64,000 bases of DNA from an uncultured Nitrospiraceae bacterium (GTDB lineage: Bacteria; Nitrospirota; Thermodesulfovibrionia; Thermodesulfovibrionales; Dissulfurispiraceae). The stretch covers positions 62,001 through 126,000 of the forward strand of contig CAIJNL010000002.1 in assembly GCA_903822005.1 (NCBI GenBank), given 5' to 3'. The notes below the pieces were generated by a model. That model had not been told where the DNA came from. It did no database searches and saw only the letters and a list, made by a program, of their open reading frames with translations. Shown in pieces: positions 1-64,000 of the stretch (the stretch's first letter is position 1; every line of letters starts with the position of its first letter). The translations under genes were made by a program, and so were the position numbers.

Positions 1-2
1 AT

Positions 3-32
3 GTCCAGACGCTGAGGGACCTTTTAATATGA
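3..32 (+). CDS. 3' end of an upstream phage gene (partial)
   Basis: Reading from position 3 gives VQTLRDLLI and then a TGA at 30-32 that overlaps the ATG of the next gene as ATGA, the coupling used throughout this prophage. Only nine codons are visible, so the product is unknown. The frame of the next gene is also open back to position 2, so this tail could be spurious. Confidence 0.3.
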   Translation, partial: VQTLRDLLI

Positions 33-208
33 GCCTGACCTTTAAAAAATGGCAGCTTGAGTGCTTACACGACAAGAGCAAGCGCTGTGAGATACAAAGA
101 TTTCAGCGCTGCATACCCAGCCTTGGCGATGAGGCCTGTCTGGTCTGTTTTAAACAGGCGGCCGAGCAATCAGTAACAGACACACTGCTGAAAGGAGACT
201 TCAAATGA
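29..208 (+). CDS. Small Cys-rich phage protein (59 aa)
   Basis: A 59-residue protein from ATG at 29, ending TGA at 206-208, where it overlaps the next ATG as ATGA. It has five cysteines, with a CLVC pair near the C-terminus and a CEIQRFQRC stretch before it, so it may bind zinc. There is no membrane segment. The family is not recognised. Its support is the four-base overlap with the following gene, the same coding direction as the module and a codon use like its neighbours. The start could lie further left, outside the window. Confidence 0.5.
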   Translation: MSLTFKKWQLECLHDKSKRCEIQRFQRCIPSLGDEACLVCFKQAAEQSVTDTLLKGDFK

Positions 209-414
209 TAGAGAAAATCATATGCTCCATCTTCATCGCAATAGCGCTAGCCATAATCTTTCTTATTGGCATGCTTTACACACGCAAAAACAAGGAAGAT
301 GCTGATAAGGTCGCGGCAGAATCAAACCAGGTAGCGGCGATCGGCAAAGGCTTGTTTGGCAGGCTTTGGGCATGGATGGTCCGGGAATGGGCAGTCATAA
401 GGGGCAAGAAATGA
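205..414 (+). CDS. Small membrane protein of the lysis region (69 aa)
   Basis: A strong Shine-Dalgarno (AAAGGAG) sits before ATG 205. Residues 4-25 form one hydrophobic helix, followed by a charged stretch and an amphipathic C-terminus with three Trp and many Lys/Arg. This topology (N-terminal anchor, basic tail) is common among small phage lysis or holin-accessory proteins, but no family is recognisable. It overlaps the next gene as ATGA at 411-414. The assignment to lysis is inferred from its place next to membrane and lipoprotein genes. Confidence 0.7.
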   Translation: MIEKIICSIFIAIALAIIFLIGMLYTRKNKEDADKVAAESNQVAAIGKGLFGRLWAWMVREWAVIRGKK

Positions 415-815
415 ACGAATTGGAAGAAATACTAGAAGCACTGACCAGTCAGGAAGGTTTGTGGTTAGTGGGCCTGACGATAGGGCTGTTCTGGTCCCTT
501 ATGTATACTGCGACTTCCGCGCGCTTTGGGGTACTGTACCAGAGCTTGCAGTCTTGCGGCAAAGCGTCGCTTAAAAGCGTGCTGGGCGCATTTGTGATCA
601 TCTCCTATACCACATTCAGCGGTGCGGTCGCCATTGCCAAAGGCGATGTGCCTGATTTCCCCTGGGCGGCTTTTTGTCTTTCCGGTCTGCTCCTGGGCAT
701 ATCTTCTGTTGAGAGGATATTCGCCATGAAGATGGGGCAGCCTGTGCCGCCTGATACCACAAAGGTTGTGACTGATACCCACACCACGGCAATGACATCG
801 GAGGCGCCGAAATGA
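411..815 (+). CDS. Holin-like multi-pass membrane protein (134 aa)
   Basis: The start chosen is ATG 411, which overlaps the previous stop as ATGA and has AAGGGG upstream. An in-frame ATG at 366 would add 15 residues but lacks these features. Three hydrophobic segments are visible at about residues 17-36, 54-73 and 84-103, with an acidic N-terminus and a Thr-rich polar tail. Three helices and small size resemble class I holins. This is inference from topology and from the neighbouring single-span protein and lipoprotein. No holin sequence family is recognised. Confidence 0.6.
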   Translation: MNELEEILEALTSQEGLWLVGLTIGLFWSLMYTATSARFGVLYQSLQSCGKASLKSVLGAFVIISYTTFSGAVAIAKGDVPDFPWAAFCLSGLLLGISSVERIFAMKMGQPVPPDTTKVVTDTHTTAMTSEAPK

Positions 816-1411
816 CGCTCGATAAATCACATAGTATCATGGCGGGTATCATAGTTGTCCTGCTGCTGGCTCTCGGCTTTGGCGCTTCGTGGTGGTATCA
901 CTCGCGGCAAGCGCCTATTCCTTCGACCCCAGGCTTTCAGCCGACGGCCGAGATGAAGGAAACAAAGCAGATCACTCGTGTAAAGGAGCAGATGAGCGTT
1001 CCCCTGGTAACTCTTAAGAAAGAAGAAGTGGAAAAGGCGGTTCCGAATTTGCCGAAAGATATTACTGGTGATCCGGACAATAAATATACAACGACGACTG
1101 AGGTTAATCCGAATAAGGGGAAAACGAATGTTGTCACCTATACCAACATTAAGACTGGTAAGACCAAATCAGTAGCAGAAGTGGAAAACCCTCCCTTCTT
1201 TGGTCTGCCCAAAGAGGTATTTGTAGGCGGCCGTTACGGAATATCGACCGAGGGAACCAAGTCTACTCTTTACGGTGGATATAGAGGCCTGCGCGTTTGG
1301 ATATTTACACTCTCACCATATGTATCCGCAAGCTATCTACCCCAGGCCATACAGTACAAGGTTAAATCCTTCCAGGGCGAGGCCATGTTTCAGGCTGAGG
1401 CGAGCTGGTAA
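812..1411 (+). CDS. Single-span periplasm-facing phage protein (199 aa)
   Basis: It starts at ATG 812, overlapping the preceding stop by four bases. A membrane helix at residues 10-27 is followed by a roughly 170-residue outside domain rich in Lys, Thr and Glu. The C-terminal half alternates aromatic and small residues (YGGYRGLRVWIF) in a beta-like pattern. It sits between a holin-like protein and a 61-residue lipoprotein. That order resembles an inner-membrane spanin followed by an outer-membrane spanin lipoprotein, though the expected coiled coil is not evident. Function is unproven. Confidence 0.6.
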   Translation: MTLDKSHSIMAGIIVVLLLALGFGASWWYHSRQAPIPSTPGFQPTAEMKETKQITRVKEQMSVPLVTLKKEEVEKAVPNLPKDITGDPDNKYTTTTEVNPNKGKTNVVTYTNIKTGKTKSVAEVENPPFFGLPKEVFVGGRYGISTEGTKSTLYGGYRGLRVWIFTLSPYVSASYLPQAIQYKVKSFQGEAMFQAEASW

Positions 1412-1415
1412 GGCT

Positions 1416-1601
1416 ATGAGATCGATCTTCGGCATATTGATCAGTCTGGCGCTTGGCATGGTCCTCGCACTGCTCTCTTCCGGCTGTGCGCTCACGGGCA
1501 AGTGCATAGTTATAAACGAATGGTCGCCCTGGCAGCAGGGCAGCAACGAGATCACGCCGGGCGTGCGGATAAATGACGTGCCGAAAAAGGAGGTTTATTA
1601 A
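1416..1601 (+). CDS. Small lipoprotein, spanin-like (61 aa)
   Basis: A lipoprotein signal peptide is clear: basic MRS start, hydrophobic residues 4-20 and lipobox LSSGC with Cys24. The mature part is only 38 residues, with a second Cys and two Trp. Length and position after a single-span membrane protein suit an Rz1-like outer-membrane spanin, although it is not proline-rich. A longer in-frame start at 1275 lies inside the previous gene and would bury the signal peptide, so it was rejected. Confidence 0.6.
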   Translation: MRSIFGILISLALGMVLALLSSGCALTGKCIVINEWSPWQQGSNEITPGVRINDVPKKEVY

Positions 1602-1602
1602 T

Positions 1603-1860
1603 ATGGAAACAACCGGCGGCGAGTGGTACATAAAGGCGGACGAAAATACGTTGCAGATAGTGAGTATGTCAGTTGTTGATCTGGCCCCACTGCGGGAACG
1701 GATGCTCATGATCGGGGCTGAAAAAACGCGGGTAGGCCAGGAGCCTGATTTTTACGAGACGCCGAACACTAACAAATTCATGACCCTTGACGCGCTGAAG
1801 GCAGAAGAAGAGCAGATAATGACGACACTGGCGCTGGCAGGATCAGACGGCAATGGCTAA
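1603..1860 (+). CDS. Hypothetical phage protein (85 aa)
   Basis: AAGGAGG lies at 1588-1594 and decides the start at ATG 1603. Codons before it belong to the end of the lipoprotein gene. The protein is soluble and mostly helical in its second half, with an ExEEQIMTTLALA-type C-terminus. The last codons overlap the ATG of the 558-residue appendage protein at 1853, so the two are probably co-translated. No family is recognised. It could be a chaperone or small structural partner of the next protein; this is only positional inference. Confidence 0.6.
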   Translation: METTGGEWYIKADENTLQIVSMSVVDLAPLRERMLMIGAEKTRVGQEPDFYETPNTNKFMTLDALKAEEEQIMTTLALAGSDGNG

Positions 1861-3529
1861 TACCTTTGCATTGCTGACTCTCGCAAAGCCCACCGGACTG
1901 ACTGGCTCTCTCCAAGCCGGAGGGAATCTCGCGTCCAACACGACTTATTATTACAGGGTATTTGCGTGCAGGAATGAAGGCATGAATATCACGACATTCT
2001 CTCCAAGATCTGATACGTTCAGCATCACGACGGATGCTGGCAATAAAACTGTGGCATTAAGCTGGACAGCAATCCCCGGTTATTCTCCCAGCGCGGACAA
2101 AAGAAACTCATATCATTTACTGAGAAACACGGCAGACGATTTCAGCGACCCTGTTTCTTGTCTATTGTGTACAGGCTCTTCATCCAGCGGATCTCTGGAT
2201 ATAACAACCAATTCTTATAATGATACTAATGTTACAAATTACGGTCTGGGGCAGACTGTAAACTATAAAAAGGGACTGCCTACCATTTTGGTCAGCGGCG
2301 GCACCAGCGGCACTCCCTTACTGATGTACGATATCTGGCACGCAGATATTGCAAATGGCTGGGGCCTCGTTTTCCCTGCGGCTGATCTAACAGCCATAGA
2401 ATATGACGTTTGGAAGAAAAATAGCGGTATTTATTTTGTCCATGCAAACTTAAAGATTGGCTTCAATGCCAGCAATGTTAACACCACCACATATTTTAAG
2501 CACAATAACGGGGCGATTATTCTTTATGGCAGCCTTGGTCTCGGAGGTAACACTACTACTTACCTTGGGAACAAGGTAAACACCTATGATTCGCACCTGA
2601 ATAATAGAGTTTTTATTGTCACGAGTGGGCCGTATTTTAATGGCGGAGATGATCAGTATTACGGAACGTGTTACTGGTATGGAGTCTCGCTCATTCAACT
2701 GGGGATTAATTGGGGGAGTAATGCTTATCTTGGATGGAATAATCAGTATCAGTCAAGGGACATGAACGCATCAGCCGGCAGTGAGATTTTCGATTGCGAC
2801 TTTCCAGTTAATAATAACGGGTTCAAGATTTATGGTTATGGGACATATCGGGGTTGTCGTTATCCGGGCTTGGCACTGAAAACGGGCAATGCGACTGTTG
2901 TCACGCCCAAAATAACAAATGTCGAGGGGATTGGACTCGACCAGAATCAGGACAATATCACGTTTCAAAGTCCCACGTCTACATTTTCGGCGCAAGATAT
3001 TGCCTGGTATACGGGATACAATCAGACAATTATCGACGGTATTTTCCTGTCAAAGAACCAAACCGATAACGTGCCTTGGCTTTTCCTCGGTTACAATTCC
3101 AACGGCATGCCGCTGACCGGGTCTCTTACTTTCAAGTTCACCTCGAATCTAACGGTCATCGACGATCAGGGGAACTTACTGGCTGGGGTAGCTATCAGCA
3201 TCAAAAATCTTGCCGGTACGGTCGTATCCAGCGGGACGACCGATGCAAACGGATTTTTCAGTTCCGGGGCGCGGATACATAGAGTGCTGACCCCGCTGAT
3301 ATCTAAAACAGGCTATGAAGGCTACAGCCCGAAGTCTGAAAATTCGATGGTGACGGATGGCGTGCTCGCCAGAACATATCACACGCCACATATCGTCATT
3401 TTTTCCAAACCAGGCTATAAAACGCTGTCGATGCCGTACAACATGTACAAAACCAGAGACGATCTGGTGATGATGAGCCCGGGATCCCACAACACTGTAG
3501 GGTCTGACATCATAAGGAGGGTGCGATGA
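1853..3529 (+). CDS. Phage appendage/tail structural protein with FnIII-like and CarbopepD-like domains (558 aa)
   Basis: The N-terminal 90 residues resemble a fibronectin-III-like fold, with a YYYRVFA strand and later an ALSWTAIPGY stretch. The middle 250 residues are Asn/Gly/Tyr-rich with repeating short strands, as in beta-helical appendages. Residues about 425-475 (VIDDQGNLLAGVAISI, then GTTDANGFFSSG) match the carboxypeptidase-regulatory-like beta-sandwich often found on phage surface proteins. It overlaps the next gene by four bases. A role as baseplate or side fibre, perhaps binding the host surface, is inferred. Confidence 0.7.
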   Translation: MANTFALLTLAKPTGLTGSLQAGGNLASNTTYYYRVFACRNEGMNITTFSPRSDTFSITTDAGNKTVALSWTAIPGYSPSADKRNSYHLLRNTADDFSDPVSCLLCTGSSSSGSLDITTNSYNDTNVTNYGLGQTVNYKKGLPTILVSGGTSGTPLLMYDIWHADIANGWGLVFPAADLTAIEYDVWKKNSGIYFVHANLKIGFNASNVNTTTYFKHNNGAIILYGSLGLGGNTTTYLGNKVNTYDSHLNNRVFIVTSGPYFNGGDDQYYGTCYWYGVSLIQLGINWGSNAYLGWNNQYQSRDMNASAGSEIFDCDFPVNNNGFKIYGYGTYRGCRYPGLALKTGNATVVTPKITNVEGIGLDQNQDNITFQSPTSTFSAQDIAWYTGYNQTIIDGIFLSKNQTDNVPWLFLGYNSNGMPLTGSLTFKFTSNLTVIDDQGNLLAGVAISIKNLAGTVVSSGTTDANGFFSSGARIHRVLTPLISKTGYEGYSPKSENSMVTDGVLARTYHTPHIVIFSKPGYKTLSMPYNMYKTRDDLVMMSPGSHNTVGSDIIRRVR

Positions 3530-4923
3530 TTTATAAGACTGGGGATAATTATTATGCGGAGTTTACCACATCTCGGCCCTCGTCAGGCGAGGCCCTTAAC
3601 GCTGACTCTTTGCCAGTAGCCACTGCGACACGGAATGGTGCGGATGATGCAGCTTTTGTGCTCACAGTTACAAACATGGCCACAGGCCGCTATAAGGTCA
3701 CTGGCACTGTGCCGGCATATAGTCTGAACGATATAGTGCAGGTGTCTATTGCGGCCACGGTTGATGGCATTGCCGGGGTTGGAGTTATTGACGGCTTCAG
3801 GATAGTGGCCATACAGACGGGTGATGCTTATGCCCTTGGCAATGCGGGGGTGAAGGTGTCCGTTGGTACAGGAGCCGGGCAGGTCAATCTATCGGGCGGT
3901 AAGGTGCCGGCGACTCTGGCTGCTGCGGATGCGTCCGGCAATCTGCCTGCACAGGTAAAGGCTATTGATAATATTGATTTCCCTGCGTTGCAATTAGCGG
4001 CTCTAAGTGCGGCAACCCCTGCGGTAACCGTAAGCGACAAAACAGGCTTTGCTCTGACAACTGGCGAGCGTACAGCAATAGCCAATGAGGTAGAAGCTCA
4101 GATTATCGACGAAACAGATAGCGAGAAGGTACTTACAGCGATTACTAACAAGATAGCGGCGGTCAATCCGTCACTTTCGGGACTGACCCTTGCCGCCATA
4201 GCCTCTCAGGTGCGTACAGAACTGGCTACAGAACTGGCGCGGATAGATGCGGCCATTTCCTCCCGCACAAAGCCTGCCGACACTCAGGCGCGGGTCACAC
4301 TGGTTGATACCGTAACCGCAAACACTGACATGCGCGGTACGGATAATGCGGCCAAAGCGGGCAACGCCATGGCGCTTACATCAGGCGAACGCACCACTCT
4401 GGCTACTGCCATAGAGGCCGCTCTGCTCAATGATCTTGATGGTCAGGCCCTGGTTGCCGCGATTGCAGCCGCTGTTAAGGCAGCAGTCTGGTCCGCGACT
4501 AACCGCAAACTGACCAGCGCCCTTACGGATGAGACAACGCCGGTGAATATGTCCGGCACCATGGTACTGCCAGTTATGGGCGCCCGAGTCTATACGGCCA
4601 CAGCAACTGAGCAGCAAGAGACGGTAATCATGCGCGGCGACACGCCAAGAATACCTTTTGATCTGAAGGCCGACTATACCAGCTGGACAGCGGTATTTGG
4701 AGCCCGTGCCAAGGCAGACGATGCCGAATATGTAATTGCCGAAAAGACATGCACCTGGATAGACCAGACTAAGGGCACCGGCTATGTAGACCTCAATGCC
4801 ACTGATACCGCCGACGTCGGCAGCCTCGTGGCCGAGATAGAATTGCGATCAGGAGCAAGCCGCCTTACCGCCATGGTCATCTACATGACAATACAGCAGG
4901 ATACGGTGAGAGAAAGTGTCTAA
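3526..4923 (+). CDS. Phage baseplate/fibre protein, BppU-like C-terminus (465 aa)
   Basis: It begins at ATG 3526, overlapping the previous stop. The N-terminal about 90 residues look like a small beta domain. Residues 100-330 are Ala/Thr/Asp-rich with heptad-like helices (repeated LTTGERTAIANE and LTSGERTTLATAI), as in trimeric fibre shafts. The C-terminal about 100 residues (IMRGDTPRIPFDLK, then WTAVFGARAKAD) resemble the N-terminal domain of BppU-type baseplate proteins. Role as a trimeric fibre or baseplate component is inferred from this pattern and the tail location. Confidence 0.65.
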   Translation: MIYKTGDNYYAEFTTSRPSSGEALNADSLPVATATRNGADDAAFVLTVTNMATGRYKVTGTVPAYSLNDIVQVSIAATVDGIAGVGVIDGFRIVAIQTGDAYALGNAGVKVSVGTGAGQVNLSGGKVPATLAAADASGNLPAQVKAIDNIDFPALQLAALSAATPAVTVSDKTGFALTTGERTAIANEVEAQIIDETDSEKVLTAITNKIAAVNPSLSGLTLAAIASQVRTELATELARIDAAISSRTKPADTQARVTLVDTVTANTDMRGTDNAAKAGNAMALTSGERTTLATAIEAALLNDLDGQALVAAIAAAVKAAVWSATNRKLTSALTDETTPVNMSGTMVLPVMGARVYTATATEQQETVIMRGDTPRIPFDLKADYTSWTAVFGARAKADDAEYVIAEKTCTWIDQTKGTGYVDLNATDTADVGSLVAEIELRSGASRLTAMVIYMTIQQDTVRESV

Positions 4924-5374
4924 TAAACGCGCAAAAATCGTGTCAGCTGTGGTCGAACGCATGAAGACCATTAAAAAGATAAATGGCTATGAGACCAATG
5001 CGGGGCTCAAGGTAACCGAGTGGAAGCTCAGCCCGTTTGGCGCGGCCGAGACTGTAGGCCTTGATGTTAAAGATATAGTCAACAAGCCTGATACAGAGTT
5101 CAAGTTAATGGGCCGATTCTGCTGGCGGCTGCAGGTGAAGATACTGATCTTCTCAGTAAAAGGCGTTACCACTGGAGCCGAAATCAGAAGCATGATTGCT
5201 GACGTTTACAAGGCTATATTTACAGATGTTTACTGGACTGTCGGTGGTGTCAAACTTGCAACCAGCACAGCGCAGCCGCAGGACAATATGCTCATAGACG
5301 ATCAGGGCAAGATCATCGGCGACGCTGAAATTGATGTAGAAATCTCTTACAACACTCCAAAGGGCGAGTGTTAA
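4916..5374 (+). CDS. Tail terminator/minor tail protein-like (152 aa)
   Basis: It uses GTG 4916, overlapping the previous stop at 4921-4923. A protein of about 150 residues of mixed alpha/beta pattern placed directly before the tail-tube gene is the usual position and size of tail terminator (gpU/gp17-like) proteins. The sequence shows an N-terminal amphipathic helix (VSAVVERMKTIKKI) and later strand-rich stretches, which fits, but the match is not specific enough to name the family with confidence. Confidence 0.6.
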   Translation: MSNKRAKIVSAVVERMKTIKKINGYETNAGLKVTEWKLSPFGAAETVGLDVKDIVNKPDTEFKLMGRFCWRLQVKILIFSVKGVTTGAEIRSMIADVYKAIFTDVYWTVGGVKLATSTAQPQDNMLIDDQGKIIGDAEIDVEISYNTPKGEC

Positions 5375-5407
5375 TCATAGATCTCAATTTAAGGAGGAGA
5401 TAAAGTC

Positions 5408-6595
5408 ATGAGCACACAGGCACTCGGCAGCAACGCATATCTGGCCATACAGCAAAACGCGGCGGGGACAAACTTTCCGACCACCCCGACATCATTTCGT
5501 AAGATCGGCATGCGCGGTGGCGAATCTCTTAAGGGCGGAATCAATCTCAATTCCAGCTCGATCATCGGCCTGGGCGTAAATCCGCGCAAGCCCACGCGTG
5601 GCGCGCAAAAGGTTGGCGGCGGCATACCGTCTCCACTCGGCTGGCAGCTCGGCCCGTTGCTTGCGGGCTGTTTTGGCGCAGTAACACCGTCAACCCTCGG
5701 CAGCGGCTATTACCAGCACGTAATGAAGCTGCAGGCCGTACTGCCAACATACACAATTGAAAAAGGCTTTCCGGACATAAACGCTTACATCACCTTCATG
5801 TCCGCCATGTTTGGCGGCTTTTCGCTAAAGGGTAAAGATGAAGGCGAGCAGGACATTGACTTTGAAACTACCGGCATGGCCGAGGTCCTTACTCTGCACT
5901 ACAAGACCGAGAGCGCCAACTTCACTAATGGCCTGGTAATAACCGGCGGTACCTCAGGCGCCAAGGGCCGGATAGTGTTTGATTATGACACAGGCACCAC
6001 TGGCATACTGCTGCTGGTAGACGTGAGCGGCACTTTCCAGGACGCTGAGACCATAACCGACACCAGCACCGGCTCTGCAGTTGTCGACGGCACTATTAAC
6101 AGCAAGCCGACCGACAGCTCACTCACAGATCCGGGTCATGACTCATTTGACGGCTTCTCAATGGCCACAATTGAAGAAGGCGGCAGCGCGATAGCCATAG
6201 TCACAGACTTCGACTTTTCGCTCAAGCGGCCCATTAAGGCCACACCCACCTGCGGCAGCAAAGGCGTGGCGCGCAGCCTTGCCCCTGGCAATGCGGTGAT
6301 CGAGGGCAACATCAACACCGTGTTTGAGTCCATGGACATGTACTTCAAGGCGCTGAAGTTCCAGGAATCGAGCTTCAAGGTCGCTTATCAGAATGGCACC
6401 GGCGTGGGCACAGCGGGCAATGAATATCTGGAGTTCCTGATACAGGAGCTTGTCTACGACAAAGACACTCCGGTGATCAAGGATGATGGCGGCATCATCT
6501 ACAACGGGCCTTTCAAGGCCTATTTGCAGGACGGCTCTGCCGGCAGCGCAATACAGTGCACCCTAAAGTGTACTGAGGCAACGATTATCAGCTAA
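5408..6595 (+). CDS. Major tail tube protein (395 aa)
   Basis: AAGGAGGAG at 5391-5399 precedes ATG 5408. The opening (TQALGSNAYLAIQQN, followed by TFP/T and RKIGMRGG) and the later GYYQHVMKL and PTYTIEKGF motifs are typical of phage tail tube proteins, which polymerise as rings around the tape measure. The length exceeds the core fold of about 250 residues. An inserted beta-rich segment around residues 165-235 (GKIVFDYDTGTTGI-type turns) may be a surface domain. The gene is followed by a strong terminator, which fits high expression of a major structural protein. Confidence 0.85.
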   Translation: MSTQALGSNAYLAIQQNAAGTNFPTTPTSFRKIGMRGGESLKGGINLNSSSIIGLGVNPRKPTRGAQKVGGGIPSPLGWQLGPLLAGCFGAVTPSTLGSGYYQHVMKLQAVLPTYTIEKGFPDINAYITFMSAMFGGFSLKGKDEGEQDIDFETTGMAEVLTLHYKTESANFTNGLVITGGTSGAKGRIVFDYDTGTTGILLLVDVSGTFQDAETITDTSTGSAVVDGTINSKPTDSSLTDPGHDSFDGFSMATIEEGGSAIAIVTDFDFSLKRPIKATPTCGSKGVARSLAPGNAVIEGNINTVFESMDMYFKALKFQESSFKVAYQNGTGVGTAGNEYLEFLIQELVYDKDTPVIKDDGGIIYNGPFKAYLQDGSAGSAIQCTLKCTEATIIS

Positions 6596-6601
6596 CGACC
6601 C

Positions 6602-6645
6602 CTCCTGTCCCTCTCTCAATTTAAGAGGGGGACAGGGGAGTTTTT
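6602..6645 (+). terminator. Rho-independent terminator after the tail tube gene
   Basis: CTCC-TGTCC-CTCTCT (6602-6616) pairs with AGAGGG-GGACA-GGAG, with a two-base bulge, and is followed by TTTTT at 6641-6645. It lies between the tail tube and tail chaperone genes, a usual place for lowering expression of the following genes. Confidence 0.85.
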
Positions 6646-6660
6646 AAAAAAGGACGGTTT

Positions 6661-7062
6661 ATGGAACTCAGAAAAAAGACTTACATATTCGGCGGCAAGA
6701 CATGGATACAAAGACCCCTGGTGTTGGCCCAATATGACCAGTTGGCTGAAGTGTTAAGGGGCAAGCCCATGCCGCAGACTTTCGACGCCGCCGGTGTTAT
6801 CGCATCTTTTGGGCCTGACATTCACAAGGCGCTGGCAATTGCGCTTACGCCTGAAGGCATGCGGCCGAAGGACAAAGATCTGCCTGAGATCGAGGAAAAG
6901 ATCCGCTGGTCGATAGAGATACCCGAAATGATAAGGGCGGTAGAGGATTTTTTCGAGCTCAGCCCCTTGCATTTGCTCTTCGAAATGTTAACAGAGACGA
7001 TGCAGAGGGTGTCGACGATAATACAGCAGGCAAAGGCCGCAGAGGATATGCTGAAGGCTTAG
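6661..7062 (+). CDS. Tail assembly chaperone, G-like (133 aa)
   Basis: The protein sits between tail tube and tape measure, the conserved position of gpG-like chaperones that coat the tape measure during assembly. It opens with MELRKKTYIFGGKTW, a beta hairpin, then becomes helical with ELSPLHLLFEML near the end. The −1 frame downstream of its stop is open and leads into the next small gene, the layout expected for a G/GT frameshift pair. No ideal slippery heptamer is seen. Upstream Shine-Dalgarno is AGGA at 6651-6654. Confidence 0.75.
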   Translation: MELRKKTYIFGGKTWIQRPLVLAQYDQLAEVLRGKPMPQTFDAAGVIASFGPDIHKALAIALTPEGMRPKDKDLPEIEEKIRWSIEIPEMIRAVEDFFELSPLHLLFEMLTETMQRVSTIIQQAKAAEDMLKA

Positions 7063-7094
7063 TCTTACTGCTTTCGAGGGGCGATATTACCCGC

Positions 7095-7325
7095 ATGGAT
7101 GAAATACTGTGGGGTTATACGCCGGATGAATGCGAGCCATACATAAAGTACATGCAGCGCGAAATTATATTCAGAGAGTCTGTAATAGGAATGCGAATTG
7201 CGCTGTGTGGACCTACTGACGAAGAAAAGAAAGAGTTTGAGCGGGCACATGTCAAGCGCACGATGACAAAGGCAAAGAAGTTAAAAAAACGCATGGAAAG
7301 GATGAAACTTGGCACAGGGCGATAA
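7095..7325 (+). CDS. Second tail assembly chaperone segment, T-like (76 aa)
   Basis: The product begins MDEILWGYTPDECEPYIKY and ends in a very basic stretch (KAKKLKKRMERMKL). It overlaps the tape measure start by 17 bases. The frame stays open upstream through 7032 (reading LVLLLSRGDITR before the Met), so it may normally be made as the T extension of the upstream protein by −1 frameshifting. Alternatively it initiates at ATG 7095 from GAGGGG at 7076-7081, a rather long spacing. Confidence 0.65.
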   Translation: MDEILWGYTPDECEPYIKYMQREIIFRESVIGMRIALCGPTDEEKKEFERAHVKRTMTKAKKLKKRMERMKLGTGR

Positions 7326-9747
7326 TAAAGTCGATCTTACCATACAGGCCTATAACAACACCAAGCCTGCTTTTGATGCGCTGAAAAATTCACTTACCGA
7401 ACTAGGCGGCGCCGGCGACGGTCCTATCGGCAGGTTATTGGCAATGATCGGCAACATACAACCCGGCATTGCGGGTGTGGTTGTTGCCATTACTGCGGGC
7501 GTCACCTATATGGTGCAGGCCTTCACAAAAACGGTCCAGATCGGGGCGCAACTTTATGAGATGTCTCAAAAGACCGGAATTGCTGTAGAGAAACTATCGC
7601 TGCTGCGCTATGTGGCAGACCAGACCGGCACCAGCATGGAATCTCTTGAAAAAGCCACCGGATTTTTTGCCAAAAACATCATGAATGCAGCAGACGGCGG
7701 TAGCCAGCAGGCAGAATATTTTAAAAAGCTGGGCATTAATATTCGAGATACAAACGGCAACTTTAAGGACACCGATGTGCTGATGCTCGAAGTCGCAGAC
7801 CGCTTTAAAGGAATGCCCGATGGAGTCACTAAAACCGCGCTTGCCATGAACTTGTTCGGCCGCAGCGGCAAGGATATGATTCCGATGCTGAACGAAGGAT
7901 CTGCCGGCATACAAAAGATGATGGCCAGGGCAGACGCACTTGGCCTTTCTTTCTCGAAAGATGGAGCAGCGGCAGCACATGAGTTTGAACAAAAGCTGAA
8001 AGATTTAAAATCTAGCTCTGAGGGCACAGCCGTTTCCATAGGGCAAAAGCTTTTGCCTGCAGTCATCGCCTTGCTTGATAAACTCTCTGATGCGGATACA
8101 TCTAAACTTCGAGAACAGCTTAGGGCCATCGATGCACAGATAGATGCCAGCGAAACAAAATGGGGCGGGCTGAAAGCGGCTGCCAGTTTTTCACTGAACA
8201 GCGTGACAGGCGGTTTGCTCGGAGATGTACCGCAGCCTGATCGATCGCGGCAGGAGCTGGGTGCACTGCGACGTATGCGAGCAGATACGCAGAAAATGCT
8301 AGATGATATGTCGGAGGATAAAAAGAAAAAGCGTCTTGAAGATGAGGCTGCAGACAAAAAGGCCATAGCCGATCTGATTGACCGCAATAAAGAGCGCCTT
8401 TCGGCCGACCAGCAGTTCCTTAAAGCCAGCCTGGCATTGTTTGATGAAGAGATCAAAACCAGGCAAGACAAACTGCAGCTGATGGAAGAGCTGGGTATTT
8501 CCTCCGAAGAAGAGTATTATGCCAAGAAAAATCAGCTTGAAGTAACAGCCCTTGAGACTAAGCGCGACACGCTCGAAAGGGAATTGCAGGCCGAGCTTGA
8601 TGCATGGGACCAGCGCAAGAAACTATACAAAGAAAAGGCAGACTATGAAAAGGCCTCGGCTGAAGTTGACCAAAAGACGGCCGCTATTCGTACTGAAATA
8701 GCGCGCACCGGCGAGCAGCTTGAGCAGAAAAAGATAGATAAAGAAAAAGGTTACATCGAGGCTGCCAAAAAGACTGCCGAGGAACTGAAAAAGACCTATG
8801 GGGAACAGGAAAAGATTATCCAGGAGTTGGCCAAATATTACGGCGACGCATATGACTATGCCATAAAAAAGGTTGATGAACTGAAACAAAAGTCTCAGCT
8901 CATCAACGATACCATAAAAGACGCGGAGAGCTTCCTTAATAAAAACTTTGGCAAACAGCCAACCGGGAAAGATCAGGCTGTTAAAGACTATCAGGACATG
9001 GTCAAGAGCGTGATGAGCGGCGAGGCCAATAACCCATTTGACCCTGAAAAGACCAAGGCAGCCATTGAACAGCTGAAAAGCTTTATATCGAAATACAAAT
9101 CGGAAGACACCGGTTTTAGTTTTGACAGCTCAAAGTTTGAAGTGGGCCAGGCAAAGACCGGCATGGAAGAGCTGATCAGCAAACTGCGCCTGATGAAGAC
9201 TGATACCGATCAAACCACCAATGCCTGGCAATCTTATGCTGATAAGGTGAATTCATCCACACAAGAATGTAAGCAGTGGATCTATTCTTTGCAGCTGCGC
9301 ATTAAAGATCTTGATCAGCAGGTGGCCTTTAACAGGGAGTTAAATCTTAACACGGCAACGGCCGAAGCCTCTTTGGCAAGACTGCTTGCTCAGATCAGGC
9401 AGGTAAATACAGAACTTACAGCGGCAAACACCCCAAAGGGATATGCCACGCCAGTGGTCAATTACGGTGGTGATTCGTGGGGCAATGTACCATTTGCACA
9501 TGCGGCGCCGTCTTATGCCTCAGGTACTCCTTACGTGCGTCGCAGTGGCCTGGCATTTATCCACAGGGGCGAGGGAATACTAACAGCCGAACAAAACACT
9601 AGCCGCGGTGGCTCTTTGGTTATCCAGGGCGGAATAACGATCAATGGAGCTACTAAGACTACGCCTGAAATGGCTACTGAGCTGGTCAGTGAAATAAACC
9701 GCAAAATAGAACGCGGAGAAGTCCGCATAGCCGAGAGGAGAAGATAA
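7309..9747 (+). CDS. Phage tail tape measure protein (812 aa)
   Basis: An 812-residue, strongly helical protein. Residues 1-130 hold Ala/Gly-rich hydrophobic stretches (PGIAGVVVAITAGVTYMVQAF), then VEKLSLLRYVADQTGTSMESLEKA, typical of tape measure N-termini. Residues about 300-660 are Lys/Glu/Gln-rich coiled coil. The C-terminus has a conserved-looking GLAFIHRGEGILTAEQN motif also common in tape measures. The start is TTG 7309: a TGA lies in frame at 7303, so no upstream start exists, and GGAAAGGA precedes it. Length sets tail length, so a tail near 120 nm is inferred. Confidence 0.93.
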   Translation: MAQGDNKVDLTIQAYNNTKPAFDALKNSLTELGGAGDGPIGRLLAMIGNIQPGIAGVVVAITAGVTYMVQAFTKTVQIGAQLYEMSQKTGIAVEKLSLLRYVADQTGTSMESLEKATGFFAKNIMNAADGGSQQAEYFKKLGINIRDTNGNFKDTDVLMLEVADRFKGMPDGVTKTALAMNLFGRSGKDMIPMLNEGSAGIQKMMARADALGLSFSKDGAAAAHEFEQKLKDLKSSSEGTAVSIGQKLLPAVIALLDKLSDADTSKLREQLRAIDAQIDASETKWGGLKAAASFSLNSVTGGLLGDVPQPDRSRQELGALRRMRADTQKMLDDMSEDKKKKRLEDEAADKKAIADLIDRNKERLSADQQFLKASLALFDEEIKTRQDKLQLMEELGISSEEEYYAKKNQLEVTALETKRDTLERELQAELDAWDQRKKLYKEKADYEKASAEVDQKTAAIRTEIARTGEQLEQKKIDKEKGYIEAAKKTAEELKKTYGEQEKIIQELAKYYGDAYDYAIKKVDELKQKSQLINDTIKDAESFLNKNFGKQPTGKDQAVKDYQDMVKSVMSGEANNPFDPEKTKAAIEQLKSFISKYKSEDTGFSFDSSKFEVGQAKTGMEELISKLRLMKTDTDQTTNAWQSYADKVNSSTQECKQWIYSLQLRIKDLDQQVAFNRELNLNTATAEASLARLLAQIRQVNTELTAANTPKGYATPVVNYGGDSWGNVPFAHAAPSYASGTPYVRRSGLAFIHRGEGILTAEQNTSRGGSLVIQGGITINGATKTTPEMATELVSEINRKIERGEVRIAERRR

Positions 9748-9749
9748 TA

Positions 9750-10496
9750 ATGGGCGATAATGTGGCGCTTTGCTATAAAAACATACTCGAAATATCGACT
9801 GTTACATTAGCCACAGGAACTGAAGACCCAACCTACCCTCTTTATCGCACGTATGACCGTGACGTTGGCTTACAGTTTCGCCCCACTGCCGCCGTAACTA
9901 CAACCATAAAGATCGATCAGGGTTCTGCTCCTATTGCCATAGATCGGCTGATAGTGCCGGCCTATCACAATCTATCAGGTGTGGGACTGAGCTGGAAGGC
10001 GTCAGATGCTGACAGCGGCTATGCCGATGTACTTGCCAGTTGGACGCAGGGCGACAATCTGCTTATTAATAAGTCAGCTGCAGCATCGCTGACGCATCGA
10101 TACCAAAAGTTTACTATAGCAAGTCCGAGTGCGATCCCTTATATTTCTGAATTATTTATTGGTGCCACTTATGAGTTTGAGGTAAATCCGGTATTGCCGA
10201 AAGGAGCATACGAGCCACTCTTTAATGTAGATCGCTCCGAAAGGTTCGACGGCAAGCCTCGTTACTGGGTAAAGGGTAGTGCCCGCCGTCAGCGACACTA
10301 CAATGTAAAAAATGCTGACCCCGTGCAGTCTGCCAATTTTATGACCTTTTATGCCGCATGGGCCGGTTCTAAGCCATTTTGGCTACGAGACGATACGGGC
10401 ATATGGATATTTGGCGAGCTGACCGCGGTAGCTGATATGCAGGATGATGAATTTGGCACCAGCTTTTCCCTTTCCTTTCTTGAGGTCCTGCCCTAA
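9750..10496 (+). CDS. Distal tail/minor tail protein (248 aa)
   Basis: It begins two bases after the tape measure stop and overlaps the next gene by one base. The sequence is beta-rich. The middle is hydrophobic (IDRLIVPAYHNLSGVG) and the second half (RYWVKGSARRQRHY, FYAAWAGSKPFWLRDD, FSLSFLEVLP) resembles distal-tail proteins of siphoviruses that link tube and tip. Position after the tape measure supports this. The family cannot be named exactly. Confidence 0.65.
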   Translation: MGDNVALCYKNILEISTVTLATGTEDPTYPLYRTYDRDVGLQFRPTAAVTTTIKIDQGSAPIAIDRLIVPAYHNLSGVGLSWKASDADSGYADVLASWTQGDNLLINKSAAASLTHRYQKFTIASPSAIPYISELFIGATYEFEVNPVLPKGAYEPLFNVDRSERFDGKPRYWVKGSARRQRHYNVKNADPVQSANFMTFYAAWAGSKPFWLRDDTGIWIFGELTAVADMQDDEFGTSFSLSFLEVLP

Positions 10497-13051
10497 TGCC
10501 CACTATTGCGCAACTGCGTGAGCGGCCCGATGCGCTTCAGGTCTTTCTTACGCAGATCCAGCTTATCAATGGCCCATTGGTTTACTGGGCGCCGGAAAAT
10601 ATAGAAGTTGATGGGCATCAGTACGAAGACTATATAAATAATATACAGGGCATCAGCAGCGAGCTATCCTTTATGGACACTGCTGCCAATAATCTGGCAA
10701 TTACGATTTCCTTTGATAATACTCGGCCCTGGCGCAGCTATCCACGCCTGAGCGAGGCCTTGGAAGCATATCCTATAGCTGGCGCACCGATTACCCTGCT
10801 TGAAACATATCTGGACGATCTGGGTGTACCTGCCTCGGACGGCCCGGTTATTTTGACCAAGGGGTTTATGGAGCAGCAGGGCAAGGTGAAAACTGAAAGC
10901 TTTGACTGCAAAGTATCGTCACGCCTGTATCATATCGACCAGACTTATCACCAGCCGATTATTAATACTAATACATATCTCAATGCTTTTGAAGACGTAG
11001 GCAGCGCCGAGCCGATAATCATCGGCACCGGCATACAAGGCCCTGCCCTGCGTGTGGACTGGGGTGTTAGGTCTACACTGCTATGGGCCATTAATGAAAC
11101 TCAAATTACCGATATCATCATAACGAAAACACAGAATGCATTGCCTGCAACAGGATCTGTGCTGATAGATGACGAAGAGATATATTATACCGGCACTACA
11201 CTTGACGCCCGTGGCAACTGGATACTTGGCGGCGTTGCGCGCCAATATAATAATTCAGCAGCTTCCAGTCACAGGCATGGCGCAGAGGTGCAGGAAGTAA
11301 AAAGCAAATACGATAGCCTGCTGGCATGTCACCAGCTGGGTGCAGTAACAGAAGCCTTTGCCGAAATAAACAGTCGTCTATATTCAGTATCTGATGGCCT
11401 TTCAGTGGTATGGGAAAACGGCAAGCAGCTGCTGCGCGCCACTAAAATGGTCAATATAAAGGTGACTGACGCAGATTATGCTCTAGATGTTGGAGCCATC
11501 CCCCCAGTAACGATGTTGATTCGCCCCAATAATGCCTGGCCGAGCGGCACCTGCAGCGGTAATTCTGCTGATGGGAATGATGGTACTTGGGACCGTCCGA
11601 TGTTATCGAATCCGGCTAATTATGGGTTCCCTGCCACTCCGCACGGAAAGATTTTATCGCAGACGTTTAATTTTCGAATAAACACCATATCGACCTTAAA
11701 ATTTGCGGTCAATTGTGGTGGATATAATGGCGAAATTGGCCCGGTTGTTAATAACACAGGATTTGTAAACTATACATTTACAATCCAAGGCGGTAACTGG
11801 GATGATCCCTGCTCAATACATCTGTCCTGGGGAACATCCGACTGGTACCTTATCGATGTCTGGAAAGTTGTTTCGTATATTCCCGGCACAGTCACCCTGA
11901 CCGGCGGCCCCATCGCCACGCATGGAGTACAGCGGTTCCATGCCGCCTGCAACGGCTTTGCCAGTACGGCACATGATTATGGCACAATTGGCAGCACAAT
12001 TGAGCGGCCTGACTATGTTATAAAACAGTTCCTGGTCAATCTTTTTGGCATACCGCTGGCTGATATCAACACGCCCAGTTTCGACGCTGCCGGGGCCAAA
12101 TATGCTGCAGCAATCCCCGGAGGCTATAAGTTTGGATTCAGGCAGACCGATGCGCTTGTACCAACCAGCTTTATGCAGCAACTGGCGTTTGAGTGCAGAT
12201 CAACTCTGCAAGACATTGGCGGGCAATTTTACCTGACGTATATTGACGATACGCCGCCGACAGCCACGAAAACCATAGACCAGGCGGAAACAGACAAAGA
12301 TTCCTGGGAGTTTTCCAAGACTGTACTGACCGATCTCTGTAATCAATTGACCGCCAATTTTGGTAAGAATTATTCAAAGATGGGTTCTGAGAGCGACTGG
12401 ACCGGGTCTTCCCTAAAGAGCGACACCAACAGCATTCACCACTATAGCGACACGCGCACGCCATATCCGAAAACCATAGATTTATCATTTGTCCGCTCAC
12501 AGACGTATGCCGATCATTTAGTACTGCATCTGCTGCTGAGGTGGAAAAGTTTGCTGAATATTGCCACAGGCAATGTCTTCTGGGAGCATTTTAATTTATT
12601 GCCTGGACAGACCATACTGCTGACTGGTCAGCTCTATGACGGCCTGAAATATCAAATCACAGCAATATCACGCAATGACGGCTCTATGCAGGTAGTGGCT
12701 CAACAATGGTGGATTGCGAATATGTTTTCTGGCGCAGTGGAATTTATATTGTCTGTGGACGGCGAAGTATTGCAGCACTACAAAGCGACTGGCGCAGTGG
12801 AATTTAGTATTGACCTGGGCTCTGATACGTTACAGCATTACAATGCCATGCATGGTGACGGTAGCTTTGAGATACTGGTTGGTGGTGCATCATATATGGC
12901 GAAGGACGGCTGGGGCGGTAAGTGGGGTGCTCCATGGGGGGCCAACTTCTTTGATCATGGCGCGGTAGAGTTTGTAATGGAAGTAGGCGGCACAGTTACG
13001 ATTAGTGCCGGATGGGGCAACCAGTGGGGCGCTCGTTGGGGCGATGGATAA
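10496..13051 (+). CDS. Tail-tip / baseplate hub protein with C-terminal repeats (851 aa)
   Basis: The first about 200 residues resemble a tail-tip hub domain (LQVFLTQIQLINGPLVYWAP, then ESFDCKVSSRLYHID). The middle contains a carbohydrate-binding-like beta region. Residues 520-710 (DALVPTSFMQQLAFECRSTL, then HFNLLPGQTILL) look like the second hub domain. The C-terminal 110 residues contain repeats: two to four copies of a GAVEFxxxxxGxxLQHY unit and two GWGxxWGAxWG units. Such repeats are unusual for a hub and may form a receptor-contacting tip. Confidence 0.7.
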   Translation: MPTIAQLRERPDALQVFLTQIQLINGPLVYWAPENIEVDGHQYEDYINNIQGISSELSFMDTAANNLAITISFDNTRPWRSYPRLSEALEAYPIAGAPITLLETYLDDLGVPASDGPVILTKGFMEQQGKVKTESFDCKVSSRLYHIDQTYHQPIINTNTYLNAFEDVGSAEPIIIGTGIQGPALRVDWGVRSTLLWAINETQITDIIITKTQNALPATGSVLIDDEEIYYTGTTLDARGNWILGGVARQYNNSAASSHRHGAEVQEVKSKYDSLLACHQLGAVTEAFAEINSRLYSVSDGLSVVWENGKQLLRATKMVNIKVTDADYALDVGAIPPVTMLIRPNNAWPSGTCSGNSADGNDGTWDRPMLSNPANYGFPATPHGKILSQTFNFRINTISTLKFAVNCGGYNGEIGPVVNNTGFVNYTFTIQGGNWDDPCSIHLSWGTSDWYLIDVWKVVSYIPGTVTLTGGPIATHGVQRFHAACNGFASTAHDYGTIGSTIERPDYVIKQFLVNLFGIPLADINTPSFDAAGAKYAAAIPGGYKFGFRQTDALVPTSFMQQLAFECRSTLQDIGGQFYLTYIDDTPPTATKTIDQAETDKDSWEFSKTVLTDLCNQLTANFGKNYSKMGSESDWTGSSLKSDTNSIHHYSDTRTPYPKTIDLSFVRSQTYADHLVLHLLLRWKSLLNIATGNVFWEHFNLLPGQTILLTGQLYDGLKYQITAISRNDGSMQVVAQQWWIANMFSGAVEFILSVDGEVLQHYKATGAVEFSIDLGSDTLQHYNAMHGDGSFEILVGGASYMAKDGWGGKWGAPWGANFFDHGAVEFVMEVGGTVTISAGWGNQWGARWGDG

Positions 13052-13081
13052 ATAATAGAAAAGAGAAAAGGAGATAAAAAA

Positions 13082-13792
13082 ATGAAGAAAATGACGCAGC
13101 TGATAGTGCAGAAAATATTGCATCTTGTAATGCTGACACTCGGTATTTTGATCGGCATTTTTGAGCTGCGAGGGCCGGTTAAACGCTGGTCCTGTACGCC
13201 GATACAGAGGCTGAAGCTAAAAGTCCACGCGCGATTTGGCGACGCATTCCTGTATGGGCTTTTGTGCAGCTTTGAAACTTTTACCATAATCTTCGGGCCA
13301 GTAGTGAATGTTTATCATATTAAACATCGATCTGCCGCTGGGATTATATTGCATGAAACATGGGCATACAATGCCATGTACAATCAGGGCGAGTATGATA
13401 TCCTGGATGTTTTTTTCCGGAACGGTGCGCCCCCGGTCAATTTCCAGCTGGGCCTTTGTTATGACAGCCCCACTGCTTCTGATGTTCCCGCTGATATTAT
13501 GGGGGAACCTGGGGCAGGCATAGGATACACCAGAGGGTCTATAACCAGAGACAATACGGGATTCCCTTCACTGGCAATGGATGCAGGTCATTACAAGATA
13601 ACAACAAAAGCAATCGTCATTGGGCCAGCGACCAGCATTATCGGCCCTGTAAACCATATGTTTCTGATCACGACAAATGCCCCTCCGCGACTGGTTGCTT
13701 TTGTGCCGCTGGTGCCTATCAGGACGCTGCAGGTAGGTGAAGATGTCACAGTGGATATGTATTTCAAGCCCTTAGCCGCACCCACATCATAA
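13082..13792 (+). CDS. Phage structural protein with N-terminal membrane-like helix (236 aa)
   Basis: GGAG at 13069-13072 precedes ATG 13082. Residues 8-28 are hydrophobic (LIVQKILHLVMLTLGILIGI), followed by a basic segment and a second hydrophobic stretch near 55-75. From about residue 95 the sequence (YDILDVFFRNGAPP, FQLGLCYDSP, ADIMGEPGAGIGYTRGSI) follows the pattern of phage fibre-associated proteins. It could be a fusion of a small membrane protein and a tail protein, or a frame-joined product. Function is not established. Confidence 0.55.
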   Translation: MKKMTQLIVQKILHLVMLTLGILIGIFELRGPVKRWSCTPIQRLKLKVHARFGDAFLYGLLCSFETFTIIFGPVVNVYHIKHRSAAGIILHETWAYNAMYNQGEYDILDVFFRNGAPPVNFQLGLCYDSPTASDVPADIMGEPGAGIGYTRGSITRDNTGFPSLAMDAGHYKITTKAIVIGPATSIIGPVNHMFLITTNAPPRLVAFVPLVPIRTLQVGEDVTVDMYFKPLAAPTS

Positions 13793-13811
13793 ATTTAAAG
13801 GAGAAAATACA

Positions 13812-15143
13812 ATGCTAAAAAAAATCACAGTAATTCTGGCTGCTTTTCTGCTTATACCCGCGCTTCTGTTGGCGGGCAGCTACACGCCCACAGGTTATTA
13901 TAAACCTGCTGTTAATGAGCTGGGCTATGGCGATGCTGTAAACTTGAACTTTGATCAAGCCGATGAGCTGGCAGCTGGATGGGTAAAAACAAACTGGACA
14001 TTCGGCTATGCCAGCAGTACCACATACACCATTTCAGGCGATAAAACCACCCTTTATTATCCAGGGCAGCGGCTGAAAATACTGCTGGGTGGCACCACGG
14101 TATACTCCTCGGTCAAGACTGCAACGTATTCAAGCCCCAATACTACCGTAACCACAACAGACGCGGTGTTAACAAATGCGTTAACTGACGTGCGCCATGC
14201 TGTTATCCATGCTGCAAATATTCCAGATGAGACGAAGGGAGTCCGCAACAGGCTTATTAATGGCTCGTTTTGGGTTGACCAGCGAAATGCTGGCACTGCG
14301 TTATCGCTGATTGCCGCAGCCGCGCCGGTATATACGGTTGATAGGTGGTATGCCGCTGCAACGGGTGCCAATATAACAGGCCAGCAAGTTGCCGGCGCGG
14401 TTCTACCTTTCGCGTATAAATTCACTGGAGCGACCGGCAATACAGGGACATTGTTTGGGCAGCGCATTGAGTCAGCGAATACATATGATTTGGTAAATAA
14501 AAATGTGACCGTATCCCTAAGAGTGGCATCGTCCAGTATTACAACCCTTACCTGGACGGCATATTATGCCAACTCCGTTGACAATTTCAGCGCAAAAACT
14601 CAGATTGCAACAGGTACGCTGGCTATATCGTCTGCAATGTCGGCCTATTCCTTTACATTTAATGCGGCGGCCAATGCGGCCAAAGGTATATGTATAGAGT
14701 TTACCACAGGGGCTTTAACAGCCGCGCAAACGCTCCAATATGAAGCAATACAATTAGAACTGGGAGTGGTCGCAACCAATTTCGAATGGCGTCCACTTTC
14801 CGTGTTAATTTATTTGTGTGAACGATACTTCCGCAAATCTTATTTAATAGAAGTAAAACCCGGAACAGTTACTAACATTGCTTCATTGGGAACTTATTTC
14901 CAAATAGGTGGGAATTGTGACTTGTTTTTGATATTTCCACAGAAAATGCGTGCTACCCCAACTATCGTAGCTTACAACTTGGCGACGGGAGCGGCAAATT
15001 CAGTTATAACATACACATCAGGCTGGAGTGCCTCTTATCGCACACCAAATTACCAAAATGTATCGGCAGCAGGGGCAACGATAGATATAATAACCAGTGA
15101 TACATTTATCTCTATGCACTATACAGCGGATGCAGAACTGTAA
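13812..15143 (+). CDS. Tail fibre/receptor-binding protein with an N-terminal signal-like sequence (443 aa)
   Basis: AAAGGAG precedes ATG 13812. Residues 140-330 (RNRLINGSFWVDQRN, then VDRWYAA, VSLRVASSSITTLTW and LQYEAIQLELG) match the carbohydrate-binding-like jelly-roll seen in many phage fibres. The C-terminal 100 residues (CERYFRKSYLIE) are the usual fibre tip that follows that domain. Residues 1-20 (KKITVILAAFLLIPALLLAG) look like a cleavable signal peptide, which is unusual for a virion protein. It could instead be a hydrophobic plug or a result of recombination with a host exported gene. Confidence 0.75.
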   Translation: MLKKITVILAAFLLIPALLLAGSYTPTGYYKPAVNELGYGDAVNLNFDQADELAAGWVKTNWTFGYASSTTYTISGDKTTLYYPGQRLKILLGGTTVYSSVKTATYSSPNTTVTTTDAVLTNALTDVRHAVIHAANIPDETKGVRNRLINGSFWVDQRNAGTALSLIAAAAPVYTVDRWYAAATGANITGQQVAGAVLPFAYKFTGATGNTGTLFGQRIESANTYDLVNKNVTVSLRVASSSITTLTWTAYYANSVDNFSAKTQIATGTLAISSAMSAYSFTFNAAANAAKGICIEFTTGALTAAQTLQYEAIQLELGVVATNFEWRPLSVLIYLCERYFRKSYLIEVKPGTVTNIASLGTYFQIGGNCDLFLIFPQKMRATPTIVAYNLATGAANSVITYTSGWSASYRTPNYQNVSAAGATIDIITSDTFISMHYTADAEL

Positions 15144-15252
15144 AGGGGTAAAACGCCACGTCTGTTTTCATTTTGCCAGAGAAGGTCCGCAGGGTAGCGT
15201 CTTGATGTGGTAGTAGGCAGATAAGCGGACAGCATTCAAGGGAGTGCGACCA

Positions 15253-15274
15253 AGGGCGGCTGCAGGGTCGCCCT
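15253..15274. terminator. Hairpin between convergent genes
   Basis: AGGGCG (15253-15258) pairs with CGCCCT (15269-15274). It lies between the rightward fibre gene and the leftward zinc-ribbon gene, where a transcription stop is expected. No T-run follows, so it is weakly supported. The rest of 15,144-15,280 shows nothing clear. Confidence 0.3.
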
Positions 15275-15280
15275 ATCCTA

Positions 15281-15667
15281 TTACCTGCGACCTTGCAGGA
15301 ATCTCTCGGCCTCAGCAGCGATGGTTTTTGCTTCGGCACTACGATCCGCGCGGATTTTCGACTGAACAATGTCTGAAGCTGATGTTTGACTGAATGGCCA
15401 GCCTTTACCGCAGTGCTTACAGACTACGGCCTCTTTCTTGATTACCTCGGCACAATACGGACAGCGCTTGCCGCCGGCATGCAGCTGCTCTTCCTCTATA
15501 GTCTCAACGGTTTTTTTCAGAAAGAGTGAATGAATGAAGGCTATTATAAAAAGGCAAAAACCATAAACAAACCACAGAAAGAAGTTGCGCCCCTTGTTGA
15601 ACGCAATAAATGCTGGTATCAGCGATAGACCAATATACCAAAGAAATGCAAAAAATAGGAAGTCCAT
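15281..15667 (-). CDS. Membrane protein with zinc ribbon (128 aa), moron-like
   Basis: Two hydrophobic helices at about residues 3-22 and 29-51 precede a cytosolic CPYC-x10-CKHC zinc ribbon (KRCPYCAEVIKKEAVVCKHC) at residues 69-86, then an Ala/Glu helix. This small zinc-ribbon architecture is widespread among bacterial membrane proteins of unknown role. It is leftward, opposite to the tail genes, and begins two bases after the stop of the exported protein gene upstream. It may be a lysogenic-conversion gene expressed from the prophage. Confidence 0.7.
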   Translation of the reverse strand: MDFLFFAFLWYIGLSLIPAFIAFNKGRNFFLWFVYGFCLFIIAFIHSLFLKKTVETIEEEQLHAGGKRCPYCAEVIKKEAVVCKHCGKGWPFSQTSASDIVQSKIRADRSAEAKTIAAEAERFLQGRR

Positions 15668-15669
15668 GC

Positions 15670-16011
15670 CTATTGCCCGTACTCCCAGGTATTAAAAACA
15701 GTAGCAGTTATCTTATGGACCTTATCCGTGGTGCGGGTAGCAAAAGTAAAATGTTGGAATATAGGCCCCTGGTTGTAGCCGCGGCCAGTGCCAATGTGAT
15801 TTCCGAAATAATCCCAGAAGTAAACCATTACAGTGATTTTGAAAGCAGCCTGCCCTGTTAGATTCTCAACATAAAATGTTGCAGGTGATCCTGCGGACTG
15901 CATATTGTATCTAACACTCCAGCCTTGAGTATTGCATATATTGTCACTCCAGGTATGACCGACAGAAACCGTAGATAGAAGAATGGCTGCAATTATTATT
16001 GCGCGCTTCAT
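15670..16011 (-). CDS. Small exported protein (113 aa), moron-like
   Basis: Start ATG 16011 was chosen because it opens a signal peptide (KRAIIIAAILLSTVSVGHT, cleavage near residue 20). The longer frame back to 16095 adds 28 residues with no signal. The mature part is about 92 residues, beta-rich and aromatic (VMVYFWDYFGNHIGTGRGYN). No family is recognised. With the downstream zinc-ribbon protein it forms a two-gene leftward unit between tail fibre and repressor, the usual place for accessory genes expressed in lysogens. Confidence 0.65.
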   Translation of the reverse strand: MKRAIIIAAILLSTVSVGHTWSDNICNTQGWSVRYNMQSAGSPATFYVENLTGQAAFKITVMVYFWDYFGNHIGTGRGYNQGPIFQHFTFATRTTDKVHKITATVFNTWEYGQ

Positions 16012-16096
16012 GCCTAAATAATACCACAGCCGTATGCAATACTCAATAGCAAAGGCGGTCTCCCAGCAGGGTGCCCCCTGAACCGCCCCCGCCACG

Positions 16097-16735
16097 CTAT
16101 ACCAGCGGCCTTACTGCCTCATGCAGCTTGCCCCTGATGGCATAGCCATAACCATCCGCTTCTATTGGCGGATATGTTGCCGTCTCAGCGACCAACCACC
16201 TCTTTCCGTCTGCCTCTTTCAAGTAACGGATAAGAAAATCGCCAAACTGATCAGTAACAATTACAAGGTCCCCAACCTGGTAACTGCTGCCAGGAACGAA
16301 TGAAATATAATCGCCCGGCACAAAACGCGGCGCCATGCCGCCCTCTTTTAATACAAAAGCCCTCCCCCCTTCCACTGCTCTCATTGGTGCGTACTCCTGT
16401 ATGCCTTCGCATATTATCGCCGGGTCCCCTTCAGACCAACGGCCGAGTATGGGGACTCCCAACAATATACTACCTTCGACGCTTTGAAATCGGGGGTTTT
16501 CAACGAACATCATCTTACCTTCACCAGTTTTAAGCCAGTGATAATTATAGCCGAAGGCTTTGCAAATGGAGTGAATCACTCGATCCGAGATATCACCGGT
16601 ATATGTGCCATTTACAATATGCCCCACATAACTAGCTGTTATATTTGATTTATCTGCAAATTGACGCTTCTTCAAGCCGCTGGCTTCAAATATCTGCCGA
16701 ATACGATCCTGTAGGTCTTTTTGTGGATTATTCAT
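16097..16735 (-). CDS. CI-like phage repressor with inactive S24 domain (212 aa)
   Basis: AGGGGT lies four bases before ATG 16735, so that start is preferred over TTG 16750. Residues 8-70 form an XRE-type helix-turn-helix (LKKRQFADKSNITASYVGHI). Residues 90-210 form a LexA/CI S24-like domain. At the nucleophile site, where the family has GDSM, this protein has EGGMAPRF (Gly133), and at the lysine site it has LIRYL (Arg170). Both catalytic residues are therefore missing, so RecA-stimulated self-cleavage is not expected. It should repress the divergent early promoter at 16,744. Confidence 0.88.
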   Translation of the reverse strand: MNNPQKDLQDRIRQIFEASGLKKRQFADKSNITASYVGHIVNGTYTGDISDRVIHSICKAFGYNYHWLKTGEGKMMFVENPRFQSVEGSILLGVPILGRWSEGDPAIICEGIQEYAPMRAVEGGRAFVLKEGGMAPRFVPGDYISFVPGSSYQVGDLVIVTDQFGDFLIRYLKEADGKRWLVAETATYPPIEADGYGYAIRGKLHEAVRPLV

Positions 16736-16743
16736 TTTACCCC

Positions 16744-16772
16744 TTGACAAACTGGATTCAATCCTTTATTCT
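16744..16772 (+). promoter_or_regulatory. Early rightward promoter with operator in the spacer
   Basis: TTGACA (16744-16749), a 17-base spacer and TATTCT (16767-16772) make a good sigma-70 promoter. The spacer contains the perfect inverted repeat GGATT-C-AATCC (16754-16764), a likely repressor operator. The −10 ends six bases before the ATG at 16779, so the transcript would be nearly leaderless. The repressor gene starts nine bases to the left on the other strand. Confidence 0.7.
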
Positions 16773-16778
16773 TAACTT

Positions 16779-17114
16779 ATGTCGGCAATAAAAAACATAA
16801 AACCTGCACCACCCCGTTTACTTTCCCAGCGCGAAAAGGATCGTCTTATATTATCTAAGATTATGTTTGCTGTTGGTTACTCACCCAACGGCAAGGGGCC
16901 GATAATTATCCTCGACGGCGGAAACAATAAAGGCCGCTTGACCATAAAAAGAGAACATATTCCGGCTCTCATAGAATCCCTGCAGCATCTTGTTCAGCAT
17001 GAGTCTTCACGTCGAATTGCCTGCCCCGATCCGTCGCGGACCATTTGCGACTGCGATAATAAGCGCGGGCGAGTTTCTCCGCCTGTTCCTCGTTCAAAGG
17101 ACCATAAGAAATGA
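16779..17114 (+). CDS. First early gene product, unknown (111 aa)
   Basis: It starts at ATG 16779, immediately after the −10 box of the early promoter, with no Shine-Dalgarno, so initiation may be leaderless as in CI-type phage transcripts. Residues 1-70 look like real protein (IIILDGGNNKGRLTIKREHI, then PALIESLQHL). The last 45 residues overlap an opposite-strand gene and are rich in Arg/Pro/Cys, so the true stop or length is less sure. Position (first gene opposite the repressor) suggests a Cro-like or regulatory role, but no helix-turn-helix is evident. Confidence 0.5.
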   Translation: MSAIKNIKPAPPRLLSQREKDRLILSKIMFAVGYSPNGKGPIIILDGGNNKGRLTIKREHIPALIESLQHLVQHESSRRIACPDPSRTICDCDNKRGRVSPPVPRSKDHKK

Positions 17115-17175
17115 CCTGGAATATAATACCCTTAATCTTAAAAAGCCTGGGATGTACTATATCAGGCATTTTCAT
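16969..17175 (-). CDS. Small phage protein on the opposite strand (68 aa)
   Basis: AAGGAGAG lies five bases before ATG 17175, a much better site than the TTG-type start at 17199. The product is a compact protein (VHPRLFKIKGIIFQVISYGP, then LNEEQAEKLARAYYRSRKW) of a kind often found near phage regulatory regions. Function is unknown. It converges on and overlaps the 3' part of the gene at 16779 by 146 bases, so the two cannot be equally freely expressed. Confidence 0.6.
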   Translation of the reverse strand: MKMPDIVHPRLFKIKGIIFQVISYGPLNEEQAEKLARAYYRSRKWSATDRGRQFDVKTHAEQDAAGIL

Positions 17176-17551
17176 GTTCTCTCCTTTTCGTATAGTCATG
17201 TCGGCATTTTCTCATCAGTTCCAGCCCTGCTTACAAGTTCGCCCTTGCGTGACCCCAGACCATATAGGCCTGCGGGATCCTCGCCGACATGCGTTCACCC
17301 TGGGCAAGACGGCAGCGCGTCGGCTCCTGTCCCTCGCCATGATGGCCCGGGCCGACGTGCTGTTCCTTTTAAACAACTTGAATAATTGTACCACTTTTTT
17401 CCTGTTCATCATATCTCAAATACTATCAGGTTTGCAAGTGCTTGTAAATTCAATTTTTTTATCGTTTTTGCCTTTTATTTTTTCAATGTTTGGCTTTTCA
17501 ATTTTCAATCTGTGCATTTTCAAAAGTCACAAAACAGAGGTTTTTTGACTT
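17176..17551. other. Regulatory intergenic region, no confident gene
   Basis: The left part (to about 17,385) is GC-rich. A possible leftward reading frame at 17215-17412 encodes a very basic 65-residue product (RDRSRRAAVLPRVNACRRG) without a good ribosome site, so it is not called. The right part (17,390-17,550) is AT-rich and holds an imperfect 18-bp inverted repeat TTTGCAAG-TG-CTTGTAAA (17431-17448) overlapping the palindrome AAATT-C-AATTT (17446-17456). These are likely operator or promoter elements for the gene at 17552. Confidence 0.45.
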
Positions 17552-17980
17552 ATGGCACATTTGAACAATTCTGACGGCATTACCAGACACCTGCAACGAA
17601 TCTTCATGTACGGGGATGAGGCGCAGGAATCGGCCAGGGTAAACAGCTTTCTGGAGTATCTATCCACCCACATCAATCCCTTTACTCATAAGCCCTATGA
17701 GCTGGGGGCGCGCTCTCTTTACAAATACATCGGCGGCGAACAGCACTTTCCGTTCGATTTGGGCAAGGCCCTTGCCGACTGGTCAGCTGATGAGCAGTTT
17801 ATGGCCGATTACGACATTCGCCCCAGCGCAGAGGCCACAGCCAAGCTGGAAGTAAAGCGAGATCAGTATTTACAGGAGATGGCGGCTTTGCAACGCAAGA
17901 TTGAAACGATAACCGGTCAGCTGGATGGCGCAACACAAATGCACCTAAAAATGAAGTCCAAAAGGAGGACTGCGGCATGA
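17552..17980 (+). CDS. Phage regulatory-region protein (142 aa)
   Basis: It follows the AT-rich operator-like region, with AGAGG 17535-17539 as a weak ribosome site. The N-terminal half (FLEYLSTHINPF, GARSLYKYIGG, FDLGKALADWSAD) looks like a DNA-binding or CII-type regulator. The C-terminal half is a coiled coil (QYLQEMAALQRKIETITGQL). It overlaps the next gene by four bases. A regulatory role is inferred from position and shape; no family is named. Confidence 0.55.
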   Translation: MAHLNNSDGITRHLQRIFMYGDEAQESARVNSFLEYLSTHINPFTHKPYELGARSLYKYIGGEQHFPFDLGKALADWSADEQFMADYDIRPSAEATAKLEVKRDQYLQEMAALQRKIETITGQLDGATQMHLKMKSKRRTAA

Positions 17981-18357
17981 AACCGACCTCAGCCAATCTT
18001 TTCAAGAGAATACAGCCGTCACGCGGCTGGCGGCAGATGAAGGACCGTAAGGGCAGCGAGTCGGCCTGGAGCTGGACGACCGAAGGCGTAATATTTGCCT
18101 CAATGATAGTCGGCATTATCAGTCTGGTCATCGGCCTGGTAGGCGGCATTGGCATGACGGTGAAGACAATGAAGTCCGGCATCAGTCACGCCATTACTGC
18201 AGACGCAGAAACAACCGCCTATGGCTTCCGGATACAGCCAACTGTTTACCGCATTAACGGCATACCTGCCGCGATCATCTCCCCAATGAATAAAACCGCG
18301 AAGACAGAAGTGACTATCGCGGGTATGGGCGACGAAGGACAGAGGCGCACATGGTAA
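17977..18357 (+). CDS. Phage membrane-anchored protein (126 aa)
   Basis: ATGA overlap joins it to the previous gene. A hydrophobic helix at about residues 36-61 (GVIFASMIVGIISLVIGLVG) is followed by a polar 60-residue domain with alternating hydrophobic residues. It overlaps the next small membrane protein by seven bases. No family is recognised. It could be a superinfection-exclusion or membrane-associated early protein, which is only suggested by topology. Confidence 0.5.
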   Translation: MKPTSANLFKRIQPSRGWRQMKDRKGSESAWSWTTEGVIFASMIVGIISLVIGLVGGIGMTVKTMKSGISHAITADAETTAYGFRIQPTVYRINGIPAAIISPMNKTAKTEVTIAGMGDEGQRRTW

Positions 18358-18485
18358 AGGCCCTGCTGATAATTCTGGCCGTTATCATGGTGGTTGTTTC
18401 CGTGGTTGTTCTTGCGGCCTGTCTTTGCATTTCATCCAGAGAGTCACGCCGCGAAGAACGGGAGGCCGGAAAATGCCAAAATTGA
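18351..18485 (+). CDS. Tiny membrane protein (44 aa)
   Basis: ATG 18351 overlaps the previous stop, and its end overlaps the next start. Residues 3-27 are almost entirely hydrophobic (KALLIILAVIMVVVSVVVLA) and the tail is charged (SRESRREEREAG). This is a single-span micro-protein. It is supported by operon spacing and its clear membrane pattern. Function is unknown. Confidence 0.5.
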   Translation: MVKALLIILAVIMVVVSVVVLAACLCISSRESRREEREAGKCQN

Positions 18486-18904
18486 CCGACATTTTTAATT
18501 GCCCGGCTTTCAAATGTGAAGACATGAGGTATAAGACCTGTATTGATCGCCAGAGGGCAAGCACTGTACTGGTATCGGCAAAATACCCTCTCTGCCATGC
18601 CTGCAAGCCGGGAGAAGTGATCGCAGAGATGTTTCAGGTTGAGATCGCCGACATGATCAATATCAAGGCCAATGCATGGAACCCGCACAGGGCCCCACGC
18701 TCGAAGAAACACGCTACTGCCTTTAGCTATCACTATAAAGCTGGAACAAGACCTGAAGCCTGCACCCCTGCAGCAGACCTGGCCCTGATGGATACGGTTG
18801 ACCTGCCCGTATCCCCTTTGTCGGAAAGGTATATCGATGCCAGTGAGAGAGCCTCCGATACAGCTCTCTCACCCCCCCGCCTCGTAGAGGAGGTATGCCG
18901 ATGA
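18473..18904 (+). CDS. Cys-rich phage protein, probable zinc binder (143 aa)
   Basis: GGAGG four to eight bases upstream decides ATG 18473 over the longer frame from 18425. The first 45 residues carry a Cys pattern (CPAFKCEDMRYKTCIDRQ, then CHACKPGE) seen in many short phage proteins and likely binding zinc. The remainder is low-complexity and basic, possibly disordered. It overlaps the next gene as ATGA. Role unknown. Confidence 0.6.
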   Translation: MPKLTDIFNCPAFKCEDMRYKTCIDRQRASTVLVSAKYPLCHACKPGEVIAEMFQVEIADMINIKANAWNPHRAPRSKKHATAFSYHYKAGTRPEACTPAADLALMDTVDLPVSPLSERYIDASERASDTALSPPRLVEEVCR

Positions 18905-19287
18905 AAAGACCTATTGTTTTTATAGCTGTGCCCCTTTATGCCGCCTCGCGATTAAGTGAGAGCGACGTTATTGCTCTTTCGCAGAGGTTTTCCGCTACAG
19001 TTTTAAAATTTGGGTCGGTCCCCATACTCCCAAGCCTGGTTAACGGTAAGTTAATACGGGAACAATATGCCGAGGGCTGGCAGCATCTGAATTCAATGTA
19101 TTATTACTTTTTGCCTTTGCTGCTGAATTGTGCTGCCATAGTCTTATTCCCTGGCTGGGCCTCATCGCCCACGGAGACAGCATTTCATAAATACGCGCTT
19201 GCGAACGGCATCGACATCTTTTTTGCCAATGAAGATGGCTCTGTACCGCTCATTGAGAATCTAAACACTAGAGCGGGTCACTCATGA
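18901..19287 (+). CDS. DUF4406 / nucleoside 2-deoxyribosyltransferase-like protein (128 aa)
   Basis: ATG 18901 has GAGGAGG seven bases upstream and overlaps the previous stop, so it is preferred over ATG 18895. The protein opens VFIAVPLY, and later has CAAIVLFPGWASSPTETAFHKYA and GIDIFF. This pattern matches DUF4406-like Rossmann proteins related to nucleoside 2-deoxyribosyltransferases, where the W-x-S-x-G/P-x-x-E region binds the nucleotide. Those proteins are common in phages and may act in nucleotide metabolism. The match is by eye. Confidence 0.6.
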   Translation: MKRPIVFIAVPLYAASRLSESDVIALSQRFSATVLKFGSVPILPSLVNGKLIREQYAEGWQHLNSMYYYFLPLLLNCAAIVLFPGWASSPTETAFHKYALANGIDIFFANEDGSVPLIENLNTRAGHS

Positions 19288-19586
19288 GAGATATCATCAT
19301 AGGGAATCCCTCTGTTGCGTCCGAGATTAAAGAAGAGGTCTACCCAATTGTCATTGAGGACTGCGAGACCACAATCTTCCTAACCATGCGCACATCCAAA
19401 TTCTTCTATCCGGCTGGAACTCAAATCACTAAACGCACGGCCGAGGGATATCACCTGTCCGGCAAAAGGACGGATCTGACTATCACGCAATGCCTGGGCT
19501 TTGTCGATGCGGCCATGCGACAGCTTCAGGCAGAGCCGGGCGGCAATATCAAAAGAATATTCGATTCCGCAGGAATGGGAGGATAA
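19284..19586 (+). CDS. Hypothetical early phage protein (100 aa)
   Basis: An ATGA overlap joins it to the previous gene. The product is soluble, beta-rich in the middle (VYPIVIEDCETTIFLTMRT) with a helical C-terminal part (CLGFVDAAMRQLQA). No motif is recognised. Operon position upstream of ssb suggests a replication or recombination accessory role, which is inference only. Confidence 0.55.
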   Translation: MRDIIIGNPSVASEIKEEVYPIVIEDCETTIFLTMRTSKFFYPAGTQITKRTAEGYHLSGKRTDLTITQCLGFVDAAMRQLQAEPGGNIKRIFDSAGMGG

Positions 19587-19589
19587 TAC

Positions 19590-19987
19590 GTGTTTAATCG
19601 AGTGATCCTGATAGGCAATCTCACAAAGGACCCGGAAGTACGTATACACTGGGCGGCACACCAGTGGCGACAATCGGAATTGCAGTAAATTCTAAATCAA
19701 AGAATGCAAAGGGCGAAATGACGGATGAGACGCTATTCATCGATTGCGTGGTCTTTGGCAAAACGGCCGATAACTGCGCTCAGTTTCTGCATAAGGGTAG
19801 CAAGGCGCTCATCGAAGGTCGCCTGCGTCAACGTCGCTGGGAAAAAGACGGGCAGAAATTCAGCAAGGTAGAAGTCATAGCCAACGGGGTGCGCTTCTTA
19901 ACACCGAAAGGCCAGGGCGCCGGATCGGCGGCTGCTGGCGACAGTGATCATGTTCCGGATGAAGTCTCAGACGTGGAGCCGTTTTAA
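19590..19987 (+). pseudogene. ssb: Single-stranded DNA-binding protein, frameshifted
   Basis: GTG 19590, preceded by GGGAGG, begins FNRVILIGNLTKDPEVR, the classic SSB N-terminus, then runs to a stop at 19688. The next frame from about 19,645 continues exactly as SSB (YTLGGTPVATIGIAVNSKS, then ETLFIDCVVFGKTADNCAQF) to a DVEPF tip like the partner-binding tail of SSB. Restoring one base after GTACG near 19,644 joins the two parts into a complete protein of about 132 residues. Either a real 1-nt deletion inactivated the gene or it is a sequencing error. Confidence 0.88.
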
Positions 19988-20113
19988 ATGAATACTAAGG
20001 ATTGTCCGAAAAGCGCGGATATAAGCAATGACCCCACTACTATCATGGTCCCGGCCAGCATGCCCGGTGTGGCTGCTCATCGGCTTCTTGGACCCGCGAC
20101 AAAGGAAAGTTGA
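19988..20113 (+). CDS. Possible 41-aa protein downstream of ssb
   Basis: ATG 19988 directly follows the ssb stop, and the frame runs 41 codons (MNTKDCPKSADISNDPTTIM and on). It has no separate Shine-Dalgarno and no recognisable feature. It could be translated by reinitiation, or be part of the structured RNA leader that follows. Confidence 0.3.
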   Translation: MNTKDCPKSADISNDPTTIMVPASMPGVAAHRLLGPATKES

Positions 20114-20430
20114 TAACTAAACCTGGCAGCCGGGGAAAAGACCGGCACTAAAAGCAAATAAGGATGCACAGGGGCCTTTAAACGTATGTTAAGTACGCTG
20201 CATAGCCATACCAGAGCTGACAGTCCGGCGGGAAAACAGCTCTTCAGCAGGTGCGCTGCCGGGGCAAAGGCCCATATAACACACGGATGTACTGCTGGCG
20301 GTTTTCGGTGACGGCGTGGTTGACCCTCGGGTACACGTGTGGAACCGGGCCTGAAAATAGTTTCATGATCTGCCAGAACACGGCGGGAAATTGATGTATA
20401 ACTAGGATAAGCCGCGAGGCTAATCCAGTA
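20114..20430 (+). ncRNA. Candidate structured non-coding RNA of the prophage
   Basis: About 317 bases without a plausible reading frame but with many complementary segments: AGAGCTG 20213-20219 with CAGCTCT 20237-20243; GGGCCTTT 20172-20179 with AAAGGCCC 20266-20273; GCCGG 20129-20133 with CCGGC 20142-20146; CTGGC 20295-20299 with GCCAG 20372-20376; and a 3' hairpin GGAT-A-AGCC 20405-20413, loop GCGA, GGCT-A-ATCC 20418-20426. Two copies of GCWGCCGGGGMAAAGRCC occur at 20126-20143 and 20255-20272. The class is not recognised. It could be a separate RNA or a structured leader of the gene at 20445. Confidence 0.55.
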
Positions 20431-20444
20431 GTATGGAGGTCAGT

Positions 20445-20933
20445 ATGAAACTAAGATTCAAGAAAATCAAGGTCCAGAAGAAAGACGATCGCATTTACCT
20501 GGAATATGAGAACGTCCAGGGCGAAGAGGTCTTGCACGAGCAGATGCTGCGCAGCGCAGATAAGGCACGGCCGGAATTCCACTTGGCATTACAGGCACTG
20601 CGGACCGATGTCATCGAGATGTGCGAGCTGCCCGAGACCGATGCCGACTATATTATAGTTAAAAGCATCTCTCTCAGTTGGGCAGGGCCCGAGCAGACCA
20701 TGGGTTGCACCATTACCGCGCAAAAGACCCTGAAAAAGAGTATGTGCCCGCTGTTACTAAATACTCCGCACAAGATTGAGAAGTTCTATGCCGAGCATGG
20801 CGACGAACGCGCCCTGCTATCATATAATTGCCTGGCCAATATACGCGAGGTTATAAAAGAGGCCGGCTTGTACCTTAATGGCGAACGCGCCCAGCAGGCA
20901 TTGCCACTGGATGCGGCGGTATCAACGAACTGA
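20445..20933 (+). CDS. Hypothetical early phage protein (162 aa)
   Basis: GGAGGT at 20435-20440 lies at normal distance from ATG 20445, so that start is preferred to ATG 20433. The N-terminus is Lys-rich (KLRFKKIKVQKKDDRIYLEY), the middle strand-rich, with SISLSWAGPEQTMGCTITAQ. It overlaps the next gene at TGATG. The family is common in phages next to winged-helix replication proteins, but no function can be given. It directly follows the structured RNA candidate, which could control it. Confidence 0.65.
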   Translation: MKLRFKKIKVQKKDDRIYLEYENVQGEEVLHEQMLRSADKARPEFHLALQALRTDVIEMCELPETDADYIIVKSISLSWAGPEQTMGCTITAQKTLKKSMCPLLLNTPHKIEKFYAEHGDERALLSYNCLANIREVIKEAGLYLNGERAQQALPLDAAVSTN

Positions 20934-21307
20934 TGCTCGAAAACGCCCAGATAGGCTTCGATTTTACTCTCTCCGCTGAAGAGGCGGCAGTGCTGTGTAA
21001 AATTCATATTGGGCGTGACCAGGCCAGACAGGTGACGTTAATTTCAAGGGAAACAGGTATTCACTGGCGCCGGGTGCAGCAGACCGTGAAACATCTGATA
21101 GAAGATCACGGCCACTGCATCGGCACCGGTACCAAGGAGCCCTTTGGCTATTATCTTATCACCGAGCCTTCTGAGATCGAAGCGGTATATCTGAGCCTCA
21201 GGCATAGGGCTATTTCAACACTGCACAGAGCAGCCAGGCTAAAAAAAATATCTGTGGTCGAGGTATTCGGCCAGGGTGAACTGGAGATGGCAAATGAAAG
21301 ACAATAA
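20933..21307 (+). CDS. Winged-helix phage DNA-binding protein (124 aa)
   Basis: It starts at the TGATG overlap with the previous stop. Residues 20-70 (KIHIGRDQARQVTLISRETG, IHWRRVQQTVKHLIEDHG) form a typical winged helix-turn-helix, followed by a beta-wing (GTGTKEPFGYYLITEPSE) and an amphipathic C-terminal helix. Proteins with this pattern occur in early phage operons as replication or transcription regulators. Partner and target are unknown. Confidence 0.65.
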   Translation: MLENAQIGFDFTLSAEEAAVLCKIHIGRDQARQVTLISRETGIHWRRVQQTVKHLIEDHGHCIGTGTKEPFGYYLITEPSEIEAVYLSLRHRAISTLHRAARLKKISVVEVFGQGELEMANERQ

Positions 21308-21743
21308 AATGGAAATGAGTTCTGTCGCGCCACGCCCGGGAGATACGTTTCCACCGCGAGGCATTGCTATTGTCGGCGTCGGTAAACCTATTTTTGTCCG
21401 GGAGCTGCAATCAAGCGGCATTTCCCTTATCCGCAGGGAAAGAGACCGTCAAATTGAGGATGAGGGCCATACAGCCGCAAACGATGACAAGCAGGTAAAT
21501 GGCGAGCTGGCCATTGCTGCCGCCTGTTATGCTGTCCATGGCTACGATACAAAAAATGAGCGCTTTGAAGTTAACCGGGTAGTCTCCAGTGGCTTTAATG
21601 AAGGTGCCTGCGAAGATGCTTGGCCGTGGGATCCGGAATGGGATAAGCGCGAAGAACATCCGCCACTGCGTCGCCTGGTAATTGCCGGTGCCCTGATTGC
21701 GGCCGAGATCGATCGCCTGTTGCGCGCCGGAGTGACGAAATGA
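21294..21743 (+). CDS. Phage protein with RERDRQIEDEGHT motif (149 aa)
   Basis: ATG 21294 is preceded by GGAG (21284-21287) and overlaps the preceding gene by 14 bases, so it is preferred to 21276. The core (RRERDRQIEDEGHTAANDD, NGELAIAAACYAVHG) is a motif found in many phage and prophage proteins of unknown function. The following PWDPEWDKREEHPPLRRLVIAGALIAAEIDRL also belongs to that family. A role in nucleotide metabolism is sometimes suggested by neighbours such as MazG-like genes, but this is not shown here. Confidence 0.7.
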   Translation: MKDNKMEMSSVAPRPGDTFPPRGIAIVGVGKPIFVRELQSSGISLIRRERDRQIEDEGHTAANDDKQVNGELAIAAACYAVHGYDTKNERFEVNRVVSSGFNEGACEDAWPWDPEWDKREEHPPLRRLVIAGALIAAEIDRLLRAGVTK

Positions 21744-22423
21744 ACATGGCAAAGGCATCGACAAGGGAGATCGACACCTCTTTACGGTTATGCGGCATCC
21801 TGGAAGACATCGAGAGGGATCAATATCCTCGAGATATTAATGGTGATTTCGCTGATACTGATCCGGATACATTTGATCCCGACGACGGTGACCATTTAAG
21901 GGCATTCTATGACCGAATCAAGGGAGTCCTCGATAAGATGCCAGGCGGCATAGGCCGCGTGATCTGGGGCTTTCATACGATCATGAACAATAATATTGTT
22001 GACCCTGATCAGGATATCCTTTCACTCCATCCACGCCTGTCAACAGGACAATTGGAGCATATCATCACTACCTGCACTGATATTACCAAGGCGCACGGCT
22101 TTGACGTAACTCACCATCGCACTCAGCTCTGCCTTATGGTCACCGAGATCGCCGAGGCCCTGGAACATGTAAGCAGTGCTGATGAATCAAATACCGATGA
22201 CTTTGCACGTTATATTGAATGTTTATCACAAGGGTTTGAGCACTATAGGGCTTTGCTAAAAGGCCCCCATACAGATAGAAGTCTCCGCTTATCGCATGCC
22301 GGCCTTATGGAAGAGCTGGCAGATGTCGTTATAAGAATAGCCAGCTACGTAGGCGGTAATGGCGATACCGCTGATTTCGTGAAGGCCCTGCATGCCAAAC
22401 GGGAAGGGGTTTTAAATGTCTAA
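21740..22423 (+). CDS. MazG-like nucleotide pyrophosphohydrolase domain protein (227 aa)
   Basis: It overlaps the previous gene as ATGA. The N-terminal 95 residues are acidic and unrecognised. Residues about 125-225 carry the all-alpha NTP pyrophosphatase pattern: LCLMVTEIAEALEHV (ExxE metal ligands) and GLMEELADVVIRIASYVGG (ExxD ligands). The family hydrolyses dNTPs or modified nucleotides. In phages it may adjust nucleotide pools or lower ppGpp. Metal-binding residues look intact. Confidence 0.75.
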   Translation: MNMAKASTREIDTSLRLCGILEDIERDQYPRDINGDFADTDPDTFDPDDGDHLRAFYDRIKGVLDKMPGGIGRVIWGFHTIMNNNIVDPDQDILSLHPRLSTGQLEHIITTCTDITKAHGFDVTHHRTQLCLMVTEIAEALEHVSSADESNTDDFARYIECLSQGFEHYRALLKGPHTDRSLRLSHAGLMEELADVVIRIASYVGGNGDTADFVKALHAKREGVLNV

Positions 22424-23030
22424 GATGGAAGTATCGCGATGGGTACCCAGAAAAGAGAGCCCTATCCTTTTTAGTGCCGCCATGGTTCGCGCCATCCTCG
22501 ACGGCAGCAAGACACAGACGCGGCGAGTTGTGAAAGTACAGCCGCAGCCGGACTGGACAGAGATTGCCGTTGAGCATTCTTACGAACGCTCTCTGGCAAC
22601 ATATCGCGCATTCCCAGGTGGCGGAACAGCTCGGTGGGGCATATGTGAATGCCCTTACGGAAAATCCGGTGATCGCCTTTGGGTGAGAGAGACTTTTTTT
22701 AAGGGTCATTTCGATACCGGTATTTCTATTTTCTATAAAGCAGACGATCAAAACGCACTATGGCCATGGAAACCCTCCATCCACATGCCTCGCTGGGCCT
22801 CGCGCATCACGCTCGAAATAACCAATATCCGCGTCGAACGACTTCAGGATATCAGCGAAGCGGATGCGATCGCCGAGGGGGCAACAGCATCTATCGTTGG
22901 AGACAATCTTAACTTCCTGAAGTATCGCGCCGGCTATCAGACTCTTTGGGACTCCATCAACGGCAAAAAAGCCCCATGGGACTCGAACCCATGGGTATGG
23001 GTAATCGAATTCCGGAGGCTGATAACATGA
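22416..23030 (+). CDS. ASCH/PUA-like phage protein (204 aa)
   Basis: It starts at ATG 22416, preceded by AAGGGG (22405-22410) and overlapping the previous gene by eight bases. Characteristic stretches are PILFSAAMVRAILDGSKTQT followed by RR, DRLWVRE, then KPSIHMPRWASRITLEITNI and RLQDISEADAIAEGA. These are typical of a large phage family with an ASCH-like fold in the PUA superfamily. Such proteins probably bind RNA or DNA, but their role in phages is not known. Confidence 0.75.
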   Translation: MSKMEVSRWVPRKESPILFSAAMVRAILDGSKTQTRRVVKVQPQPDWTEIAVEHSYERSLATYRAFPGGGTARWGICECPYGKSGDRLWVRETFFKGHFDTGISIFYKADDQNALWPWKPSIHMPRWASRITLEITNIRVERLQDISEADAIAEGATASIVGDNLNFLKYRAGYQTLWDSINGKKAPWDSNPWVWVIEFRRLIT

Positions 23031-23395
23031 TAGAATTTGTAACTGAATCCTTTACAGTCAAAACCCAGGGGGGAACGCAAGTCGTGCCCGCAATTTACTG
23101 TGGGAAAGGCATCTATGTCCACCGTCCTATTTTGGCACCGGAAGAACAAGAACAGGCTGAGTACTACAACCCTTCTCCGATATGGACAATTTCGGCAGCA
23201 TGCGGCAGAAAAGTTGAAGACATATTTCTTCCCCACATGTCCTTTAATGAATTTCTTTACACTATTGAGGAGCACCTTTGCCGCTTAGATTGGACTGGTT
23301 CTTTTGATGATGTCGCTGCGAGTGATGAGCACCAAAAAGCACGAGCATTTTTTCATGCAATTATATTTTTTCATAAAGGGATAGATTATAAGTGA
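23027..23395 (+). CDS. Hypothetical phage protein (122 aa)
   Basis: ATG 23027 overlaps the preceding stop as ATGA. Residues 1-35 are strand-rich (MIEFVTESFTVKTQGGTQVV), then a Pro/Glu linker and a helical end (NEFLYTIEEHLCRLDW, ARAFFHAIIFFHK). Its base composition is slightly more AT-rich than its neighbours, which may show a separate origin. No family is recognised. Its stop overlaps the GTG of the Xis-like gene. Confidence 0.6.
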   Translation: MIEFVTESFTVKTQGGTQVVPAIYCGKGIYVHRPILAPEEQEQAEYYNPSPIWTISAACGRKVEDIFLPHMSFNEFLYTIEEHLCRLDWTGSFDDVAASDEHQKARAFFHAIIFFHKGIDYK

Positions 23396-23682
23396 AGGAA
23401 GCCCAGGAGATACGTTCAATTGAAGTATTAGGCTCAGCCAGGTGGATTACTTTGGCTGAGGCCTGTGCATATAGCTGCAAATCCGAGAACACGATCAAAG
23501 CGCTCCTCAAAAGTGGTAATATCTATGGTAGTAAGGCTGGTACCGGCACATGGACTATCGATAGAGTATCCATCGACCAGCTTTTCAACCAAGAACGGGA
23601 CGAGCGGCGCCTGGAGTTGGCCCGCCGTCTCAAACCACACAGGAGGGCACTATGCGAAGTAAAAACGGTAGGGGTGAGATGA
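23392..23682 (+). CDS. Excisionase-like helix-turn-helix protein (96 aa)
   Basis: It starts at GTG 23392 in a GTGA overlap with the previous stop. Residues 17-60 ([40 protein letters not shown] and [10 protein letters not shown]) match the MerR/excisionase-type winged HTH used by directionality factors. It lies immediately before and overlaps the integrase by 31 bases, the standard place for xis. It likely guides excision and may regulate int. Confidence 0.75.
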
Positions 23683-24719
23683 AGCTAAAACAGCGCGATA
23701 ACGGCTACTGGTACATCTACGTCAATAGGAAGAAGTCTGTAGGCCTGAAGACGCGAGACCAGATCCTCGCGCAGGAGCTGTTGAGGACTCACAGGCTCGA
23801 GCAGAATGCGCAACAAATTGTCCGACTCGACAAGATTAACCGCATTTCCTTAAAAGTCTTCCAGTCTGAATATAAGGATATCCGGGAGAATCATGATATC
23901 TGCGATGGCACCAGGAAGAATGAGCGCCTGGCATTCGACAAGCTCATCGAGTTTGAGGGAGATCTGCTAATGCGCGTCGTGAACCGCAAGACGATTGATC
24001 ACTTTAAGACTGCCATGCTGCAGCATGGAAAGAGCAGGCCGTATATCAATATCCTGCTGCGATCCTTGCGCGCTGCCTGGAATTATGCAATCGAAGAAGG
24101 CTATGTGTCGACAAACCCGTTCATCTCGAAGAGCCGCCGGCAGCCGGTGCTGTTAAAAGTCGAAAAGAAACACCGCTTTATATCGCTGGACGATATTAAA
24201 TTGCTATTCACCAAGATTGACGACTCGGACTTTGCTTTTGCTGTTGAGCTGGATCTTTACTCCGGCCTGCGCCGGGCCGAACTGATGCGCCTGGACCGTC
24301 GGCAAGATATCGATCTGACCAGAAAAGAGTTCATCATCCGGAAGACCAAAAGCCACAAAGAGCGCTTTGTGCCGATCAGCGAGAAGCTGATAGAGCGTAT
24401 CCGCGCAGAGATCGCCAGGCAGCCTCTGGGGCCGTTATTCCCGCGCTGGCGGACGGTGAATACCTACTCACGTATGTTCCGCAAGTACGCTGACCTGGCA
24501 GACCTGAAAGGTGCCCGGTTGCATGACCTGCGCCACAGCTTTGCGATCCACCTGCTGCTCAATGGAGAGGATATTCGCAAGGTGCAGCAGTTGCTGGGGC
24601 ACTCTTCAATACAACAGACTCAGGATTACACAGACATGCTGACAGAGCACCTCAGAGAAGGCATAAACGGGCTAAACTTCGAAAGGAATGCGGACAAACA
24701 TGCGAGCAATGATCAATAA
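23652..24719 (+). CDS. int: Tyrosine-type phage integrase (355 aa)
   Basis: AGGAGGG six bases upstream supports ATG 23652. Residues 10-60 resemble an arm-type binding domain ([20 protein letters not shown]), 66-150 a SAM-like core-binding domain, and 175-340 the catalytic domain. Catalytic residues are present: Arg207 in SGLRRAEL, Lys233, His291 and Arg294 in HDLRH, His317 in LGHSS and Tyr326 in QDYTDM. The gene ends 31 bases from the tRNA-Gln 5' fragment, so its att site is there. It catalyses site-specific recombination between phage and host DNA. Confidence 0.95.
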
Positions 24720-24750
24720 CCCTTTGATTTTTATGGTAGAGGTAGGCTGT

Positions 24751-24786
24751 CCAAAATCTGCTGGCTTACCGCTTGCCGACGCCCCA
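24751..24786 (-). tRNA. tRNA-Gln(UUG) 5' half, truncated at the prophage junction
   Basis: Reading leftward from 24786 gives TGGGGCG (acceptor), TC, a D-arm with GGC/GCC stem and the AAGCGGTAAG loop, GCAGA and TTTTGG containing anticodon TTG. After the anticodon loop the similarity stops: no complementary TCTGC, T-arm or 3' acceptor CGCCCCA follows. The host tRNA gene is therefore split in the anticodon loop by the prophage. ispE upstream is a frequent neighbour of tRNA-Gln in such bacteria. The rest of the tRNA should lie at the left end, outside the window. Confidence 0.75.
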
Positions 24787-24862
24787 ATAATAACGCTGAC
24801 AGGCGTCAGTACGGGGATCGTGCTGCTGCTCTGCTGTCCCGACTCCTGCCCCCGCGTCCTGC

Positions 24863-25729
24863 TTAAAGGGTCTCTACTACCCTGTTCCAATACGAAGAAA
24901 ACAGAGCGGACGCCTTTACAGCGGCCTCCCTGTTCACAAAAAGACCGAAGACTGCGGATCCGCTTCCACTCAAAAGCGCGGCCTCTGCCCCGGCCCTGCC
25001 AAGGCCCCGTTTTATCTCCCCAATGACCGGATGCATCTCAATAGCTATCCGTTCAAAATCATTATGCAGCAGATCGTAAGGGGGAGCAATCGTTTCACTA
25101 TTAAGTTTTCCGATAATTAGCTTGATATTATTAAGCTTTTCCTCATGATTTGTCAAATCATGACTGCAGCCCGAGGGCTTTCTGGATTCCGAAACCGACT
25201 TGTATGCCATGGCAGTCGATATCGAAGCCTCAGGCTTTACAATAAGCAGAGCCAATCCGGGCAAAAGATGCTCTGGACAGAGCACCTCACCCCTGCTGCT
25301 GGCAACAGCCGCCGCTGATCCGAGGAAAAAAGGCACGTCCGAACCTAAAGTCGCCCCAATCTCTCGCAGACGAGGAAGTTCAAGACCGAGTTGCCATAGC
25401 TTGTTCAGCCCGATAAGAGTATATGCAGCGTCACTGCTGCCGCCGCCAAGACCTGCACCGGAAGGTATCTCTTTGGTTAGCGATATGGTGGCTCCTCCGT
25501 CCGTTCCCGTTGCATCCTGCAGCGCGCGCGCTGCCCTCATTACAAGATTTTGATTGGGAGGAATCTGCATATCGGTATCAAGCACCAGAGATGATGCGTG
25601 ACTGAAGGTCAGTGTGTCGTACAGAGATACGGACTGCATGAGAGAAAGAATATTATGATAGCCGTCGGCCCTCCTGTCGAGGACATAGAGCGACCAGTTT
25701 ATCTTTGCGGGTGCCTTCAGAGTTATCAT
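24863..25729 (-). CDS. ispE: 4-(cytidine 5'-diphospho)-2-C-methyl-D-erythritol kinase (288 aa)
   Basis: IspE phosphorylates CDP-ME in the MEP isoprenoid pathway in the cytosol. The sequence has the N-terminal motif APAKINWSLYVLDRRADGYH, the GHMP ATP-binding loop IPSGAGLGGGSSDAAYTL and the C-terminal GSGSAVFGLF glycine motif. Length 288 is normal for the family. The start ATG 25729 fits the conserved N-terminus. It is the first host gene beyond the prophage, transcribed toward the split tRNA-Gln. Confidence 0.95.
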   Translation of the reverse strand: MITLKAPAKINWSLYVLDRRADGYHNILSLMQSVSLYDTLTFSHASSLVLDTDMQIPPNQNLVMRAARALQDATGTDGGATISLTKEIPSGAGLGGGSSDAAYTLIGLNKLWQLGLELPRLREIGATLGSDVPFFLGSAAAVASSRGEVLCPEHLLPGLALLIVKPEASISTAMAYKSVSESRKPSGCSHDLTNHEEKLNNIKLIIGKLNSETIAPPYDLLHNDFERIAIEMHPVIGEIKRGLGRAGAEAALLSGSGSAVFGLFVNREAAVKASALFSSYWNRVVETL

Positions 25730-25769
25730 AACAGAAGAATAATAATCGATCGGCGATCATCTGCCGGGA

Positions 25770-27506
25770 TCATAGCTTGTATTTCTTTTTCAGTTGACTG
25801 ATCTTCTCCTCTACCCTCGCCTTAAGTCCTTCTTCCTTGGCATGATACTTTATCGAATTGTTCCAGGCATCGAGAGCCTCTTTCGGCTGGCCGGAAGCCT
25901 CGTAAACATCCCCCAGATGCTCATAAAGAACCGGGTCATCTTTTACGGTTTCGAGTGATCTCTTGAGCTGTTTTAAGGCCTCGTCAAGCTTGCCGAGCCT
26001 GAAATAAACCCAGCCAAGACTGTCTATTATATACCCGCTGCCCGGCTTCAACTCTAACGCACTCCGGATAAGGGAAAGCGCCTCATCGAGATTGATCCCT
26101 TTATCGGCATAACTGTACCCCAGAAAGTTAAGGGCATCAGCATGCTTGGGATTGATTTCAATTGTCCGCTTCAAAAAAACAAACATCTGGTCAGTCTTGC
26201 CGGTCTTTTCAAAAAGTACGGCCATGGCGAAATTAAGATCAGCATTGTCCCTGAACAGACTCAGGCCCCTGTTGAGTGTCTCTTCAGCCCTCTTATAATC
26301 CTTGGCCTGTATGTATATATTGCCGAGTTCAGCGAACACCTCTCCCCTGCTCTGGTCAAATGAAAGCACCTCTTCATATACCCTTGCCGCTTCAGCCAGT
26401 CGCTCCTGCTTCACATAAATAAAGGCGAGACTCAGAAACGCGTTTATATTCCTCGGATCGTATTCGAGTATTTTCTTGAGCTGAACAATGGCCTCATCGT
26501 AAAGTTTCAGCTCATCCAATGTCAGGGCCAGGTAATACCGCGAGAGGATATCTGACGGGCGGGCCGAGGTAACGACCCTGAATTCAGAAGCGGCCTTGTC
26601 ATACTCCTTCTCCTGCAGATACAACATTCCAAGCTTGAAATGGATATCAACATTAGGGATGTTCTTCGCAATTTCTTCCAGCTCCTTGACGGCCTTGTCA
26701 TAGGACTTGCCTGATATGTAAAGTTGTGCCAGTCTTTCCCTTATGTAAAGATTCTGTGGATTGAGGGCCAGCGCCTTGTTGTAATATTCCTCCGCATCTT
26801 TCGGTCTGCCCCTTGTCTCGCTTATCAGCCCGAGGTTGAGATAGGCCGCATAAAAATTAGGGTTGAGTTCAACAATTTTTTTGAACTGCGTTTCAGCCGC
26901 CTTATAGTTCTTTTTTTCGATATAAAGCGTACCAAGATAATACATCGCCAGAAGATTCTCAGGTTCTTTTGCCAGAACTTTGTCGAAACATGCCTGACTC
27001 TTCTCAAAGTCCTGCTTCGACGCATAGAGCACACCGATAAACAACAAAGCTTCCGTCTTTTCCGGCTCGGCCTTCAATGCCCGCTCATAGAGAAGGATGG
27101 CTTCATCCACCCTTTTCTGCGCATTATAAAGCTCTCCCAGGTACATCAGGGCAGATACGTTGGCGGGGTCCTGTTTCAGTACATCTTCAAGCTTCAATGT
27201 TGCTTCTTCGGTCCTGCCGAGTTTAAATAACATCCTGGCAACCTGCATTTGCAGGTAAGGCGATGACGTGTCACACGCAAGCGCCTTCGAGTAATTGTTG
27301 AGCGCATCTTCCCATTTGCTGTAGATCTCATTCTGGTAGCCGAGCATGTACTCAAGGTTGGCCTGCAGCCACGTATCGCCTGTTACTTTATCGGGCTGGC
27401 AGGGTATAGAGCCGGACACTTTTTGTTCTTGCGCAAAAACAGGCGTCGATACCAATACCGATAAAGAAAAGAGAAGGGTAAGAACGGCCATGAATCTAGT
27501 CACCAT
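25770..27506 (-). CDS. Exported TPR-repeat protein (578 aa)
   Basis: Residues 1-25 form a signal peptide (VTRFMAVLTLLFSLSVLVST, then PVFAQEQ). The remainder is about 14 tandem tetratricopeptide repeats, with the signature A-x-x-x-Y-x-x-A-L-x-x-x-P (for example YYNKALALNPQN and YERALKAEPEKTEAL). TPR solenoids bind peptides or partner proteins. In the periplasm they often assist assembly of envelope complexes. No enzymatic domain is present. It follows ispE's upstream gap of 40 bases and precedes it in the same direction, so both may be co-transcribed. Substrate unknown. Confidence 0.85.
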   Translation of the reverse strand: MVTRFMAVLTLLFSLSVLVSTPVFAQEQKVSGSIPCQPDKVTGDTWLQANLEYMLGYQNEIYSKWEDALNNYSKALACDTSSPYLQMQVARMLFKLGRTEEATLKLEDVLKQDPANVSALMYLGELYNAQKRVDEAILLYERALKAEPEKTEALLFIGVLYASKQDFEKSQACFDKVLAKEPENLLAMYYLGTLYIEKKNYKAAETQFKKIVELNPNFYAAYLNLGLISETRGRPKDAEEYYNKALALNPQNLYIRERLAQLYISGKSYDKAVKELEEIAKNIPNVDIHFKLGMLYLQEKEYDKAASEFRVVTSARPSDILSRYYLALTLDELKLYDEAIVQLKKILEYDPRNINAFLSLAFIYVKQERLAEAARVYEEVLSFDQSRGEVFAELGNIYIQAKDYKRAEETLNRGLSLFRDNADLNFAMAVLFEKTGKTDQMFVFLKRTIEINPKHADALNFLGYSYADKGINLDEALSLIRSALELKPGSGYIIDSLGWVYFRLGKLDEALKQLKRSLETVKDDPVLYEHLGDVYEASGQPKEALDAWNNSIKYHAKEEGLKARVEEKISQLKKKYKL

Positions 27507-27543
27507 TATAATGTCGCTCCCATGAAAATACTCTCCAGAAAAT

Positions 27544-27569
27544 AAATGGGGTCCAGCCGGACCCCATTT
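27544..27569. terminator. Strong hairpin terminator between peptide gene and TPR gene
   Basis: AAATGGGGTCC (27544-27554) and GGACCCCATTT (27559-27569) form a perfect 11-bp stem with a four-base loop. On the minus strand the run TTTATTTTC follows. It should stop transcription of the radical SAM/peptide unit before the TPR gene. Confidence 0.85.
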
Positions 27570-27597
27570 GGCTTATGAACCTTGCACTTCTAAGAAA

Positions 27598-27660
27598 CTA
27601 GCACGAACCTTTGCATTTGCAGGTCATTGACCCCTTAGCACTGATCTTGCGGATCTTCAT
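27598..27660 (-). CDS. Cys-rich 20-residue peptide, candidate radical SAM substrate
   Basis: The reading frame encodes MKIRKISAKGSMTCKCKGSC, with GGAAGGGGG nine bases before the ATG at 27660, an excellent ribosome site. A basic 13-residue leader precedes a C-terminal TCKCKGSC core with three Cys. It lies 58 bases downstream of a radical SAM/SPASM gene on the same strand and is followed by a strong terminator, so it ends that unit. Size and pattern fit a ribosomally made, enzyme-modified peptide precursor. Similar Cys-rich peptides beside radical SAM maturases (described as geopeptides in Geobacter) are a possible relation, from memory and unverified. Confidence 0.65.
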   Translation of the reverse strand: MKIRKISAKGSMTCKCKGSC

Positions 27661-27718
27661 CGTACATCCCCCTTCCAAGGGTTATTTTGATACGGCATAA
27701 CAGGCTTAATGCCTATAG

Positions 27719-28918
27719 TTATTTCATTATACCATAATAAAAACATTTGTAAAAATCGCGTCCGACCCCGTAAAGTCCGGTCCCGGCGCCAGGTCCTTTT
27801 CCACTTTTCTCCAGCATTGAAGCCCTGTAACGGCACCCTCCCCTGCATTCATTGAGCTCCGGACATGAAAAGTCTGCACACTCAAGTTCTGACAGATTTA
27901 CAGGTTTTATGCGTGTCCATGCAGCTGCAAGTCCATCCCTTATATGTCCTGCCGGGCTTACCGCATAGAAAGCGCACTTGCATATGTCTCCGTTCGCAAG
28001 TACAGCCGCCAGATGAAGACCGCACCCGAATCCCTCGCCGCTCCCATGCAACCCTTTGCCGTAACCGTATTTCAGGAGTTGGCCGCCCGTATCAGGCGGC
28101 ACGCAGAACGCTCCATTATTCTTCATATTCCCTTCTCGGCATGGAACATCAACAGTCCAGTCGCCGATCCCCAGCGAGAGGAACAGTGTCTCCATCTCCC
28201 CGAATTCCGACAGATTTTCAGAATGCACCATGGTAGCAACTGAAACCGCCATGCCGGCATCGAGCGCCGACTTTAAGGCATCCATGACATGCCGGTAAGT
28301 CCCTTTCCCCCTGATCGCTTCATGTCCCCTCTCCATGCCGTCAATGCTGAACTGCAGTTCGTCGACATTAAGCGATTTTATCAATTCCCTGTTTAGCAGC
28401 ACTCCGTTGGTAAATAATATTTTCCTGAAGGCATAGCCCGGCAAAAGTTCGTTCATTTCGCTGAACCGGCCATGCATGAGCGGCTCTCCGCCGGTAATCA
28501 GCAGTCTGAGACCCTGCATGGTCTCAAACTCATCCAGAATAGACTTCAGTTCAAGTATGGAAAGTTCCCTGTTTAACGGAGGTCCCAAATAACAATGCCT
28601 GCATCTGAGATTGCATCTGTCGGTAATCTGCAGTTCCAGATAACGCAGTGAAGGGACCTGAGACCTCAAGACTGGAGGCCGTCTGACATCGATTTTCATG
28701 AGTGTCAACAGACCCTCGGAGATACAGTATTCCGCAAACGCCTTGTCGGCCTTTCGGGGGTCGCCGCCGCCGGTACCGGAGCATTCCTTTATAAAGGCAA
28801 GGCCTTCTTCGTCAAGTTCGTAAAGTTCATCTTCGCGGATGTCATAGAGGCAGGGGGATTCCAGCCATTTGAGAGCAGCCGACCCGGACAGGTAATAGCG
28901 AGAGGACGCATTCATCAT
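27719..28918 (-). CDS. Radical SAM/SPASM peptide-modifying enzyme with PqqD-like N-terminus (399 aa)
   Basis: Residues 1-75 look like a PqqD-type peptide-recognition domain (YYLSGSAALKWLESPCLYDI, followed by DEEGLAFIKEC). The radical SAM core carries CNLRCRHC (CxxxCxxC) in LQITDRCNLRCRHCYLG and a GGEPLMHG motif. The C-terminal about 110 residues are a Cys-rich SPASM domain (CGLHLAAVLANGDICKCAFY, CPELNECRGGCRYR) for auxiliary Fe-S clusters. The enzyme probably forms thioether or similar cross-links in a peptide. The adjacent 20-residue peptide is the likely substrate. It is transcribed after glgP with a 47-base gap. Confidence 0.85.
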   Translation of the reverse strand: MMNASSRYYLSGSAALKWLESPCLYDIREDELYELDEEGLAFIKECSGTGGGDPRKADKAFAEYCISEGLLTLMKIDVRRPPVLRSQVPSLRYLELQITDRCNLRCRHCYLGPPLNRELSILELKSILDEFETMQGLRLLITGGEPLMHGRFSEMNELLPGYAFRKILFTNGVLLNRELIKSLNVDELQFSIDGMERGHEAIRGKGTYRHVMDALKSALDAGMAVSVATMVHSENLSEFGEMETLFLSLGIGDWTVDVPCREGNMKNNGAFCVPPDTGGQLLKYGYGKGLHGSGEGFGCGLHLAAVLANGDICKCAFYAVSPAGHIRDGLAAAWTRIKPVNLSELECADFSCPELNECRGGCRYRASMLEKSGKGPGAGTGLYGVGRDFYKCFYYGIMK

Positions 28919-28965
28919 TTCAGGAACAGCTCACCACAGCGGGCGGGTTGTTCATACCTGCGCCG

Positions 28966-31401
28966 CTACTCAGGCTTTAACGTTGATATGTGCCAGATTT
29001 TATCAGCATATTCTTTTATGGCGCGGTCGCTTGAGAACTTGCCCGCTCTTGCGACATTAAGAATGGCCATCTTGGTCCAATGTTCGCTGTCAGTATAAGC
29101 AAGTGCAACATCTTCCTGACATTTGACATAGGACGCATAATCAGCAAGAACAAAGAACCTGTCTCCATCCAGCAGGGTCCTCACAACGGGATGGAAAAGA
29201 GCGGCATCTCCCGGAGAGAAATATCCCTCAAGCAGTTGTGTGATGACCAGCTGCAACTCTTTATTGCCATCCACATATTTCCTCGGATTGTAGCCCGGCC
29301 TCTGCTTCACTATCTCGTCGGCCTTGAGCCCGAACAGGAAAAAGTTCTCTTCCCCGACCTCTTCACGGATCTCGACATTTGCCCCGTCAAGCGTACCGAT
29401 GGTCAGCGCACCGTTGAGCGTGAATTTCATGTTGCCGGTGCCTGATGCCTCGAACCCGGCCGTTGATATCTGTTCCGAAAGCTCTGCAGCAGGCATGATC
29501 CTCTGCGCAAGACTTACTCCATAGTTCGGAACGAATACAACCCTCAGCTTTGAACTTACCGCCGGGTCCTTTGCAATTGCATCACTGATGTTATGAATGA
29601 GCTTTATGATGAGCTTGCACAAATAATAACCGGGCGCGGATTTTCCGGCAAACAGGATGGTCCTGCCCAAAGTCATGCCTGTGCTCCGCCCCTCCTTTAA
29701 CCTGTTATAAAGAGTGATGATATGCAAAATGTTCAGCAGCTGCCTCTTGTACTCATGAAACCTCTTGACCTGACAGTCCAGGAGAAAATCCTGGGGGAAA
29801 GAAAGACCAAACTTCTGCTCAAGGTGGTCGGAAAGAACTTTTTTATTGGCCTGCTTTATCTCGCTGAAGCGTTTCCTGAATCCGCTGTCCTCTGCCATAG
29901 GTTCAAGCTTGCAAAGCCCGGACAGGTCTCTGGTCCAGCCGTCGCCTATCGCTTCGGTTATCAGCGCGGAGAGCGGCCTGTTTGCTTCGATAATCCACCT
30001 GCGGGGTGTAATGCCGTTTGTGACGTTCAGAAACTTGCCGGGATACAGCGAGTGGAACTCTTTAAAGACATCATCCTTGAGAATTTCGCTATGCAGCCTT
30101 GACACGCCGTTTACCGAATGGCTGCCGACAATTGCGAGCCTGGCCATATTGATCCACCTGTCGCCATAACCGGTTATAATACCCATCTTTCCTGCACAAT
30201 CCGGCTCATCCTTGAACGATGCTCCAACCTGGACCATAAAACGCCTGTCTATTTCCTGTATTATCTGGAGATGCCTCGGAAGCAGATGGCCCATAAGTCC
30301 CTCAGACCAGGTCTCCAGGGCCTCGGGCAGTATGGTGTGATTGGTGTATGAAAAGCTCTTTTCAGTCACCTTCCATGCGTCGTCCCATTCAAGATCGTTT
30401 TCGTCTATCAGTATGCGCATCAACTCCGGAATGGCAATGGAAGGATGTGTGTCATTAAGCTGGATCGCGACCTTTGCCGGAAAGTCATCATATTTCTCAT
30501 GGAACTTCCGGTAGCGCCTGATAATATCGCTAAGTGTGGCGCTCACAAAAAAGTATTGCTGCTTCAGCCTCAGCTCCTTGCCCGCCGTCGAGTGATCATC
30601 GGGATAAAGGACCTTTGATATATTTTCACTGACCGTCTTGTCCTGGACGGCCTTTATATAGTCGCCGCTGTTGAAATAATCGAGATTGAATTCCCTCGTG
30701 GATTTGGCTGCCCATAGCCGGAGGTTGTTGACTGTCTCGTTCTTGTATCCCGGCACCGGATAATCATAAGCCATTGCCATGACCTCTTCGGCATCAACCC
30801 ATTGCATGCGCATCCTGCGGTCGCTTCCATAAAGCATATTTATCTTGCCGTAGAACCTGACCGGGCATAGAACCTCGGGCCTCGGTATCTCCCAGGGATT
30901 CCCATACCTCAGCCAGCTGTCAGGCGACTCGACCTGGTAACCATTCTGTATATGCTGGGAGAATATGCCGTATTCATAGCGAATGCCGTATCCGTATCCC
31001 GGATAGGCGAGGGTTGCCATGGAATCCAGAAAACAGGCGGCAAGCCTGCCAAGGCCGCCGTTGCCAAGACCGGCGTCTTCTTCAATAGCAGCCAGCTCCT
31101 CATATGTCATTCCGAGTACATTAGACGCATAACGGTAATCGTCGACCAGTCCAAGATTGGTTATATTGCTTTCGAGCAGCCTGCCCATCATGAATTCGAG
31201 AGAGAGATAATATACCCTCTTGGCATCGCAGCGATAGTAGTATTGCTGCGTATTGATCCAGCGTTCGATGAGCAGGTCTCGTACTGAAAGGGAGAAACTG
31301 AGGAACTTGTCGCGTTCAGTTGCAGAAAAACGGTCTTTTGCTATCGAGTAGATGAGATGATCAAGAATGGCCTTATGAAAGAAACTGTAAGTATCGGACA
31401 T
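28966..31401 (-). CDS. glgP: Glycogen/maltodextrin phosphorylase (811 aa)
   Basis: The GT35 enzyme releases glucose 1-phosphate from glycogen in the cytosol using pyridoxal phosphate. Present are the N-terminal KRVYYLSLEFMMGRLLESNI motif, the glucan-binding NDTHPSIAIPELMRIL motif, and the PLP-lysine region EASGTGNMKFTLNGALTIGT. Length 811 is normal. GAGAGGGA before ATG 31401 supports the start. It is divergent from nagZ over a 78-base region. Confidence 0.97.
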   Translation of the reverse strand: MSDTYSFFHKAILDHLIYSIAKDRFSATERDKFLSFSLSVRDLLIERWINTQQYYYRCDAKRVYYLSLEFMMGRLLESNITNLGLVDDYRYASNVLGMTYEELAAIEEDAGLGNGGLGRLAACFLDSMATLAYPGYGYGIRYEYGIFSQHIQNGYQVESPDSWLRYGNPWEIPRPEVLCPVRFYGKINMLYGSDRRMRMQWVDAEEVMAMAYDYPVPGYKNETVNNLRLWAAKSTREFNLDYFNSGDYIKAVQDKTVSENISKVLYPDDHSTAGKELRLKQQYFFVSATLSDIIRRYRKFHEKYDDFPAKVAIQLNDTHPSIAIPELMRILIDENDLEWDDAWKVTEKSFSYTNHTILPEALETWSEGLMGHLLPRHLQIIQEIDRRFMVQVGASFKDEPDCAGKMGIITGYGDRWINMARLAIVGSHSVNGVSRLHSEILKDDVFKEFHSLYPGKFLNVTNGITPRRWIIEANRPLSALITEAIGDGWTRDLSGLCKLEPMAEDSGFRKRFSEIKQANKKVLSDHLEQKFGLSFPQDFLLDCQVKRFHEYKRQLLNILHIITLYNRLKEGRSTGMTLGRTILFAGKSAPGYYLCKLIIKLIHNISDAIAKDPAVSSKLRVVFVPNYGVSLAQRIMPAAELSEQISTAGFEASGTGNMKFTLNGALTIGTLDGANVEIREEVGEENFFLFGLKADEIVKQRPGYNPRKYVDGNKELQLVITQLLEGYFSPGDAALFHPVVRTLLDGDRFFVLADYASYVKCQEDVALAYTDSEHWTKMAILNVARAGKFSSDRAIKEYADKIWHISTLKPE

Positions 31402-31479
31402 ATTCCCTCTCTTTCACATATGTTTTAATATAGCATAATTAATTGTATCATCGGACATAAATTTGATAAACTCTCTGTC

Positions 31480-32967
31480 ATGGCTACCGGAAAGATGTCC
31501 GACCTCCCCTTAACCGCTGAAGGAAAGGCCTATCAGGTCATTATCAGCAGGATTGATGGCCTGAAGGTCTCAGAGCCGGAATACAGGAATGCTCAATTTC
31601 AGCTGGTAGCAAAGGGCATCGGCGGATTCATCGTTTTCGGCGGTATGCGCGAAGAAATTGCCGGCTTCATTGCCGAAGCACAGTCCCGCGCTGATATACC
31701 TCTCTTCCTAGCCTCCGACATTGAGCGCGGTGTGGGCCAGCAAATCGAGGGCATGACCCCTTTCCCATGCCAGATGGCTATGGCCGCAGCAATAGAGCGC
31801 TCAGACAAAGATGATATTAATCTGCTTATGGAGGCCCTTCTCTACGTGGCGGCCGAGGCCAAAGAGACTGGAATTAATATGGCATTAACGCCGGTTCTGG
31901 ACATAAACAGAAACCCCGACAATCCAATCATATGCACCCGCGCTTTTTCTGATGATCCCGAAACCACCTCATGGTTCGGAACTCAATACATCAATATACT
32001 TGAAGGCCAGGGCATCATAAGCTGCGCCAAGCATTTTCCGGGGCATGGCGATACCGCAACAGATTCACATATTGCGCTTCCAGTTATCAGAAAGACCGCT
32101 GAGCAGCTTAAGGCGCTTGATCTGGCGCCGTTTCGCGAGGCCATACGATCGGGTGTAAGCAGCATTATGTTGGGCCATTTAAGCATCCCTGCCCTTGACG
32201 CGAGACCCGCCAGCCTGTCGCACCGGATTATCAACGGCTTATTGAGGCAGGAAATGGGATTCAAAGGGCTGGTGCTCACCGACGCACTGAATATGCATGC
32301 GCTCGGGGAATATGGTGATGCAGGGCTGGAATGTCTTAAGTCCGGCGCCGATATTCTTCTGCATCCGGAGAATGCGCACAAGACAGCTTCTTCATTGCAG
32401 CTGGCGCTGGAAGAGAACAGGCTCGACACTGACGTACTCGACAAGGCAGTCAAAAGGATTCTCGACAAAAAGTTTCTGTTAGCTAATCGTGTCATCAGCT
32501 CCTCAGATACCGGAGTTCATCAGCTTCTTTCGCAACGCCTGTCTCAGAAATCCGTAACCCTGCTTGAAGATCCTTCAGGAATACTGCCGCTCAGGGACGG
32601 TGAGGCAAGTTTCATTATGTCCGGCGACAGCAAATATTTCACTAACTCTATATTTAATACTGCAATAAATACTGATGCTTCCGGCACAATCGTTATTGCC
32701 ATATTTACAAGCGTTGCCGCCTGGCATGGAACGTCAGGTATAAGCGACGTGGAGAGAAACAGGCTGAATGCCCTGATACGAACGGCCCGCAGGTCTGTTG
32801 TTATTTCCTTCGGGAGCCCGTATGTGCTTAGATATTTCGATGATGCGGATGCCCTTGTGGCAGCTTATGAACCCTCTATACAGGCACAGCAGGCAGCGCT
32901 GAATTGTCTTTACGGCAAAGCTCCTTTCACCGGAAAATTGCCTGTAAATTTGTCAGGGAGGCACTAG
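31480..32967 (+). CDS. nagZ: Beta-N-acetylglucosaminidase, GH3 (495 aa)
   Basis: GH3 enzymes of this type remove GlcNAc from anhydroMurNAc-peptides in the cytosol during wall recycling. Present are the general motif AKHFPGHGDTATDSHIALPV (the catalytic His/Asp dyad loop of NagZ-type GH3) and the nucleophile region GLVLTDALNMHAL. After the barrel domain (to about 330) there is an extra C-terminal alpha/beta domain of about 160 residues, as in two-domain Gram-positive NagZ, longer than E. coli NagZ (about 340). There is no signal peptide. The next gene is ampG, so anhydromuropeptide import and cleavage are linked. Confidence 0.92.
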   Translation: MATGKMSDLPLTAEGKAYQVIISRIDGLKVSEPEYRNAQFQLVAKGIGGFIVFGGMREEIAGFIAEAQSRADIPLFLASDIERGVGQQIEGMTPFPCQMAMAAAIERSDKDDINLLMEALLYVAAEAKETGINMALTPVLDINRNPDNPIICTRAFSDDPETTSWFGTQYINILEGQGIISCAKHFPGHGDTATDSHIALPVIRKTAEQLKALDLAPFREAIRSGVSSIMLGHLSIPALDARPASLSHRIINGLLRQEMGFKGLVLTDALNMHALGEYGDAGLECLKSGADILLHPENAHKTASSLQLALEENRLDTDVLDKAVKRILDKKFLLANRVISSSDTGVHQLLSQRLSQKSVTLLEDPSGILPLRDGEASFIMSGDSKYFTNSIFNTAINTDASGTIVIAIFTSVAAWHGTSGISDVERNRLNALIRTARRSVVISFGSPYVLRYFDDADALVAAYEPSIQAQQAALNCLYGKAPFTGKLPVNLSGRH

Positions 32968-32968
32968 C

Positions 32969-34213
32969 ATTAAAGCCGATCTTTCTTCCTATCTTCAGGT
33001 CTTCAGAAACAGACGGATAGCGGTCGTCCTTTTGATGGGATTCGCTTCGGGTCTGCCCCGTGCCCTGCCAGTGAGCACCCTCCAAGCCTGGATGGCAGTG
33101 GAGGGCGTCGATCTGAGGACCATAGGCATTTTCGCCATCGTTGCGCTCCCCTACACTCTTAAGTTCCTCTGGTCTCCTGCCATGGACCGTTTTGTGCCGC
33201 CTCTCTTCGGCAGACGGCGGGGCTGGATACTCATAACGCAGTTACTGCTGGCGGCAAGTATCGCGTCGATTGCCTTCAGTCAGCCCGCCATATCACCTCT
33301 CACCGTAGGCGTGCTGGCGCTTATACTCTCTTTTCTATCGGCTTCCCAGGACATAGTGGTTGATGCGTACCGTACTGACATTCTCCATTCGGAAGAACGC
33401 GGCGCCGGCGCAGCCGTAGCTGTTATGGGCTATCGGATTGCACTTATCATATCAGGCTCCCTTGCCCTGATCATGTCCGACCAGATCGGCTGGCGCAACA
33501 CATATCTGGTCATGTCAGGCATTATGCTTATCGGATTCCTCTGCACACTCTTCGCCCCTGAGCCGCCCCAGAACTCGGCCCCGCCACGGACGCTTAACGA
33601 GGCGATAATAGGCCCGCTGAAGGACTATTTTTCGAGACCGTCGGCAGTCACATTTCTCCTGCTCGTCATACTTTACAAACTGGCCGATGCTTATGCGGCA
33701 TCCCTCCTTACGGCATTTCTCATCAAGGGCATTGGTTTTTCGGCCACTGATGTTGGAGCAATAAACAAGGGGCTCGGTCTGGCCGCAACCATAATCGGGG
33801 CCTTGGTAGGCGGAAGCCTTATGGTAAAGCTCGGTCTTTACAGATCGCTCTTATATTTCGGAATTGTGCAGGCCTTGACAATAGTCGCTTTTTCGGCCCT
33901 TGCGGTTGTCGGCAGGGATTACAGCATGCTGGTATTTGCGGTCGGATTTGAGAATTTCGGGAGCGGGATGGGAACTGCTGCATTCCTGGCGCTGCTGATG
34001 ACAATGTGCAACCAGAGATTCAGCGCAACCCAGTACGCCCTTTTATCGTCGCTTGCCGCCCTCGGAGGCATTGTGATTTCGCCGACCTCGGGTTTCCTGG
34101 CAGAAGCAGTGGGCTGGCCCGTATTTTTCCTGATCAGCGCTGCAATCGCAGTACCAGGTCTTCTGCTCCTGCGAAGGCTAAGGCCCCTGATCGAGTCGCT
34201 GAAAGAGAGCTGA
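32969..34213 (+). CDS. ampG: AmpG muropeptide permease with probable ATT start (414 aa)
   Basis: AmpG imports GlcNAc-anhydroMurNAc-peptides across the inner membrane. The sequence has LLMGFASGLPRALPVSTLQA, FLWSPAMDRF, FGRRRGWIL and SASQDIVVDAYRTD, all typical of AmpG, with 12 membrane helices. Before the first ordinary start (TTG 33032) the frame continues upstream as ADLSSYLQVFRNRRIAVVLL, which matches the conserved AmpG N-terminus. No ATG, GTG or TTG exists in that stretch. AGGGAGG (32955-32961) lies seven bases before ATT 32969, which is therefore the likely start. Confidence 0.9.
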   Translation: MKADLSSYLQVFRNRRIAVVLLMGFASGLPRALPVSTLQAWMAVEGVDLRTIGIFAIVALPYTLKFLWSPAMDRFVPPLFGRRRGWILITQLLLAASIASIAFSQPAISPLTVGVLALILSFLSASQDIVVDAYRTDILHSEERGAGAAVAVMGYRIALIISGSLALIMSDQIGWRNTYLVMSGIMLIGFLCTLFAPEPPQNSAPPRTLNEAIIGPLKDYFSRPSAVTFLLLVILYKLADAYAASLLTAFLIKGIGFSATDVGAINKGLGLAATIIGALVGGSLMVKLGLYRSLLYFGIVQALTIVAFSALAVVGRDYSMLVFAVGFENFGSGMGTAAFLALLMTMCNQRFSATQYALLSSLAALGGIVISPTSGFLAEAVGWPVFFLISAAIAVPGLLLLRRLRPLIESLKES

Positions 34214-34228
34214 TAAATTCAATAAAGT

Positions 34229-34981
34229 TTAACCTGCTGCTGCGTTTGAAGCGCGGGGTCTGAGTATGATAATGCCGGGTTTGGAAGATACGTATGCGGC
34301 AAAATCCTCGTCCAGCACTTTCCTGTATTCCTGCCTTGAAGATGCATGGCGGTAGACAGCGGAATTACCTTCCCTTATAAAGATCCCGACGTGGGACACA
34401 TCCAGCCCTTTCATGCCGGAATAGATGCCGACATAGTCCCCGGTATTCAGGCGTCCTGTCACTGCATCATCGATGGCAGATGATGGAATATAACTTATAT
34501 CGCGCTGAACAGATTTTATACCCGGCACAAACGGCGTGCCGTCTTCTTTGATATTGAGACGCTTCCTTATCGGACGCGTCTTTCCAGCTCCGGTCTTTTG
34601 AGTAACATCCTCAACCAGATCGGCGTTAAATAAAATCCAGTCAGTAAAGAAATGATTGCGCTTTTCGAATGCTATGATCCCGTTCTGATATCGTACTTTT
34701 TTGAGATTTCCCCTGAATGAAGAAAATGAGGATGAACGCTGCATGGCCTCCACATAATCGATAAACGTAAAGCAGTCCAGCGCCCCGAGATTCAGGGTAA
34801 AAACCTCTTCTGTCACAATGTCTCCGGTAAGTGTAGATTCCGCATACCTTACGCCCAGAAATTGTTCCGAGACGTATACTATACGCTTACCGGCATCATC
34901 AATGGATGACGCATGATTGAGCAGATGCTCCAGCGATTCGAGGGACCATGCACCGGTCTCTATAACCTCTTTTTTGGTCAT
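34229..34981 (-). CDS. DUF1460 N-acetylmuramoyl-L-alanine amidase-like cysteine hydrolase (250 aa)
   Basis: DUF1460 proteins are NlpC/P60-like hydrolases acting on muropeptides. Here NLGALDCFTFIDYVEAM holds the probable catalytic Cys and DVSHVGIFIREG the His. RFLGVRYAESTLTG-type text (EQFLGVRYAESTLTGD) is also family-typical. ATG 34981 gives 250 residues without signal peptide. The frame remains open to 35137 but overlaps the divergent nagA start. Lack of a signal suggests cytosolic action on imported muropeptides, which fits NagZ, AmpG and NagA around it. Confidence 0.85.
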   Translation of the reverse strand: MTKKEVIETGAWSLESLEHLLNHASSIDDAGKRIVYVSEQFLGVRYAESTLTGDIVTEEVFTLNLGALDCFTFIDYVEAMQRSSSFSSFRGNLKKVRYQNGIIAFEKRNHFFTDWILFNADLVEDVTQKTGAGKTRPIRKRLNIKEDGTPFVPGIKSVQRDISYIPSSAIDDAVTGRLNTGDYVGIYSGMKGLDVSHVGIFIREGNSAVYRHASSRQEYRKVLDEDFAAYVSSKPGIIILRPRASNAAAG

Positions 34982-35044
34982 TGTGGATGATATAGGAAAG
35001 GGGCGGCAGTTTTCAAGATGCCTTTGCTGTGCTATCATAATTTC

Positions 35045-35956
35045 ATGGCGATAACGGATGTCCATACCCATGGGATCGGCGGTTATGATACTAGAACCTC
35101 CGATGCAGAGCATCTGCTGAGGATAGCGGAGATTCATGGCTCATTCGGCGTAGATCAAATCATTCTGACAGTCTATCCTGCCGGCATAAAAGTAATGAGG
35201 GAAAACATTGCAATGATCGGCGAGGCTGTGCGGATTCAGCAGTCCGGAGACTTCTCCCTGAGGCCGGAATTCGCTTCCGCCAGGTACGGTCCTTCTGAAA
35301 ATCCCAAGCCGGCCCGGATTATGGGCGCGCATGTGGAAGGGCCTTTCCTGAACCCCTCGAAATGCGGCAGTCTTAATGCCATGGTCCTGCTGGACCCGTC
35401 AGATTACAATTTCGAACAACTGACGGACGGATTGGAAGAAATAATCAGAATAATTACCATCGCCCCGGAACTCCCCGGCGCTGCCGGTGTAATAAAGAAG
35501 GCCGCGGACATGGGCATGGCGGCAAGCATGGGACATTCAGAAGCCACCTGGTCCGAAGCTGAGACTGGTCACAAGGCCGGGGCCAGGGGGATTACCCATC
35601 TGTTCAATGCCATGCGCCCATATCATCACAGGGAGCCCGGCATTGCAGGATACGGCCTCCTCAATCCGGACATTTATATTGAGCTCATAGCCGATCCTTT
35701 TCATCTGCATACTGCAACACTTGAACTTATTTTCAGGACAAAGAACCGTGACCGCATCATCATCGTATCGGATTCCATAAGAGAGACCCTTCTGCCCGCA
35801 GCGACAGCAGGTGCAGGGCTCACGGACAGTCACGGAAGACTGATGGGCGGGGCCATGCCGATTACCGAAGCAGTTGCCGGTCTTTCGGCATCCTTCGATG
35901 AAACCATGCTGATGGATTGCATCAGCGAAAATCCGCAGCGCTATCTGTCCAAATGA
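35045..35956 (+). CDS. nagA: N-acetylglucosamine-6-phosphate deacetylase-like protein, short form (303 aa)
   Basis: The amidohydrolase core motifs of NagA are present: DVHTHGIGGYDT (HxH), ARIMGAHVEGPFLNP (metal-binding Glu), AASMGHSEA (His), GITHLFNAMRP (His) and IIIVSDS (Asp). It would deacetylate GlcNAc-6-phosphate produced after wall recycling. ATG 35045 begins directly at the HxH strand, so the N-terminal beta-sandwich half of usual NagA (about 50 residues) and part of the C-terminal end are missing; total 303 rather than about 380. The metal site appears intact. It overlaps dtd by four bases. Confidence 0.85.
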   Translation: MAITDVHTHGIGGYDTRTSDAEHLLRIAEIHGSFGVDQIILTVYPAGIKVMRENIAMIGEAVRIQQSGDFSLRPEFASARYGPSENPKPARIMGAHVEGPFLNPSKCGSLNAMVLLDPSDYNFEQLTDGLEEIIRIITIAPELPGAAGVIKKAADMGMAASMGHSEATWSEAETGHKAGARGITHLFNAMRPYHHREPGIAGYGLLNPDIYIELIADPFHLHTATLELIFRTKNRDRIIIVSDSIRETLLPAATAGAGLTDSHGRLMGGAMPITEAVAGLSASFDETMLMDCISENPQRYLSK

Positions 35957-36417
35957 AGGCGCTTGTACAGAGGGTAACTACGGCGTCTGTCGAGGTTGAA
36001 GGCAGAATCGTCGGCAGCATAACGCATGGCCTGCTGCTTTTCCTCGGAGTGGAAAAAGGCGACACAACCGCCGACCTGGAATACCTTTGCGGCAAGGTGG
36101 CCGGCCTCAGGATATTCAGCGACAACAACGGCAAAATGAACCTTTCAATCAGGGATACAGGGGGCTCCGCACTCGTAGTTTCGCAGTTCACCCTGTCCTC
36201 AGACTGCAGAAAAGGCAATCGCCCTTCTTTTGATAATGCGGAAACGCCAAAAAGGGCCAGGGACTTCTATGAGCTTTTCATAGCAAGACTGAAAGACAGC
36301 GGCATACCTGTCCAGACCGGCAGTTTCGGAGCGCATATGAAGGTAGTGCTTGAGAATGACGGTCCTGTAACGTTTCTTGTAGATTCGAGGCCGCAAAATG
36401 CCGACCCTTCTCGATAA
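35953..36417 (+). CDS. dtd: D-aminoacyl-tRNA deacylase (154 aa)
   Basis: DTD hydrolyses D-amino acids (and Gly from tRNA-Ala) off mischarged tRNAs in the cytosol. It begins MKALVQRVTTASVEVEG at an ATGA overlap with the previous gene. The Ser-Gln-Phe-Thr motif (VVSQFTLSSDCRKGNRPSF) and the substrate-pocket motif NDGPVTFLVDSR are both present. Length is typical. It overlaps the start of the tRNA nucleotidyltransferase-like gene by 20 bases. Confidence 0.95.
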   Translation: MKALVQRVTTASVEVEGRIVGSITHGLLLFLGVEKGDTTADLEYLCGKVAGLRIFSDNNGKMNLSIRDTGGSALVVSQFTLSSDCRKGNRPSFDNAETPKRARDFYELFIARLKDSGIPVQTGSFGAHMKVVLENDGPVTFLVDSRPQNADPSR

Positions 36418-37717
36418 ATTCTCCAAATTTGCCGCAGCGCACGGAATATACGGCAGCGCTTTTATAGTCGGGGGCACGGTCAGGGACCTTGTTCTTCACA
36501 AAGAGATAAGAGATGTGGATATTGCAGTCCAGGGTGACGCGGTGGGCCTGGCGCGTGAATTTGCTCATAATGCTGGTGCTACTTTTGTGCTCCTCGACGA
36601 AACTTTCGGCATATCCAGGATTGTGTCATCCGATACGTATCTGGATATCTGTACAATGAGAGGAGACTCTATCACCGATGACCTCGGAGACCGCGATCTT
36701 ACGATCAACGCCATGGCAATACCGCTGTCGGCCTTCGTTAAACAGCATTCCAGTGCCGGAGGTCCGAAATCAAGGGAGACTATAATCGATCCATTTGATG
36801 GACTCGGCGACATTGAAAGGCGGGTCATTCGCATGGTGTCGCAAGAAAATCTGGCCTGCGATCCTTTAAGGCTTCTCAGGGTCTATCGCTTTGCGTCAAC
36901 TCTCGGTTTCAGCATAGACGAGGCCACGACTGCAGCAGTGCATTCTCTGCACGAACTGATCAGTTACTCAGCGCCCGAAAGAGTTTCTGAAGAATTGAGG
37001 CATATCTTCGGAAACAGCGCTTCAGCCGCCACTTTCAAAGATATGCAATCCTCCGGGCTTCTTTTATCATTATTCCCCGAGCTGACAGACAATTCGGTCC
37101 AGGCGTGGCAGGATGTCTGGTCCGCATATGAGAATGCCGAATATATACTGGCACATTTAAATAACTGCTTCGCAGGCAAGAGCGGTCCAGTCGCCGAATA
37201 TTTTGAGACCACATACAGGTCAGAATGCCTTAAGCTCTCGCTCCTGTTAAGAAAGCCCGGTGAAGCCGAACAGGCGGCCAGCAGGCTCAGGCTGTCCGGT
37301 AAAGAGAGTGAGTTTATTCGCATGTTATTTGCCTACTACGAAATCCTTTCATCACTTGACAGCGCAAAAAGATCTGTAGTCATAGGCCTGCTAAGAGAGC
37401 TGGGAGACAATGTATACTCGGTCCTCCTCTTCATACTCGCCCGGAGCAAATCATTCGATCAGGCCGATATGCCGAAATTGTCCCTGGCAAGAGAGATCAT
37501 TGCAATATATCAGGACGAATACCTGCCACGGATGAAACGTCTGCCTTTGATAAGCGGACATGACCTGATAATGGAATTCGGCCTTTCTCCTTCTCCCTAT
37601 TTCAAATACATACTCTCAGCCGTAGAACTGCTGGCGCTGGAAGGGACAATTAATTCCAGGGAAGAGGCCCTCAAGGCTGCAGGCGACATGATACATAAAA
37701 AAGGCGGAATGCGCTGA
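36398..37717 (+). CDS. CCA tRNA nucleotidyltransferase / poly(A) polymerase family protein (439 aa)
   Basis: The nucleotidyltransferase head is clear: FIVGGTVRDLVLHKEIRDVD, then IAVQGD, with the catalytic DxD, and later GDRDLTINAMAI and DPFDGLGDIERRVIRM. Residues 155-240 carry the neck motif DPLRLLRVYRFASTLGF. The enzyme adds CCA (or A) to tRNA 3' ends, or acts as a bacterial poly(A) polymerase. The two are not separable by eye. It starts inside the end of dtd, so both tRNA-related genes are coupled. Confidence 0.88.
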   Translation: MPTLLDKFSKFAAAHGIYGSAFIVGGTVRDLVLHKEIRDVDIAVQGDAVGLAREFAHNAGATFVLLDETFGISRIVSSDTYLDICTMRGDSITDDLGDRDLTINAMAIPLSAFVKQHSSAGGPKSRETIIDPFDGLGDIERRVIRMVSQENLACDPLRLLRVYRFASTLGFSIDEATTAAVHSLHELISYSAPERVSEELRHIFGNSASAATFKDMQSSGLLLSLFPELTDNSVQAWQDVWSAYENAEYILAHLNNCFAGKSGPVAEYFETTYRSECLKLSLLLRKPGEAEQAASRLRLSGKESEFIRMLFAYYEILSSLDSAKRSVVIGLLRELGDNVYSVLLFILARSKSFDQADMPKLSLAREIIAIYQDEYLPRMKRLPLISGHDLIMEFGLSPSPYFKYILSAVELLALEGTINSREEALKAAGDMIHKKGGMR

Positions 37718-37742
37718 CAACTCTTGTTTGATCTGATAATAT

Positions 37743-37789
37743 ACAGGCACGGTCCACTTTATCCTGAAGAATAAAAGAACCGTGCCTGT
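37743..37789. terminator. Bidirectional terminator between convergent genes
   Basis: ACAGGCACGGT (37743-37753) and ACCGTGCCTGT (37779-37789) make a perfect 11-bp stem. It lies between the rightward nucleotidyltransferase and the leftward PstS-like gene and has T-rich flanks (TTATCTTTT). Confidence 0.85.
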
Positions 37790-37808
37790 TATCTTTTAAG
37801 AAACTGAA

Positions 37809-38561
37809 TTACTTCCTGTTTGCTTCCTGGCGAAATGCCTCTATTACTTTCATTACCGCACCCTTTGGCTCGCCAATCGTTATAAACCCGAGCGGCTGCT
37901 CGACTTTTTTCGACTCTACTATCTTTACCTGGCCCGGCTTCACAAAACCCTTGCCCAGAGCTCCTATGCCGTCAGGATTTGACGCAACCATGTCATTCAC
38001 CTTTGCCACAGCATCAAGGGTCTTTGCTGTCAGGGCATACTCCTGCCCTTCCATAACAACCTGCTTGATCATTCCGCGTGTAGCGCTGGCCGCAGCATCC
38101 GTATAAACCACAATCTGCGCGTCCTTTCCGCCGACTTGTTTCCAGTTAGTGATTTTTCCGGTATGGATGTCGCGCAGCTGCGCCCAGGTCAGGCTCAAAA
38201 CCGCGTTGGACGGATGCACGATAAAGACTATCTCGTCGCTGGCTACAACCGTCAATCTCAGCTTTGAGGCATCCACATCCTTGCCGGCGGCCTTCGCTCC
38301 CTTAACAATAGCTTCCAGGGAAGCTGATGCAAGTGAAGCATCGCACTTGCCTTCAACAAGATCAATAAGCCCTTTGCCCGCATTGCTCGAAACTACGTTT
38401 AGCGTATATCCGGTTTTCTTCTCAACAGCCGCCTTGTTGGGATTGATAAGGCGATTTACCGTACTGGCAGCCCCGAAAAGCTTTATCTCTTCAGCCCAGG
38501 CAACTGTCGTACAGGTAACCATCAACGCCACAACAAGCAGTATTACCCATTTTTTATTCAT
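37809..38561 (-). CDS. PstS-like periplasmic substrate-binding protein (250 aa)
   Basis: ATG 38561 opens a signal peptide (KKWVILLVVALMVTCTTVAW, cleaved after AWA). Upstream codons to 38642 lack this and overlap the cytochrome gene. The mature protein has the PstS/ModA-type anion-binding fold: GAASTVNRLINP, SSNAGKGLIDLVEGKCDASL, then SDEIVFIVHPSNAVLSLTWA and IHTGKITNWKQVGG. No PstC, A or B genes are nearby. The protein may sense or scavenge an anion for another system. It follows a triheme cytochrome and an exported FMN dehydrogenase on the same strand. Confidence 0.88.
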   Translation of the reverse strand: MNKKWVILLVVALMVTCTTVAWAEEIKLFGAASTVNRLINPNKAAVEKKTGYTLNVVSSNAGKGLIDLVEGKCDASLASASLEAIVKGAKAAGKDVDASKLRLTVVASDEIVFIVHPSNAVLSLTWAQLRDIHTGKITNWKQVGGKDAQIVVYTDAAASATRGMIKQVVMEGQEYALTAKTLDAVAKVNDMVASNPDGIGALGKGFVKPGQVKIVESKKVEQPLGFITIGEPKGAVMKVIEAFRQEANRK

Positions 38562-38580
38562 AAATATCTCCTTGTACCCT

Positions 38581-38886
38581 TCAGAATTTTCTGTGGCACT
38601 GACCGCATTCGTTAAAGGCCCTCTTGCCATTGTGACAAACAAAACATGCCTTGTCTGAACTATGGTCGTCCATTGTTATCAGCGCCTTTTTCTTTGTGTC
38701 AAAGATGGCTGAATGGCAATCATTGCAGACCATACCCTTTGACGCATGCATACCACCGTCAAATATGACCTTGCCCTGCCCAGCACCGCCATAAATCAGC
38801 ACCTTGCCGCCCCCGGTTGAAAAGGCGACCCCGCTTACTATCAGTACTCCTGTGAGAACTAGTATTATAAAGATTGTCACTTTCAT
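38581..38886 (-). CDS. c7-type triheme cytochrome (101 aa)
   Basis: An N-terminal signal helix (residues 3-22, IFIILVLTGVLIVSGVAF) is followed by about 75 residues with three CxxCH heme sites: CNDCH, CFVCH and CGQCH, plus extra His residues (MHASKGM, MDDHSSD) that can act as distal ligands. This is the layout of c(7)-type triheme periplasmic electron carriers. It lies between a Tat-exported FMN dehydrogenase and a PstS-like protein in the same direction, which suggests it takes electrons from that dehydrogenase. Confidence 0.9.
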   Translation of the reverse strand: MKVTIFIILVLTGVLIVSGVAFSTGGGKVLIYGGAGQGKVIFDGGMHASKGMVCNDCHSAIFDTKKKALITMDDHSSDKACFVCHNGKRAFNECGQCHRKF

Positions 38887-38992
38887 ACATTCACCCCGCT
38901 TTATTTAACCTGTGCACAGGAGGATGGCCGTTCCGCGGCTGCAATCATGCAAGCCTGTACAACCATCCTCAAGCAGCCTCACAATGCGCAGA

Positions 38993-40204
38993 CTAAGCGA
39001 TAATCTCCCTGCCGACCTTCTTGACATCTGCCGTGCCGGTCATGACCATAGAGTCAACAAGTTCGGTTTTCATCTTGTTGATCATAAGGGCCACGCCTTC
39101 CTGCCCGCCGCCAACAGCGCCGCGGAGAATCGGCCTGCCGACAAGCACTGCGTCTGCGCCCAGGGCGAGCATCTTGAGAACATCCGTTCCGTACCTGACC
39201 GCGCCGTCGGCAAGTATGACAATCTTGCCCTTCATTTTGGCGGCAATCTTTGGAAGTACATCAGCCGTGCCGGGCGTATGATCGAGCACGCGACCGCCAT
39301 GATTCGATACAACTATGCCCGCTGCACCCGCGTCCTTCGCCATCTCGGCTTCTTCCAGGGTCATTATGCCCTTTACGATAAACGGCAATTTGGTCGAGCG
39401 AGCAAGTTCCTGCAGCTGCTTAAAGGTCTTTGGCTCCACCGTCTGGCCCGGGACCGCGCGTGCGGCACGGCCTGCCGAATCAATGTCAATTGCAAATGCG
39501 AAGGCGCCTGACTGTTCGATAAGGCGGATTCTCTTTATGATCTCTTCCTGTGTTTTAGGCTTTATCGTTACAATCGCCTTGCCTTTGTACTTCGAAACGG
39601 CCTTAAGCCTTATCTCAAATACGTCCAGCGGATCGCCAATACCATCCGCAGCAAGACCACAGGTGCCTGCAAGCCTGCAACCGCCCAGCATTGCATCGAT
39701 ATACTCTGCGTCTGTCATCTTGCCCTTGAGTCCCATATTGTAGGTCGTTCCGCCTGTAGCAGCAGAAAGGATCGGAAGAGAAAGCTTTTCCCCAAATAGT
39801 GTGATAGAAGTATCCGGCTTCTTTACATTATGAAAAGTGCGCATGTGCAGCTCAACTTTTGCAAGAGATGTATAGTTGTTCTTAAACGACCTGCCCGATC
39901 CAATGCCGCCCATGCCCGGAACTTCGCCGGCACATGCCACGCCATCGCATTCGGGACATACGCGGCATCTCGGATACAATTTCTCGCGGGCAACTCTCAG
40001 GACATCATCCAGCTTTAATGCTGCACCTGTCTTTGCCTTTGGCGGTTCGGTTGCTGCAGGCTTTGCTGCCTCGGCAGCCACCGCTTCTTTCTGTGACAGA
40101 CCCGCTAATGCTACAGCCCCTGCCATACTGACCGCAGCGCCCTTGATGAAGTCGCGACGGCTCCAGCCTTTTTTTTCTTCTTCGTTAAGACGATTTTCAG
40201 CCAT
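38993..40204 (-). CDS. Tat-exported FMN-dependent alpha-hydroxyacid dehydrogenase-like protein (403 aa)
   Basis: Residues 10-50 form a Tat signal (SRRDFIKGAAVSMAGAVALA). Residues 78-100 are Cys-rich (CRVCPECDGVACAGEVPG), a feature of a lactate-oxidase-like subfamily. The barrel carries SLPILSAATGG, a Lys/Gly segment and GIVVSNHGGRVLDHTPGTAD (with His/Arg substrate residues), GKIVILADGAVRYGTDVLKM and GADAVLVGRPIL, typical of FMN-binding hydroxyacid oxidases. Export of such an enzyme to the periplasm is unusual. With the adjacent triheme cytochrome it may oxidise a hydroxyacid and pass electrons outward. Confidence 0.85.
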   Translation of the reverse strand: MAENRLNEEEKKGWSRRDFIKGAAVSMAGAVALAGLSQKEAVAAEAAKPAATEPPKAKTGAALKLDDVLRVAREKLYPRCRVCPECDGVACAGEVPGMGGIGSGRSFKNNYTSLAKVELHMRTFHNVKKPDTSITLFGEKLSLPILSAATGGTTYNMGLKGKMTDAEYIDAMLGGCRLAGTCGLAADGIGDPLDVFEIRLKAVSKYKGKAIVTIKPKTQEEIIKRIRLIEQSGAFAFAIDIDSAGRAARAVPGQTVEPKTFKQLQELARSTKLPFIVKGIMTLEEAEMAKDAGAAGIVVSNHGGRVLDHTPGTADVLPKIAAKMKGKIVILADGAVRYGTDVLKMLALGADAVLVGRPILRGAVGGGQEGVALMINKMKTELVDSMVMTGTADVKKVGREIIA

Positions 40205-40592
40205 AAATACCCCCTAAGTGATTGAAATACGTGGTTTGTACATCGGTCCATGCAGCATATGGACTGAGTGATATGAGACTGAACTGTTTGGTTAATATTA
40301 CAGAACCTCTCGGAATTAATATTAATAGATAATCTGTGATTAAGTCAAAATTAATCCATTGAATAGTCTTGTAGCAGGGTTCAATGGTTGCCTGATCTGT
40401 GCGAGTGGCATCGCACAAACTGGTCAAATCAGGGCCCGGAGAATAAAAAGATCATTTTCTTTATATATCAGCCACTTAATGCCTGACAGAGAATCCATCG
40501 TGCTCAGTATACATATTTCTACTTAAATGATTATAATTAGCCATATTGTATTTCGCCGGTCAAACCTTTTTATATTACATGGGGAGGATAAC
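40205..40592. other. Divergent regulatory region
   Basis: About 390 bases without a gene between the divergent FMN dehydrogenase and PstS-like genes. It is AT-rich near 40,300-40,350 (AATTAATATTAATAG). It contains a hairpin TGTGCGA (40398-40404), loop GTGGCA, TCGCACA (40411-40417), enclosed by CCTGAT (40391-40396) and ATCAGG (40428-40433). These may be an operator, an attenuator or a small RNA. Promoters for both genes should lie here. Confidence 0.5.
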
Positions 40593-41447
40593 TTGCATTT
40601 TATGAATCGCGCCCTGTCTATACTTTTTTGTTTCTTTATTGCATGTTCGGTCGTTGTTTCAGTCACAACCAGTGCACAGGCCGCGGAAACCATTCGAATT
40701 AATGGCTCCGGCAGCGCCCTCGATATGATGAAGCCTCTTACAGACGCTTATCGCAAAAACAATCCGGGGATAACCATAGTAATTGAAAAACCGCTTGGGA
40801 GTTCAGGGGCCATAAAGGCCCTGTTGGCCGGAGCGATAGATATAGCACTAACGAGCAAGCCTCTGCCGCCCGAAGATGCAGCCAATGGCGCCAAAATCAG
40901 ATATTTCGGCAAGACCCCGCTGGCCTTAGTAACAGGGGGGGGAATCTCACTGAAGAATCTTTCGACCATAGAACTCGAAAATATCTACTCGGGAAAGACG
41001 CGCAAATGGCCCAATGGCGAAACTATCCGGGTGGTGATGCGCCCGCAGCATGATGTTGATACGATGATACTGCGGGGGCTTTCTCCTGGCATGGCCGCTG
41101 CACTGACCAAAGCTTCACGTGAAAGAGGATCCATACTGGCAGTGACTGATCCTGAATCTAATGAAGCAGTAGCAAGGGTAAAAGGGAGCCTGGGCGCCTC
41201 GGGTCTCACCGGCGTTCTGCTGGGCAATAACCCGCTGAATGTCATTGCACTGAATGGCGTCATGCCCAGTATCAAAACACTTGCCAACGGCAGTTACCCT
41301 CTTGCCAAAGAAATCCACTTTGTTACAACCGGCAAACTTCCGCCGCATGTCTCTAAACTCCTTGACTTTATCTACTCGGCCAGGGGACGTGCCATTGCGC
41401 TAAAATCGGGCGTTCTTGTGACAGCGAGCGCCGTCACCGGCAAATGA
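40593..41447 (+). CDS. PstS-like periplasmic binding protein coupled to a sensor kinase (284 aa)
   Basis: GGGGAGG (40581-40587) suits TTG 40593; ATG 40602 is the alternative, nine bases on. A signal peptide follows (residues about 4-30, ALSILFCFFIACSVVVSVTT, then SAQAAE). The mature domain has INGSGSALDMMKPLTDAY, GSSGAIKALLAGAIDIALTS and ENIYSGKTRKWPNG, a PstS/ModA-type fold with a phosphate-like binding pattern. It overlaps the hybrid kinase gene by four bases, so it likely presents a ligand to that kinase. Confidence 0.85.
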   Translation: MHFMNRALSILFCFFIACSVVVSVTTSAQAAETIRINGSGSALDMMKPLTDAYRKNNPGITIVIEKPLGSSGAIKALLAGAIDIALTSKPLPPEDAANGAKIRYFGKTPLALVTGGGISLKNLSTIELENIYSGKTRKWPNGETIRVVMRPQHDVDTMILRGLSPGMAAALTKASRERGSILAVTDPESNEAVARVKGSLGASGLTGVLLGNNPLNVIALNGVMPSIKTLANGSYPLAKEIHFVTTGKLPPHVSKLLDFIYSARGRAIALKSGVLVTASAVTGK

Positions 41448-43483
41448 TCACCCGTTCACGCTCCATATCCCGGTCTTTATCCATATTGATGGCAATCATC
41501 ACTTTATTTATCGCGTTTGTCGTGCCGGCCAGCTATTTCATAATTGCCTATCAATACATGGATGGCAGCATCGACACCGAGATTGAACTATCTGCGCGGG
41601 CCATTGAATCACTTGTTATGAATAATCCTTCCTCCTGGCAATTCGAAGAGATGCGCATGCATGATTTATTGGAGCGGCTCGTGCATGATGAAGGTGAGAT
41701 AAGGATAATCAGGGACATGCGTGGAAATATCCTGGCCCGAATAGCGCCCCCTGTTGCCCAACCATTATTGACGCGCGCTCATCCGATCTACGATGCCGGC
41801 ACCCAGGTAGCAATCATCGAGATTTCCCGCTCCCTGTTTCCTGCTATTGTCCACACCGTCATAATCGGCGCGGTTTCCGTTCTGGCGTCAATTATCGTCT
41901 TTGTCCTTTTCACTGTTTATCCCTTACGCGCAATGAAAGAGTCTTATCAGTCAATGTTGAACAGTGAAAGCCGTCTGCGCAGGGCTGAGAAAGTGGCCAA
42001 TTTCGGCAACTGGGAAATTGACTTGGAGAATCACTTTGTTTACGCCTCAGAGGGAGCAATGGTTATTTATGGTCATGATGGCGATAGCCTGCAATTGTCT
42101 GAAGTTCAAAAGATTCCCTTGCCCGAATACCGCCCCGCCCTCGACTCTGCCTTAAAAGAGCTTATCGAAAACGGCAAGCCGTATAACGTGGAATATAAAA
42201 TCCGCCGGAAAACCGACAACAGGATAATCTCTATACAGTCATTTGCAGAATATGATGCTTCGAACAGGATTGTGTTTGGCGTCATCCATGATGTAACCTC
42301 GCACAAAAAAGCTGAAGAGGAAAAAGAAAAACTTGAGGCCCAGCTTCTCCAATCACAAAAAATGGAACTGATCGGACAGCTTGCAGGCGGCATAGCGCAC
42401 GACTTCAACAATATTCTTACCGCAATCTCTGGATTCGGGTTTCTGCTGAAACTGCAGTTAAAGGAGAGCGACTCCGGGACTGGTTACATAAATCAGATTA
42501 TGGAAGCAGCTGAACGCGCAGCGGGCCTTACGCAAAGTCTGCTGGCCTTCAGCAGAAAACAGCATAGCAATCCGCAGCCTGCAGACCTCAACGCTATTAT
42601 CCAAAAGGCCGAAAATATGCTCGGCACTATTATCGGAGAGGATATTCATCTCCAGCTGAATCTGACGGACCAAAACACTTCCGTCTGCGCTGACGGCAAC
42701 CAGATGGCCCAGATCCTGATGAATCTGTGTGCCAATGCAAGAGACGCTATTCATAATGGCGGCGATATAATTATCGGCACCGAGCGGGTGGTCATTGACG
42801 AAGCCTTTATCAAGATGCACGGCTACGGCAGCACGGGCAATTATGTATTAATGACCGTGGCCGACAGCGGAATCGGCATGGACGAGCAGACCCGACAGAG
42901 AATATTTGAGCCTTTTTTCACGACCAAGCCGGTCGGAAAGGGAACCGGACTCGGCCTGTCAATGGTCTACGGCATAGTGCAGCAGCATGCGGGACTTATC
43001 GATACCTATAGTGAGGTTGGAAAAGGGACCACCTTTAAAGTTTATCTGCCTGCGTTAGAAACCGGTATTCAAAACCAGGAATCCCTCGATCTTTTCGCTC
43101 ACACAGGCTGCACCGAGACACTACTCGTGGTTGATGATGATATCTCCCTTAGAAAGGCGCTTGCCGGAATGCTTAAAGAGTTTGGATATACGGTGATAGA
43201 GGCTCATGATGGAAACGACGCGGTAGAAAAGTTCAGGGCGTTCAGGGATAACATTCATCTGGTCCTTATGGATGTCATAATGCCGAACAAGGGCGGAGGA
43301 GAGGCATATCACGAGATCAAGGCAATACAGCCATCTGTAAAAATTTTACTGACCAGCGGCTATACCGGCGATTATTTGTCGGGCCAGATGCTGATGGAAG
43401 AACATGTGCACTTTATCTCAAAACCAATTTCGCCAAAATTACTTTATGAAAAGATCCGAAGCGTATTGAAAAACGGCGACTAA
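41444..43483 (+). CDS. Hybrid sensor histidine kinase with receiver domain (679 aa)
   Basis: Two membrane helices (residues about 13-36 and 134-160) flank a roughly 100-residue periplasmic sensor. Residues 175-290 form a PAS domain. HisKA has phospho-acceptor His319 in GGIAHDFNN. The ATPase domain has NARDAI, DSGIGMD and [11 protein letters not shown]. The C-terminal receiver has LLVVDDD and Asp610 in LVLMDVIMP. No output domain is attached, so phosphotransfer to another regulator is expected. Coupled with the PstS-like gene and divergent from the cytochrome/dehydrogenase genes, it probably controls them. Confidence 0.92.
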
Positions 43484-43499
43484 GCCGGTACGGATTGTT

Positions 43500-43620
43500 C
43501 ACTGGTCGCAGAAGCGCAGGCAATATCCGCTTGTATGAGAGGCTTGGTTACCGGACATTTCGCACTGATATTTTGTCGCCGCAGGTTGAGCTGGTATATA
43601 TGGAAAAGCTTCGTCAGTAA
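43500..43620 (+). pseudogene. C-terminal remnant of a GNAT acetyltransferase
   Basis: Reading to TAA 43618-43620 gives GNIRLYERLGYRTFRTDIL and ends VYMEKLRQ, the usual GNAT C-terminal motif (N-x-x-A-x-x-LYExLGF). No upstream part of the gene exists: the preceding sequence is the kinase stop. So the fragment is the remainder of a deleted gene. Confidence 0.65.
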
Positions 43621-43744
43621 TTGTCCGGTCGAATAATAGCCTTCGTAGCCATTTTTAGTTTGAATCCCACTCTTTTTTGTTGACTCTGTTTTGATTTTAC
43701 ACTCTGATGCATGAAAATGAATTGAGCACAGGAGGCACTCTATC

Positions 43745-43909
43745 ATGAAATTTACAATTACTACAGATGAAGACGGCATGTATATAGCAGAATGCCCGTC
43801 AATACCAGGTTGTGTCAGTCAGGGCACGACAGCGGAGGAAGCAGAAAGAAATATTCAGGATGCCATAAAAGAATGCCTTGCGGTTCGTGCGGAAAATGCC
43901 AAAAGATAA
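43745..43909 (+). CDS. HicB-like antitoxin-family protein, orphan (54 aa)
   Basis: AGGAGG lies ten bases upstream of ATG 43745. The product starts MKFTITTDEDGMYIAECPSI, then PGCVSQGTTAEEAERNIQDA, the standard UPF0150/HicB fold with its partial RNase-H-like strands. No HicA toxin gene lies next to it and the DNA-binding C-terminus is absent. It overlaps the YbaK-type gene by 14 bases. It may act as a solitary regulator or be left over from a toxin pair. Confidence 0.75.
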   Translation: MKFTITTDEDGMYIAECPSIPGCVSQGTTAEEAERNIQDAIKECLAVRAENAKR

Positions 43910-44381
43910 ACTACCTGTAACGCAGGCAGTACGCGCCCTGAGAGCAGCGGGCATTCGATTTACCGACCATCCTTACGCATATGAAGAGCGCGGCGGCACC
44001 GAGGTATGCGCCCGCGAACTGAATGTCGATGAACACAGCGTAATCAAGACACTCATTATGGAAGATGACAAAAAGAGCCCCTTGATAGTCCTGATGCATG
44101 GTGACATGCAAGTCTCTACCAAAGAACTCGCGAGATTGATCGGGACAAAGACCGTCACCCCCTGCTCTCCTGAAACAGCAAACAGGCACACTGGCTATGT
44201 TGTTGGCGGCACCTCTCCATTCGGCACTCGCAGGCAGATGCCGGTTTATATGGAAGAAACAATCCCTGACCTGGCGCGGATTTATATCAATGGAGGCAAA
44301 AAGGGCTACCTCGTTGGCATGGACCCAAAAGACGTTATCAAAATCCTGCAGCCAAGGCTGATCAGGGTCGCTATCCCCTGA
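43896..44381 (+). CDS. ybaK: YbaK/EbsC-type Cys-tRNA(Pro) deacylase (161 aa)
   Basis: ATG 43896 was chosen since the family begins a few residues before TQAVRALRAAGI. Typical motifs follow: FTDHPYAYEERGGTEVCARE, SVIKTLIMED, KELARLIGTKTVTPC and GGTSPFGTRRQMPVYMEE, then YINGGKKGYLVGMDP. The active-site Lys and GxSPFG loop are intact. The enzyme hydrolyses misacylated Cys-tRNA(Pro). Length 161 is normal. Confidence 0.92.
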   Translation: MPKDKLPVTQAVRALRAAGIRFTDHPYAYEERGGTEVCARELNVDEHSVIKTLIMEDDKKSPLIVLMHGDMQVSTKELARLIGTKTVTPCSPETANRHTGYVVGGTSPFGTRRQMPVYMEETIPDLARIYINGGKKGYLVGMDPKDVIKILQPRLIRVAIP

Positions 44382-44417
44382 ATTGTCCGGCAGATTTCAT
44401 CTCGTCGCTCTTTACGA

Positions 44418-44430
44418 TATAATTAATCTA
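44418..44430 (+). promoter_or_regulatory. Perfect −10 box directly before the transporter ATG
   Basis: TATAAT at 44418-44423 lies six bases before ATG 44430, so transcription would start at or next to the ATG, giving a leaderless mRNA. No Shine-Dalgarno is present. The −35 region is weak. Confidence 0.5.
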
Positions 44431-45392
44431 TGTCTTTATCCATACTTCTGGGGCTTGCTGTCGGCATGGCCTTCGGATACGTCGCGCAGCGCGGACGCTT
44501 CTGAATGCTCTCGGCCTCTTACGAGGTCGTGAGCGGCCGTGAGCCGTATATGCTTAGGACCTACCTCCTGGCCGTGCTGGTGCAGATGCTTGCGGTCAAT
44601 GTGCTTGCAGAATTCGGATACCTGCATGTGACCGTACCCGAAAATTTCGGGTTTGCGACCATTGCCGCAGGATTCCTATTCGGCATAGGTATGGTCCTTT
44701 CCGTGGGATGCGCGGGCGCCGTATTCTTCCGCGCCGGAGAGGGCAAACTAGATTATCTATGGGTCGTATGCGCATTCGCTGTCGGGGTCTGGCTGAGCAA
44801 TGACTGGATAGTTGAACCGGTACATAAATTATTTCATATCACGTGGCTTTCCACCTCGGTATACAGGGCCCTTGATATCGACCGTCTTCTCTTCATTCCG
44901 GTATTTATGCTTGCGGTTATTATCTGGGTATTACGGGTCGGGAACCATCCCTACAAAGGGGGATGGAAATGGCAATATACCGGTTTATTTATTGGCCTGA
45001 TCGGTACCGCCGCCTGGACGGTAAGAGCAGCTGATGGAAAGCCCTACGGCCTCGGCATGATGCAGGGCAGCGACGGATTGATGTCCCTGCTTTTAGAGGG
45101 AGACCTGAGCGGACTGGACGGCAGTCTTTTCATGGTACTTGGAGTTCCGCTCGGTTCGTTCATTGCCTCGCGCCTTTACGGCATGTCACCCGGCAGGCCA
45201 CTTACATCTAACAGGATTTGGCGGGCCCTTGCGGGTGGACTGTTGATGGGCGTCTCAGCCGCCATAGCAATGGGCGACAATGTCCTTCACGGACTAAGCG
45301 GCGTTCCGATTTTCGCGCTGAGCAGCTTCAGTTTCATGGTCTCCGCCTTTTTTGGGGTATGGGCAGGGGTAAAGCTGAACTGGTTCAAATAG
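44430..45392 (+). CDS. YeeE/YedE-family transporter with in-frame UGA as selenocysteine (320 aa)
   Basis: From ATG 44430 the frame gives AVGMAFGYVAQRGRF, then TGA at 44502-44504 (codon 25), then MLSASYEVVSGREPYMLRTY and nine or so further membrane helices to 45392. The family has a conserved Cys at exactly this point of its first helix (QRGxFC), so U25 replaces it. A SECIS-like hairpin follows at the correct distance. Starting at ATG 44505 instead would discard the conserved N-terminal helix and has no ribosome site. Cys94 in LSVGCAGA matches a second conserved Cys; the third (usually GC in the last helix region) is Asp here (AIAMGDNVLHGLSG). Family members move thiosulfate or selenium-related anions. 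Confidence 0.88.
44502..44543 (+). promoter_or_regulatory. Bacterial SECIS element
   Basis: After UGA 44502 the RNA folds: CUC 44508-44510 with GAG 44541-44543; CGGCC 44512-44516 with GGCCG 44535-44539; one U/C mismatch; CUUACG 44518-44523 with CGUGAG 44528-44533; apical loop AGGU 44524-44527. A GGU in the loop about 20 nt from the UGA and an unpaired U in the stem are the known features read by SelB in E. coli fdhF. Confidence 0.85.
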
Positions 45393-45457
45393 GGCCTGCG
45401 GAAATCTTTTTCCTTTTTTGCTATAATGTATTCTAAAAAAACGGAGGGGATTTCACT

Positions 45458-45829
45458 ATGCAGAAGAAAATGCTTGAACTGATAGTGTCAACAGACGAAG
45501 GACAGATATATGTTGAAGGACCTGAGTACAATAATGACGCTGGTGAACCGCTGAGGCCTTTTATTTCTGTCGCACCGGACCAGTTGGACACTCTCAACCA
45601 GTGGATGCTTGATGCGAAAGCAGAACTTATTAAAGGGCACGACATGCAGAAGAAGATGGTTGAATTTATTGTGTCAACTGGTGAAGGGCAGATATATGTT
45701 GAAGGGCCGGAATTCACCACTGACGCCGGCGAACCGGTAAGGGACTATATTAGCGTCTGGCCTGATCAGGTTGATTTTCTTATTCAGTGGCTGCTTGAGG
45801 CAAAGACAGAACTTCTCGCTTCAAAATAG
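45458..45829 (+). CDS. Tandem-duplicated small protein of unknown function (123 aa)
   Basis: GGAGGGG is upstream of ATG 45458. The protein consists of two copies of one about 60-residue unit: residues 1-60 and 63-123 both read MQKKMxEHIVST-x-EGQIYVE (MQKKMLELIVSTDEGQIYVE and MQKKMVEFIVSTGEGQIYVE), then GPEY/F, DAGEP, and a D-Q-x-x-x-x-x-QWxLxAKxEL end. This is a recent gene-unit duplication and in-frame fusion. It is short, soluble and acidic. No family is recognised. Confidence 0.7.
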   Translation: MQKKMLELIVSTDEGQIYVEGPEYNNDAGEPLRPFISVAPDQLDTLNQWMLDAKAELIKGHDMQKKMVEFIVSTGEGQIYVEGPEFTTDAGEPVRDYISVWPDQVDFLIQWLLEAKTELLASK

Positions 45830-45852
45830 ACAAGCAATTAATTTCGCTTTTT

Positions 45853-45889
45853 AAAAAAGGCCCCGCGGGGTAAATGCGGGGCCTTTTTC
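45853..45889. terminator. Strong rho-independent terminator
   Basis: AAAAAAGGCCCCGC (45853-45866) pairs with GCGGGGCCTTTTT (45876-45888). The T-run and GC-rich stem work in both directions, between the duplicated small-protein gene and the convergent SprT-like gene. Confidence 0.92.
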
Positions 45890-45903
45890 AATATCAGCAT
45901 GTT

Positions 45904-46596
45904 TCAGCGCCATGTCCTGCGCTCCCAGTCGACTGCCCTCTCATAATCCCTGAACATCTTCTCCCTGCGTCTGAATTCAGCTGAATGAACACAACGCCTT
46001 GAACCGTTCTTTTGTATGGCGATGCCTGCATGCAGCATCTCATGATACACCACATACTTGATAAAATAACGCGGCACCCTGCTGTTGTCCATTACCGGAT
46101 TTATCCTTATAAGGTTGGGGCCGGCGCTATAGCTGCCCAGCGTTCTTTTTCTGACAGCATACCGGGCTTTCCCGCTTCCCCAGGTAATACCCGCTTCTAT
46201 CTCCCCGCAAAAATATTCGCGATTGACTTCATCGTACAGCTCCTTAAGATCATGATATCTTCCCCCGGTCTTCAGGGATACTTTTTGCGGTGGTTTTCGG
46301 CGGATACAGGAGTTGTTATCCCTTATGAAGCGCCTGAAAAGAGGCATGCTGTTTCGCCTTTTTTTTATAAAACCGGCCATCTCATCGATCACATCCGGTC
46401 CCGCATTCAAAAACATTGAATGGAGCCGTACATGCATTACTCCATCCCGCAATCTTGCCGAAAGCATGCTCGATGAGTTTTCCGTAAGTACGAGCGACAC
46501 CGGCCTGCCAAGGCCCTTTTCGAGCGCCCTGGAAAGAGAATTCTCCGTATTGGCAAATAGTATGCTTAGCTGGTGCTGCCCGTTCTCTTTTTGCAT
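45904..46596 (-). CDS. SprT-like zinc metalloprotease (230 aa)
   Basis: The C-terminal half has the zincin motif YHEMLHAGI (HExxH) and a later HSAEFRRREK, where the third zinc ligand is expected, and the SprT-type pattern LKELYDEVNREYFCGEIEAG, ITWG, followed by LGSYSAGPNLIRINP. The N-terminal 110 residues are less conserved and predicted to be helical. SprT-like proteins are cytosolic or DNA-associated proteases. Bacterial members are mostly uncharacterised. Confidence 0.8.
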   Translation of the reverse strand: MQKENGQHQLSILFANTENSLSRALEKGLGRPVSLVLTENSSSMLSARLRDGVMHVRLHSMFLNAGPDVIDEMAGFIKKRRNSMPLFRRFIRDNNSCIRRKPPQKVSLKTGGRYHDLKELYDEVNREYFCGEIEAGITWGSGKARYAVRKRTLGSYSAGPNLIRINPVMDNSRVPRYFIKYVVYHEMLHAGIAIQKNGSRRCVHSAEFRRREKMFRDYERAVDWERRTWR

Positions 46597-46671
46597 ATTA
46601 ATAAATAATATACCATCTTCAGCATGCCTGCTTCCATTTCAGTTTCTCTTTTCTGTGATAATATTAAACAT

Positions 46672-46807
46672 ATGGAGAGAGCAAAGATACTAATCGTCGA
46701 GGATGAAGCCAGGATTTCTGGTGGAGGTGATGGCCGGCAAAGTTGAAGTAACAAGCAGTATAAATGAGGGCTCCGTCTTCAGAATATCCCTGCCTTTTAC
46801 TGTATAA
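46672..46807 (+). pseudogene. Fused remnant of response regulator and histidine kinase genes
   Basis: ATG 46672 begins MERAKILIVEDEARI, a response-regulator N-terminus, and breaks off after about 15 codons. From 46721, in a different frame, VEVMAGKVEVTSSINEGSVF, then RISLPFTV, the last segment of a histidine-kinase ATPase domain, ends at TAA 46807. A deletion has removed everything between, about two genes' worth, and joined them near 46,718. Confidence 0.75.
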
Positions 46808-46831
46808 TATTACTTAGAGGAATATAGGAAT

Positions 46832-47371
46832 ATGAATACCCTTGATATAATAGTCCTGATTGTTATAGGCCTTTCTACCGCCTACGGTATCTGGAAGGGT
46901 TTGATAAAGCAAGTATTCAGCATAGCCGGGATAATAGCCGGTTATGTGGTCGCCACTCAATATTATATCCCTTTCTCGGCATATCTGAAGTTCGGTGATC
47001 CAAACCTGGCCAAGATTGTCAGCTTCATCATTATCTTTATAGGCTGCGTTATCATCGCGACCATCCTCGCTTTTACTGTTAACAAGATATTCAGGCTGCC
47101 AGGCCTCGGTTTTATCAACAGCTTTCTGGGCGGGGTCATCGGATTTCTTAAAGGCTTCCTGCTCGTGGCCGTCGCCGTTATCGTGCTTATTGCCCTGCTT
47201 TCTGCCGAGAACACGCTTTTGAGCAAGTCCGTCACAGTCCCTTATATTCTGAGGGGAATCAATACCGCCGAGAATATGATCCCACGGGACATTAAGTCTC
47301 AATACAATAAAAAAGTCGAAGACCTGAAAAAAGAGATGTCAGGCGAACAGGTACATAATAAAAAGAAGTAG
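46832..47371 (+). CDS. cvpA: CvpA family membrane protein (179 aa)
   Basis: The product starts MNTLDIIVLIVIGLSTAYGI, then WKGLIKQVFSIAGIIAGYVV, the typical CvpA N-terminus, with four hydrophobic helices. The later GLGFINSFLGGVIGFLKGFL stretch is also family-like. CvpA proteins affect envelope stability and colicin V export in E. coli. GAGGAA precedes ATG 46832. Confidence 0.85.
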   Translation: MNTLDIIVLIVIGLSTAYGIWKGLIKQVFSIAGIIAGYVVATQYYIPFSAYLKFGDPNLAKIVSFIIIFIGCVIIATILAFTVNKIFRLPGLGFINSFLGGVIGFLKGFLLVAVAVIVLIALLSAENTLLSKSVTVPYILRGINTAENMIPRDIKSQYNKKVEDLKKEMSGEQVHNKKK

Positions 47372-47592
47372 AGACCATCGACCTTATAATCGCACGCCAT
47401 TAATCCACCTTCCGCGCATTATCAGGAAATAATCATTTATCTCGCAATCATCTCTACCATTTCTTCGCCAGTCCCTGCTTCATAATTTCTTAAATGTTTG
47501 TTATTAATATATAGGTATAGATTACACGGGGTATTGACACGCATCATTGATGCTTATACCTTGTAAGTATCAACCAGAGGAGGAAAATAATA
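47372..47592 (+). promoter_or_regulatory. Promoter region of the efflux operon
   Basis: No gene is seen in 47,372-47,592. TTGACA (47534-47539) and TATACC (47555-47560) lie 15 bases apart, or TACCTT at 17, before the GAGGAGG site and ATG 47593. An operator could not be identified with confidence. Confidence 0.45.
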
Positions 47593-47985
47593 ATGAAAAA
47601 GATTCTATTAGTAACCATGGCCGTAATTCTTTTGATAGCAGGCACGGTTTACGCGAAGGGGCTTGAGGTCAAGCAGAAAACCGGCGACGTCAATGTGACC
47701 GTAACCATGGACAAGAACCCGCCTGCTACAGGGATAAACAATCTGCAGGTGGATATTAAGGACGCCTCGGGCAAGAACGTCACAGACGCAAAGGTGCGTG
47801 TGGACTACTCCATGCCCGCTATGCCAGGCATGGGTGCCATGAATTACAAGACCGACGCGGTGTTGAACGGACAGACTTATGCCGCAAAACTCAATATCTC
47901 GATGTCAGGACCCTGGAATATAGTCGTGCGGATCACAAAGGGTGGCAAGACATCATCCGTCAAGTTCAATGTCGACGTTCAGTAA
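47593..47985 (+). CDS. YtkA/FixH-like exported protein of a metal-efflux operon (130 aa)
   Basis: A signal peptide (residues 1-21, KKILLVTMAVILLIAGTVYA) is followed by an about 105-residue beta-sandwich with QVDIKDASGKNVTDAKVRVD and a Met-rich loop SMPAMPGMGAMNYKTD. YtkA/FixH-like domains with such Met-rich loops often accompany copper or silver Cus-type efflux systems and may bind Cu(I). The operon continues with TolC-, CusB- and CusA-like genes. Confidence 0.85.
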   Translation: MKKILLVTMAVILLIAGTVYAKGLEVKQKTGDVNVTVTMDKNPPATGINNLQVDIKDASGKNVTDAKVRVDYSMPAMPGMGAMNYKTDAVLNGQTYAAKLNISMSGPWNIVVRITKGGKTSSVKFNVDVQ

Positions 47986-49312
47986 CAAAGCTTCAATTTC
48001 GGACAGATACCTGGCAGCAGGCGGCTCAAAGCCGCCTGCTGCATCGGGTTTGTCTCTATGCCTGATTCTTCTGTTTCTCGCCTGCTTCTTTCTCACTGCT
48101 TCTCCGGTTTCAGCTGCTGATCTGAATCTTCAGCAGTTAATAAACGAGGCTCAGAGCAATAGCCCGGAACTTCAGGCGGCACGTTACAAGGCGTCAGCAG
48201 CCGGTTTCCGTGTACCTCAGGTAGAATCCTTACCCGACCCGATAATCACGTTTGGTTACCAGAATGATGGCCTCAGCAAATATACGTACGGCAAGGAACA
48301 AGAGTCCCAATGGATGTTCACTGCCTCACAAGCGGTCCCCTTTCCCGGCAAACTTTCATTAAAAGGCAAGGCCGCAACCAAAGAAGCGGAAAGCCTGGGA
48401 GCAAGCTATGAGGCCGCCAGGCTGAAACTTGTTTCCCGCATAAAGGAGATATATTTCGATCTTTATGCGGCATACAAAACTATCGATCTTCTGGGTGAGA
48501 GGACTGATCTCTTCACGGCAATAGAAGGAGCAGCTCTGGCAAGATATTCGGCAGGCAAAGGTTCCCAGCAGGAAGTTCTGATGGCCCAGACCGAGAAATA
48601 CATGATCATCGAAAAAGAAACAATGCTTCGTCAGAAGATAGAGACCCTTGAGGCAGCACTCAATACTGCTCTCGGCAGGCGCGCCAATTCTCCTCTCGGC
48701 AGACCCATTGACCTTGCATTGACATATGTACCCGATACCCTTGATGAATTGATTCTGATCAGCGTTGACAAATCGCCGGAGCTTGGTTCAAAAGACAAGA
48801 TGATCTCAGCTGCCGAGGCCAAGCTTGCTTTCACAAAAAAGGATTATATACCTGATTTCATTTTTACCGGGGGTTATAACGCACGCGGCAATGGCTTCAA
48901 CAGCATGTGGAGTTTCACCACAGGCATTAATATACCTATCTTCGCTTTAAGCAAGCAGCTCAACGCGGAAAAAGAGGCTGATGCATCCCTGGCAGAGGCA
49001 AGGAAAATGATGGAATCGACCATGCTCGCTGTTACAGCATCGATAAGGGAGAATTACTCCATGCTAAAAACCGCTGAAAGGCTGCTGCCGCTTTATAAAG
49101 ACGGCATTATACCAAAGGGAATGCAGGACGTGGATCTCTCGCTTTCGAACTATAAAACCGGCACAACCGATACTCTGACCGTAATTACACGGCTTAAGTC
49201 TGTCATAGATTACGAGATTGCATACTGGAACCAGTTTTCCGAACATGAAAAAGCTGTGGCACGGATAGAGTCAATCACAGGACTTACTTTCGGCTCGCTA
49301 AAAAGCGAATAA
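47969..49312 (+). CDS. Outer-membrane efflux protein, TolC/CusC family (447 aa)
   Basis: It overlaps the previous gene by 17 bases. ATG 47969 was preferred to 47942. A hydrophobic region at residues 28-50 (LCLILLFLACFFLTASPVSA) is an exported signal. Two halves of a TolC repeat show: INEAQSNSPELQAARYKASA and ISVDKSPELGSKDKMISAAE. Long coiled regions between them form the periplasmic tunnel. It provides the outer-membrane exit of the efflux system encoded downstream. Confidence 0.9.
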   Translation: MSTFSNKASISDRYLAAGGSKPPAASGLSLCLILLFLACFFLTASPVSAADLNLQQLINEAQSNSPELQAARYKASAAGFRVPQVESLPDPIITFGYQNDGLSKYTYGKEQESQWMFTASQAVPFPGKLSLKGKAATKEAESLGASYEAARLKLVSRIKEIYFDLYAAYKTIDLLGERTDLFTAIEGAALARYSAGKGSQQEVLMAQTEKYMIIEKETMLRQKIETLEAALNTALGRRANSPLGRPIDLALTYVPDTLDELILISVDKSPELGSKDKMISAAEAKLAFTKKDYIPDFIFTGGYNARGNGFNSMWSFTTGINIPIFALSKQLNAEKEADASLAEARKMMESTMLAVTASIRENYSMLKTAERLLPLYKDGIIPKGMQDVDLSLSNYKTGTTDTLTVITRLKSVIDYEIAYWNQFSEHEKAVARIESITGLTFGSLKSE

Positions 49313-49335
49313 TTTTTAAAACGGGGAATATCTAT

Positions 49336-50547
49336 ATGAATAAAAAAATGCAGCTTATCATGGCAGGGACCGGAGTAATAGCGCTGGCGATCGTTCTTTA
49401 TCTTGCATTCGGAGCGTCTTCAGAGGAAAAGCAAAAAACACCCGCTTCTCAAGCTGCTGCCGCCGCGCATCAGGGTCATGGTGGGACGGCGGAAGCCCCG
49501 CAGCCTGCAGCTGCTGAACCCAAACAGGAAAGCGATGAAGAAACAGCTGTCGAAATCCCGCCCGAAAAGCAGCAGCTGATCGGCGTCAAGATTGCCACTG
49601 CAGAAATAAAGCCTCTGACCAAGACCATCCGCACTGTCGGGATCGTTGAGTATGACGAGAGAAGGCTGGCTACGGTCAATATGAAATTTGAGGGATGGAT
49701 CGAGAAACTTTATGTTGATTACTCCGGTAAATATGTAAAACAAGGCGAACGCCTTGCCGAGATATACAGCCCGGAATTATTGGCAACACAGCAGGAGTTT
49801 ATTAATTTGCTCAAATGGTCCAAAGAAGGCGCTGCATCGCGTAACAAGGAAGTGGGGGCCATGCTTTCGCGTGACTCAAATGCGATTGTTGATGGAGCAA
49901 GGCAAAGGCTGCGGCTTTGGGACATATCGGAAGACCAGATAGCCGCCATAGAACAGACCGGCAAGCCAGTGCGAACACTTACGATTAAGAGTCCGGCGAG
50001 CGGTTATGTAGTACAGAAATCAGTCGTGCGCGGACAGCGGGTAACTGCAGGCGAGAAGCTGTTCGACATCGCCGATCTTTCAACCGTCTGGGTAGTCTCT
50101 GATATATTTGAATATGAGCTGCCTCTTATCAAGGCCGGCGACAGGGCATTGATAAGTCTCAGCTATTTCCCTGGCAAGGAATTTTCATCGACTATAGACT
50201 ATATTTATCCCACTATTTCAGGGGATACCAGGTCGGCAAAGGTACGGTTCACCATCCCGAACCCCGGCAATAAACTCAAACCCCAGATGTATACCAATGT
50301 CGAAGTGAAGATCAACCTTGGCAAGAAACTTGTGCTGCCTGAAGATGCTGTGCTCGATTCCGGCAGGCGCCAGATCGTTTATGTTGACAAAGGCGAAGGC
50401 AACTTTGAGCCGCGCGTTGTGAACACAGGGATCAGGGCCGCCGGTATGATAGAGATCGTTGGAGGACTCAAGGCTGGAGAGCGGGTGGCATCGTCGGCAA
50501 CGTTCCTTATAGATTCCGAGGCAAGACTTAAAGGGATCGTGAAATAA
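49336..50547 (+). CDS. cusB: CusB/CzcB-type membrane fusion protein (403 aa)
   Basis: An N-terminal membrane anchor (residues 6-26) precedes a His/Glu-rich segment (AHQGHGGTAEA), often a metal-binding region. The barrel-sandwich parts are visible: RTVGIVEYDERRLATVNMKF and KSPASGYVVQKSVVRGQRVT, then RLAEIYSPELLATQQEFINL as the helical hairpin. It links the RND pump with the TolC-like channel. It ends one base before the RND gene. Confidence 0.92.
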   Translation: MNKKMQLIMAGTGVIALAIVLYLAFGASSEEKQKTPASQAAAAAHQGHGGTAEAPQPAAAEPKQESDEETAVEIPPEKQQLIGVKIATAEIKPLTKTIRTVGIVEYDERRLATVNMKFEGWIEKLYVDYSGKYVKQGERLAEIYSPELLATQQEFINLLKWSKEGAASRNKEVGAMLSRDSNAIVDGARQRLRLWDISEDQIAAIEQTGKPVRTLTIKSPASGYVVQKSVVRGQRVTAGEKLFDIADLSTVWVVSDIFEYELPLIKAGDRALISLSYFPGKEFSSTIDYIYPTISGDTRSAKVRFTIPNPGNKLKPQMYTNVEVKINLGKKLVLPEDAVLDSGRRQIVYVDKGEGNFEPRVVNTGIRAAGMIEIVGGLKAGERVASSATFLIDSEARLKGIVK

Positions 50548-53500
50548 TGCTCGCCCGCATAATAGAAACCAGCGCCAGAAACAAGGCCATTGTATTTCTC
50601 TTTGTAGCGTTTCTGATCATATGGGGTATCTGGGCGCTACATAAGACGCCTCTGGATGCCATTCCAGACCTTAGCGACACGCAGGTCATAATATTCACCG
50701 AGTGGGCCGGAAGAAGCCCTGATCTGGTCGAAGACCAGATTACTTATCCGATATCATCCACCCTGCTGGCAGCGCCTGAGGTCAGGGCGGTGCGTGGCTT
50801 TTCTTATCTGGGCAGCTCTTTTATTTATGTCATCTTCAAGGACGGCACCGATATATACTGGGCCAGAAGCCGGGTACTTGAATACCTGCAGGCCGTAAAG
50901 AACAAGATACCGTCTGATGTCAATCCTGTGCTCGGCCCGGATGCCACAAGCCTCGGTTGGGGCTTCTCTTATGCCGTGATTGACGATACGGGCGGTCACG
51001 ATCTCGCAGAACTTCGCTCCATTCAGGACTATAACATAAAGCTCGCGCTCGAAAGTGTACAGGGTGTTTCCCAGGTCGCCAGCATAGGCGGTTTTGTGAA
51101 ACAGTACCAGATCACGCTTGACCCCAACATGCTGCTTGCCTATAACATCCCTATATCAAAGGTAATTGAGGCGGTACGAAACAGCAATCAGGACGTGGAA
51201 GGACGGGTCCTCGAATTTTCGGGCGCCGAATATATGGTGCGCGGCAAGGGATATATAAAAAGCATAGCCGATATAGAGAATATCGCGGTCGGATCGAGCA
51301 GATCAGGCACACCTGTTTATCTGAGGCAGATAGCCCGCATTAACCTTGGCCCCGAGATAAGACGCGGACTGGCGGAACTGGACGGCAAGGGAGAAGTGGC
51401 CGGGGGCATAGTTGTCGTCAGGTTCGGACAGAATGTGCTCGATGTCATCGATCGCGTTAAGCAGAAGATCAATGCGGATATAGCTCCAAGCCTTCCCAAA
51501 GGTGTCAGGATAGTCACAACCTACGACCGATCCGACCTCATACGCCGCTCGATCGATACACTGAAGGATGAAATCATTAAACTGACTCTAGCGGTTAGCG
51601 TGGTCTGTATTATCTTTCTCTTCCATCTTCCGAGCGCCCTGGTAGTAATATTCACCCTTCCGGTCGCTATAATCATCTCATTTATCTGCATGTATTACCT
51701 CGGCGTAACTTCCAATATAATGAGCCTGAGCGGCATAGCCATAGCAATAGGCGCAATGGTAGACGCATCTATCATAATGGTCGAAAACGCCCACAAGAAG
51801 ATGGAGGATTGGGAGAACAACCCGTCTCTCTACAGCAACAGGGTAGACGTAATAATAGATGCTGCAAAAGAAGTGGGACCTTCTCTCTTCTTTTCCCTTC
51901 TTGTTATAACAGTCGGTTTTCTTCCTGTATTCACTCTCCAGTCCCAGGCAGGCAGGCTTTTCGTTCCACTGGCATACACAAAAACCTTTGCGATGCTCTT
52001 TTCATCTTTTCTTGCCGTCACTCTGACGCCGGTACTGATGACTCTATTCATCAAACAGAGCTTCCTCGGGAAAATCCCGGTGATTAAATACCTTTTCACT
52101 ATCTATCATGAGGACCGTCACCCGGTAAGCATGCTATTGCATAAGCTTTATGAACCCATCGCAAGCTTCGTGCTGAGGCATACAAAAATTGTGATCATCG
52201 GTGCAATAGCGATCATGGTACTAACGGTTTACCCGTTTATGAAACTAGGGTCGGAATTTATGCCACCTCTTTATGAAGGCTCACTCTTTTACATGCCGGT
52301 AACAGTGCCGGGCATATCTATTTCAGAAGCGTCAAAGTTGCTGCAGATGCAGGACCGCATATTGAAAAAGATTCCGGAAGTGGAGCAGGTCTTTGGCAAG
52401 GCCGGACGAGCCGAAACGGCCACTGACCCCGCACCGGTCGAGATGTTCGAAACCATAATTAACCTAAAGCCTGAAGAGCAGTGGCGGCCCGGGATGACTG
52501 TGGAAAAGCTGAAATTCGAGATGAACAATGCGCTTACCATTCCGGGAGTCGCAAATTCATTCACTATGCCGATAAAGGCCAGAACAGACATGCTCTCGAC
52601 CGGTATACGAACACCTGTCGGCATAAAGATTCTTGGTCCCGACCTGAATGAGATCGAACGAATAGGTACTGAGATAGAGAAACTCGTACAGGAAATCCCC
52701 GGCACCCGTAGTGCCTATGCCGAACGCGTAACTACCGGCTATTTCTATGACATTACAGTGAAACGCGAGTCAGTTGCAAGATACGGCCTGAGCATTAAAG
52801 ATGTGCAGGAAGTCATACAGTCCGCAATCGGAGGCACAACCCTTACTACTACAGTCGAAGGAAGGGCCCGCTATCCTGTAAACATCCGTTATTTAAGGGA
52901 TTTCAGAAGCGATACAGAAGACATCAAGAGAATCCTTGTTCCTGTTATGTCCAGTGCGACGCCGTCAGCACAGCCCGGTACGCAGTCGAGAATCATGCAG
53001 ATTCCGCTCGGGGAACTGGCGAATATAAGTATTGTCAAGGGGCCGACTGCCATAAAGAGTGAGGAAGGGCTGCTCACCTCTTATGTCTATATTGATTTCG
53101 CAGGCAGGGACATCGGAGGCTATGTTGAAGAGGCCCGCAACAAGGTGTCTTCGTTGAAGCTGCCTGCCGGATACCGCCTGCAATGGAGCGGCGAGTATGA
53201 ATATCTGGTGCAGACGCACGAGAGGCTTAAGCTTGTCATACCGTTGACCCTGTTTATAATAGTGGTCCTGATCTATTTCAATACCAAGTCATTCATGAAA
53301 ACTGCCATTGTGCTCCTAGCGGTGCCTTTTTCACTGGTTGGATCGTTCTGGCTGCTTTATCTGCTCGGCTACAATATGAGCATAGCCGTATGGGTCGGAA
53401 TTATTGCGCTTGCAGGTCTCGATGCTGAAACAGGGATAATAATGCTGCTTTATCTTGAACTGGCCCACGACAAATGGAAGAAGGACGGTAAATTAATCAA

Positions 53501-53744
53501 CCTTGAGGCTCTTAGAGAGTCCATAATGTATGGTGCAGTCAAAAGGATCAGGCCGAAAATGATGACAGTGGCGGTTATACTGGCTGGCCTGGTTCCTATA
53601 ATGTTCAGCCACGGCACGGGAGCGGATATAATGAAACGCATTGCTGCACCGATGGTCGGGGGCGTCATCACATCCACTATTCTGGAGCTTATTATCTATC
53701 CGGCAATATATATGCTCTGGAAGGGACGTGAGTTTAGGAAGTAA
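50547..53744 (+). CDS. cusA: CusA/CzcA-type heavy-metal RND transporter (1065 aa)
   Basis: It starts at ATG 50547 (TAATG overlap). Twelve helices and two large periplasmic loops fit RND pumps. HME-type features include TPLDAIPDLSDTQVIIFTEW, GIAIAIGAMVDASIIMVENA, the charged helix-4 residues and GLDAETGIIMLLYLELAHDK. Within the pore region the sequence has WARSRVLEYL and MPVTVPGISISEASKLLQMQ, as in CusA. The system likely exports Cu(I) or Ag(I) by proton antiport. A perfect terminator follows. Confidence 0.95.
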   Translation: MLARIIETSARNKAIVFLFVAFLIIWGIWALHKTPLDAIPDLSDTQVIIFTEWAGRSPDLVEDQITYPISSTLLAAPEVRAVRGFSYLGSSFIYVIFKDGTDIYWARSRVLEYLQAVKNKIPSDVNPVLGPDATSLGWGFSYAVIDDTGGHDLAELRSIQDYNIKLALESVQGVSQVASIGGFVKQYQITLDPNMLLAYNIPISKVIEAVRNSNQDVEGRVLEFSGAEYMVRGKGYIKSIADIENIAVGSSRSGTPVYLRQIARINLGPEIRRGLAELDGKGEVAGGIVVVRFGQNVLDVIDRVKQKINADIAPSLPKGVRIVTTYDRSDLIRRSIDTLKDEIIKLTLAVSVVCIIFLFHLPSALVVIFTLPVAIIISFICMYYLGVTSNIMSLSGIAIAIGAMVDASIIMVENAHKKMEDWENNPSLYSNRVDVIIDAAKEVGPSLFFSLLVITVGFLPVFTLQSQAGRLFVPLAYTKTFAMLFSSFLAVTLTPVLMTLFIKQSFLGKIPVIKYLFTIYHEDRHPVSMLLHKLYEPIASFVLRHTKIVIIGAIAIMVLTVYPFMKLGSEFMPPLYEGSLFYMPVTVPGISISEASKLLQMQDRILKKIPEVEQVFGKAGRAETATDPAPVEMFETIINLKPEEQWRPGMTVEKLKFEMNNALTIPGVANSFTMPIKARTDMLSTGIRTPVGIKILGPDLNEIERIGTEIEKLVQEIPGTRSAYAERVTTGYFYDITVKRESVARYGLSIKDVQEVIQSAIGGTTLTTTVEGRARYPVNIRYLRDFRSDTEDIKRILVPVMSSATPSAQPGTQSRIMQIPLGELANISIVKGPTAIKSEEGLLTSYVYIDFAGRDIGGYVEEARNKVSSLKLPAGYRLQWSGEYEYLVQTHERLKLVIPLTLFIIVVLIYFNTKSFMKTAIVLLAVPFSLVGSFWLLYLLGYNMSIAVWVGIIALAGLDAETGIIMLLYLELAHDKWKKDGKLINLEALRESIMYGAVKRIRPKMMTVAVILAGLVPIMFSHGTGADIMKRIAAPMVGGVITSTILELIIYPAIYMLWKGREFRK

Positions 53745-53765
53745 CCGGCGGTTGAATTCCAGAAC

Positions 53766-53809
53766 ACAAAAGAGCCTTCACCCGCAAATGTCGGCGAAGG
53801 CTCTTTTGT
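53766..53809. terminator. Rho-independent terminator after the efflux operon
   Basis: ACAAAAGAGCCTTC (53766-53779) and GAAGGCTCTTTTGT (53796-53809) form a perfect 14-bp stem with T-run. It lies between the rightward efflux operon and the leftward barrel gene. Confidence 0.93.
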
Positions 53810-53826
53810 CTGAATATGATTATTTT

Positions 53827-54606
53827 CTAGAACGAGAAGCCTATGCCACCCTTAATACCGTATACGTAACTCCAGTTGAGATATTTGGTGCCTGTCGCGG
53901 TTTCGCTCTTCCATGAATCCCAGTATTCAAAATATGGTTTTGCAAAAAGCATTATGCCAAACCCATTAGTCTTTTTGGGGAGTAATGTGTATGTAACTGG
54001 TACCATGGCCCTTGCACCAAGTCCGAATCTGGTATCATGATTAACATCAGTGTTCCCCATCTTTATGTTTCCCTCAAAGGGTAACAGCACTGCGGCATCA
54101 AACCCAACAGAAAACACCGGCTGTTCATAAGTCACATTGAAGCCAGCAGTCCCATAAGGGGTCATATTTCTGATAAAGTTTGAACCGTTATTTTTATCCG
54201 TTATCTTCCAGTAGCGGTAGCCTCCGCCAATGTAGGGAGCAAGTGAAACATTATTCTGGTTATATACCTTATATCCAAAATCACCTTCCCCGGACCAAAG
54301 GAGTTCCTTGCTGGTTATCTTTGTATCGGAATTATTTTTCCATACAACATGGGCACCCCACTGATAGTCGAACATGCCCCTCACAAATACAGGTCCGGTA
54401 TCAAATCTGACTTCACCTGACGGGCCATGAGGAAAGCTCTCTCCTTTGCTTCTTCCCAGGTAGGCGCCGCCTGAGTCATATTGGTTAGCCCTCCAGTACT
54501 CACCACCCCCTGAATAGCCCAGAAACACCTTGAACCCATCCTCAGCCAGGACTGAACCCGTAACAAGGAGGGTAAACAGGAAAACAATTGCAGCAATCTT
54601 TTTCAT
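53827..54606 (-). CDS. Outer-membrane beta-barrel protein (259 aa)
   Basis: GGGGAGG lies before ATG 54606, which starts a clear signal peptide (KKIAAIVFLFTLLVTGSVLA). The longer frame to 54666 is rejected. The mature protein has alternating hydrophobic strands, many Tyr/Phe/Gly and ends in Phe (GGIGFSF), the usual outer-membrane barrel C-terminus. About ten strands are predicted by eye. Function unknown; probably a small porin or adhesin-like barrel. Confidence 0.85.
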   Translation of the reverse strand: MKKIAAIVFLFTLLVTGSVLAEDGFKVFLGYSGGGEYWRANQYDSGGAYLGRSKGESFPHGPSGEVRFDTGPVFVRGMFDYQWGAHVVWKNNSDTKITSKELLWSGEGDFGYKVYNQNNVSLAPYIGGGYRYWKITDKNNGSNFIRNMTPYGTAGFNVTYEQPVFSVGFDAAVLLPFEGNIKMGNTDVNHDTRFGLGARAMVPVTYTLLPKKTNGFGIMLFAKPYFEYWDSWKSETATGTKYLNWSYVYGIKGGIGFSF

Positions 54607-54817
54607 AACTTTTCCTCCCCTTTTGGATGTGATGCCAAAGGCATCTGTAATTAATCGGCACACCATATCGTATATTTAAATTTTTACCCTAAAAAATCGC
54701 TGATGTCAAATTCTTTGATGAAAGGAGGGCTTATGCCGTTAAAAGGGTTCATTGGATTCTGATAACAGGGTGTTCATTTCAGAAAGGAGTTTGTATCAGG
54801 CAGCAACAGACCAGGAA

Positions 54818-56275
54818 TTACTTTTTATTATGTCCCTTTGTGAAACGCAGAAAAGTCGGCAAATTCAGCCAGAAGCGCCGCCAGCTGTCCGGCGACTTCC
54901 ATATCATCTGCGCATAGTTCAGCAAAGTCTTCGCTCTGGAAAAATAACGCCGATAAAACTCGCGATGGCACTCTTCCATCCGGTCTTTAGTAAAGCCTGT
55001 CGGCACAAATACAAAATTCAGCGCATTCATCTCCGCCCACGTTTCATCGAAGCTGCCATGCTCGCGGATATCGCAGTACATTGGAGCGCCCGGAAACGGG
55101 GTCAGTTTGGTCAGATTAAATTCGTCCAGGGGAAGGCTCAATACATAATCCATGCTCTTTTTTATGCTTTCCTCTGTTTCACCCGGCAGGCCCAGCATGA
55201 AGAGTCCCTTGACACGAATACCCGCTTTTTTTATCATAAAAACCATTTCACGGATATTTTCGAGAGGTTTTTCCAAAGTGTGATTTGGCAGATACGACCG
55301 ATGTCTTTTCAGCAGTTCGGGGTCGCCGGTCTCAATGCCCAGGCTGATCATCCAGCAGCCGGCTTTCTTCATCAATTTAAGCATACCGGCATCGAGCTGT
55401 TCGGTGCGGGCAGCACAATTGAAGGTTATTTTCCCAAGTCCTGATTTTATCTTGAGCTCGCAGAACTCCATCACGCGGTCGCGCTTTAGCGTGAACGTAT
55501 CGTCATAGATATTAACATGCTTTATATTAAAGCGACGCTTCAGAAAGGAGAGATACTTCACCATATACTCAGGCGAATTGTATCGGTAAGTGCGGCGGAA
55601 AACCGACCGGTCGCAGTAGGAGCAGGTGTAAGGACAGCCGCGACTCGTTATGATCGTAGCATTGGGCGCTTTAGGGTAGCTGAATATGGGCAACAGATAT
55701 CTGTCGGGAAATCCTTCTAATTTCTCGTACGCCGGAAAAGGCAGGCTGTCCATATCGAGCAGCTTTTTGCGGTGGCCAGTAAAGATGATCTCTTTTTGTT
55801 CACGGAAGATCAGGCCTTCAATTCCCTTCAGGCCCCTGCCTTCCGATTCCATCAATTCCCGCAGGGTTTCTTCTCCCTCTCCCACCACGCCGTAATCGAT
55901 GACCGGATAGTCGCGAAGCAGCTGTTCGCGCAGGGCAGACATATGAACCCCGCCAAAAACAACTTTTATAGACGGCTTGACAGCCCTGGCCATTTTTGCC
56001 AGTCGTATTCCATCCAGGAAACTTGAAGTCGTAGTTGAAAAGCCGATAAAATCAGGATTGATTTCCTCAAGATATTTACAGATCCGTTCGTCCTGCCCGG
56101 CAAGCGCATAGCAATCATGAACATCCGCCTGATGCCCGTGCCGTTCAAACCATGCTGCGAGGGAAAGCAGACCCAGCGGCGGAACGATGTTGACTATATG
56201 AGACATGTCCCTCTCGCCACGCAGCCAATTCTCGCCAAGCGGGTGGACAAGGAGTATTTTCTTGTTTTGACTCAA
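54818..56275 (-). CDS. B12-binding radical SAM protein of the lipid/polyene cluster (485 aa)
   Basis: Residues 1-170 form a cobalamin-binding Rossmann domain (PLGLLSLAAWFERHGH, DFIGFSTTTSS, VVFGGVHMSAL, GVVGEGEETL). The radical SAM core carries CPYTCSYC in TSRGCPYTCSYCDRS. This class makes methyl, cyclised or rearranged products using cobalamin. It is the last gene of the leftward operon that includes ACP, ketosynthases, a GT2 and two similar radical SAM proteins, so its substrate may be a protein-bound or lipid fatty chain. Confidence 0.88.
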   Translation of the reverse strand: MSQNKKILLVHPLGENWLRGERDMSHIVNIVPPLGLLSLAAWFERHGHQADVHDCYALAGQDERICKYLEEINPDFIGFSTTTSSFLDGIRLAKMARAVKPSIKVVFGGVHMSALREQLLRDYPVIDYGVVGEGEETLRELMESEGRGLKGIEGLIFREQKEIIFTGHRKKLLDMDSLPFPAYEKLEGFPDRYLLPIFSYPKAPNATIITSRGCPYTCSYCDRSVFRRTYRYNSPEYMVKYLSFLKRRFNIKHVNIYDDTFTLKRDRVMEFCELKIKSGLGKITFNCAARTEQLDAGMLKLMKKAGCWMISLGIETGDPELLKRHRSYLPNHTLEKPLENIREMVFMIKKAGIRVKGLFMLGLPGETEESIKKSMDYVLSLPLDEFNLTKLTPFPGAPMYCDIREHGSFDETWAEMNALNFVFVPTGFTKDRMEECHREFYRRYFSRAKTLLNYAQMIWKSPDSWRRFWLNLPTFLRFTKGHNKK

Positions 56276-56331
56276 GGTCGTCAGGCCCTGGAAAACGCAG
56301 GGGTAAGGCTGAGAACGCCAAACAGCACGGA

Positions 56332-56619
56332 TCAGGAATCCTTTTTCATGTTCTCGTATACGTACTTGGCAAGGGTATCAATAGAGTAGAAGATTTCCCG
56401 CCCCTTCTCCATATCCTTGATTTCGAGTCCGAAATTACGCTGCAACAGCACGACTATCTCGACAGCATCAAGAGAATCAAGTCCCAGCCCCTCGCCAAAA
56501 AGCATGGCATCGTCCTTAATCTCCTCGGGTTTAATATCTTCGAGAGAGAGATCCCTTACCAGCATCTCTTTCAGGTTTTGTTTCAGTTTAACCAACTCTT
56601 CGGAATCGCCATTATGCAT
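56332..56619 (-). CDS. Acyl carrier protein (95 aa)
   Basis: AAGGAG eight bases upstream supports ATG 56619. The helix-loop-helix pattern with GLGLDSLDAVEIVVLL and attachment Ser49 for phosphopantetheine identifies an ACP. It overlaps the acyltransferase gene by eight bases. It probably carries the acyl chain built by the ketosynthases and dehydratase of this cluster. Confidence 0.95.
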   Translation of the reverse strand: MHNGDSEELVKLKQNLKEMLVRDLSLEDIKPEEIKDDAMLFGEGLGLDSLDAVEIVVLLQRNFGLEIKDMEKGREIFYSIDTLAKYVYENMKKDS

Positions 56620-57556
56620 CGCCCTGCTCCTTTAATCCAGTTTTTTCTTCCGGGCCGTTAGCCCATATATCGCTGAACATAAACCATTGAAACGGGTACT
56701 TGTCAACAAAGTCTTCAAGAATCCGGGCAAACTGTCCTGCCCTGTCCCTGACCTCTTCCATCTTCTTGCGCCTGCCTCCAGACGGCGGCTCAATTATATT
56801 CGAGACGTCTACGAAATATTTTCTTGCCGCAATCCTGGCGGACAGAAACACGACTACCGGGCAGCCTGTTGCCGCAGCAATGTTAAAAGCAGCATATGGA
56901 AAATGCACCATGTCCCCCAAAAACGGGACCTCTATACTATTATGTCCGTAGGAACGGTCTCCCATAATGGACACTATATTGCCCTCATTGATCACATTCA
57001 CCATTTCTACAACTCCGCCGAGAAAAGAGTCGGGGGATATGATCTTCACACTGTCACTGTCGCTGTCTATGTCCAGCATCTCTTTTACTGCCCTGTTCTC
57101 TTCAGGGCGCATCAGAAGGTAAACAACCCTCCTGAATTTGTCGAGAGATGTCATTGCCGCCTGCCAGTTTCCGACATGTGCCGTCAGCAGTATGAAGCCC
57201 TTGCCGGAACCGGCCATCAGGGTTTTTAGTCTATCATATCCGTAAACTTCAAAGTCAAATTTCCGGTCGCCCGAAAGCAGGCAATAGCGGTCAATAAGGC
57301 TTTTTCCCTGATTAACAAAAACCCTGTAGACACAGTACGTCCTTCTTAATAGACCATAGGATCTGAACCGTCTGCTCACATAAGCCATAGTTACCGAAAG
57401 AGCAGGCCTGTCAAACAATACATAATATAAACATACGATATAAAGAAAACCGTATGTTCCTCTCAGCCCGAACAATGCCAGTGACACCCTGAAAAAAGCG
57501 AATCCCAGACGCGTCCCTCTCTTTTTTGACGAATGTACAACTTTCGGCTCAGGCAT
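56612..57556 (-). CDS. LpxL/HtrB-like acyltransferase (314 aa)
   Basis: An N-terminal membrane segment (residues about 23-45) and ILLTAHVGNWQAAM define a lysophospholipid acyltransferase of the lipid A type. The catalytic H(x4)D/E motif reads HVGNWQ here, with Gln at the acidic position. Downstream VSIMGDRSY and VPFLGDMVHFPYAA are also typical. In aryl-polyene clusters a similar protein attaches the polyene to a lipid anchor, and it probably does so here. It overlaps the GT2 gene by eight bases. Confidence 0.88.
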   Translation of the reverse strand: MPEPKVVHSSKKRGTRLGFAFFRVSLALFGLRGTYGFLYIVCLYYVLFDRPALSVTMAYVSRRFRSYGLLRRTYCVYRVFVNQGKSLIDRYCLLSGDRKFDFEVYGYDRLKTLMAGSGKGFILLTAHVGNWQAAMTSLDKFRRVVYLLMRPEENRAVKEMLDIDSDSDSVKIISPDSFLGGVVEMVNVINEGNIVSIMGDRSYGHNSIEVPFLGDMVHFPYAAFNIAAATGCPVVVFLSARIAARKYFVDVSNIIEPPSGGRRKKMEEVRDRAGQFARILEDFVDKYPFQWFMFSDIWANGPEEKTGLKEQGDA

Positions 57557-58733
57557 TGCTGCCCCCGGGGCGTCTTGCGATTGATGCGATCAGATATACA
57601 AGCGTGCCGACTATAGCAGCTCCCACAGGCGCAACTATCAGCGAACCCAGGAACCATTCAAGGACCCTGTCCGAAAACTGGCCGAACACGGTGGCGAATG
57701 ATATGTCAGTGAACCATGTTCCGTTCCTCATAAAATAACCGATCTCAATACATATGGCCGGTACGACGGGAGGCATGCATAGATGCTGGATGTTCAGGGC
57801 CATAAGCTTGTTGAGGTTCAGACGCACGGCAACATAAAAGATTACAAAGCTATGCATAAAAAGCAGGGGAAGCGCGCCGAGAAATATCCCGACACCAGCT
57901 GCTGCTGCAAGACCGCCAGGGGTCCAATTTTCTTTCAGCAGCATCTGGATAAACTTGGCAGGATGCAGCAAAATCCTGAAGTCAAGCTTTTCCCTGCTCT
58001 CAATAAGCCGCTTGTGTCCAAAAGGAAGAAGCCTCCTTCCAACAAGCATGGAATGGATCAGCGTAAGACGCAGGTTGTCCCAAAAAGGCCTGAAACTAGA
58101 AACTCGTTCTTCGGACCGCGGGTAGTATACTCCAATATCGACAGTTTTTAGTTCAAGTCCGGCCCAGGCCGCCTTTGCGAGAACTTCCGCCTCGAAGTCG
58201 TAGTGATTCCCTTTGAATTTTATCTTGTTCAGGAGCCTTACCGGATATGCCCGAAACCCGCTCTGGCAGTCGCTTACATGGAGTCCGGTCTCGACTCGCA
58301 GCCAGAAGTTTGCAAACTCCCGGCCAAAACGGCTGCTGCCGGGAACATTTTCGATGTCAAAATCCCTGCAGCCAATGATTATATCTGAACCGTCTTCGCG
58401 CAGCATGGGTATGAATTTGGCGATATCTTCCGGATAGTGCTGGCCGTCAGCATCAATCGTAATCATGTATGCCCCGCCACGAGACTCAATATAATGCGAA
58501 GCAGTCAGGATAGCGCATCCTTTGCCTGCATTCTTTTTGTGCTTCAATACGGTGACATCGAGTCCCGAAAGTAGCCCGGAAACGTCCGCATCCGTGCTGC
58601 CGTCGTCGATAACTACTATATTTTTAAGAATCGAGCGGCAGCCTTCGACAACCTTTCTCACGGTTTCCCCGTTGTTGAAAACGGGCACAGCACACCAGAT
58701 ATAGTCATTAGCGATAACTATATTCTCCATCAA
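57549..58733 (-). CDS. Glycosyltransferase family 2 fused to DUF2062 (394 aa)
   Basis: GT2 domain at residues 10-240: CAVPVFNNGETVRKVV, NIVVIDDGSTDAD, MITIDADGQHYPEDI (the DxD site). Residues 255-390 are hydrophobic and match DUF2062 (GGLAAAAGVGIFLGALPLLF, MHSFVIFYVAVRL, LNLNKLMALNIQHLCMPPVV). The same GT2-DUF2062 fusion occurs in aryl-polyene-like clusters, where it would glycosylate the lipid product. Start overlaps with the upstream radical SAM stop at 58730. Confidence 0.92.
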   Translation of the reverse strand: MMENIVIANDYIWCAVPVFNNGETVRKVVEGCRSILKNIVVIDDGSTDADVSGLLSGLDVTVLKHKKNAGKGCAILTASHYIESRGGAYMITIDADGQHYPEDIAKFIPMLREDGSDIIIGCRDFDIENVPGSSRFGREFANFWLRVETGLHVSDCQSGFRAYPVRLLNKIKFKGNHYDFEAEVLAKAAWAGLELKTVDIGVYYPRSEERVSSFRPFWDNLRLTLIHSMLVGRRLLPFGHKRLIESREKLDFRILLHPAKFIQMLLKENWTPGGLAAAAGVGIFLGALPLLFMHSFVIFYVAVRLNLNKLMALNIQHLCMPPVVPAICIEIGYFMRNGTWFTDISFATVFGQFSDRVLEWFLGSLIVAPVGAAIVGTLVYLIASIARRPGGSNA

Positions 58734-60091
58734 CGCTGTCTTTTCCTTGTCCTCTCAGAGCCCGGAAGCAGCAGCTCCCACATAGGACCTGAATAACCCA
58801 GCTTATGCAGCACCTGGAGACTGCTGTCATAAGCATCCGGTGGAAATACGCAATGGCGGACATTTTCGAACGCTGCTGTCAGCGTCTTCTCCATCCACTC
58901 CCTGTCAATGGTCGGAGAAATGTAGTAAACGGGGTTAAGCATCCCCTGCCCGACAGTAATCAGTTTTTCCTCCAGGGCAAGCCGGGCAAGAGGCGTCCCG
59001 GGCAGTATCCTGATGCCCATAAAGATAAAACTTACGCACTTCTGCAAAGACAGTATATTATTTATGCCCTCTCGGACAGTCTCCTCTGTCTCGCCGGGGC
59101 CGCCGAACATAAAGAAGTGAGACGTGGCGATACCATGCCGGACGAGCAGATCATTGCATTCCACCACATCATTGAAGGAAAAGTTCTTGCCCATCCTGCT
59201 TAATGTAATATCGCACGCCGCATCGGACCCGACCTCTGCAGCAGCAAGGCCTGTCTTTTTCATCTTTTCGACTATCTCGTCTGTCAAGCCGCCGGGTTTA
59301 ATATATGCCGACCACGGGATCGAGAGATCGCGCCTCAGCATCTCATCGATCACCTCAAGGTATGCACCCTCATCGTCGTTAAAAACCGAATCAACAAAGA
59401 AAACAAACTTGGCACTGTATTTGTCCCTCAGCAACTCTATGTCGTCAACAACAGCGCCCGCATCTCTTCTTCTGAGCCGGGTACCTTCAAGCACGGGATA
59501 GCTGCAATATACACACTTGTACGCACATCCCCTCTTGGTCTGAACAGAGGCGATGTTTCCATTTTTGAGATAGAATTCAATTAACGGATCATCGTAAAGG
59601 GCCGATTTTATCTGTTTGCCGTTCAGGAACGCATCAGATCCGATAAGCGGCTCTGCCGGATAGATGCCGCTTTCGGCATTGTTTACAAAATCAACCGTGC
59701 TGACCTCTCCTTCGCCAATGACCCCATAGTCCGCCCCGGTCTCCTTGAGGATAAGGTCAGGAATCAGCGAAAAACCTGAACCTCCCAGGACCACCTTTAC
59801 ATCCGTTACTTTCCTGACCGTTTCAACAATGTTTTTAACATTCTGTATATAGTACTGCTCGTTCATGAGATTAACGTTGTCTATATTACGCACAGATATC
59901 CCGACCAGATCAGGCGAAAATTGTTTCACTTCGCCTCCAATGGCCTCAAGAGAAGTGTTGTGCAATAAAAAATCGGCCTGACGCACTTCATGTCCTGCCC
60001 TGACGAGTGCGGCGGCTATCATGCTCATCCCGATCGGATATACAGGATACGGCGAGAGTGTCACGTTGGCTGATATGAGAAGGACCTTCAT
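58730..60091 (-). CDS. B12-binding radical SAM protein (453 aa)
   Basis: Cobalamin domain: PIGMSMIAAALVRAGHEVRQ, PDLVGISVRNIDN, VKVVLGGSGFSLIP, YGVIGEGEVSTVDF. Radical SAM core: TKRGCAYKCVYCSYPVLEGT with CxxxCxxC. It overlaps both neighbours by four bases. It differs clearly from the radical SAM proteins on either side, so three separate chemical steps on the acyl chain or lipid headgroup are plausible. The true product is unknown. Confidence 0.9.
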   Translation of the reverse strand: MKVLLISANVTLSPYPVYPIGMSMIAAALVRAGHEVRQADFLLHNTSLEAIGGEVKQFSPDLVGISVRNIDNVNLMNEQYYIQNVKNIVETVRKVTDVKVVLGGSGFSLIPDLILKETGADYGVIGEGEVSTVDFVNNAESGIYPAEPLIGSDAFLNGKQIKSALYDDPLIEFYLKNGNIASVQTKRGCAYKCVYCSYPVLEGTRLRRRDAGAVVDDIELLRDKYSAKFVFFVDSVFNDDEGAYLEVIDEMLRRDLSIPWSAYIKPGGLTDEIVEKMKKTGLAAAEVGSDAACDITLSRMGKNFSFNDVVECNDLLVRHGIATSHFFMFGGPGETEETVREGINNILSLQKCVSFIFMGIRILPGTPLARLALEEKLITVGQGMLNPVYYISPTIDREWMEKTLTAAFENVRHCVFPPDAYDSSLQVLHKLGYSGPMWELLLPGSERTRKRQR

Positions 60092-61359
60092 TCAGGTCCC
60101 TGCGCATCTTTATTCATGTCCCACTTCCTGCGTCTGAGGCTTGCATGGCGGTATGTCCCGTCCGCCCTCTCCTTGTCGATGACCTTCATGAAAAGCTTGG
60201 CCATCCTGACTTCCTGGCTGCTCTCCCTGTAAAAAGTATCCCACGCATAATGATACAGCTCCTGCAATTTGTCGGGACGCATTTTTGCGGGTTTATATAC
60301 AACCTCGCCGGCTGTATATCTCGACCAGTCATTGTGCAGGATTCTGTTCTCTTTTTCCAGTGTCTCCCTTATGGGCGTATGCGGAAAAGGAGTCAGCACC
60401 GTAAACTCCGCCAAATCGAGATTTATCTCCAGGAGAAAATCAACAAGCCGCTTAACGGAATCTTCGTCATGGTCTTCCATCCCGAGTATTATTGTCCCTT
60501 CTACTCCTATGCCTCTTTCCTGCAGCCTCTTTACCCTTTTTCTGATATGGTCGGAAGTGTCGAAGATAGCCTGATATACATACCAGCAGCCCGCCTCTGC
60601 GGCAAGGTCCAGTATTTCGTCATTGTCCTTGATCGGATGGCATATCCATTTCTTTTTCAGCGGTTTAATGGCCCTGAAAAGCTCCTTCTCCCATTCGTCG
60701 TCCTGTCCCAGGGAATTGTCCACAAAAAAGAGCCTGTTGTTCGGGATTCCTTCCAGTTCCTTTACAACCGCGTCCATTGGGCGCGGTCTGAACTTCCTGC
60801 CTCCAAGGTAAGGGGTACAACATGGGAAGCAGTTAAATCTGCAACCACGGGATGCATGAAAGAGGTCGACCATCTGCACACCACGATAGTTATAAAGTTC
60901 TTTTTTAAGAATGCTGCGGCGCGCAGGACCAATAAGCCCTATATCCGGCATGTCGTGGAGGAAATCATATACTTTTTTCAGCTTCCCGCTCTGAAAATCA
61001 CTTATAACAGCGGCAAACCGGCCTTCTGCTTCGCCAAGGAAGACCGAATCGGCATGCTGCGATGTCTCTTCAGCATGCAGCATGGTAGCGATTCCGCCAA
61101 AAATAACCGGAATGCCTTTAGCGCGGTAATTATCAGCTATTTCCCATGCACGCGGGATTTGACAGGTCAGCATGACCGACATGGCCACAAGGTCCACATG
61201 CTCACTAAAATCTAGCGCCTCAAGGTTCTCATCGCAAAAAGATATGTTGACGTTGTCAGGTACGGTTGCGGCAAAACAGACGGGGCCATGGGGAGGCAGA
61301 TGGAATTCGGTCTGTCTGCTCAGTTTCGGCCATTTCGGATAAATCAACTTCATCTTCAT
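60088..61359 (-). CDS. B12-binding radical SAM protein (423 aa)
   Basis: It has a cobalamin-binding half (RAWEIADNYRAKGIPVIFGG, TMLHAEETSQHADSVFLGEA) and a radical SAM half with SRGCRFNCFPCC (CRFNCFPC site), followed by LFFVDNSLGQDDEWEKELFR. The sequence after the first motif (TPFPHTPIRETLEKENRI) is common in this group. It overlaps the ketosynthase-partner gene by four bases. Reaction unknown. Confidence 0.88.
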   Translation of the reverse strand: MKMKLIYPKWPKLSRQTEFHLPPHGPVCFAATVPDNVNISFCDENLEALDFSEHVDLVAMSVMLTCQIPRAWEIADNYRAKGIPVIFGGIATMLHAEETSQHADSVFLGEAEGRFAAVISDFQSGKLKKVYDFLHDMPDIGLIGPARRSILKKELYNYRGVQMVDLFHASRGCRFNCFPCCTPYLGGRKFRPRPMDAVVKELEGIPNNRLFFVDNSLGQDDEWEKELFRAIKPLKKKWICHPIKDNDEILDLAAEAGCWYVYQAIFDTSDHIRKRVKRLQERGIGVEGTIILGMEDHDEDSVKRLVDFLLEINLDLAEFTVLTPFPHTPIRETLEKENRILHNDWSRYTAGEVVYKPAKMRPDKLQELYHYAWDTFYRESSQEVRMAKLFMKVIDKERADGTYRHASLRRRKWDMNKDAQGPE

Positions 61360-62039
61360 GCTGAGTGTCTCTCCTTATTGAGCGCCATAAAATCATTGAT
61401 CACGCCGGATATGTTCCGTCCGCTTTCTGCTACAGCAATTGCTTCATCCAGGCTGCAAATAGAATTCCCCTTCATTTCCTGCCCCGCTGCGCCCGAAAGC
61501 ACACAATATATGGCTTCATCGACCTCCGCAGAACCTGCCAGCATAACAGGCAGGCCATCAATTCTTATCATATCAGCTGCTATACTGAATGCCTGCAAAA
61601 GGCTGCCGCCAGGTTCTGCCGCATAAAGCAGAGGCCCCTGGAGACCGAAATGAATAGATGCCTCTCCGAGAGGGCTGGACGGAAGCGTGTAGATAAAAAG
61701 ATTTCCCCTTGCCATGATCCGGCCGCTTTCGAGGTAATCCCTGAAATAATTAATATCAGACTGCAGGCATCCGCTCGCATTTGTGCCTATAAGCCCGGCC
61801 GGCTGCTTGCGGTCCGCATGATAATCAATGCCGGCGTCTTTAAGAGCAAGCGCTACTGCGTAACAGAGCATTACCGAAACGTCGTCGAGTTTTCCGAAAC
61901 CCTTAAACGGACATGAAAACAGTTTTGTTCTCAACTCCATTCTATCCTGATAACGCACACGGCGATCGCCGGAAACTGATCCGTATTCAGTGCCGTTAAT
62001 CCATCCAATGCCCTTTACCGAAACCATATCCGATCTCAC
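61356..62039 (-). CDS. Short ketosynthase-like protein without active Cys (227 aa)
   Basis: The sequence follows the N-terminal half of KAS II type enzymes (VMLCYAVALALKDAGIDYHA, GLIGTNASGCLQSDINYFRD, LPSSPLGEASIHFGLQGPLL) but where the nucleophile TACAS motif should be it reads YAAEPGGSLL, with no Cys. It stops at 227 residues, missing the His-containing C-terminal half. This resembles a chain-length-factor or structural partner of the complete ketosynthase encoded next. It overlaps both neighbours by four bases. Confidence 0.78.
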   Translation of the reverse strand: MRSDMVSVKGIGWINGTEYGSVSGDRRVRYQDRMELRTKLFSCPFKGFGKLDDVSVMLCYAVALALKDAGIDYHADRKQPAGLIGTNASGCLQSDINYFRDYLESGRIMARGNLFIYTLPSSPLGEASIHFGLQGPLLYAAEPGGSLLQAFSIAADMIRIDGLPVMLAGSAEVDEAIYCVLSGAAGQEMKGNSICSLDEAIAVAESGRNISGVINDFMALNKERHSA

Positions 62040-63187
62040 GACAGCACCAACACAGTGTTTATTCCGCTAAAGCCCGCATTTGTTACGAGCGCCTTGTGAC
62101 CTTTGCAGGCATCCTGCTTTTCCGGAAAAGCCCAGCCCGCAGCATCATCATCCACATCCCTAAGATTTACTGTCGGAGGGACCTGCCGTGCCCTTATTGC
62201 TCTTGCTGCAATAATCGTCTCAACAAGGCCCGCAGCGCCAAGGGTGTGGCCCAATGCTCCCTTTATGGAATATACCGGCACAGGCCCATTTGCGAATAAG
62301 GTGCGATACGCCCTCATCTCCATCTGGTCATTATAGAGAGTACCAGTGCCATGAGCTGAAATAAAGCTTATATCATCCCTGCTGCAATCCGCGGAGTGCA
62401 AAGCCCTTTCAAGAGCCAGTATCATTCCATCACTGGTACGTGACGGGCCGGTCATATGGTTTGCGTCATCGCTTAATCCCCAACCCGATATCTCCGCGAC
62501 AATCTCCAGTCCCTCCCGCTTAGCCCTCTCACGGCTCATAATCAGCGCATAAGCCGCTGCTTCGCCCAGGCTCAGTCCGCTCCGCCCCTTGTCAAAAGGC
62601 CTTGACGCTGTCTTGTCGAGCGCCATCAGAGATGAAAATCCCGCAAAAACAAACTCTGTAATACTGTCGCAGGCGACAACCAGCACGCAGTCTGCACTGC
62701 CGCCCGAAATCATCAGGGCAGCACGAGCAACGGCAGAAGAAGCGGACGCACAGGCTGCAGAAATAATCGTCCCTCTGTCTTTTAACCCGGCCAGTGCGGA
62801 CACCTTTCCGGGAAGGCCCGAGGCATCAAACTCTTTTTCATCACCTCTGCCTTCAAGGATCATCTTCTCGAGCAGGTCTATTTCGCCTTTTGTAGTAGCA
62901 ACGAGCAGTTTGGCATCTCCGGGTAAAGGGTTTCTCATGCGCGCAAAGAGGACAGCAATCATCTGCATAACGAGAGATTCATTCCCATGATAGTCAAGGC
63001 CTTCAATGAACGCAGCACAATCCGATTGCAGCGACGCAGTATTAAACCTGTTCAGCCTCCTGATAGTGCTGACTTTGTCATGTATCCCACTCCAGCAGGC
63101 GTCAATACCCGGGCCGTATGGTGTCAGCATGTCACATGCAGTGATTACCGGTCTTATTGCGCGCGGTGGAATTCGCCCGTTTTCCAT
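62036..63187 (-). CDS. Beta-ketoacyl-ACP synthase, KAS II-like (383 aa)
   Basis: Cys146 in ISAACASASSAVARA, His279 in SAHGTGTLYNDQ and His314 in KGALGHTLGAAGLVE form the Cys-His-His triad of condensing enzymes. Length 383 is normal. ATG 63187 was chosen; GTG 63199 is possible. It condenses malonyl-ACP with a growing chain, probably with the Cys-less partner encoded downstream. The start lies within the end of the thioesterase gene. Confidence 0.95.
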   Translation of the reverse strand: MENGRIPPRAIRPVITACDMLTPYGPGIDACWSGIHDKVSTIRRLNRFNTASLQSDCAAFIEGLDYHGNESLVMQMIAVLFARMRNPLPGDAKLLVATTKGEIDLLEKMILEGRGDEKEFDASGLPGKVSALAGLKDRGTIISAACASASSAVARAALMISGGSADCVLVVACDSITEFVFAGFSSLMALDKTASRPFDKGRSGLSLGEAAAYALIMSRERAKREGLEIVAEISGWGLSDDANHMTGPSRTSDGMILALERALHSADCSRDDISFISAHGTGTLYNDQMEMRAYRTLFANGPVPVYSIKGALGHTLGAAGLVETIIAARAIRARQVPPTVNLRDVDDDAAGWAFPEKQDACKGHKALVTNAGFSGINTVLVLS

Positions 63188-63639
63188 CGTTCCCTGCACC
63201 TTTCAAGAAGACTGGGAGAGATAATGCATACCTCCCCGGAAACCGCATCTGTCAACAGCTGCACCGTATAGCCGCTCACAGCAAGACTTCCATCCTGCTT
63301 CAAAAGATGGTATTCAGTATTAATTCGGGAGCCCTCATGCCAAACCATGGTCCCCCTGATTGTAAACTCTTCATCAAGGAAAAGAGATTTATAGTAGTCA
63401 ATATGGCATTCTACGACCGGGGCCCTGAGTCCCGCCAGATAAAAATCCTGAAACGAAAGGCCGCACTTCCTGCCGAGTTCAGCAGACACTTCTTCGAAAT
63501 AAAGTGGATACCGGCCGAACCATACGATCCCCATAACATCCACCTCGCTGAAATGCGTCCGCCTGCTTATATCTATGACAACCGGACCCGGCGCGTCAGC
63601 TGTGCGCTCAAAATAGACTGTTCTTCTCCTGGCAGCCAC
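63154..63639 (-). CDS. Hot-dog acyl-ACP thioesterase (161 aa)
   Basis: GTG 63639 overlaps the preceding TAG as TAGTG and opens VAARRRTVYFERTADAPGPV. The core RRTHFSEVDVMGIVWFGRYP, LYFEEVSAELGRKCGLSF is the 4HBT-type motif with catalytic Asp in the D-x-x-G-x-V/I-W/Y pattern. It would release or transfer the acyl chain from ACP. Longer frames to 63849 overlap the dehydratase and are rejected. The size fits the family. Confidence 0.88.
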   Translation of the reverse strand: MAARRRTVYFERTADAPGPVVIDISRRTHFSEVDVMGIVWFGRYPLYFEEVSAELGRKCGLSFQDFYLAGLRAPVVECHIDYYKSLFLDEEFTIRGTMVWHEGSRINTEYHLLKQDGSLAVSGYTVQLLTDAVSGEVCIISPSLLERCRERWKTGEFHRAQ

Positions 63640-63974
63640 TAAATACTCACCCTCAGTTTCAGCTCTGAAACCTTTTGGCTGTCCCTGCTCAAAGTTGCCT
63701 TGAGTATAAAATTCCGGCCTTCCTGTGCACTGCTGCATACGCATATAAGCTCCTCTGAGGGCAGCACCGGTGAGATGTATTTTGCCTGGATAATCTCTTT
63801 CAGGGTAACGGGGCGTTCTTTTGCCTTTTCGAACATAAGAGTAACGCACTGAATGTGGCAGACTCCGGGCAGCACCTTGCGGGAAGGGAAATGACCCTGA
63901 AATCCGATAAAATCCTCAGGAAATATAAAAACGGCCGTCAGGGCGTTACCGTCAACAGCGGTAAGTCCCTTCAT
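63639..63974 (-). CDS. FabZ-like 3-hydroxyacyl-ACP dehydratase (111 aa), maybe longer
   Basis: FQGHFPSRKVLPGVCHIQCV is the catalytic-helix motif (GHFP...PGV) of FabZ/FabA-type dehydratases. The rest is a single hot-dog fold. ATG 63974 gives 111 residues. The frame is open to the window edge (…RDIERC before the Met), so a start beyond 64000 is possible. It probably dehydrates hydroxyacyl-ACP to build a chain of double bonds. Confidence 0.8.
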   Translation of the reverse strand: MKGLTAVDGNALTAVFIFPEDFIGFQGHFPSRKVLPGVCHIQCVTLMFEKAKERPVTLKEIIQAKYISPVLPSEELICVCSSAQEGRNFILKATLSRDSQKVSELKLRVSI

Positions 63975-64000
63975 GCACCGTTCAATGTCTCGTTTGATAA
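63971..64000 (-). CDS. 3' end of an upstream gene (partial)
   Basis: Reading leftward from 64000, the codons give LSNETLNGA and then TGA at 63971-63973, overlapping the dehydratase ATG as ATGA, the usual operon coupling here. It is ten codons only, so the product cannot be named. Confidence 0.4.
   Translation of the reverse strand, partial: LSNETLNGA

Follow-up and report, generated by a model that had tools for sequence, protein, structure and literature searches.

The window analysed here, a stretch of 64,000 nucleotides from an uncultured Nitrospiraceae bacterium, carries a gene for a YeeE/YedE-family membrane protein whose frame contains an internal UGA codon, very probably decoded as selenocysteine (Sec) (Table 1). 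From the ATG at 44430, 24 codons lead to the TGA at 44502-44504, which is followed by 295 in-frame codons and a TAG at 45390-45392. The initial annotation, made without database searches, had proposed exactly this frame, and profile searches bear it out. Specifically, the computed read-through product is a single PF04143 (Sulf_transp) domain lying across the TGA (residues 21-312, E 3e-50 in a Pfam profile search), with a score of 171.9 bits against a gathering cut-off of 27 and coverage of profile positions 1-310 of 310.

Table 1. Features of the YeeE/YedE-family locus in the window
Feature	Position	Strand	Evidence or remark
YbaK/EbsC-type Cys-tRNA(Pro) deacylase, upstream neighbour	43878..44381	+	TIGR00011 over cut-off; stop 48 bases before the YeeE/YedE gene; context only
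TATAAT, perfect -10 hexamer, last base six before ATG 44430	44418..44423	+	sequence
YeeE/YedE-family (PF04143) membrane protein gene	44430..45392	+	320 codons, predicted Sec at residue 25
UGA, predicted Sec (U25), aligned with Cys22 of S. thermophila YeeE	44502..44504	+	UGA in 4/4 orthologues; Cys in paralogues
SECIS-like hairpin, apical loop AGGU at 44524-44527	44507..44544	+	folding; synonymous conservation compared with the rest of the gene
Codon for C94, second relay cysteine (Cys91 equivalent)	44709..44711	+	invariant in four orthologues
Codon for D283, at the first relay cysteine site (Cys293)	45276..45278	+	Asp in 4/4 orthologues

Among subfamily models, the top score was that of TsuA (NF052577, 131 bits), whose alignment also spans the TGA (residues 5-313 of the read-through protein), followed by YedE/FdhT (89 bits) and seleno-YedE (37 bits). 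These scores lie under the curated cut-offs of the TsuA models (400 bits for NF052577; 645 for NF041049, which scored 103) as well as of the YedE selenium models (seleno-YedE 200 and YedE/FdhT 350; TIGR04112 / NF033796). An AlphaFold model of the 320-residue protein (pLDDT 85, pTM 0.86) superposes on the thiosulfate transporter YeeE of Spirochaeta thermophila (6leo) with a TM-score of 0.90 and Z of 41-44 over 302-313 aligned residues, and the protein thus has the YeeE fold.

The downstream neighbour (45458-45829) encodes 123 residues that form two similar tandem repeats of about 60 residues each (MQKKMLELIVSTDEGQIYVEGPE... / MQKKMVEFIVSTGEGQIYVEGPE...), and its product had zero Pfam or NCBIfam matches. 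An Rfam search of the window returned nothing at gathering scores.

Orthologues and conservation around the UGA codon

A scan of 84,980 species genomes yielded three orthologous loci besides that of the window. These belong to Nitrospiraceae bacterium AS27yjCOA_151 (L073; 55% identical), which is in the same family as the window's organism and whose gene also came up in a search among relatives, to a Candidatus Methylomirabilota MAG (L072; 57% identical), and to a Chloroflexi MAG (L074; 52% identical). The initial annotation had suggested aligning homologues to see whether UGA and Cys alternate at this codon, and the alignment came out in its favour: all four orthologues, from three phyla, have UGA at the position of codon 25 and none has Cys or any other residue there, while paralogues have Cys. 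The codon directly after the UGA is ATG in three of the four; in the Nitrospiraceae orthologue it is ATA.

The subfamily is sparse: in a sample of 396 genomes from the window's phylum it occurs in two, among 176 genomes of its order likewise in two, and in a sample of 400 from the phylum of the Chloroflexi copy in one. A weaker third match in the phylum sample (L076) is a Cys-type relative. The four orthologues form one clade (support 100/100) on a long branch, which makes spread by horizontal transfer likely. Their gene neighbourhoods differ, and no selenium-metabolism gene adjoins the transporter gene in any of the four loci. At the Methylomirabilota locus, 2 kb from the orthologue, we also observed a short frame resembling half of another YeeE/YedE protein (L072 3568-3924, minus strand; ...GCTSGH...).

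Codons upstream of the UGA evolve as in coding sequence, with pN/pS of 0.28-0.71 in all six orthologue pairs. Moreover, in the 15 codons that follow the UGA, synonymous sites are constrained among the window, L073, and L072 genes (pS 0.18-0.35 vs 0.74-0.80 in the remainder). Between the window gene and L073, the codon is kept at nine of ten shared residues in this segment vs 49 of 151 elsewhere (Fisher p 0.0005). The Chloroflexi copy has no synonymous constraint after the UGA (pS 0.73-0.83 in its comparisons).

A SECIS-like hairpin downstream of the UGA

In the window gene, the UGA is directly followed by a hairpin with G in its apical loop, as in bacterial SECIS elements. The initial annotation had described a near-ideal SECIS with an AGGU loop about 20 nt from the UGA, and folding confirms it: stems of 4 bp (GCUC/GAGC), 5 bp (CGGCC/GGCCG), and 6 bp (CUUACG/CGUGAG) are separated by a U/U and a U/C mismatch, respectively, and the spacing from UGA to loop is 19 nt. 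The hairpin folds at -26.1 kcal/mol (z -5.2 against dinucleotide shuffles) and ranks first in stability among 306 equal-sized windows in the gene. When the same 14 amino acids were recoded synonymously with the gene's codon usage, none of 3000 recodings was as stable (z -4.5). In related genomes, genes with predicted Sec at the outer relay site (described below) mostly have AGGU, CGGU, or UGGU loops on covarying stems, so a GGU loop is likely what the SelB of the window's group accepts.

The expectation that relatives would share the hairpin fared less well, as conservation of the AGGU fold is not clear for the remaining three orthologues. In these, two smaller hairpins are equal to or better than the AGGU fold, and stability is modest, with 5%, 3%, and 41% of recodings as stable as the native sequence. 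All four genes can adopt the pair of smaller hairpins instead, and only in the window gene is the AGGU hairpin the best fold. One SECIS fold common to the four orthologues is therefore not established, and we take codon conservation, rather than fold conservation, as the evidence.

Start region

Upstream of ATG 44430 there is neither a Shine-Dalgarno sequence nor a clear -35 box, and a consensus promoter scan listed zero sigma-70 sites ahead of the gene, the TATAAT at 44418 included. The Nitrospiraceae orthologue has a TATAAT at the identical distance from its ATG and likewise lacks a Shine-Dalgarno sequence. A -10 hexamer six bases before the ATG, combined with the missing Shine-Dalgarno sequence, suggests that the mRNAs of these two genes are leaderless, a possible case of leaderless mRNA for a selenoprotein in both Nitrospirota orthologues. 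The initial annotation had dismissed the ATG at 44505, directly after the UGA, for want of a ribosome site; there is indeed no Shine-Dalgarno sequence there, but this does not distinguish it from ATG 44430, which is equally without one.

Selenocysteine machinery and decoding of the UGA

The sel genes by which the initial annotation proposed to check its reading were found in part. The window's genome encodes SelB (364 bits), SelA (604 bits), a Sec-type SelD whose own Sec codon is a UGA (KAAGUAAK), and two formate dehydrogenases (FdhA) with the ARIUHS Sec motif; SelB is over the cut-off in all four orthologue genomes. The computed Sec trait is thus present, minus an intact tRNA-Sec gene. What the assembly holds is the 3' half of tRNA-Sec with its TTCAAA anticodon loop, at 32507-32570 of contig C48 (L048 7507-7570), spanning CTTCAAAT to CCA and nearly identical to the same half in relatives with the whole gene. 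Searches with the Rfam model, with ARAGORN on selected loci, with a pattern of 22 bases, and across about 65 kb of C48 found no intact tRNA-Sec in the assembly; the two matches over the Rfam cut-off proved to be tRNA-Ser. The 5' half was also absent from the terminal 700-800 bases of every contig, a search in which the smallest contigs were 3.0 kb and shorter ones would be missing.

To the right of the half gene lie TPR and PilZ genes, as after the intact selC of a genome of the same genus (G001; 58% and 66% identity), while to its left the sequence is different. From this arrangement, the half gene, at the edge of an apparent genomic island, is apparently the trace of an element inserted into selC, with a regenerated gene at the element's other end. 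No integrase was identified there. Loss of selC in the window's organism is unlikely, because several intact Sec genes would be stranded.

Two other readings of the UGA have to be weighed against selenocysteine. Were it an ordinary stop, the gene would be a pseudogene, or translation would begin at ATG 44505 and give 295 residues without the first helix. Such a reading could draw on the ATG that directly follows the UGA in three of the four orthologues, on the missing Shine-Dalgarno sequence at either ATG of the window, and on the incomplete tRNA-Sec gene, yet we judge it very unlikely, since the same UGA recurs in four lineages of three phyla and the Nitrospiraceae orthologue has ATA where a restart would need ATG. 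Moreover, codons 1-24 are conserved at the protein level, the family's QRG motif sits in the helix before the UGA, the start codon 5' of the UGA in the Methylomirabilota gene forms an ATGA overlap with the upstream gene's stop codon, and the other Sec genes of the window's genome are intact.

Recoding of the UGA as Trp or Cys, through an altered genetic code or a suppressor tRNA, is conceivable in that an open frame through UGA does not alone identify the residue, but we regard it as extremely improbable. Paralogues have Cys at the site and the genome encodes a Sec machinery; in SelD and FdhA, too, UGA occupies the classic Sec positions, the codon in the window gene is followed by a hairpin, and UGA serves as an ordinary gene stop at the loci of relatives. 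The selenocysteine reading of the initial annotation is strongly supported by the UGA in all four orthologues and by the Sec machinery of the genome.

Relay residues and a possible transport mechanism

The published model for S. thermophila YeeE has thiosulfate pass along three cysteines, Cys293, Cys91, and Cys22, and then to a cysteine of YeeD, which docks beside Cys22 (PMC11073785). Profile alignment with 6leo/6lep equates U25, C94, and D283 of the window protein with Cys22, Cys91, and Cys293, respectively. Where TsuA has three relay cysteines, the window protein thus has, from the outer site inward, Asp283, Cys94, and Sec25. Of four YeeD-docking residues of YeeE, two are kept (Arg98 as R101, Glu101 as E104) and two are lost (Y31 in place of Arg28, M252 in place of Glu261). 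A motif scan found no gene for a TusA/YeeD-like CPxP partner in the window or in the flanks of L067, L072, and L074.

Most probably, SelB, guided by the hairpin right after the codon, inserts Sec at UGA 44502 and so allows synthesis of the full-length YeeE/YedE-family transporter. In the protein, U25 would lie where a helix breaks, at the cytoplasmic end of the transport path, the site of the third relay cysteine. By analogy with YeeE, a thiosulfate-like sulfur anion would pass from the central Cys94 to the U25 selenol and on to the cytoplasm, and the selenol would provide a softer, always ionised ligand. While the fold and the residue equivalences are computed, we infer the substrate, the direction of transport, and the benefit of selenium. 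Taken as a whole, an account that combines Sec insertion with YeeE-type sulfur transport is quite probable in our estimation, and the favoured reading, in which a thiosulfate-like anion is imported past a selenol at the inner exit, has slightly better than even chances as regards its substrate.

Alternatively, Sec may be inserted as proposed but the cargo, instead of thiosulfate, may contain selenium or be a different sulfur species (selenide, selenosulfate, sulfide, or polysulfide), with or without a TusA-like partner. We consider this a serious possibility, if somewhat short of an even chance: the protein scores under the curated cut-offs of both TsuA and both YedE selenium models, genome context ties YedE to the use of selenium (PMC5322559), the relay is Asp-Cys-Sec rather than Cys-Cys-Cys, and two YeeD-docking residues are lost, with no YeeD neighbour found. 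Against it, the best subfamily match is TsuA rather than either YedE model, and no adjoining selenium-metabolism gene occurs in the four loci. A bolder proposal, which we think unlikely, is that the four proteins may represent a Sec-only YeeE-like subfamily with an Asp-Cys-Sec relay, sparse across phyla and YeeD-independent, in which the exit selenol attacks and splits a sulfur or selenium anion. If true, transport and a first reduction step would be combined in one YeeE-like protein.

Comparison with known selenoproteins and transporters

To our knowledge, Sec is rare in membrane transport pathways. The initial annotation knew of no Sec-containing member of the family, which has to be amended: in a 2026 review, PF04143 already figures among the predicted selenoprotein families, its one Sec lying in the motif GUxSG (PMC13188914 Table 1; PMC9312934), at another position. 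By its motif, the GUxSG Sec reads as the middle relay site, equivalent to Cys91. The published GUxSG proteins share with the window protein the Pfam family and a predicted Sec, but differ in having Sec at the middle site, where the window protein has Cys, with its own Sec at the exit (QRGRFU) and Asp at the outer site. In the same review, proteins that differ in the position of Sec are treated as separate subfamilies (PMC13188914). Exit-site, outer-site, and double-Sec forms are absent from its list, and none was found in the literature searched, the coverage of which is incomplete.

S. thermophila YeeE/TsuA (PDB 6leo, 8k1r) has the same fold as the window protein and aligned relay positions, but the two are only 25-27% identical, with Cys22 replaced by Sec and Cys293 by Asp. 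The selenium-linked YedE transporters (TIGR04112, NF033796) are distant PF04143 homologues; their tie to selenium is one of gene neighbourhood, not of Sec content, and the window protein falls far under their cut-offs.

Closer parallels occur within the window's own order. Sixteen genomes (L046, L047, L071, L097-L109) encode a TsuA-like protein with two UGA codons (QRGRYU and GGUTVGH), at the equivalents of Cys22 and Cys293. In these genes, the codons around the first UGA (AGAGACGTGATCTTT) are nearly invariant, and the hairpin after the second covaries and has a GGU loop. The predicted proteins share with that of the window a Sec at the Cys22-equivalent site, but they are about 360 residues long, 29-31% identical to it (two compared), and have a second Sec at the Cys293 site; moreover, the two genes examined have Shine-Dalgarno starts, unlike the window gene. 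The double-Sec clade (support 100/99) is separate from that of the window, and predicted exit-site Sec is therefore present in two distant PF04143 clades. Eleven further loci of the same order, in two tree groups, have Sec only at the Cys293 equivalent (GGUNxGH; L022-L024, L034, L094-L096, L110-L113).

Predicted Sec is now placed at each of the three YeeE relay cysteines: at the exit in the window protein, at the outer site, alone or in the double form, in related genomes, and at the middle site in the literature prediction. Such placement would be natural evidence for chalcogen chemistry of these residues, as opposed to mere packing, and Sec/Cys swaps at the relay sites offer a direct test of the relay model. 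Ordinary gene callers cut genes of this kind at the UGA, and they are easily missed. The window gene is not the first YeeE/YedE gene with a predicted Sec, and the exit-site position of its Sec is new with respect to the published list.
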